Shown here piece by piece: positions 1-25,498 of a DNA stretch of 25,498 bases. Every line of letters starts with the position of its first letter. The stretch's first letter is position 1. The translations under genes and the position numbers were made by a program. The notes beneath the pieces are model-generated. The model saw nothing but the letters and a program-made list of their open reading frames with translations. It had not been told where the DNA came from and searched no databases. The DNA comes from a virus: positions 1-25,498 of the IMG/VR virus record IMGVR_UViG_3300026256_000117; one strand, given 5' to 3'.

Positions 1-1
1 A

Positions 2-958
2 GTTCCTACTACAACATCAGGACTAACTGAACAACAAGCGGCCAAGCTTAGGGCACAGTCTAGAGAACGGTTGGAAAGGATTCATGAAGAAAGTGATAAA
101 GTGATTGCAGAAAATATAAAGAGGAGGGAGCAGGAAAAGAGAGAGCAGGAAGAGAGGAGCCTAGATCCAAACCCATCTACTCAAAAAGGCAGTGGTGGAC
201 AGATGAGTAAGTTATCTTATATTACTACTCCTAAGGGGCATGTCTTTGAGCCACGAGACCTTCCCTCCGAAATAGAGGGATACTACAAGGGTCCATTTGA
301 TTCAGTGAGTTTACCAGATTCAAACAAGCCAGAAAAGCACAATCTAGCTACATTACCTGTTGATGATGGAGAGGGTGATGATTGGGATGACCAGCTTGAT
401 TATTATATTGGCCTAACTGATACCTCACCCTATAACGAGAGGAGCACAGGTAAAGCTGTACTTCCTACAGGTGAAGGTGGTGTAGGTTTGAATGAAACTG
501 ATCGAGTGCTGGCAAAGCAGAATGGTCCGTTGAAAGCAACAAAGAATAAGGACGGTACATGGGACTTCAGTAGAGATTATGGTGAAGATTCTCAGTGGTA
601 TGATCCAAAGATTGATTATGACAGGAGACGTGCGTTTTTAGATGCTCCTGATGGTCAAACAGGTTACAAGAGAGCATTAGCTACTCAAGGTATTATCAGA
701 CGTGGGAATATGGATTTTGTTCAAGATGAGGATGGTAAGGAGTATGCTATTAATTCACGTGATGTAATGAATGGTAATAAAACAGTTGGTGCCATACTTG
801 ATGAGCTTACGGGAGTTAGCACCGAGGGAGGTGATGCACATCCGCTACAGGAGCCCTTGGCTCTTAAGCCAGAAGAGTTAAATCTAGCTACATTACCTGT
901 TGATTTTGGAGAGGATGATGATGGGGATGACCAGCTTGATTATTATTCCGGTCTTTAA
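2..958 (+). CDS. Virion-type protein of unknown function, 5' end outside window
   Basis: The frame is open from the first bases of the window, so the gene starts upstream. A TTG at 71 is the first start-like codon but has no special support. The visible part is 318 residues, hydrophilic and charged. Residues 20-50 are rich in Glu/Arg/Gln and probably form a helix or coiled coil. An acidic stretch NLATLPVD followed by Asp/Glu/Gly and DDQLDYY occurs twice, encoded at about 341-415 and 881-955. The second copy is the extreme C-terminus, ending in GL. The DNA of the two copies is nearly identical and lies exactly 540 bp apart, which points to an internal duplication kept by selection or of recent origin. 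I do not recognise a family. Its place at the head of a run of phage structural genes suggests a virion component. A promoter-like motif for the next gene begins 20 nt after its stop. Confidence 0.7.
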   Translation, partial: VPTTTSGLTEQQAAKLRAQSRERLERIHEESDKVIAENIKRREQEKREQEERSLDPNPSTQKGSGGQMSKLSYITTPKGHVFEPRDLPSEIEGYYKGPFDSVSLPDSNKPEKHNLATLPVDDGEGDDWDDQLDYYIGLTDTSPYNERSTGKAVLPTGEGGVGLNETDRVLAKQNGPLKATKNKDGTWDFSRDYGEDSQWYDPKIDYDRRRAFLDAPDGQTGYKRALATQGIIRRGNMDFVQDEDGKEYAINSRDVMNGNKTVGAILDELTGVSTEGGDAHPLQEPLALKPEELNLATLPVDFGEDDDGDDQLDYYSGL

Positions 959-977
959 AACTAGTTATTAAAAGTTT

Positions 978-986
978 CTACAATAG
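978..986 (+). promoter_or_regulatory. Late-type promoter -10 element CTACAATAG
   Basis: The hexamer TACAAT (979-984) ends 27 nt before the ATG at 1011. It is one of the best matches to the motif repeated upstream of transcription-unit heads in this window. No TTGACA-like -35 element is visible 17 nt upstream. Confidence 0.6.
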
Positions 987-1010
987 ATTTAGGTTTATTC
1001 GTAGAAAAAC

Positions 1011-3101
1011 ATGTTCGGATTTGGGAATAGAACGCGTAATGTAAGCCTTGAAGGGAGGCAGCAGGTACATAACAGTCATCTAACTGGTCAATCACAGATT
1101 TCAGCTAGTAACGATCCTGCTCAGATACCTCATGATGCTACTGAAGTCCTAATTAAAGGTGCACAGGTTGCAAGTGCTGGAAGAACGCTTGGATTAAGCG
1201 AAGAAGAGACACTTGCCGCTGTATCACGGCAAAGTAGACGGCAAAAACAGCGTGCATCTCATGCAGGACGTGCCGATCTACAGAGATCATGGGCTCAAAA
1301 GCAGAATACGTTGGCTGATGAGGGCTTAACAGAAGAAATTAGGGGAGTAGGGTATGCAAATGAAGATTTTGTAGATCCATTTGGTCAAGATCAAAGTGCA
1401 TTCCAAGAGTGGGGTGGTGGTGATCTTTCAGCTGGTAGATCAGAACGTCTTCAGCAGGGATTAATTGATAGATCAGATATGAGCATAGCTGAAGCAGAAG
1501 CTTATGCCGATGCAACAGAAAGAGCACCACAAGGAACAGCTGGTGTGCGTGAAGCATTGCAGAGATTACAACAAGGTACGTCAAAGTATGGTTATGAAAC
1601 ATTCCCTGGTTCAGCAGCTGTAGAGGGTTCATTAGAAAGAGGACTAGAAGCAGGACGTTTTTCTAAAGAAGAAGATCGTTCTCTAGCTCATGAACTTGTT
1701 TCAGCTGAATCTAGTAGACGTAATCCAGAAGCCGAGCAAGCAAGCTGGTTTAGAGCACAAGCGGATGCTCGTAAGAGTTTACTGGGTGGAGGCGTAGGTG
1801 ATGTAGTATTTGATCAGATGGGAAGGAGCCCTGCTGAATATCCGTATGCAGTAGTAGAAATGGGTCCAGGACAGGGACCTACTTATATAGATCCAGATAC
1901 TTATGGTCCATTAGGAGCCTACGGTCCTGCCCCTGTAAATAGTTCACAAAGTGCAACTCTTAATGCCCCTTCACCTACTAATACAACAGCATGGGCAGCA
2001 TTAACTCAGCCTGATATGTATGCTCTAGGTAAGACAGTTGGTAACTATCCTCAGGTAGATATTGGAGGAGTTACCAGTGAGTTCTCACGAAGAGCTAAAG
2101 AGGCATTAGGTGAAGGAGTAAGTGTCTCACCGAATGTCCGTAGTTTGTCAGAGATGCAAAGTGCTATTGATTTAATCAAAACAGCACGTATGAGGAAAGG
2201 TGGCAAGTTCTATGATGTAGATGCTTCAGGTGCACGAAGGGAAACAAATGAGCCTAGTGTACAAGCAGTGCTGAATAGCATGCGTTATCAGCCTGATGAA
2301 TCTAAGCAGCTTGCAAATGCATTATTCCAATTAGAAGCTGCAAGACGATTTGGTGTAGAAAGTCAAGGTAAGCAGCAGTACTACACTAGAACCGGTCCTG
2401 GCGGAACACCACGTCCAGTAGAGTTCAGTAGAGGTGATGTTGCACTTGAACAGAATCAGAAGTTCCAAGGTGGTGAAACTTCTATAGCTAGAGTACCGCG
2501 CACTGCAAAGATTGCCTTAACAGATAATGAAGGTAATAGAGTACTGACGAAGAAAGGCAACCCTGCTTATCAACAAGTCAGCGAAGCATTTAAATCCCTT
2601 AAGGATCCACTTGCACGTAGTGAGGAAATCGGTGCTGTAGCTGGGGAAGGAGAACTTCCTATAAAGCGTTCAACTATGACAGGAGAACATCCTGTTGATG
2701 CAGTAGGAATGCGTGATCTACGTGGAGGTCGTTACAATCCTCCTAAAGAAGCTGGTGGGCTAATTAGACGTTTTACTGGAGGTAGTAAGAAGACACCTTC
2801 AGATGAGCGTCGTTTGCATGAAGCCAAGTATGTACAAGGCACACGTGATTTGCAGGTAAAGAACTTTGTAGCTGAGGAACGTGGTAAGCGGGCTGAAAAG
2901 CGTAGAAGACAGATGTCAGCTAATGTAGCCCCAGGAGGTGCACGTGCTGCTAGAGAGAATGCTTTTATTGATTCACAAAGAGCTTCTACACAAGCTGCTG
3001 CTATGCCACGTATGAGTTCACAGCAAAGATTAGATATGATAAAGAGAAGGCGTGAGCAAGAGCGTTCACGTGATGATTCCGTAGCAAGATTTAGGGGTTA
3101 A
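1011..3101 (+). CDS. Large putative virion structural protein (696 aa)
   Basis: A 696-residue hydrophilic protein with no signal peptide or membrane segment. I do not recognise its family. The N-terminal 130 residues are Gln/Arg/Ser-rich. A Pro/Gly/Tyr-rich stretch lies at about residues 275-310 (TYGPLGAYGPAPV). The last 120 residues are strongly basic, with clusters such as RGKRAEKRRRQ and IKRRREQERSRDD, and could contact DNA or the inner capsid. The ATG lies 27 nt after a TACAAT element, with no good Shine-Dalgarno between. The next gene starts 4 nt after the stop, so the two are probably co-transcribed. Its size and neighbours suggest an internal or tail-associated virion protein; this is inference from position only. 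Confidence 0.75.
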   Translation: MFGFGNRTRNVSLEGRQQVHNSHLTGQSQISASNDPAQIPHDATEVLIKGAQVASAGRTLGLSEEETLAAVSRQSRRQKQRASHAGRADLQRSWAQKQNTLADEGLTEEIRGVGYANEDFVDPFGQDQSAFQEWGGGDLSAGRSERLQQGLIDRSDMSIAEAEAYADATERAPQGTAGVREALQRLQQGTSKYGYETFPGSAAVEGSLERGLEAGRFSKEEDRSLAHELVSAESSRRNPEAEQASWFRAQADARKSLLGGGVGDVVFDQMGRSPAEYPYAVVEMGPGQGPTYIDPDTYGPLGAYGPAPVNSSQSATLNAPSPTNTTAWAALTQPDMYALGKTVGNYPQVDIGGVTSEFSRRAKEALGEGVSVSPNVRSLSEMQSAIDLIKTARMRKGGKFYDVDASGARRETNEPSVQAVLNSMRYQPDESKQLANALFQLEAARRFGVESQGKQQYYTRTGPGGTPRPVEFSRGDVALEQNQKFQGGETSIARVPRTAKIALTDNEGNRVLTKKGNPAYQQVSEAFKSLKDPLARSEEIGAVAGEGELPIKRSTMTGEHPVDAVGMRDLRGGRYNPPKEAGGLIRRFTGGSKKTPSDERRLHEAKYVQGTRDLQVKNFVAEERGKRAEKRRRQMSANVAPGGARAARENAFIDSQRASTQAAAMPRMSSQQRLDMIKRRREQERSRDDSVARFRG

Positions 3102-3105
3102 ATAA

Positions 3106-3414
3106 ATGTCAGGCTTTAATCCAGAACAGGTACGGTTTGGTAATAAAGTAAAGGCAAAGCTTGCTGAAAAGCCTGATGCCTTTGGTACAGAGAGTGGTGG
3201 TTCTTTTGGTATGAACACTGGCGATAACCTTGATCGTCAGTCACGTAAAGCTGGAGAAGCTGTTGGTATCCGTGCTGAAGAAATGAAGACTAATCCTGAG
3301 GTACAGCAGAATTCAGCTGAGTGGTGGGAAGCATTTAAGATGAGCCCTAATTCTGCTCCATGGTCAGCAGCACGACAGCAAAATCAGGCATCAAAACTTG
3401 GAATGGTTTCATAG
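3106..3414 (+). CDS. Small hypothetical phage protein (102 aa)
   Basis: A 102-residue soluble, charged protein starting MSGFNPEQVRFG. It follows the 696-residue gene after a 4-nt gap and has a weak Shine-Dalgarno (AGGGG) ending 8-9 nt before the ATG. There is no promoter motif of its own, so it is probably the second gene of a two-gene unit. The Trp-containing stretch SAEWWEAFKMSP may be a short interaction segment. I recognise no family. A minor virion protein is possible. Confidence 0.65.
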   Translation: MSGFNPEQVRFGNKVKAKLAEKPDAFGTESGGSFGMNTGDNLDRQSRKAGEAVGIRAEEMKTNPEVQQNSAEWWEAFKMSPNSAPWSAARQQNQASKLGMVS

Positions 3415-3424
3415 TAATCAGTAG

Positions 3425-3433
3425 TTACAATAG
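3425..3433 (+). promoter_or_regulatory. Late-type promoter -10 element TTACAATAG
   Basis: TACAAT (3426-3431) ends 26 nt before the ATG at 3457, in the short gap after the previous stop. Same motif and spacing as the other unit heads. Confidence 0.6.
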
Positions 3434-3456
3434 ATGTAGTCTAATTTAATAGAGCC

Positions 3457-3945
3457 ATGTTGAGATTTGCTGGACGAGCATTGAAGAGTATACCTAGCTG
3501 GCTTTTTAAAACTCCAAGCGGAGAACGTATGGGTGCTGCTGAAATGGCACTAAGGATAGTTCCTGATGTAGGGTTCGGTGTGTTAGCAGGTGCACAGACG
3601 CCAGGCGACCCAATAGATAAATTAATTGCAGGTAGTACACAGACTATAGGAGGAATGACTGGAGGTCTGGCATTAGGTAAGCTTGGAGGAAGAAACCAGG
3701 CAGTGGCCGGTTTGCTTGATATGGCAGGAAGTGTTGGTGGAGACTTTGCAGGAATGTATGCAGGTAATTCTGCGCTACGTGCTAAAGATGTAATAGCAGG
3801 TGGAGTAGGAATGACTCCTTGGGAACGAATGAGTGCTGAGGAACAGAAACTATTTGCTCAGCAATTGGAACAGCAGATCCTTTCGCAGTATGGGATCATT
3901 CCAGGAACACGTGAACAGTACATGCAGAATAGCGGATTAGCATAA
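3457..3945 (+). CDS. Glycine-rich, membrane-prone virion protein (162 aa)
   Basis: The 162-residue protein has a basic N-terminus (MLRFAGRALKS) and a long Gly/Ala-rich, weakly hydrophobic middle at about residues 33-105, with small-residue patterns such as GGMTGGLALGKLGG and GSVGGDFAGMYAG. Such patterns allow tight helix packing in membranes. The C-terminus is soluble (Glu/Gln-rich). I do not recognise a family. Together with the following genes it resembles the internal or ejection proteins of short-tailed phages, which enter or cross the host envelope. That comparison rests on composition and position, not homology. The head gene of a unit: a TACAAT element lies 26 nt upstream and no Shine-Dalgarno is visible. 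Its TAA overlaps the ATG of the next gene by one base. Confidence 0.7.
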   Translation: MLRFAGRALKSIPSWLFKTPSGERMGAAEMALRIVPDVGFGVLAGAQTPGDPIDKLIAGSTQTIGGMTGGLALGKLGGRNQAVAGLLDMAGSVGGDFAGMYAGNSALRAKDVIAGGVGMTPWERMSAEEQKLFAQQLEQQILSQYGIIPGTREQYMQNSGLA

Positions 3946-5162
3946 TGGCTTCTAATGCACAGTGGAAAAATTTTGTTGAAGGTTTTAAGAGCGCCTATGG
4001 GGAAGGTCGTGAGGATCAGATCCTTGCACATCACCGAGAACGAAAGCTACGTGGAAAAGGTATTGAAGCGCCTAGGGGTCAAAAGCTATTAGCAACAAAT
4101 AGGACAGCAACTTTTTTAAGGGACTTAACAGGTACTTCAAAGCCTGCCGCTCGTGAAGTACGGGAAGAGATGGGGTTAGGACTGAAACCTACAACAATGG
4201 GTAAGGTAGGCCAAGGATTAGGTGTACTAGCTGGAGATCTTACACAGGACCGTACACGCGAAGCATGGTGGCTATTAAATGCTCCTCAGGCAGTAGCAAA
4301 TGTAACGCAAGAGGGATTACTGAATAAGGTGCGCCCGGACTTGTTTGATACGCATCCAATAATGCATGGAGCACAACTTACATCAAAGTCAGGGACAGTA
4401 CTACCTAATCAACCAAAAGAGAGACCACTTACAACTAGTCCAGAAGATATGGACATTGCGCATGCAAAAGGTTATATAGATAATTACGGTAATCCTACAA
4501 GAGGAGTATCAATTCAGGATGGAGAATTTAGAGAAGTAAATCATCAGCCAGGTTGGGTTGACTCTTTAATGATTCCAAGCGGTATAGCCGTTAATGCAGG
4601 TATTGGTTTACTGAATCCAATGGGAGGAAGTGGAGGCTATGATGCTGTATTTGCTAGTGATGAAGATCGAACTAAAACAGATAATGTAGTAGCAGAAATT
4701 GCTGCTAAGTATATCTTAGGTAGGACAGGAAATCTTGCACCCTATGAGGAGTTTGTAAAGCATCGTCCAGATGTAAGCCGTGGAGAATACAATGCATACA
4801 AAGCATTTAAGTGGGATAAAAAAGGTGATATTAATATTACAGACGGTGATTTCACAGTACCTACTGGCGTGTTGAAAGGGACGATGGATGGCATCCATGG
4901 TCCAGAGCTGCAGTTCCTTGGACGTAGCTTACCAGTTACAACAGCGCTGATACCTATAGCAGCTACTATTGCTGGAACAACAATTGGCGCATCACGTGGA
5001 AGTCATCCTATTCGTAATGCATTTGCAGGCGGAATGACAGCTTTAGCAGGCAGTACTGTCTTAGGGTTGGCGCTTGAGAATGAAAGACGAAATAGAAACA
5101 TGCGTGATAATATGCCGAAGTCTGCTGTACTTGATCCAGAAGGTCCAGTTAATAATTATTGA
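3945..5162 (+). CDS. Putative ejection/internal virion protein with C-terminal hydrophobic segments (405 aa)
   Basis: A 405-residue protein whose ATG shares one base with the stop of the upstream gene, indicating coupled translation. Residues 1-320 are soluble, with a basic start. Near the C-terminus are two hydrophobic small-residue segments, at about 330-350 (VTTALIPIAATIAGTTIGAS) and 358-378 (FAGGMTALAGSTVLGLAL), separated by a short loop with Arg/His. They are followed by a charged tail (ENERRNRNMRDN). This could be a helical hairpin in a membrane, as expected of a protein released into the host envelope during infection. I do not recognise the family by sequence. The alternative is a structural protein whose hydrophobic hairpin packs against other virion proteins. 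Confidence 0.7.
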   Translation: MASNAQWKNFVEGFKSAYGEGREDQILAHHRERKLRGKGIEAPRGQKLLATNRTATFLRDLTGTSKPAAREVREEMGLGLKPTTMGKVGQGLGVLAGDLTQDRTREAWWLLNAPQAVANVTQEGLLNKVRPDLFDTHPIMHGAQLTSKSGTVLPNQPKERPLTTSPEDMDIAHAKGYIDNYGNPTRGVSIQDGEFREVNHQPGWVDSLMIPSGIAVNAGIGLLNPMGGSGGYDAVFASDEDRTKTDNVVAEIAAKYILGRTGNLAPYEEFVKHRPDVSRGEYNAYKAFKWDKKGDINITDGDFTVPTGVLKGTMDGIHGPELQFLGRSLPVTTALIPIAATIAGTTIGASRGSHPIRNAFAGGMTALAGSTVLGLALENERRNRNMRDNMPKSAVLDPEGPVNNY

Positions 5163-5170
5163 TAGACTAG
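5162..5170 (+). promoter_or_regulatory. Late-type promoter -10 element, variant ATAGACTAG
   Basis: TAGACT (5163-5168) starts right after the previous stop codon and ends 24-25 nt before the ATG at 5193. The same TAGACT variant precedes the terminase and portal genes at similar spacing. Confidence 0.45.
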
Positions 5171-5192
5171 TTAGTAGTAAAGATACAGAGTA

Positions 5193-5525
5193 ATGGCACG
5201 TAGATTTTCACCAACTAATTATGTTAGTAGCTTTCTAGATTCTGATAGGCCAGACTATGGAGAACTAGGGGCCTTAGGTGTGCGTGCCCGTTTCAATGAA
5301 GAAGCTACCAGTAGGCTATGGGATGCAGAAGTAGACGCTAATAAGATCCTTAGTAATGCAGGTGTCACCGCTGCTGAAACAGTAAGTGAGGGAAGGCAGC
5401 GTATGGCTGGAGATCAGATGTGGGGCAGTATATTTAATACTGTTGGTCAGACAGCAGGAGGAGTCCTGACGGCAGCTGGTAAACATTTTGATTGGGGTAA
5501 GCAAGATGATAAGCCAACAGTTTAA
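5193..5525 (+). CDS. Small virion protein; stand-alone copy of a shared N-terminal module (110 aa)
   Basis: A 110-residue protein. Residues 12-28 (SSFLDSDRPDYGELGAL) closely resemble residues 27-45 of the tail lysozyme at 9344-8415 (TSFLETSRQAAPDYTQLSAL). In both an Ala/Glu-rich helix follows (here about residues 30-72, with AEVDANKI; in the lysozyme AEAKVRANKI), then a Gly/Ala-rich mildly hydrophobic stretch (here 77-95). In the lysozyme this module precedes a catalytic domain; here it stands alone with only a short charged tail. I infer a common virion-docking or membrane-approach module. No enzyme motif is present. The gene has its own TAGACT element and lies between two units on the same strand. 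Confidence 0.7.
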   Translation: MARRFSPTNYVSSFLDSDRPDYGELGALGVRARFNEEATSRLWDAEVDANKILSNAGVTAAETVSEGRQRMAGDQMWGSIFNTVGQTAGGVLTAAGKHFDWGKQDDKPTV

Positions 5526-5543
5526 TAAGCTGCTTTTGATAAA

Positions 5544-5552
5544 CTAGAATAA
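5544..5552 (+). promoter_or_regulatory. Late-type promoter -10 element CTAGAATAA
   Basis: TAGAAT (5545-5550) ends 21-22 nt before the ATG at 5572, with an A-rich leader and no Shine-Dalgarno. Confidence 0.5.
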
Positions 5553-5571
5553 AGATTAAAGATTATTAAAA

Positions 5572-6261
5572 ATGCGTTTTGCAGCTGCTAAAAATCAAAT
5601 AATATTTGATGGGTTTAAGGCATCAGGTGCTGGAGGCGAAAGTGTAGGCGCTGCCGCTGGAATGTCAACAATGCCTAGTGCATATGCGTCTTTTAGGAAA
5701 AATGCATGGAATCCAGCAGCTGTTGCTGGTGCAGGAGTAAAAGGTCATACAGAGTTAACAAATGCAATAAAAAGAGCACGTGCCGGTGTGCAGATATCCA
5801 AAGATCAGGCTATCGCTATTAAAAAGAAAGCACAGGCAGATAAAGAGGCATATGAAGCAGCCGGCCAGGCTTCCAAGACATCAGGTATAATTTCAGGTAT
5901 TGGTGGGGTTATCACAGCAGCAGCTCCTTTTGTACTTCCTTTCCTTAGCGATGAGACAACAAAGAATACAGTTGATACTATTGATGATGCAATCAGTATT
6001 CTAAGGAATCTGCGTCCCGTTAGTTTTTATTACAATAAAGAATATAGTTTACATCCTGAACTCAAACATTACGGCTTCATTGCACAGGAATATCAAAAGC
6101 ATATGCCTGATGCAACATATACCGAAAAGAGTACAGGTAAGTTGTGTATAGACACCAGTGAACTCATAGCACTGCTAGTCGGAGCTATTCAAACTCTTGA
6201 AGGACGTGTAAGGCGTCTAGAAGTCAAAAGCGTTCTTGAACCAGTTGGACTAACATCATGA
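5572..6261 (+). CDS. Virion protein with C-terminal S74 self-cleaving chaperone domain (229 aa)
   Basis: Residues about 125-220 are a peptidase S74 / endosialidase-type intramolecular chaperone. Visible landmarks are LSDETTK, ILRNLRPVSFYY, HYGFIAQEYQKHMPDA and ELIALLVGAIQTLEGRVRRLE. In this family a Ser and a Lys five residues later carry out self-cleavage after the chaperone has helped a trimer fold. Here S126 and K131 fit that spacing exactly, so cleavage would release the last 104 residues. The chaperone usually follows a long beta-helical tailspike. Here the remaining N-terminal part is only 125 residues: an Ala-rich helical stretch, then a hydrophobic segment at about 105-124 (SGIISGIGGVITAAAPFVLP) directly before the cleavage site. 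The architecture resembles the small module of 5193-5525. The gene is the head of a three-gene unit and overlaps the next by 4 nt (ATGA). Confidence 0.85.
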   Translation: MRFAAAKNQIIFDGFKASGAGGESVGAAAGMSTMPSAYASFRKNAWNPAAVAGAGVKGHTELTNAIKRARAGVQISKDQAIAIKKKAQADKEAYEAAGQASKTSGIISGIGGVITAAAPFVLPFLSDETTKNTVDTIDDAISILRNLRPVSFYYNKEYSLHPELKHYGFIAQEYQKHMPDATYTEKSTGKLCIDTSELIALLVGAIQTLEGRVRRLEVKSVLEPVGLTS

Positions 6262-6743
6262 TGCATCCCACCTCAATGCCTAATGTAGGTGCTATTAATT
6301 TAAGTGATATTGCGCAGTACCTAGGAGGTAAGCCGACACAATCACAGGTAATGGCTTCTACTGGGAAGCTATTGAATGATGTAACATTCAATAAGATGCC
6401 AAAGACAGTTGGTAGGTTTGCTGGACAAGGATTGTCAAGAGGATTTGCTAGAGCAGTTCCCGTACTATCTCTTGGTACAAACCTGTTAGATGTAGGAGAT
6501 ATCATATTAGGTGACGAGAGTTTTGCTAATAAAGCAATGGATGCAACAGCAATGGCTGCTGGTGCAGCGATTGGTGGCTTCATGGGTGGAGGAATCTTCT
6601 CACCACTAACAGCTTCGATTGGTGCCAGTGCAGGTAAATCTCTTAGTGATGCTACTCAATGGTTATTTGGAGATAAAAAGACCGCAGAACAACGTAGAAT
6701 GGAAGAAGCATTAGTAGCACTTCAAGGTAGAGGATTAGTTTGA
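6258..6743 (+). CDS. Glycine-zipper hydrophobic virion protein (161 aa)
   Basis: A 161-residue protein with a clear Ala/Gly-rich hydrophobic region at about residues 94-125, including AMAAGAAIGGFMGGGIFSPL. The repeated G-x3-G spacing is typical of glycine-zipper helices in membrane-associated proteins. The N-terminal 90 residues are mixed and mildly basic, and the C-terminus is charged (DKKTAEQRRMEEAL). The ATG overlaps the upstream TGA (ATGA), so translation is probably coupled. No independent promoter motif or strong Shine-Dalgarno is seen. No family recognised. It is one of a run of hydrophobic small-residue proteins here, consistent with a phage DNA-ejection apparatus, though an internal head protein is equally possible. 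Confidence 0.7.
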   Translation: MMHPTSMPNVGAINLSDIAQYLGGKPTQSQVMASTGKLLNDVTFNKMPKTVGRFAGQGLSRGFARAVPVLSLGTNLLDVGDIILGDESFANKAMDATAMAAGAAIGGFMGGGIFSPLTASIGASAGKSLSDATQWLFGDKKTAEQRRMEEALVALQGRGLV

Positions 6744-7615
6744 TGGCACAACCGACAACTCCAGTTATTCTTTCTACTCCGAATAAAGCCCTTCCACTTG
6801 TCACTCAGGCTGAAAGAGAGGCCTATGCAGGTAAGAATACAGGAAGTATGAAACATTGGATGGATCCAATTGAGCTTTTTACTAATAGAGGTGGAGGATT
6901 AATTAAAGATATAGCAAGGGATCCTAATAGAAAGTGGTCAAAGGAAGGTGGATATAAGATAACTCCACTTGAATGGGCCAGTGGTGTCAGAGATCATCAT
7001 GTACATAGAGCAAGGCTTGATGCTGGATATAGTGATAGGTTAGAAACTCCTCTTTATAGAGAAGCAACTGAGTATGAGATACCCTTCAATCGTGATACAA
7101 AGCCAGCTGCTTTGGAAAAGAAGGTTAGTTATGCGTCCAGTGTAGCTAGTGCTAAGGATCTTAGTATCCCTACGATAGATGCAAACGGTAAACCTTTTAC
7201 AACTTCTGAGCTAAACACAAAAATAGACATAGCGAAGCAGGATATAAGAGACGAGGTCACCGGTAAAAGCACTGAAGGGAGAAGGGCTACTGAAACTCAT
7301 CAGGACAATAGGCGATTAGTCACAGAAAAACTCAATAATTTGAAGTTCACTCAAGGGCTACAGAATAAGCAATTTAATTTTCAAGTGAGTGAGGCAAAGG
7401 AAGCCGTAATAGAAGCAGCTAGAGAGCGTAACGCTCAGAGAGAACTTCAACGTCTACAGAATACAGCAAATATTGAGCAAGTACAATTACAAAATGATGC
7501 AAATAGAGAAAGATGGCAGGCTGAATTAGATTGGCATAAACAGAATGAAAGTGAGAATAGAATTCAAGCCATTCTCGCTGGATTATTCGCACTAGGTGGT
7601 GCAGTTGCGATATAA
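6743..7615 (+). CDS. Coiled-coil virion protein with hydrophobic C-terminus (290 aa)
   Basis: I take the ATG at 6743, which shares a base with the upstream TGA (TGATG) and has an AGAGGA ribosome-binding site about 8 nt upstream. A TTG one codon earlier is less likely. Residues 1-150 are soluble without recognised motifs. About 185-270 is a long Glu/Gln/Arg/Asn-rich predicted coiled coil (AARERNAQRELQRLQNTA and following). The last 16 residues (IQAILAGLFALGGAVAI) are hydrophobic. A coiled coil ending in a membrane-seeking tail would suit a tail-tip or ejection protein. No enzyme signature is present. It is the last gene of the unit begun at 5572. Confidence 0.7.
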   Translation: MAQPTTPVILSTPNKALPLVTQAEREAYAGKNTGSMKHWMDPIELFTNRGGGLIKDIARDPNRKWSKEGGYKITPLEWASGVRDHHVHRARLDAGYSDRLETPLYREATEYEIPFNRDTKPAALEKKVSYASSVASAKDLSIPTIDANGKPFTTSELNTKIDIAKQDIRDEVTGKSTEGRRATETHQDNRRLVTEKLNNLKFTQGLQNKQFNFQVSEAKEAVIEAARERNAQRELQRLQNTANIEQVQLQNDANRERWQAELDWHKQNESENRIQAILAGLFALGGAVAI

Positions 7616-7618
7616 CTA
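7610..7618 (+). promoter_or_regulatory. Possible late-type promoter -10 element, variant ATATAACTA
   Basis: TATAAC (7611-7616) ends 25-26 nt before the ATG at 7642 and contains the stop codon TAA of the upstream gene (7613-7615). The position fits the other sites; the hexamer is a weaker match. Confidence 0.35.
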
Positions 7619-7641
7619 AATAAGGTATATAACTAAAATGT

Positions 7642-8418
7642 ATGTCTTCAAAAGTATCAATTACAGCCAAGAATAGTACACTGTTAAAAAAGAGGCCTGT
7701 ACAGGGTTCTGATCTAACTGAAAATGAAATTTCAGCTATAGATAAGGGTGATGTACAGCGTATTGTCTGGAGTGGTGATTCGGTAGATGGTCATACGAAA
7801 ATCTCGCTTGCAGATGATGCGGGTAACTGGTATATTTATGATGCTCATTGGGATGGACTTCCGGTAGTAGAAGAGGAGATGAATGGTATCACTCCTAAGA
7901 AATTAGATACTCCATACTTTTCACAGAGAGATAATTTTAGAGATTCTAATAGAACATGTTTCTCATCATCATGTGCGATGATGTTAGAGACATTAGTCCC
8001 AGGTACACTCCCTGGTGCGCGTGGAGATGACGAGTATATTAAAACGGTCTTCAGTATTGGTGATACAACGGAAGCATGGGTTCAGGAAGAAGCTTTGTCC
8101 AGGTATGGTGTCGAAGTACGTTATATCCAGAACGGTAGTTTAGATACTTTAAAAGAGCAGATTGATAAAGGTAAACCTATACCAATTGGAATCCTCCACC
8201 ACGGCCCAGGATATGCCCCTGCAGGCGGTGGGCATTGGATTTGTGTGTATGGTTACTTCTGTGATGGCTTCTGGGTCATGGACCCATGGGGCGAGCTTGA
8301 TCACAAGACAGGGCAGTATATTTCAGCAGATGGTGAAGCACTGCGTTATTCCAATGAATTAATCAAAGCCCGATGGACTGTTGCAAGTCCTACTGATGGT
8401 TGGGCAATGCTTGGTTAA
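7642..8418 (+). CDS. C39-like papain-fold cysteine peptidase, probable virion lysin (258 aa)
   Basis: Residues about 87-220 fit the Peptidase_C39-like papain fold. The strand with the oxyanion Gln is PYFSQRDN (Q95). The likely nucleophile is C106 in RTCFSSSCAMMLE (C111 is a second candidate). The His is H198 in GGGHWICVYGY, and the Asp is D214 in VMDPWG. All four catalytic positions appear to be present. The N-terminal 85 residues contain a short beta-type stretch (WYIYDAHWDG), perhaps a small binding domain. There is no signal peptide. In phages such domains usually cleave peptidoglycan cross-links or process virion proteins. The convergent neighbour is a tail lysozyme, so joint peptidoglycan degradation at entry is the better guess. 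The stop overlaps that of the neighbour on the opposite strand by 4 nt. Confidence 0.8.
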   Translation: MSSKVSITAKNSTLLKKRPVQGSDLTENEISAIDKGDVQRIVWSGDSVDGHTKISLADDAGNWYIYDAHWDGLPVVEEEMNGITPKKLDTPYFSQRDNFRDSNRTCFSSSCAMMLETLVPGTLPGARGDDEYIKTVFSIGDTTEAWVQEEALSRYGVEVRYIQNGSLDTLKEQIDKGKPIPIGILHHGPGYAPAGGGHWICVYGYFCDGFWVMDPWGELDHKTGQYISADGEALRYSNELIKARWTVASPTDGWAMLG

Positions 8419-8429
8419 ATAGCACCAAG
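8410..8429. terminator. Small hairpin across two convergent stop codons
   Basis: CTTGGT (8410-8415) and ACCAAG (8424-8429) form a 6-bp stem with an 8-nt loop that contains the stop codons of both convergent genes. No T-run follows on either strand, so it is at best a weak stop or RNA end-protecting structure. Confidence 0.25.
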
Positions 8430-9344
8430 TCCACTACCATAGGTATCAAGCCAAATCCTGTGCTTCTTAGATCCACCTACTTCATCTTTAGGGCGTTCAT
8501 AGTCTCTCATCCATTGATCAGATGCTTGGTGTGCTGATTCAAATGTTGTGTCTAAGTAGGTTTCCCCACGTTTCACTGTGTCTACAAGTGCATAGTCAAG
8601 CTGCCCTTTCCAATCACCTGCTTTAACAAGAGCTTCGACTTCAGGTGTTTGGCGTACATCATAGTATTGGAAGAGTCCACCTGCACCCTTATCATCTCCA
8701 CTAGGTGAAAATGGATTAAAGCTGGATTCACGTGATATATTAGCCATAATGCCTAATGCTTTATTACGTGATAATCCCTTATCTCCAGTCAGATAATTAT
8801 AGTATGCGGTGTGCGTTTCAGTAGGAGTCCCACCATGGGAGCTTGCAGGAACCGTTCCAGTTGTAGAGCCAGAAGTACTAGGTTTTGGCATATTTTGAAG
8901 TAGCTCATCATATCTCTTGGCAGCTTCAGCTGTTACTTTATCTATATCTTCATTATCAGCAACGACGATTTTGGTAGGAATGATTTCAACAGGAGGTGGG
9001 GGATCCTTCTTCTTCTTCGTTGCTTCGATCGCCAACTGTCCCATACCAGCTAACATGCCAGCTTTTTTAACCCAACGTTCAGCATCACTTTTGGCTTTAC
9101 TGACTTTATCATATGCCTTAGTTCTTGCTTCCAGTTCAATTTTATTAGCTCTTACTTTAGCTTCTGCCTCAACAGCAGTAGCTGCTTTACTACTTTGAGC
9201 AGCAATATTAAGAGCTGAAAGCTGGGTGTAATCAGGAGCTGCCTGCCTTGATGTTTCAAGGAATGAAGTTAATGCATTACCTGCTGCATTACCTGCGTTA
9301 ACTATATTAGCACCTGTGTTTTTTCTAGTAGCAGCAAAATTCAT
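8415..9344 (-). CDS. Phage tail lysozyme with N-terminal virion module (309 aa)
   Basis: Residues about 175-300 match the phage tail lysozyme family, a lysozyme-like peptidoglycan hydrolase: YYNYLTGDKGLSRNKALGIM, ANISRESSFNPFSPSGDDKG, GGLFQYYDVRQTPEVE and GDWKGQLDYAL. The catalytic Glu is expected at E206 in SRESSFNP. Residues 1-110 are a separate helical module (SFLETSRQAAPDY, Ala-rich helix, then GMLAGMGQLAI), similar to the whole of the small protein at 5193-5525. A Pro-rich hinge (PPPPVEIIP, 115-123) and a Ser/Thr/Gly linker (about 155-175) join the two. The enzyme is therefore probably carried in the virion for local cell-wall opening rather than being a holin-dependent endolysin. It is the only single-gene minus-strand unit here, with a promoter that overlaps that of the divergent fibre gene. 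Confidence 0.9.
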   Translation of the reverse strand: MNFAATRKNTGANIVNAGNAAGNALTSFLETSRQAAPDYTQLSALNIAAQSSKAATAVEAEAKVRANKIELEARTKAYDKVSKAKSDAERWVKKAGMLAGMGQLAIEATKKKKDPPPPVEIIPTKIVVADNEDIDKVTAEAAKRYDELLQNMPKPSTSGSTTGTVPASSHGGTPTETHTAYYNYLTGDKGLSRNKALGIMANISRESSFNPFSPSGDDKGAGGLFQYYDVRQTPEVEALVKAGDWKGQLDYALVDTVKRGETYLDTTFESAHQASDQWMRDYERPKDEVGGSKKHRIWLDTYGSGLGAI

Positions 9345-9368
9345 GTCAGTCTAATCCGTTGTCTTCTA

Positions 9369-9377
9369 CTATTTTAT
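9369..9377 (-). promoter_or_regulatory. Late-type promoter -10 element ATAAAATAG (for lysozyme)
   Basis: On the minus strand TAAAAT (9376 down to 9371) ends 26-27 nt before the lysozyme ATG at 9344. It shares most of its bases with the divergent plus-strand element; together they form the near-palindrome CTATTTTATAGAATAG. Confidence 0.55.
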
Positions 9378-9384
9378 AGAATAG
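9376..9384 (+). promoter_or_regulatory. Late-type promoter -10 element ATAGAATAG (for hendecad gene)
   Basis: TAGAAT (9377-9382) ends 28-29 nt before the ATG at 9411. It abuts the opposite-strand element of the lysozyme, making a compact bidirectional promoter. Confidence 0.55.
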
Positions 9385-9410
9385 AAATAAGTTAAGTATA
9401 AAGTAAGGCC

Positions 9411-11054
9411 ATGACAAGTAGGTTAATGCCGTGGGAAATGCCAGGATATCAAAGTGCACCTGGTGGAGGTACTTGGGCAGATAAAACAAAATCGACTGCA
9501 GGAGGTGTGACCGGTAGCCAACCGACAACACCTAATGCAGATCCACAGACAATAAGTGCGAAAGGGAAAGGTCAATCTGTTGATGCTGCTTCTGGCGGTC
9601 AGTTCGGTATGGGTCAAGTATGGGGTCATTTAGCTGAACATAAACCTGGAGAAGATGATGTAGAAGGAAATGCGCTTAAAGATACATTTATGTATGATGC
9701 TGCAACATCACAGATGAATCATCAGCAATCTGTAGCTGCTGGTTGGCAGAATGCAGAGATCCAATCGAATCTAATGAATCAGACTGCTGATCTAGAGTTA
9801 CGTAATACTGGCGCGAATATGGATAGAGAGTTTAATTATGGTATGACGAAGATGGGTACAGAGGCTGATATCCAAGAAAACTTCGCTCAGAATGAAGCGA
9901 TAAGAGATGTAAGCAAGATGGGATTTGCAGGCGATATTCAGCAAGCCCAGACAGGGAAAGAAGGATTAGAGCAACGGGAGGGGATGAAAGAGCAAGGGAC
10001 GCAAGACAGGTCAACCATGGACACTGCTGCCGGTCATAGGAAAACGGAGCAGGAGACTCAGGGAACACAGGATCGACTGAATATGGATAAGGCTTCAGAG
10101 CATCGCGGTACTGAAATCTCTAATCAAGGTACAGAAGATCGTTTAAATATTGATAAACAAAGTGAAGCTGCTGTTGCACAGATTGGCGCTCAAGGCGGCC
10201 AGGATCGTTTAAATATTGGGGAACAAAGTGATGCTACTATTGCACAGATTGGCGCACAAGGTAGTCAGGATCGTTTAAATATTAGTGAGCAAAGTGGTGC
10301 TGATGTTACGAGGATTGGTGCACAAGGTGCACAGGATCGTTTAAATATTGGGGAACAAAGTGATGCTAATATTGCACAGATTGGTGCACAAGGTAGTCAG
10401 GATCGACAAAATATTACATCTCAAGGTACTGTAGATGTTGGTAAAATTACAGCACAAGGTGGAATAGATGTTAACAAGATTAAACAAAGTGGTATGGAGG
10501 ATAGGTCTGCTATTCAGACACAAGGTGTTGAGACGCTAAAACAAATTGGAGCCTCGACAGCTGGTCAAGTCGCTCAGATTACAGCACAAGGTGCACAGGA
10601 TCGAGCAAATATTGGTAAAACTGGTCAGGAGAATAGGAAAGGACAAGTCACGCAAGGTACACAAGATCGTCTGTCCATTACGACTCAAGGTGATGTTGAT
10701 CTGAAGAAGGTTCTAGCTCAAGGAGCACAGGATCGTGCAAATATTGGTGCACAAGGTACAGCTGATGAAGGAAGGATTGAAAAGCAGACAGAAGGTGATA
10801 TTTCTAAAATTGGTGCACAAGGTTCAGAGGATCTTAGAAAGATTGGTGCTCAGGGAGCAGTGGATAAAGGTAATATCGGCGCTCAAGGTGATGTTGATGT
10901 TAAGAAGATTGGAGCATCAGGTGATCAAGATAGATTAACAATTGGAGCACAAGGAGATGATAATCGTAAGACTATGGATAAAGAAGATGATTTGACAGCT
11001 AAGAAGTCAGGGAGACAGCAAGCAAGACAAAGATCACTAGCAAGGAGTTTCTAA
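9411..11054 (+). CDS. Hendecad-repeat fibrous virion protein (547 aa)
   Basis: From residue 192 to 521 the protein is a continuous run of 11-residue repeats, 30 in all by hand count. The best form is IGAQGxQDRLN alternating with forms such as IGEQSDANIAQ. Ile opens most repeats and AQG follows. An 11-residue period without Pro suggests a long right-handed coiled coil or other extended fibre, probably oligomeric. Residues 1-60 are Gly/Pro/Thr-rich, about 60-190 is helical and Gln/Met/Asn-rich, and the C-terminus is basic (RQQARQRSLARSF). Similar AQG..D arrays are, to my knowledge, seen in cyanophage structural proteins, so a tail fibre or internal rod is plausible. The repeats stay in frame at DNA level with a 33-bp period. 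The next gene overlaps the stop by one base. Confidence 0.8.
   Translation: MTSRLMPWEMPGYQSAPGGGTWADKTKSTAGGVTGSQPTTPNADPQTISAKGKGQSVDAASGGQFGMGQVWGHLAEHKPGEDDVEGNALKDTFMYDAATSQMNHQQSVAAGWQNAEIQSNLMNQTADLELRNTGANMDREFNYGMTKMGTEADIQENFAQNEAIRDVSKMGFAGDIQQAQTGKEGLEQREGMKEQGTQDRSTMDTAAGHRKTEQETQGTQDRLNMDKASEHRGTEISNQGTEDRLNIDKQSEAAVAQIGAQGGQDRLNIGEQSDATIAQIGAQGSQDRLNISEQSGADVTRIGAQGAQDRLNIGEQSDANIAQIGAQGSQDRQNITSQGTVDVGKITAQGGIDVNKIKQSGMEDRSAIQTQGVETLKQIGASTAGQVAQITAQGAQDRANIGKTGQENRKGQVTQGTQDRLSITTQGDVDLKKVLAQGAQDRANIGAQGTADEGRIEKQTEGDISKIGAQGSEDLRKIGAQGAVDKGNIGAQGDVDVKKIGASGDQDRLTIGAQGDDNRKTMDKEDDLTAKKSGRQQARQRSLARSF
9984..10973 (+). repeat. 33-bp tandem coding repeats (30 hendecads)
   Basis: Thirty in-frame 33-bp units within the fibre-like gene. 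The strongest copies (10182-10420) alternate two unit types, giving a 66-bp higher-order period; later copies are more diverged. One unit begins with Gln rather than Ile without breaking the register. Confidence 0.85.
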
Positions 11055-11590
11055 TGACAACAGCAACTAAGACTGGTAAGGTATATCTAAATAGTGTTGA
11101 TAGATGGCTAGATACATTACCCGCTGCAGATTCTGATCACTTCATGGAATTTGCAGATAACTGTCCATCTGTAATAGAAATCTGGGTATATTCAGGAGTA
11201 CTAGAGTATCCAGGTACATTCAACGATTTAGTACGTTGGGTGAAGATGAAGTATAAAAAACTTAATCGAAGGGAGATACTTAATAGTGAAATTGCAGCGC
11301 TACATTCAGATATTCAAGATCTAAGAATGGCAGTTACAAGTGGAGAAATAAAAGGTAGCGATGGAGCCGCACGGTTAGCAGCACTTGAGAAAGAATTACG
11401 TTCTCATATTGAAACTAGTGAACGTATCAATCGATCTACTGATAAACGTGGATTAATACTTGCAGGTGCTGATCGTGTTATGCGTGAATTAACTACTATC
11501 TTTAAAGATGACCCACAGTTTTCAGAGCCTATTGATAATGCAGTAAATGCTATCTGGGCTAAAATATATAGTGAATTGAGTAGTGGTTGA
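11054..11590 (+). CDS. Possible small terminase subunit (178 aa)
   Basis: A 178-residue, mostly helical protein two genes upstream of the large terminase. The N-terminal half has a Trp/Tyr-rich stretch (VIEIWVYSGVLEYPG) that could belong to a compact DNA-binding fold. The centre is a coiled coil at about residues 75-130 (NSEIAALHSDIQDLRMAV then AARLAALEKELRSHIE), and the C-terminus is helical. This layout (N-terminal DNA-binding part, central helical oligomerisation hairpin, C-terminal tail), the size and the position before the large subunit suit a small terminase. No family motif is clear enough to name it. The ATG overlaps the upstream TAA by one base and has a good AAGGAG ribosome-binding site. 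Confidence 0.7.
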   Translation: MTTATKTGKVYLNSVDRWLDTLPAADSDHFMEFADNCPSVIEIWVYSGVLEYPGTFNDLVRWVKMKYKKLNRREILNSEIAALHSDIQDLRMAVTSGEIKGSDGAARLAALEKELRSHIETSERINRSTDKRGLILAGADRVMRELTTIFKDDPQFSEPIDNAVNAIWAKIYSELSSG

Positions 11591-11592
11591 TT

Positions 11593-11964
11593 ATGATACC
11601 TGAGATGCCCCTACTGCCTCTATTACCAGAGTCAGGTATTCCTAGAATAGACATACAAACTAAGCGTATGCCAATGTCACCGTCCGCAGAGACAATGGCA
11701 TTATCTAATGTTCGGCAGATGGAAGCATATAATTACTCAAAAGCTATGGGAGTAGCATTTGAACAAAGTAGGATTAATAATTCAATTAGAGAAGCACGTT
11801 TAAAAGCTAAAGCCAGAGCTACTGAACGGTATCTTAAAGCCACTAATAATGCATATAGAAAAAATACTAGAGCTGCACAGAGGGTAACTATACAGAATAG
11901 AAATCGTTTCACAAAGCATATAGCACGAAATTATTTAGGCATGGGACGCGATTTATACAACTAA
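11593..11964 (+). CDS. Small basic protein upstream of terminase (123 aa)
   Basis: I choose the ATG at 11593, two nt after the upstream TGA, over the TTG two codons earlier. The protein has a Pro/Leu-rich start (MIPEMPLLPLLPESGIP) and then a strongly basic helical body (about residues 60-110) rich in Arg, Lys, Ala and Asn, such as IREARLKAKARATERYLK. It could bind nucleic acid or act as a small virion protein. I recognise no family. A TAAAAT hexamer at 11560-11565 inside the upstream gene lies 27 nt before this ATG, but it may be chance. Confidence 0.6.
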   Translation: MIPEMPLLPLLPESGIPRIDIQTKRMPMSPSAETMALSNVRQMEAYNYSKAMGVAFEQSRINNSIREARLKAKARATERYLKATNNAYRKNTRAAQRVTIQNRNRFTKHIARNYLGMGRDLYN

Positions 11965-11969
11965 GGGAG

Positions 11970-11978
11970 TTAGACTAA
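11970..11978 (+). promoter_or_regulatory. Late-type promoter -10 element, variant TTAGACTAA
   Basis: TAGACT (11971-11976) ends 22-23 nt before the terminase ATG at 11999. The same string GTTAGACTAA precedes the portal gene, which argues against chance. Confidence 0.45.
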
Positions 11979-11998
11979 AAAGACAATAGGTCGAATAT

Positions 11999-13537
11999 AT
12001 GGCGATCCCTAGTATTTCATTAGCTTATAGACGTAGCGCATTAATGACGGCTACAAAAGTTACAAGTAAACCTCCATCAGAAGAAGTTCTTAAAGCCCGA
12101 GAAGATTTTAAAGATTTCTGTACAATCATGGGCAAGCCTCCGGCAAAGCATATGCGGGAATGGCATCAACAGTTATGTACTGGAAAGGATAGTGAATGTC
12201 TATTGGGAATAGCTGGACCGAATACAGCAATACTTGCACCGCGAGGCTCTGCGAAAAGTACTGTCCTTGGTTTGTATGCAGCTTGGATGATTGGCCGACA
12301 TGCTGCTGCCAAGCGAATGCTGCGGGTACTCTACATTGCATATATGGTAGACATCAGTCGTGCAAAGTCAGCAACAATCAAAGGGATTTTGACCAGTGCC
12401 AAGTATCGGGAGATCTTCCCGATGGTACGGTTATCAAAGATAAAGAGATCAGATGAATACTGGAGTATTGACTATGAATTTGCAGGAATTGATACAGCAG
12501 GTGAAGAAGCGTTTACCCTTGCGTGTGGCGGTCTCAAGGGAGCAATTACTTCCAAGCGGTCCCAGTTGGTACTTATCGATGACCCTATCAAATCCGCTGC
12601 GTCCATTAACAACCCAGACATACGGCGTGAGATGGAGCAAACGTGGTCGAATGTTATTGCGCCGACAATGTTCCAGGGGGCACGTGCAATTTGCTTGGGT
12701 ACACGGTTTCACTTCGATGACATCCATGCTACGTTATTTGTTCCCAAAAACAACTGGACACAGATTATTCAGAAAGCAGTCATAACAGACGCTGATGGCA
12801 GGCAACGTTCCTACTGGCCAGAATTCTGGTCAATGAAGTATTTGAATGAACGTAAGTTAGAAGATCGTGTTGCCTTTGCATATCAGTACTTAAATACAGC
12901 AGTACAATCAACAGATGTAGGTATTTCTCCAGAATTAATTGTTATGGGCGAAGTGCCGGATGATTATGATTGCTTAGGTGTAGGTATTGATCTCAGTGCT
13001 GGTTTAAATGAGAAAAATGATTGGACAGTATTTACTCTTGCTGGAATAGTAGAAGGTAAGATCTATTTGATTGATCAAAGACGGTTACGGTCAATGGGCA
13101 ACATTGATAAGATGGACGCTTTATGTGAGATGTTATCTGATTGGAATATTCTATTGGAGAATGATGAGGGTCAATATTTTCCAACAGTCTCTCCTTGTAT
13201 AATTTGGCCTGAAGCTGTAGCATATCAAACTTCCTTTGAAGGAGATTTTAAACGTATTATGTTTGATGAACGTGCATTATATAACCTTACATGTTCTCCT
13301 GTTAAAGGATTTAAAGGTGATAAATTAGCAAGACTAAGAGGTGTATTAGGTTTATTTGAGAATAGAAAGATTGTATGGAATAAATGGCGTAAGTGGAATG
13401 TCCTGGAAGATGAGCTTTTAAATTTTGGCCATGCATCTCATGATGATACAGTAGATTCGATGGTTCTTACTATTGGGGGATTACTAAGAAGAGGCTCACT
13501 ACAACTTGATTATCAAGCAGATAAATTCAATTTATAA
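11999..13537 (+). CDS. terL: Large terminase subunit (512 aa)
   Basis: The DNA-packaging motor: an ATPase that pumps phage DNA into the prohead through the portal, and a nuclease that cuts the concatemer. Walker A is APRGSAKST (residues 80-88, K86), Walker B is LVLIDDP (190-196, D194/D195), and the coupling motif is CLGTR (232-236). The C-terminal RNase H-like nuclease shows its first acidic residue in VGIDLS (D331), a middle candidate in WPEAV (E405), and a terminal cluster HASHDDTVDS (D482, D483, D486). All expected motifs are present at normal length, so it should be active. An ATG 15 codons downstream (MTATKVTSK) is an alternative start, but the promoter spacing fits the ATG at 11999. The base composition is more GC-rich around 12100-12850 than in its 3' third. 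Confidence 0.95.
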   Translation: MAIPSISLAYRRSALMTATKVTSKPPSEEVLKAREDFKDFCTIMGKPPAKHMREWHQQLCTGKDSECLLGIAGPNTAILAPRGSAKSTVLGLYAAWMIGRHAAAKRMLRVLYIAYMVDISRAKSATIKGILTSAKYREIFPMVRLSKIKRSDEYWSIDYEFAGIDTAGEEAFTLACGGLKGAITSKRSQLVLIDDPIKSAASINNPDIRREMEQTWSNVIAPTMFQGARAICLGTRFHFDDIHATLFVPKNNWTQIIQKAVITDADGRQRSYWPEFWSMKYLNERKLEDRVAFAYQYLNTAVQSTDVGISPELIVMGEVPDDYDCLGVGIDLSAGLNEKNDWTVFTLAGIVEGKIYLIDQRRLRSMGNIDKMDALCEMLSDWNILLENDEGQYFPTVSPCIIWPEAVAYQTSFEGDFKRIMFDERALYNLTCSPVKGFKGDKLARLRGVLGLFENRKIVWNKWRKWNVLEDELLNFGHASHDDTVDSMVLTIGGLLRRGSLQLDYQADKFNL

Positions 13538-13542
13538 AATAT

Positions 13543-13551
13543 GTAAAATAG
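13543..13551 (+). promoter_or_regulatory. Late-type promoter -10 element GTAAAATAG
   Basis: TAAAAT (13544-13549) ends 26-27 nt before the ATG at 13576. This spacing favours that ATG over the GTG at 13567. Confidence 0.55.
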
Positions 13552-13575
13552 TAATAGCAATCAATAGTGATAGTA

Positions 13576-15468
13576 ATGCCCAATAGCAGAATGGCTGGCG
13601 ATAAGTATCGTCCAAACAATAAAGATTATAAAGTACAAGGTGGTAGGGGCAAGAATGCTGGTAATAAGTTTACGAACAAAGATGTAAGAGCTATGCGGGA
13701 TGCTGGTTATAGTGATGGCCAGATTGCAAGGAAAGCTAAACGACATGCTAAGAAAGGAGGTGTTGTAGGCCAAGGTGCACAGAAAAGGATCGACAATAGA
13801 AGTACTACAAAAAATATCAATAAATATGATCCTGGTCGACGGGGTAAGAAGGAAGGTTGGGGTGCTGCAGATATTAGGCATCTAGAAAAGAGTGGATTTA
13901 ATGAGCAGCAGATTGCAGAAAGGATGCAACAAGGTGCAGAAGGTGGACAATCAGTTACTACAGGTGCTCAAAAATTCTTAGATAAATATAAGAGTCAACA
14001 AGTAGCACCTACAGCTGCTCCTCAACAAGGCGAGCATACAGCTCCTAGTGCCGTTCAGAATTCACAGACTCAAAGTGCTACAGCTGGACAGCTGGCAGGC
14101 ACCGGTCAGCAACCAACATTAGAGGATAATAAGCCGGGAGGTAACCAAGATGTAGGGAATCCATCCAATAAAGTAAATGATACTTCTCAAGCTAATGTTG
14201 ATCCCAGAGATCCTGATGGAACACCTACGAGCGGCGGCGCCCAGCAACCTGACTGGGGTGGACGTGAGGATGGCGATGGCGGCGGCGTTTCTTATATGGG
14301 AGGAAGTTCTACTTTTGATGAAATGGGTCAAGGGCCTCAGGCGCAAGGCAGTGCTCTATTGACTGGAACGATGCCAGGAGCGGGTTCTGCTGCTCAGGAT
14401 TTTAAAGACCAGTATACAGGACAAGTTAAGGACGTTATGCAGCAGTATCCAGATGAGGATGGTATTTCACATCCACATCCTGGTAATGGTGACGATGCCC
14501 CTGCTGGTCCTACTCAACCTGGTGCCCCAGATTATAGTACAAGCGATGCATACAATATTGATGACTCATTCCATACAAAGATAACAGGTGCAAGGGATTC
14601 TCATAATACAACGGATTCCTATAATACCTTTATGGAAGGTGCAACGGATTCATACAATACAGATATGGGAGACACTACAGATTCATACAATACTGATCTA
14701 GATTTCAATTTGGATGCTCGTACTGATAACAGGAATTCAGGAAATACAACTGATTCGTTTAATGTAAATACTGATAATCGAAATTCAGGTAATACAAGCA
14801 TAGACAAGCGTAATTCAGGAAATACAAGCATAGACGCTAGTAAGCGTAATGTAGGAAATACAAGCATAGACAAGCGTAATTCAGGAAATACAAGCATAGA
14901 CAATAGTAAGAGTAATGTAGGAAATACAAGCATAGACAAGAGTAATTTTGGAAATACAAGTATAGACAGTAGAACGGATATAACAAAGGATTCTCATAAT
15001 ACATATGACTATACTGACAACTCGGATACTGCAATTAATTCAAACAATCAATATGATTCAGAGATTTCAGATAGCTGGAATACCAATGCCAATCAAGAAG
15101 TTAATCAATCAGTATCAGGTAATTACAATAATGTGAATAACATCCAAACTATTTATGGTAATAACTTAGATGGAAAGATGGATAATCATATGCTCGGCAG
15201 TGCATATATAAATCAAATGCAACAGGGCGGTTTAATGAACCAAGGGTTCGGTGCTAGGGCAGCGGCTGGTGGAATAAGTCAAGCTCAGGATCGTCAGCCT
15301 TGGTCAGTAAGTGGACTAAATGATCATATTGGAAAACGAGAAGGTTATTTTGGAGCTAGAGCATATGAAGCAAATTCAGATGTTTATGGTGATCAAGGTA
15401 ATTGGCAGACTCCTCAGTGGAATTTCCAAACTAACCGTAAAGCTCCAGGCGAAGATGAAGACGAATAA
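13576..15468 (+). CDS. Asn-rich repeat virion protein with duplicated N-terminal domain (630 aa)
   Basis: Start chosen at the ATG 13576 (a GTG three codons earlier is possible). Residues 32-73 and 95-136 are two copies of a small helical domain. They align as FTNKDVRAMRDAGYSDGQIA against WGAADIRHLEKSGFNEQQIA, each ending in GAQK-x-(I/L)-D. The helix-turn-helix-like shape may bind DNA or protein. Residues about 140-320 are a Gln/Gly/Pro-rich linker. About 330-510 is an Asn/Ser/Thr/Asp-rich repeat region: several TDSYNT units, then six GNTSID units (residues 405-464) spaced 10 or 12 residues apart. This composition suggests stacked beta-strands, as in phage fibres. The last 100 residues are mixed and end acidic (GEDEDE). 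Lying between terminase and portal, it is probably a virion or head-assembly protein; its exact role is unknown. Confidence 0.75.
   Translation: MPNSRMAGDKYRPNNKDYKVQGGRGKNAGNKFTNKDVRAMRDAGYSDGQIARKAKRHAKKGGVVGQGAQKRIDNRSTTKNINKYDPGRRGKKEGWGAADIRHLEKSGFNEQQIAERMQQGAEGGQSVTTGAQKFLDKYKSQQVAPTAAPQQGEHTAPSAVQNSQTQSATAGQLAGTGQQPTLEDNKPGGNQDVGNPSNKVNDTSQANVDPRDPDGTPTSGGAQQPDWGGREDGDGGGVSYMGGSSTFDEMGQGPQAQGSALLTGTMPGAGSAAQDFKDQYTGQVKDVMQQYPDEDGISHPHPGNGDDAPAGPTQPGAPDYSTSDAYNIDDSFHTKITGARDSHNTTDSYNTFMEGATDSYNTDMGDTTDSYNTDLDFNLDARTDNRNSGNTTDSFNVNTDNRNSGNTSIDKRNSGNTSIDASKRNVGNTSIDKRNSGNTSIDNSKSNVGNTSIDKSNFGNTSIDSRTDITKDSHNTYDYTDNSDTAINSNNQYDSEISDSWNTNANQEVNQSVSGNYNNVNNIQTIYGNNLDGKMDNHMLGSAYINQMQQGGLMNQGFGARAAAGGISQAQDRQPWSVSGLNDHIGKREGYFGARAYEANSDVYGDQGNWQTPQWNFQTNRKAPGEDEDE
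14788..14967 (+). repeat. Six GNTSID coding repeats (30/36-bp units)
   Basis: Six copies of a GNTSID-coding unit. DNA such as AATACAAGCATAGACAAG is almost identical in most copies, pointing to recent unit duplication. Two of the spacers are longer by six bases, alternating KRNS-type and xSKxNV-type spacers. Confidence 0.8.
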
Positions 15469-15471
15469 AGG

Positions 15472-15480
15472 TTAGACTAA
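15472..15480 (+). promoter_or_regulatory. Late-type promoter -10 element, variant TTAGACTAA
   Basis: TAGACT (15473-15478) ends 23-24 nt before the portal ATG at 15502 and starts 4 nt after the previous stop. A TATAAATA string at 15486-15493 lies closer to the ATG and is judged less likely. Confidence 0.45.
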
Positions 15481-15501
15481 GTACATATAAATAATAGGTA
15501 A

Positions 15502-17805
15502 ATGAATAACAATAGCATCGTTGAAACTCAATTCCAGCAGATATTATCAGCTGCTAAAGAGCGTCGTGGAGACCAAGCTGTAGACACTATGATTGTGTCC
15601 TCGCATTTAGCACAAATGCGTATGTTTATGTTGAGACGAGGAGTTGAATTTTATGCAGATCAAGATTCATATGGAATGCGTCGGGAGTTTATAGCACAAG
15701 TATGTGAACATAACATGCTTGATATGAAATTAGAGAGTATTGTCGATTATTTTTTGTGTGATGGTCAGGGTCTTTTTTATTTCAGACCTTCAGGAGAAAG
15801 TTATCAGATTCTATATTTCCCTAAAGATAGCTATAGAGCATTTCGCACACAAAATGGAGAAATTGAAAGTGTTGAATTGATCTATTCATTTAATGTACGT
15901 GAGGCAAATAATATTGATAGCTATGCAATGGGTAATAGTAGAGGTGGTAAGAAGAAGTATATAAGGCTAAAGGTATTTAAGGATAAGATTGAGCAGACAG
16001 TTTCAAATGAAAAGATTGAATTTGAGAATCAGATGGGAAATCCGATCATGCACATGCCTGGTCATACAGAGACTTTGAGTAATAGCCTTGGTTTTATTCC
16101 AGCTATAGAAATTTATAATTATATGGATTGTACAGGTGAAGCTACCGGTAATGGGGAATTTAATTGGTTAGCAAATCAGATTTTATATCATGATGAGCTT
16201 GTACGGAATATTCGTAAGAACATGAAGTTCTTTGGTAATCCTACACTTGTTTCTAGTAGACCTAAGCATGACCTGATCGAGTCAGGTGAAGAGAATGCTA
16301 TGAGACCTACTATCAGCTCTATGGCGGGCTTCTCTTCCGCAGATAGACCTAGTACTAGGGTAAGTCAGCCTTTCGGCGGCCCAAGCCCATTAGACGGTCA
16401 AATCAAGGTCCCCCGTGTCATAGCGAACCTTGAGCCAACCGACAGGGTGAACTATATGACACCTGATAGCGTTTCAGGTGATCAGAACATGTATGTTAAA
16501 CAGTATCGTTCTGAAATCCGCTTAGCATTAGGAGGTGTAGATGATATTGACTTTGGAACAGCGTCTACTGCTTATGAAATTAAAACTTTATATGGACGTG
16601 TAGCTGCCACTGCTGAAAAGAAAGCTAAGGCAATGTTTACATATGGTCTATGTAAAATTTTCGGAATGATTATTAAACATGAAGAATATATGTTTGAAGA
16701 ATCATTTGCTCAAGCTACTGGATTAACGAAACCTTCGTATCCGCTACAAGAAGATTTTGGCGGTCAAGATGAAGCATATGCAGTAGCTCTACAAGAGTAC
16801 AATAAAAACATTACTGTGTTTGAACAAAGTAGATCAGAATCTATACGTGCTACACTTGAAACAGGAGAAATCCCCCAAGGTGTAGTTGGACTTATCCCTG
16901 ACGGCAGCACGAAAGTTGCTTGGCGTTGGCAAGGCGAAGTTTTTGAAGAAAGCTCAGACGACATCCTCAATAACAGTATTGTCGTTCGTAATTTACAAGA
17001 ACTTGGCGTTGATTCTATTCAAGCTTTGCAATACCTGTTCCCAGGTAAGACCGAAGAAGAAAGAGCTTCAATGCTATCAGGATATCCATTTAGGATGGTT
17101 CAACAAACCCAACAGTCTTTAAACAGCTTTATCAGTTTACTTGGTCAACTTTATCAGTTGCCTCACCCACAGACTCCAGAGTTACCTCTTGCGTCTGACC
17201 CGAATCTTGATATCACAGGATTCCTATATCGATCATTAGAGTTTTTACGTAAGGAGTTAAGTTACAGTGGAAGTTACAAGTCCTCAAGCGATGGCACCAG
17301 CCCAAGCACCCTCAGCGATGCCGATCGCATCCGTGCCAAGCTCGGTCGCCCCATCCGTGATGAGCCAACCATCACCCTCCCAGGTGTCGGCTCCAACCTA
17401 CCAACCGCAGGCAACACCCCAGGCACCAACCTACCAGCAGGCTCCGGCCCAGCAAGCTTCGGCTCCGGCAGCGGCGGGCAATCCATGGCAGGACGCGTTC
17501 CAGGCGCTCAGCCAAAGCCTGAATACACCCAACCTCTCCCCGGCCCCGGTTCAATACTCGGCGTATCAGACCCCAACTCCGCAGGCGGCTTCCCAAGCCA
17601 GCTGGGGTTCGCCAATGCAACAGCAAGCCCCCAGTTACCATTCGGGCAATCAGACTTACAATCCCCAAGCTTCAACCCAAGCCTTCTCGCAGGAGCAGGT
17701 GCAGGCGCTGGTGCACAACGCCCAGCAGCAGGGAATAGCCCACGCACAAAGTCAGGTACAAACACAGGACGCGTATCTAAGCCAGGTAAGCGACGAAAGT
17801 CTTGA
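15502..17805 (+). CDS. Portal protein with a tail overprinted by the scaffold gene (767 aa)
   Basis: The portal forms the dodecameric ring through which DNA enters and leaves and on which the terminase docks. Portal-like stretches are YFLCDGQGLFYFRPSGESYQ (about 88-107), the helical region with ILYHDELVRNIRKNMKFFG (about 227-245), and TASTAYEIKTLYGRVAATAE (about 354-373), a usual part of the stem/wing region. Residues 1 to about 588 look like ordinary phage protein. Residues 589-767 are low-complexity Gly/Pro/Ser/Ala with a basic end (SKPGKRRKS). This tail lies wholly inside the scaffold gene, read in another frame, and in DNA visibly richer in G+C (76 of 120 bases at 17281-17400, against 21 of 60 at 15781-15840). 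The tail is probably an overprinted extension. Function of the core is inferred from motifs and gene order (terminase, portal, scaffold, capsid). Confidence 0.85.
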   Translation: MNNNSIVETQFQQILSAAKERRGDQAVDTMIVSSHLAQMRMFMLRRGVEFYADQDSYGMRREFIAQVCEHNMLDMKLESIVDYFLCDGQGLFYFRPSGESYQILYFPKDSYRAFRTQNGEIESVELIYSFNVREANNIDSYAMGNSRGGKKKYIRLKVFKDKIEQTVSNEKIEFENQMGNPIMHMPGHTETLSNSLGFIPAIEIYNYMDCTGEATGNGEFNWLANQILYHDELVRNIRKNMKFFGNPTLVSSRPKHDLIESGEENAMRPTISSMAGFSSADRPSTRVSQPFGGPSPLDGQIKVPRVIANLEPTDRVNYMTPDSVSGDQNMYVKQYRSEIRLALGGVDDIDFGTASTAYEIKTLYGRVAATAEKKAKAMFTYGLCKIFGMIIKHEEYMFEESFAQATGLTKPSYPLQEDFGGQDEAYAVALQEYNKNITVFEQSRSESIRATLETGEIPQGVVGLIPDGSTKVAWRWQGEVFEESSDDILNNSIVVRNLQELGVDSIQALQYLFPGKTEEERASMLSGYPFRMVQQTQQSLNSFISLLGQLYQLPHPQTPELPLASDPNLDITGFLYRSLEFLRKELSYSGSYKSSSDGTSPSTLSDADRIRAKLGRPIRDEPTITLPGVGSNLPTAGNTPGTNLPAGSGPASFGSGSGGQSMAGRVPGAQPKPEYTQPLPGPGSILGVSDPNSAGGFPSQLGFANATASPQLPFGQSDLQSPSFNPSLLAGAGAGAGAQRPAAGNSPRTKSGTNTGRVSKPGKRRKS
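17251..17256 (+). promoter_or_regulatory. Shine-Dalgarno AAGGAG for the internal scaffold start
   Basis: AAGGAG inside the portal gene, 10 nt before the GTG at 17267. It gives the overlapping scaffold frame its own ribosome entry, so no frameshift is needed. Confidence 0.6.
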
Positions 17806-18304
17806 AGTCCTTCAGCACTTCGGAGCTGAAGCCCCTGCACTTCTGAACAACTATGCATGTGCAGTGGAAGATGCGCTGATTGAGCAAGTTGATCGTGGTA
17901 ACACCCAGAATCTCATGCTTGAGGTTGCTGGTGAAGAGCGTGCAGCAATGAATCTCATGCTCACCAACCCTGATGTACTGGCTGATTATGTGAACGGTTT
18001 CTTTGGTCCAGAAGGTCCATATCCTACCGAAACTCCTGATGAAACTTATGCACGTGAAGAAGCTCAAGCTCGTATGAACTTTGAAGCTGAAATCCAAGCA
18101 CAGGAACAGCGTGGAGTTCCACAGAACTTCCAACGTCCTCAAATGAATATGCCTACTCCAGGTCGTCAAGCTCAGCAGAATACCCAGAACTTCTGGGGCT
18201 CCTTCTCTGAAATGATGGATTCCAGTCCAGAGCAAGCATGGCAGTATCTGTCTTCTGCTCCTCAAGGTGCACTCCAAAGTAAGCTCCTCGTTCAGGACAC
18301 TTGA
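17267..18304 (+). CDS. Capsid scaffold protein, overlapping the portal gene (345 aa)
   Basis: Starts at a GTG with AAGGAG 10 nt upstream; an in-frame stop at 17258-17260 limits how far back it could begin. An ATG at 17291 (residue 9) is the alternative start. Residues 1-145 are Pro/Gln/Ala/Ser-rich and disordered-looking, all encoded across the portal 3' end. The rest is acidic and helical, with LTNPDVLADYVNGFFGPEGP (about residues 224-243), a segment I associate with scaffold proteins of short-tailed cyanophages, then a Glu/Gln-rich coil (REEAQARMNFEAEIQAQEQR). Scaffolds guide capsid assembly and leave before DNA packaging. Position after the portal agrees. Codon usage in the non-overlapping half resembles that of the capsid gene (many C- and T-ending Pro, Arg and Leu codons), as expected for high expression. 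Confidence 0.8.
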   Translation: MEVTSPQAMAPAQAPSAMPIASVPSSVAPSVMSQPSPSQVSAPTYQPQATPQAPTYQQAPAQQASAPAAAGNPWQDAFQALSQSLNTPNLSPAPVQYSAYQTPTPQAASQASWGSPMQQQAPSYHSGNQTYNPQASTQAFSQEQVQALVHNAQQQGIAHAQSQVQTQDAYLSQVSDESLEVLQHFGAEAPALLNNYACAVEDALIEQVDRGNTQNLMLEVAGEERAAMNLMLTNPDVLADYVNGFFGPEGPYPTETPDETYAREEAQARMNFEAEIQAQEQRGVPQNFQRPQMNMPTPGRQAQQNTQNFWGSFSEMMDSSPEQAWQYLSSAPQGALQSKLLVQDT

Positions 18305-18310
18305 TATAAA

Positions 18311-18332
18311 GTAGGGGGTTTATTCCCCCTAC
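18311..18332 (+). terminator. Perfect 8-bp hairpin overlapping the next promoter
   Basis: GTAGGGGG (18311-18318) and CCCCCTAC (18325-18332) pair perfectly around a TTTATT loop, 6 nt after the scaffold stop. No T-run follows. The right arm supplies the first bases of the TACAAT element (18330-18335), so the structure may partly end or process the upstream transcript just where the next begins. Confidence 0.5.
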
Positions 18333-18337
18333 AATAG
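18329..18337 (+). promoter_or_regulatory. Late-type promoter -10 element CTACAATAG
   Basis: TACAAT (18330-18335) ends 25-26 nt before the ATG at 18361. Best-match form of the motif, with no Shine-Dalgarno in the AT-rich leader. Confidence 0.6.
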
Positions 18338-18360
18338 TATTAACAGTAATAGTATTTAAA

Positions 18361-18855
18361 ATGGCTCAATCAATTCGTCCGTATAACCCTGCTCCAGCAA
18401 GAATAGCACTGGATCAATCTACTGCTAGTAGAGGTAATTCAGGTATGTTGAATGAACTGTCTCCTCCTATGGAGCAGATGGGAGACGGTGGTGTAATGTC
18501 CAAGCCCTTTGTGAACCCTCAAGGGATGGAAAATGCTCTAATGCAACAGCAGAATATGCAGCAAAACATGCAGACAGCTCAGTTCCAACGTTCTGCAGAT
18601 GCTGTACGTGGCATGAATTTAAAGTATACTGAAATGTCAAATGCACAGCAGCAAGCACAGACTGCTAAAGATCGTATGGTTGCTGAGCTTCTAGTCGCTA
18701 ATGGTGGTGGAAATGCAAGTATGCGTTTGAATGCTGAAATGCAAGATGGTAATCTCCCAGGTATGCTGCGTCAGGTATCTACACAAAAAGCCATGCGTCT
18801 GGGGCAGAGCCCTGATCTTGGCGACTATGCAGGCCAGGTTGGCCAGTATGGCTAA
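18361..18855 (+). CDS. Met/Gln-rich small virion-type protein (164 aa)
   Basis: A 164-residue protein with a disordered-looking start and a Gln/Met-rich helix at about residues 55-110 (MQQQNMQQNMQTAQFQR). The C-terminal part is mildly Gly-rich. I recognise no family. Its place between scaffold and capsid on the same strand suggests a head component. It heads a two-gene unit: the next ATG lies inside the last codons (8-nt overlap). Confidence 0.65.
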   Translation: MAQSIRPYNPAPARIALDQSTASRGNSGMLNELSPPMEQMGDGGVMSKPFVNPQGMENALMQQQNMQQNMQTAQFQRSADAVRGMNLKYTEMSNAQQQAQTAKDRMVAELLVANGGGNASMRLNAEMQDGNLPGMLRQVSTQKAMRLGQSPDLGDYAGQVGQYG

Positions 18856-19066
18856 ACAAAGAATGGCAAGGATCCCTGATTATTATTTTCAGGGTCCTAG
18901 AAAAGAACGATATTATGACAAGAACCTCGCAACAACGGGTGGTGGATCAGCCTATTCAGAACATGATTTTATAATTGCAGCTATGAAAGGTGAAGGTCCA
19001 TTTAAAGATGCAGATCCCAGACAGTTAGAAAAACGTTTGGACTACATTAAGAATCAAAGTAATTAG
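18848..19066 (+). CDS. Small hypothetical protein (72 aa)
   Basis: The ATG at 18848 is preferred over earlier in-frame codons within the upstream gene because it gives a compact overlap of 8 nt (ATGGCTAA) and a sensible N-terminus, MAKQRMARIPDYYFQGPRKE. The product has 72 residues and is basic at the N-terminus. No family recognised. Translation is probably coupled to the upstream gene. Confidence 0.6.
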   Translation: MAKQRMARIPDYYFQGPRKERYYDKNLATTGGGSAYSEHDFIIAAMKGEGPFKDADPRQLEKRLDYIKNQSN

Positions 19067-19073
19067 TAATTTA

Positions 19074-19082
19074 CTACAATAA
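19074..19082 (+). promoter_or_regulatory. Late-type promoter -10 element CTACAATAA
   Basis: TACAAT (19075-19080) ends 26-27 nt before a GTG at 19107. The conserved distance is the main support for the GTG start. Confidence 0.6.
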
Positions 19083-19106
19083 GTATAGATGTAAGAAGAT
19101 TTTGTC

Positions 19107-19454
19107 GTGCGTTTAGCAGGGAAGATTACTGAAGATCCAGAAATGTTTCAGACAATCTGGAAACATCTAAAATCAGATGGTGTACCAGATCAGGCTGCTA
19201 ATCAAATTACAGCTGAAATGTTTCAACATGGAACTGATGTAGACACCTCAGTTGAGAAATATACACGTATGTATGAAAACTATAAGTCCAAGGGATTTGA
19301 AGATCATGCTGCCCAAGCTATGGCTGTAGAAGCAATGGAAGGTAGAGAGGCGGAGCCAAAGGAGAGTCTTAGATTTGCTAGATGTGTAGGGGATGTAGTT
19401 GACATGGGATGTAATCCTGAAGGTGCAGCAATGGATTGCATAAATATACTTTAG
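19107..19454 (+). CDS. Small helical protein with three related segments (115 aa)
   Basis: Begins at GTG, placed by the promoter spacing. Three segments resemble one another: GVPDQAANQITAEMFQ (about residues 25-40), GFEDHAAQAMAVEAME (62-77) and GCNPEGAAMDCINIL (101-115), each a short turn followed by an Ala-rich helix. This may be a repeated two-helix unit like small protein-interaction domains. It stands alone just upstream of the sigma factor. Whether it acts with the sigma factor cannot be told from sequence. Confidence 0.65.
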   Translation: MRLAGKITEDPEMFQTIWKHLKSDGVPDQAANQITAEMFQHGTDVDTSVEKYTRMYENYKSKGFEDHAAQAMAVEAMEGREAEPKESLRFARCVGDVVDMGCNPEGAAMDCINIL

Positions 19455-19458
19455 GGTG

Positions 19459-19467
19459 CTAGAGTAA
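19459..19467 (+). promoter_or_regulatory. Possible -10 element CTAGAGTAA for the sigma gene
   Basis: TAGAGT (19460-19465) ends 22-23 nt before the sigma factor ATG at 19488. It is a weaker match than the sites of the structural genes. Confidence 0.35.
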
Positions 19468-19487
19468 GTATACGAAGCAAGTAGAAT

Positions 19488-20444
19488 ATGCCGCAACCTA
19501 AAGCATCAGGGGATTCCGTTCGTTCTTATTTACGGGATATCGGACGTGTACCTTTGCTTGCGCATGATGAGGAAATCCTCTTAGGTCGCCAAGTACAGAG
19601 AATGATGGAACTAGAAGGAACAAGAGATATTTGCGAATCTTGTAATGGCGTCAAATTGACAGACAAAGAGCTAGCTGAAGAGCTATGCATAGATTATAAA
19701 GACTTACGCCGTGAATTACGTGAAGGAACCAAAGCAAAAGAAAGAATGGTTACAGCAAACCTCCGTCTGGTGGTCTCAGTTGCGAAGAAGTATACCAAGC
19801 GGAATATGGAGTTGCTCGACATTATTCAAGAAGGAACAATCGGTCTCGTCCGTGGTGTGGAGAAGTTTGATCCTGGTCGCGGTTATAAGTTCAGTACCTA
19901 TGCTTATTGGTGGATTCGTCAAGGGATCACCAGAGCGATTGCGGAGAAATCCAGAGCTATACGATTACCCATCCATGTCACTGAAAATTTGAATCGACTA
20001 AAGAAAGCACAACGTGAGCTTTCACAGTTAAATGGCAGGATGCCAGATGTGTTTCAATTAGCAGAAGAACTTGATTTAACCGTAGATGAAATAAAGGATT
20101 TGATGTGTAAGGCAAGACAACCGACTTCATTGGAAATTAAGATCGGAGAGAATCGTGATACATGTTTAATCGATTTACTAGAAGATGAAAGTCAATCACC
20201 AGAAATACTTTTAGAGAAAAGCTGTATTAAAGAGCATATACAGGATTTAATAATAGATCTGCCTGATATGCAAGCCGCAGTTATTTGTATGAGATATGGT
20301 ATTGGTGAGGATGTACTAGAGCCAATGTCAATGACTGCAATCGGTCAAATCTTAAATATGAGTAGAGATAGGGTACGAACTCTTGAAACCAAAGCTTTGA
20401 GAGTGCTAAAAAGTAAAAGTAATGAAGTAGAAGATTACCGGTAA
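19488..20444 (+). CDS. Cyanobacterial-type sigma-70 factor (318 aa)
   Basis: Directs RNA polymerase to promoters. Region 1.2 is residues 9-40 (DSVRSYLRDIGRVPLLAHDE). Region 2 is about 82-160, with core-binding ANLRLVVSVAKKYTKRN, then DIIQEGTIGLVRGVEKFDPG and the melting/-10 recognition part KFSTYAYWWIRQGITRAI. Region 3 is about 165-225. Region 4 is about 250-310, ending in the recognition helix MSRDRVRTLETKALRVL. All regions are present, at the length of cyanobacterial group 2 factors. Region 1.1 is missing, as usual for that group. The style of regions 1.2 and 2 points to acquisition from a cyanobacterial host. The gene lies alone among structural genes, with a weak -10 element upstream. It is the obvious candidate to read the motif shared by the late units; this is inference. 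Confidence 0.93.
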   Translation: MPQPKASGDSVRSYLRDIGRVPLLAHDEEILLGRQVQRMMELEGTRDICESCNGVKLTDKELAEELCIDYKDLRRELREGTKAKERMVTANLRLVVSVAKKYTKRNMELLDIIQEGTIGLVRGVEKFDPGRGYKFSTYAYWWIRQGITRAIAEKSRAIRLPIHVTENLNRLKKAQRELSQLNGRMPDVFQLAEELDLTVDEIKDLMCKARQPTSLEIKIGENRDTCLIDLLEDESQSPEILLEKSCIKEHIQDLIIDLPDMQAAVICMRYGIGEDVLEPMSMTAIGQILNMSRDRVRTLETKALRVLKSKSNEVEDYR

Positions 20445-20445
20445 T

Positions 20446-20454
20446 CTACAATAG
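20446..20454 (+). promoter_or_regulatory. Late-type promoter -10 element CTACAATAG
   Basis: TACAAT (20447-20452) ends 25-26 nt before the ATG at 20478, directly after the sigma factor stop. Confidence 0.6.
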
Positions 20455-20477
20455 AGATAGTAAGTTACATTAAAGCA

Positions 20478-21149
20478 ATGAATGTAAGCGATCAAATACT
20501 TCAGACATATCTAAAGTATGGAGGAAGTGATAATACTTCATCAGAGAATTTAAGTGCTAGTAAATCTTTAAATTATTCAAATGGAACAACAATTAATTCA
20601 CCAGCTATAGAGAAGGTTAGTACGGCTGGATCCGTAACAACTTATTCAGATTCCGTTGGATTAATGGGACCTGAAAACTATTTTGTAAGATATGATTTGA
20701 ATATAATTGATAGCGGAAATAATTATATAGAAGAAGAGTACTGGACAATTCTATCTTTCTCTATAATTAATGAAGTTACATTAAATACATATGAGGGAGG
20801 AGTTTATGATACAACCGAAGATACTGAAGATCAAGTAAATGAATACTATTCATCAAATTTTACTGCAGCAATTCCTAATTTTATTGATGGTGTAATAAAA
20901 ATTTCACTTGAAAACTTAAAAACTAATAATATCTATTTAGATGATTGGTTGGATACTCGGCTTTATACTCAAAAAAAAGAAGAGCATCCTCACGACACAA
21001 TGTATGTGGGATTACAGGATAGCTTTTATATAGGCTTTCATGCTAGGAATACACGTAGACTACCTTACAATGTCAGATGTTCAGTAACAAATGAGATTAA
21101 ATCTGCTAGAACACTTTCAAGTAGTGAGCTTGATTATATGGCTAGGTAG
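20478..21149 (+). CDS. Hypothetical phage protein (223 aa)
   Basis: A 223-residue acidic protein, rich in Asn, Ser, Tyr and Thr, very AT-rich in codon use. Residues 1-60 are Ser/Asn-rich; the middle (about 65-160) alternates polar and hydrophobic residues (YFVRYDLNIID, YWTILSFSIINEV), suggesting beta-structure. No motif recognised. It may be a head-decoration or tail-associated protein, judged only from position. Its stop codon TAG forms the first three bases of the next TAGAAT element. Confidence 0.65.
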   Translation: MNVSDQILQTYLKYGGSDNTSSENLSASKSLNYSNGTTINSPAIEKVSTAGSVTTYSDSVGLMGPENYFVRYDLNIIDSGNNYIEEEYWTILSFSIINEVTLNTYEGGVYDTTEDTEDQVNEYYSSNFTAAIPNFIDGVIKISLENLKTNNIYLDDWLDTRLYTQKKEEHPHDTMYVGLQDSFYIGFHARNTRRLPYNVRCSVTNEIKSARTLSSSELDYMAR

Positions 21150-21154
21150 AATAA
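21146..21154 (+). promoter_or_regulatory. Late-type promoter -10 element GTAGAATAA
   Basis: TAGAAT (21147-21152) begins with the stop codon of the upstream gene and ends 20-21 nt before the ATG at 21173. Confidence 0.45.
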
Positions 21155-21172
21155 AATAAAGTGTAGATTATT

Positions 21173-21382
21173 ATGGCTAGACAGAGAGCTTCATTTTCAT
21201 CTGACAATAAGAATGTTCAGAGATCAAAGGAAGGAATAAAGGATAGGATTGACAATAATCTTAATAAAACAGACAGTAGCCCCTCTGCTCGTACAAAAGC
21301 AAGAGCAGATTCCAGAGAGGCTAAAAGATCTTTACTTAAGTCTGTGAAATCAAACTCTAAACAATCAAAAGGATTTACTTAG
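21173..21382 (+). CDS. Small basic protein (69 aa)
   Basis: A 69-residue, Lys/Arg/Ser-rich protein without hydrophobic core, likely disordered or nucleic acid-binding (MARQRASFSSDNKN, then KARADSREAKRSLLKS). No family recognised. Its end meets the end of a minus-strand gene at a shared hairpin. Confidence 0.55.
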   Translation: MARQRASFSSDNKNVQRSKEGIKDRIDNNLNKTDSSPSARTKARADSREAKRSLLKSVKSNSKQSKGFT

Positions 21383-21399
21383 AACAGTCAGTCCTTTTT
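21367..21399. terminator. Probable bidirectional terminator between convergent genes
   Basis: AAAAGGATTTACT (21367-21379) pairs with AGTCAGTCCTTTT (21386-21398) with one wobble and one mismatch, loop TAGAACA. On the plus strand it ends in a run of five T; on the minus strand in four. It overlaps the last codons of both convergent genes. Confidence 0.5.
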
Positions 21400-21879
21400 A
21401 GATGTTGTATCAACCTTAACTTCAAATTTAGTGTTAGGTTTTTTAACTTCTTTAGTTTCTACTTTTTTCGGAGCTACAGGAGCTGATGGGAGCTTTCCAA
21501 GAGTACGTGTTAGTACTGCACCAGCAGAGATTTTTGGAAATTGATATTCAGTAATTAGATCATCAGGAGAGTAAGAGTCTTCTGGAAATACTGCAGCTCT
21601 TGTAATATGGCGATATCCACTAAACGTGAAATTACCTTTACCATCATGCTTAACTGTAAGTTGAGTTTCTTTATTTACAGGTATAACAAGTTTTATTAGC
21701 TGATTACCAGCTATTTTAACTCTAAGAACAACACAATTAATATATTGAACAGGACCTCCTCTGGAATACCATCTAGGAAGTTTAGTAACCCGCCCGCCCC
21801 GGCTTGTAACAAGGGTCATCTCAGTTCCAGTATGTTTAGAGATACCACCCTCACCTTTTAATAGAAGACTATCAGCCAT
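21388..21879 (-). CDS. Hypothetical protein with Lys-rich tail, minus strand (163 aa)
   Basis: A 163-residue protein. Residues 1-115 look like a beta-rich folded domain with alternating strands (VQYINCVVLRVKIAGNQLIK, GKGNFTFSGYRHI). From about residue 125 the chain is Pro/Lys/Val/Glu-rich and probably flexible (PVAPKKVETKEVKKP). I recognise no family. It could be a small capsid-associated protein; location next to the capsid gene is the only hint. It has its own TAGAAT element, lying over the stop codon of the HNH gene, so its expression need not depend on that gene. Confidence 0.65.
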   Translation of the reverse strand: MADSLLLKGEGGISKHTGTEMTLVTSRGGRVTKLPRWYSRGGPVQYINCVVLRVKIAGNQLIKLVIPVNKETQLTVKHDGKGNFTFSGYRHITRAAVFPEDSYSPDDLITEYQFPKISAGAVLTRTLGKLPSAPVAPKKVETKEVKKPNTKFEVKVDTTSKKD

Positions 21880-21902
21880 TGCTTTTTCTTGAATACTTAT
21901 AT

Positions 21903-21911
21903 CTATTCTAA
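21903..21911 (-). promoter_or_regulatory. Late-type promoter -10 element TTAGAATAG, minus strand
   Basis: On the minus strand TAGAAT (21910 down to 21905) ends 25-26 nt before the ATG at 21879. Its first three bases are the stop codon of the HNH gene. Confidence 0.55.
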
Positions 21912-22279
21912 ATCATTTTTTGTTCATTACGTTTCACCCACTTAAGGTTATTGACATGACAATTGGTTTTATTTTTATCAATATGCTGAACAACTGTACA
22001 ATCTTTAGTAGTACCAAGGGGAGTTGGCGGAGGATCAAGGAATGCCAAAGCTACTAATTTGTGTACACAAACATATTTAGGTTTCTGTCTACCTATACGT
22101 TGTGTAAGAGTAACCATAGGGTAGCCAGCTTTGTGGAATTTATATTTCAGCAATCTTTCGACATTTCCTTTTGTACTTTTAATTTTCCCTTCTCGATTGA
22201 CGTAATATTCAATACAGCATTCAAATCCTGGCAAAGTATGTATAGGTATCCATTCTGTAGTATCAATAAAATGTTCCAT
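21908..22279 (-). CDS. HNH homing endonuclease-like protein with NUMOD4 domain (123 aa)
   Basis: Residues 8-36 fit a NUMOD4 DNA-binding segment (TEWIPIHTLPGFE, then YYVNREGKIKS). Residues about 67-120 fit the HNH_3 nuclease fold: VCVHKLVALAFL with H73, then VVQHIDKNKTNCHVNNLKW with H99 and N110/N111, the expected metal-binding and catalytic positions. Such free-standing nucleases cut DNA at a target site and spread by repair. The length is typical and the frame is intact. It lies on the minus strand beside the capsid gene and has no good copy of the promoter motif seen at other unit heads, which fits a recently inserted selfish gene. A role in DNA packaging has been reported for some phage HNH proteins, but those usually sit next to the terminase. 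Confidence 0.85.
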   Translation of the reverse strand: MEHFIDTTEWIPIHTLPGFECCIEYYVNREGKIKSTKGNVERLLKYKFHKAGYPMVTLTQRIGRQKPKYVCVHKLVALAFLDPPPTPLGTTKDCTVVQHIDKNKTNCHVNNLKWVKRNEQKMI

Positions 22280-22293
22280 GAATATTCGGGAAG

Positions 22294-22320
22294 ACTAACT
22301 ATACCCTTAGTTTAGTTAGT
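22294..22320. other. 8-bp inverted repeat between HNH and capsid genes
   Basis: ACTAACTA (22294-22301) and TAGTTAGT (22313-22320) pair perfectly around an 11-nt loop in the divergent gap. It could be an operator, an insertion scar of the HNH gene or an RNA structure; nothing selects among these. Confidence 0.35.
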
Positions 22321-22353
22321 AATATTTAAGTATGTGAGCGAATAAATGCTCAT

Positions 22354-22362
22354 ATAGAACAT
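22354..22362 (+). promoter_or_regulatory. Possible -10 element ATAGAACAT for the capsid gene
   Basis: TAGAAC (22355-22360) ends 23-24 nt before the capsid ATG. The hexamer is a weaker match, but unlike most unit heads this leader also has a proper Shine-Dalgarno (AGGAG, 22370-22374, 9 nt before the ATG). Confidence 0.35.
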
Positions 22363-22383
22363 TTAGCTTAGGAGATTCAGTCC

Positions 22384-23541
22384 ATGTGGATTGATAATGA
22401 TTTTCCGAAGCTTCTAGGTGCAGAACTGTACCGCCCCCACCCGGCATACATCATTGAGATGGCAGTTGAGCCAGTGGTTGTTCACGACTTTAGTAAGCAA
22501 CCCGGTCAGACTGTTCAACTCGATCGTTACCGTTTCTGGGGCAAGCCCGGCACTAAAGAGAGCCGTGAGCGTACAGCTGATCAAACACTTGGAACAGCTT
22601 CGGCACGAAACATCGTGAAGGATAAGGTTCTTGTCACTCTTCGTGAGTACACTGGACCTGCAGACACCCGCGACACTGCACAGCCTTCTACATTTAAAGT
22701 CGCACGTGAGACCCTTATCACTGCTCAGCGTTTGCTGCTTGATACAGGTAATTTGAACGTTTTCCACCAGTCAATTGGTAGCCTTACGCTACTTGATGAT
22801 TACCGCCGTTGGAGGGACCGTGTGTTCGCCAACGAACTCATGAAAGCTGATGATGGAAGTCAAGCTTCTGAAGAGCGTGGCGGATACTATCTGCCTTTGG
22901 ATAAAACCAAAGGAGGTACAGGCGGCACCCTTGGTGTAACATATGATACTGGTGAAGACGCTAAGTTCACAGTAAAAACTGACTTGCTGGAAGTTGTTAA
23001 GGATATGCGCAAGCGTAATGTCCCAACATTCTCAGATGGTTACTACCGTTGCATCTGCGACCCTACTGCAATGATGCATCTGCGTCAGGACCCCGATTTC
23101 AGAGAGATCGCTAAGTATCCTGGCCAAGGTATGATCAATCCGATGCAGCCTAACCAAGCACCTAACGCTACCTTCTTCCAAGGTATGGGTCCTGCTTATG
23201 GTCAAGCCGGTTTCGTAGCTGGACAGCCAGTGATGCCTACCGGATTTCTTTTTGAGGGAGTTCGTTGGTTTGAATCAACAAACCTTCCTGAACAAATCGA
23301 TAATCTGATCATTAATGATGCTCCTGGACCGAACAACACCGCTGAAGATTTTACTGCAGCTCAGTTGATTTTCTTCGGTCCTCAAGCACTCGGCGTAGGT
23401 ATCGGTGGAAACAATGCTCAGATTCTTTTGAACAATAATGATGACTTCTCACGATTCATCATCATGATCTGGAGTCTGTTTGCCGGTTTTGAAGTTCTTA
23501 ACAAAGACTTCATTACGGTTGCCTACTCTTTCGTATATTGA
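22384..23541 (+). CDS. Major capsid protein (385 aa)
   Basis: Forms the icosahedral shell. The 385-residue length, position in the head module and sequence style (DRYRFWGKPGTKESRERTAD near residues 47-66, DDYRRWRDRVFANELMKAD near 133-151, CDPTAMMHLRQDP near 220-232) fit an HK97-fold capsid of the N4 gp56-like kind; this subfamily call is tentative. Codon use is richer in G/C-ending and favoured codons than in the flanking small genes, as expected for the most abundant virion protein. It has a clear AGGAG ribosome-binding site, rare in this window, and the next gene follows after 15 nt with an even stronger one. No protease gene is visible nearby, so maturation cleavage cannot be inferred. Confidence 0.85.
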   Translation: MWIDNDFPKLLGAELYRPHPAYIIEMAVEPVVVHDFSKQPGQTVQLDRYRFWGKPGTKESRERTADQTLGTASARNIVKDKVLVTLREYTGPADTRDTAQPSTFKVARETLITAQRLLLDTGNLNVFHQSIGSLTLLDDYRRWRDRVFANELMKADDGSQASEERGGYYLPLDKTKGGTGGTLGVTYDTGEDAKFTVKTDLLEVVKDMRKRNVPTFSDGYYRCICDPTAMMHLRQDPDFREIAKYPGQGMINPMQPNQAPNATFFQGMGPAYGQAGFVAGQPVMPTGFLFEGVRWFESTNLPEQIDNLIINDAPGPNNTAEDFTAAQLIFFGPQALGVGIGGNNAQILLNNNDDFSRFIIMIWSLFAGFEVLNKDFITVAYSFVY

Positions 23542-23542
23542 T

Positions 23543-23548
23543 AGGAGG
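23543..23548 (+). promoter_or_regulatory. Strong Shine-Dalgarno AGGAGG
   Basis: A perfect AGGAGG 8 nt before the ATG at 23557, the strongest ribosome-binding site in the window. It implies very high translation of the capsid partner gene. Confidence 0.7.
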
Positions 23549-23556
23549 TAACTAAA

Positions 23557-24219
23557 ATGGCTATTATTTTTCCCGGAAACTATGTAGAGCGTTTGAACGC
23601 TTATTCACAAGCTAAGACTATTGACGGCACTACCACCACCCCTGCTCAAAACAGGCAAGGTGTGGAAGCACTTCCTGGTCTTAATTATTACTCAGCAGTT
23701 GGTGTTGTTATTGTTCCAGCAGCAGGTCTAGCAGCAGGCAATCATGCTTGCATGGTACTATCTCCTGACATGCGAGCTGATGACAAGCCTCGTCTTGATG
23801 TGGCTCTTCAGATTCCAGTTGGCGCAAAAGTTTATCGTATTGCACTTCGTGGAATTAATATTAAAGGAGCTGCTGCTAGTGGTGAGTTGATCACAGTAAC
23901 GAAGAGTTCTGCAGGTGGTGCATTTAGCAACACGGATCTGAGACCACAACTTGAAACAGTCGCGGCCAATGCGGCTTTGGATTATCTGTATACACCAGAT
24001 AATGATAACTCAGAATTCAAAGGTTTAGCTGCTACAGCTACTGAAGCAGTTACCGGAAATGAGATTGCAATTCACGCTACAACCGCAGCTGCGGTTAATG
24101 TCCTCGATACTGATGACGTTTCAGCTATTCTTATTGAAATTTGTTATTTCATGGATGCTGCTGCTCCTGTAACAGATGATGTTAATCTTCCATTTAAGAC
24201 TGAAGCAGGTTCTTCCTGA
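23557..24219 (+). CDS. Probable capsid-associated structural protein (220 aa)
   Basis: A 220-residue Ala/Thr/Asn-rich protein with alternating hydrophobic strands (YYSAVGVVIVPAAGLAAG, VGAKVYRIALRGINIKG), which suggests a beta-rich fold. No signal peptide or enzyme motif. It follows the capsid gene after 15 nt, has the strongest ribosome-binding site in the window, shares the capsid gene's codon bias, and is followed by a clear intrinsic terminator. Together these suggest a protein made in amounts close to the capsid's, such as a decoration or cement protein. I do not recognise the family by sequence, so the role rests on context. Confidence 0.75.
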   Translation: MAIIFPGNYVERLNAYSQAKTIDGTTTTPAQNRQGVEALPGLNYYSAVGVVIVPAAGLAAGNHACMVLSPDMRADDKPRLDVALQIPVGAKVYRIALRGINIKGAAASGELITVTKSSAGGAFSNTDLRPQLETVAANAALDYLYTPDNDNSEFKGLAATATEAVTGNEIAIHATTAAAVNVLDTDDVSAILIEICYFMDAAAPVTDDVNLPFKTEAGSS

Positions 24220-24235
24220 TTCTTTTTAAATGAAT

Positions 24236-24267
24236 TTAAAGCGTCCTTCACTGGGCGCTTTTTTTGT
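24236..24267 (+). terminator. Intrinsic terminator after the capsid operon
   Basis: AAAGCGTCC (24238-24246) pairs with GGGCGCTTT (24253-24261), with one G-T wobble and loop TTCACT, followed by a run of T to 24265. It is the clearest rho-independent terminator here and closes the two-gene capsid unit. Confidence 0.85.
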
Positions 24268-24269
24268 GC

Positions 24270-24278
24270 CTATAATAA
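24270..24278 (+). promoter_or_regulatory. Late-type promoter -10 element CTATAATAA
   Basis: TATAAT (24271-24276) ends 25-26 nt before the ATG at 24302. This places the start of the next gene after the terminator rather than at the in-frame ATG 24230 inside it. Confidence 0.6.
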
Positions 24279-24301
24279 AACAAGTAGTCTACAACATACA
24301 A

Positions 24302-24760
24302 ATGGCAAAAACAGAGACAACTGAATCTCCAACGAAACTATTTCAAGATGAGAAGACAGGTAAGCTTGTAGAGTTTCTTAGTGTATTCGATAAAGATTAT
24401 GCAAAAGTACGTGATGCATCTGGTAATATTATTTATGTGACTCTTGAGCAGCTCGTTCCTTATCATGCAGAGAAAGGCCGGCTTGCAAAGATCACTGCTC
24501 CAATGACTATCCCTGAACCAGAGGAAGCTCCTCCAGTAACTGCAATTCCAGCAGAAGATGTACGTTTAAATATGAATGCCGCTTCAGCTGAGCAAATTCA
24601 AAAACGCCTTCCTGGTGTTGGATATACAACTGCTAAAAGGATTGTTGAATTGCGTATGTCTCTTTCAGGAGAACGCTTCAGTAACTTAAAACAGCTGGAG
24701 AATATTCCGCGAGTTAATTGGGAGCAAGTTATTAAAGAAGATCTTATTTTTATAGGTTAA
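24302..24760 (+). CDS. Helix-hairpin-helix (ComEA-like) protein (152 aa)
   Basis: The start is the ATG at 24302; an in-frame ATG at 24230 lies before the upstream terminator and promoter and is unlikely. Residues about 20-55 form a small beta-type segment (LVEFLSVFDKDYAKVRD, then IIYVTLEQLVPY). After a Pro/Glu-rich linker (65-85) comes a tandem helix-hairpin-helix fold at about 88-147, with LNMNAASAEQIQKRLPGVG, TAKRIVELR and FSNLKQLENIPRV, of the ComEA type. Such domains bind the DNA backbone without sequence preference. The next gene encodes a histone H1-like protein, so the pair may deal with packaged or replicating DNA. An alternative is a head-completion protein. Confidence 0.8.
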   Translation: MAKTETTESPTKLFQDEKTGKLVEFLSVFDKDYAKVRDASGNIIYVTLEQLVPYHAEKGRLAKITAPMTIPEPEEAPPVTAIPAEDVRLNMNAASAEQIQKRLPGVGYTTAKRIVELRMSLSGERFSNLKQLENIPRVNWEQVIKEDLIFIG

Positions 24761-24761
24761 A

Positions 24762-24770
24762 ATATAAAGG
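24762..24770 (+). promoter_or_regulatory. Possible -10 element ATATAAAGG
   Basis: TATAAA (24763-24768) ends 24-25 nt before the ATG at 24793, right after the previous stop. Position fits; the hexamer is a weaker match. Confidence 0.35.
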
Positions 24771-24792
24771 TAGAAGACATTGGTAGCCAGTC

Positions 24793-25498
24793 ATGGCATT
24801 AAGCGATAAGCTTGCTGAACATAAAAATACTGAATATGTCTCCTCAGGTGGTAGTAATACTTCCTATAAATCAGGTCATAAAGAGCGTCTTCAGCATAAG
24901 AAAGATAAAAAAGACGCTGCTAAAAAAGCAGCATCTGACGCAGCCGCTGCTGCAGCAAAGAAAAAAGCTGATGATAAGGCCGCTAATAAAACTGCTAGAC
25001 AGGAGACAAGAGCGGCTAATAAAACTGCTAGACAGGATAAAAGAGCAGCTAATAAAACTGCTAGACAGGAGACAAGAGCAGCCAAGCAAGCAGCAAAGAA
25101 AAAAGCTGCTAATAAAACTGCTAGACAGGCGAAAAGGGCTGCTAATAAAACTGCTAGACAGGAGACAAGAGCAGCCAAGCAAGCAGCAAAAGCAGCACCT
25201 AAAAAGCCAGCACCTAAAAAGCCAGTAGCTAAAAAACCTTTAGCAGCAAAACGTAAAAGGCTTAATGCAAAAGTAGCAGCTGGGAAGATTACCGCTGCTC
25301 AAAAGAAAAAAAGAATGACTAAGGCTAGAGCTAAAGCAAAGCCAGCACCGGCAAAGCCAGCTCCTAAAAAGCCAGTAGCTAAAAAACCTTTAGCAGTAAA
25401 ACGTAAAAGGCTTAAGGCAAAAGTAGCAGCCGGGAAGATAACCGTTGCTCAAAAGAGAAAAAGAATGACTAAGGCTAGAGCTAAAGCAAAGCCTGTAG
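24793..25498 (+). CDS. Histone H1-like Lys/Ala-rich repeat protein, 3' end outside window
   Basis: The frame starts at ATG 24793 and is open to the end of the window (235 codons seen). Residues 1-35 are ordinary and polar (MALSDKLAEHKNTEYVSSGG). After that the protein is almost entirely Lys, Ala, Arg, Pro and Thr. Residues 63 to about 140 hold five copies of AANKTARQxxR with AAKQAAK spacers. From about 137 on there are two copies, 50 residues apart, of a Pro/Lys stretch (KKPVAKKPLA) followed by KRKRL, AAGKIT and KKRMTKARAKAKP. The composition is that of histone H1 tails and bacterial H1-like proteins, which bind and condense DNA. A role with packaged phage DNA or with the host nucleoid is inferred. 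Recent unit duplication is clear at DNA level. Shadow frames through this repeat are not genes. Confidence 0.8.
   Translation, partial: MALSDKLAEHKNTEYVSSGGSNTSYKSGHKERLQHKKDKKDAAKKAASDAAAAAAKKKADDKAANKTARQETRAANKTARQDKRAANKTARQETRAAKQAAKKKAANKTARQAKRAANKTARQETRAAKQAAKAAPKKPAPKKPVAKKPLAAKRKRLNAKVAAGKITAAQKKKRMTKARAKAKPAPAKPAPKKPVAKKPLAVKRKRLKAKVAAGKITVAQKRKRMTKARAKAKPV
24979..25170 (+). repeat. Five 33-bp AANKTARQ coding repeats
   Basis: Units begin at 24979, 25012, 25045, 25105 and 25138, with a 27-bp spacer after the third. Most bases are identical (GCTAATAAAACTGCTAGACA in each). They encode 11 residues, the same unit length as in the unrelated hendecad gene. Confidence 0.85.
25201..25498 (+). 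repeat. 150-bp tandem coding repeat, cut by window end
   Basis: The block with GCCAGTAGCTAAAAAACC recurs exactly 150 bp apart (25221 and 25371), and the two copies differ at few positions up to the window end. Further copies may follow outside. Confidence 0.8.

Follow-up and report, generated by a model that had tools for sequence, protein, structure and literature searches.

A long out-of-frame overlap between the portal gene and a putative scaffold gene in S-EIV1-like cyanophages

Introduction

Two proteins can be read from one stretch of DNA in different frames, as in the genes of phiX174 and in lambda Rz/Rz1. A related arrangement is found in the lambda C/Nu3 pair, in which the scaffold arises from an internal start within another head gene, in the same frame and with amino-acid sequence in common. 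In the T7-like phages considered here for comparison (T7 gp8-gp9-gp10, Syn5 gp37-gp38-gp39 and eight further Autographiviridae), the portal, scaffold and capsid genes follow each other in this order, the portal and scaffold genes share no more than 1-4 nt, if they overlap at all, and the portals have no tail comparable to the one described below. Pro/Gln/Ala-rich arms like that of our downstream gene are present in the scaffolds of the T7-like phages DL62, AC2 and Aci08. In general, overlaps between same-strand neighbour genes in prokaryotes mostly measure 1-4 nt, and overlaps longer than 60 bp are selected against (PMC3887535).

The closest described system is that of Synechococcus phage S-EIV1 (KJ410740), the type phage of the group, which has the same gene pair as the locus analyzed here (portal AHV82224, next CDS AHV82225). 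In the S-EIV1 record the downstream gene is annotated as its last 133 aa only and no overlap is described, which means that an overlap of 554 nt was missed. Here we analyze the corresponding locus in a virus record of 25,498 bases from an S-EIV1-like cyanophage (the window, meaning the whole stretch of DNA at this length). Its portal gene and the following gene, a putative scaffold gene, overlap out of frame by 539 nt. The internal start is reminiscent of Nu3, but Nu3 is in frame with C while the two frames in the window differ. Compared to phiX174 and Rz/Rz1, different genes are involved: in the present case, both genes serve head assembly in a dsDNA phage, and they overlap end to start over approximately 500 nt. 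Since the genomes of this lineage are large (79 kb in S-EIV1), a shortage of coding space hardly accounts for such a length. Overprinting as such is known, but our literature search, which was of limited coverage, found no paper reporting a portal/scaffold overlap.

Results and Discussion

Layout of the locus and properties of the overlap

The features of the window on which the analysis relies are the following:

11999-13537, plus strand: terminase large subunit gene (phrog_38, E 1.6e-68)
15502-17805, plus strand: portal protein gene (identified by fold search), ORF of 767 aa with core residues 1-588, then a Gly/Pro/Ser-rich tail of 179 aa; the tail terminates in the basic peptide RVSKPGKRRKS
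17250-17256, plus strand: predicted Shine-Dalgarno (SD) sequence TAAGGAG of the putative scaffold gene, 10 nt between it and the GTG at 17267
17267-17805, plus strand: out-of-frame overlap of portal and putative scaffold genes, 539 nt
17267-18304, plus strand: putative scaffold gene, ORF of 345 aa with GTG start; predicted disordered Pro/Gln/Ala/Ser-rich arm, residues 1-179 (within the overlap), then a predicted helical C-terminal part
17768-17805, plus strand: basic C-terminal peptide of the portal and its TGA stop; the same bases correspond to LSQVSDESLE in the scaffold frame
22384-23541, plus strand: major capsid protein gene (phrog_1357 major head protein, E 5.5e-19), 67% identical to that of S-EIV1

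The portal frame is open from 15502 to the TGA at 17803-17805, and the second ORF, in the +1 frame relative to the portal, extends from the GTG at 17267 to 18304. In this arrangement position 1 of the portal codons coincides with position 3 of the scaffold codons, and position 2 of the scaffold codons with position 3 of the portal codons. The AAGGAG of the downstream gene doubles as the codons for Lys584-Glu585 of the portal core. A first-pass annotation, made from the letters of the window alone, had claimed that the portal frame runs 179 residues past its core (which ends at residue 588) through the 5' part of the scaffold gene, and that the internal GTG is preceded by an AAGGAG. These coordinates were exact, the shared segment being 539 nt, and the TAAGGAG was found at the expected place. 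The low complexity of both products in the shared segment also matches the earlier description, and its G+C counts (76 of 120 bases in the overlap, 21 of 60 in the portal core) were reproduced exactly upon recounting. The overlap as a whole has a GC content of 61%, compared to 39% in the portal core and 48% in the remaining scaffold ORF, and we attribute this richness to Pro/Ala/Gln codons being read in two frames. A foreign GC-rich insert was considered and rejected, because the GC content of the overlap is approximately 59-66% in all members of the group, while that of the cores ranges from 37% to 53%. No matches were obtained in Rfam and tRNA scans.

Conservation of the overlap in relatives

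By scanning IMG/VR as well as genome contigs we collected 334 loci, 293 of which contain the portal stop. These 293 loci represent 236 distinct cores and fall into four clades at approximately 45-56% portal identity, one of which includes the isolate S-EIV1. The overlap is present in 292 of them with a length of 455-638 nt (median 524), and it starts at a fixed position relative to the portal core. The start codon of the downstream gene is ATG in 213 and GTG in 80 of the 293 loci; S-EIV1, whose portal has 767 aa like that of the window and a core 48.6% identical to it, uses ATG instead of the GTG of the window. The only exception, L107, has its portal stop 9 nt from a contig end.

As a guard against bias towards close relatives, a second sample was drawn from IMG/VR with a short degenerate DNA motif instead of ranking by similarity; some of its contigs were shared with the first set. 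A portal was present in all 119 loci checked, and the overlap was found in 79 of the 80 loci in which the portal end was visible, adding a fifth clade. In the exception, L412, a deletion within the overlap has shifted both frames, so that the scaffold start is fused with the C-terminus of the portal; this may be a true mutant or an assembly error. A homologue with a portal stop near the end of the core would have refuted the first-pass reading, but no genuine case was encountered, L107 and L412 being the sole departures. In both samples together, the overlap is kept in approximately 370 sampled genomes of the worldwide S-EIV1-like cyanophage group. At the sequence level, this shows that the overlap arose long ago and is fixed in the lineage. 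An outgroup without the overlap was not found: tblastn of the portal, scaffold and capsid proteins against 50,697 phages matched S-EIV1 only, and relatives of the terminase large subunit are just 20-24% identical, approximately. We note that the contigs L163-L173 of this phage group are found in public MAGs whose titles name Euryarchaeota, Bacteroidetes, Blastopirellula and others; binning contamination is the probable reason.

Both coding frames are fully open across the overlap in 292/292 relatives. When the scaffold amino acids were kept and their codons shuffled, the portal frame remained open in 3.4% of the shuffles on average, and in the reverse shuffle, with the portal amino acids fixed, the scaffold frame was open in 2.1%. 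Thus, openness would be unremarkable in a single sequence, yet hundreds of diverged relatives are all open, and on this comparison it is not due to chance. The first-pass annotation had cautioned that minus frames are open here as well. This was true in part for the window, where the longest open minus stretches comprise 98-99 codons, but not for the relatives, in which the three minus frames are fully open in only 14, 1 and 0 of 292. Minus-strand genes in the overlap were rejected on this ground, and so was coding by the third plus frame, which is open in none of the 292 relatives.

Selection on both frames

If only one frame were coding, its third position would be expected to evolve fast, and in the overlap this is the case for neither frame. 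In 29 independent pairs, the substitution rates at portal positions 1, 2 and 3 were 0.155, 0.070 and 0.123 in the overlap. Outside of it the corresponding rates by codon position were 0.094, 0.051 and 0.336 in the portal core and 0.094, 0.062 and 0.287 in the remaining scaffold gene (29 pairs). The first-pass annotation had proposed to look for synonymous-site constraint in both frames, and such constraint was detected in each of them. Neither of the two refuting conditions it had named was fulfilled, and its interpretation is supported. The divergence at fourfold sites of the portal frame falls from 0.309 in the core to 0.056 in the overlap, i.e. these sites evolve 5.5 times slower (104/104 independent pairs), and that of the scaffold frame falls from 0.273 outside to 0.107 inside the overlap, 2.5 times slower (92/96 pairs).

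The strong constraint on the portal sites speaks against the possibility that the portal frame alone is real here and that the downstream gene starts after the portal stop. The latter corresponds to the GenBank record of S-EIV1, with its CDS of 133 aa starting directly past the portal stop. However, the scaffold frame is open in all 292 relatives with start and spacing fixed, the tblastn match of the window scaffold protein reaches into the S-EIV1 overlap, and different clades have motifs of the arm in common, for example NPW..AF. We therefore regard a downstream gene confined to the region after the stop as scarcely credible.

The opposite possibility is that only the downstream frame is real and the portal frame owes its openness to chance, Pro/Gln/Ala/Thr codons seldom producing stops in it. 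Indeed, codons able to give a portal stop make up 15% of the scaffold arm compared to 23% of the remaining scaffold gene, and the above-mentioned 3.4% is not a tiny chance for a single sequence. This explanation is already contradicted by the data, and we give it almost no weight. First, the scaffold fourfold sites themselves are slowed down within the overlap. Second, scaffold-silent changes are held down except where the portal frame, too, reads them as silent: scaffold-silent C/T differences occur at a frequency of 0.142 where they are also portal-silent (leucine codons) and of 0.031 elsewhere (Fisher p 1.8e-22, which is approximate, since sites are treated as independent), and the same C/T contexts outside of the overlap show no difference in that direction. 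Of the 928 scaffold-silent C/T sites at which a T would introduce a stop into the portal frame, 0 showed a difference. Third, five clades retain the portal motifs and the basic end, without any stop in the portal frame.

The end of the portal is also more basic than expected from shuffles which preserve the scaffold protein. The last 15 residues of the portal carry a mean net charge of +5.8 compared to +2.25 under synonymous shuffling of the scaffold codons, the charge exceeds the shuffled mean in 292/292 relatives, and a basic peptide is present in every relative. Short motifs and deeply conserved residues are shared across clades in both products. A generally slow or GC-shielded region was also considered as an explanation and rejected: nonsynonymous change is higher in the overlap than in the flanks, which excludes mere slowness of the region, and doubly silent sites change at a normal rate. 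Based on the slowdown of fourfold sites in both frames and on the doubly silent C/T contrast, we conclude, as far as sequence comparison can tell, that both frames are under protein-level selection. Although no proteomic or ribosome-profiling data are available, we have hardly any doubt that the 455-638 nt maintained in two frames represent a genuine dual-coding region.

Proposed translation of the downstream gene

The predicted pairing with the anti-SD sequence is stronger at scaffold starts (mean -7.0 kcal/mol) than at portal starts (mean -3.5 kcal/mol), and the scaffold SD is the stronger one in 251/288 loci. The AAGGAG has constant spacing in the window clade and in the S-EIV1 clade. Some deep clades (L167-L170, L358, L363) have a weak SD only, and thus strong internal initiation is not universal. 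Many scaffold copies are needed per twelve portal subunits, and the stronger scaffold SD fits this need.

We suggest the following mechanism, which is inferred in the absence of protein or ribosome-profiling data. Ribosomes on the portal frame would continue into the tail, while other ribosomes would start within the portal gene at the GTG or ATG behind the strong AAGGAG and produce an excess of the downstream protein, which is most likely the scaffold. One message would thus support two independent translation events. Alternatively, a +1 ribosomal frameshift could lead from the portal into a portal-scaffold fusion without any independent downstream protein, in line with the +1 frame offset and the adjacency of the two ORFs. 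This alternative is very improbable: the start codon and the AAGGAG at fixed spacing are retained in two large clades, a scaffold-frame stop (TAA at 17258-17260) lies just upstream of the start, and no slippery site was identified, although a systematic search was not conducted. With internal initiation as the preferred reading, dual coding of a portal tail and an internally initiated scaffold is, taken as a whole, the best explanation of the data, and we hold it with high confidence.

Identity of the two proteins

The product of 15502-17805 was identified as a portal by fold search, i.e. with the help of a predicted model. It matches PHROG 20475, 'virion structural protein' in the category head and packaging (E 2e-174, profile over residues 10-704). 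AlphaFold2 predicted the fold with low confidence only (mean pLDDT 44); the top Foldseek matches of this model in the PDB are portals (E 5e-6 to 1e-3), with the portal of cyanophage P-SCSP1u as the best match (E 5e-6). The homologue in L172 weakly matches the phrog_64 portal (E 0.02). No Pfam match was obtained for the window portal, and hhalign against T7-like portals resulted in a weak alignment of 85 columns only. A PDB sequence search gave nothing useful.

The downstream protein has no family match in PHROG or Pfam, and hhalign against T7-type scaffolds was negative. Thus, sequence homology of the two window proteins to their T7-like counterparts could not be demonstrated by hhalign, and because homology to a known scaffold is lacking we use the term putative scaffold. 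Its designation relies on gene order and predicted shape. The gene is located between the portal and major capsid genes, like the scaffold genes of T7 and Syn5, and the AlphaFold2 prediction shows pLDDT <50 at residues 1-72 and 86-140 and helices at 181-345. On these grounds alone, scaffold is the most likely assignment. It cannot be excluded that dual coding is real and the downstream gene encodes another head protein. The missing family match and the several small genes and the sigma factor, which separate it from the capsid gene in the window, leave room for this. However, the S-EIV1 order of portal, downstream gene, one 162-aa ORF and capsid resembles T7-like phages, and a disordered arm followed by helices fits a scaffold; we therefore find another head protein unlikely, without dismissing it. 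Taken together, the portal and scaffold identities are probably correct.

Possible role of the shared segment

The portal would carry twelve long, flexible, basic-ended tails, which probably reach into the interior of the head and could bind scaffold or DNA there; the disordered arm would be the flexible N-terminus of the scaffold. That the portal tail acts on scaffold or DNA within the head is a tentative inference which may well turn out to be wrong. It is even more speculative, and in our opinion rather unlikely, that the portal tail, with its basic end, and the arm of the scaffold bind to one another and thereby start head assembly at the portal. If true, one stretch of DNA would have evolved both halves of a portal/scaffold interface. 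The overlap itself gives rise to a testable hypothesis that connects the portal tail with the recruitment of scaffold.

The overlap is also relevant for annotation. Gene callers penalise overlaps and can lose the front half of scaffold genes. In the S-EIV1 reference genome, the annotation is corrected by our analysis, as the downstream gene extends into the portal gene. Furthermore, the hundreds of diverged sequences constitute a natural data set for studies of dual coding.

Which of the two frames came first remains undecided, since the evidence points both ways. The tailless portals of T7-like phages and the scaffold arms that exist there without an overlap suggest that the portal grew into the scaffold gene. 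On the other hand, the scaffold frame is better adapted in codon usage in just 58/268 cases; the better fit of the portal frame suggests the reverse, that the portal frame is older.

Additional observations

Several other features were observed in the window and in S-EIV1. A sigma-70 family factor is encoded between the scaffold and capsid genes (19488-20444); among the 92 loci whose sequence continues for more than 4 kb past the portal, 54 carry it. Directly 5' of the capsid gene, the minus strand contains an HNH/NUMOD4 homing-endonuclease-like gene (21908-22279). In S-EIV1 the major capsid ORF (L081:23296-24453) is annotated as two CDS, one of them on the opposite strand. The S-EIV1 terminase large subunit (L081:16523-19063, corresponding to KJ410740 54080-56620) is interrupted by an intein (Pfam Intein_splicing, E 1.4e-11); the terminase of the window has none, and its tblastn match to the S-EIV1 terminase is split in two pieces. 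A minus-strand gene amid plus-strand genes (8415-9344) encodes a phage tail lysozyme domain (Phage_lysozyme2, E 3e-14). Two ORFs of the structural region (9411-11054 and 13567-15468) lack family matches and consist mostly of short repeats, with 22-residue units of the IGAQGxQDRLNI type and units of the NSGNTSIDKR type. Finally, the end of the record (24982-25493) is composed of tandem repeats of 33, 15 and 150 bp, one frame of which is rich in lysine and alanine.
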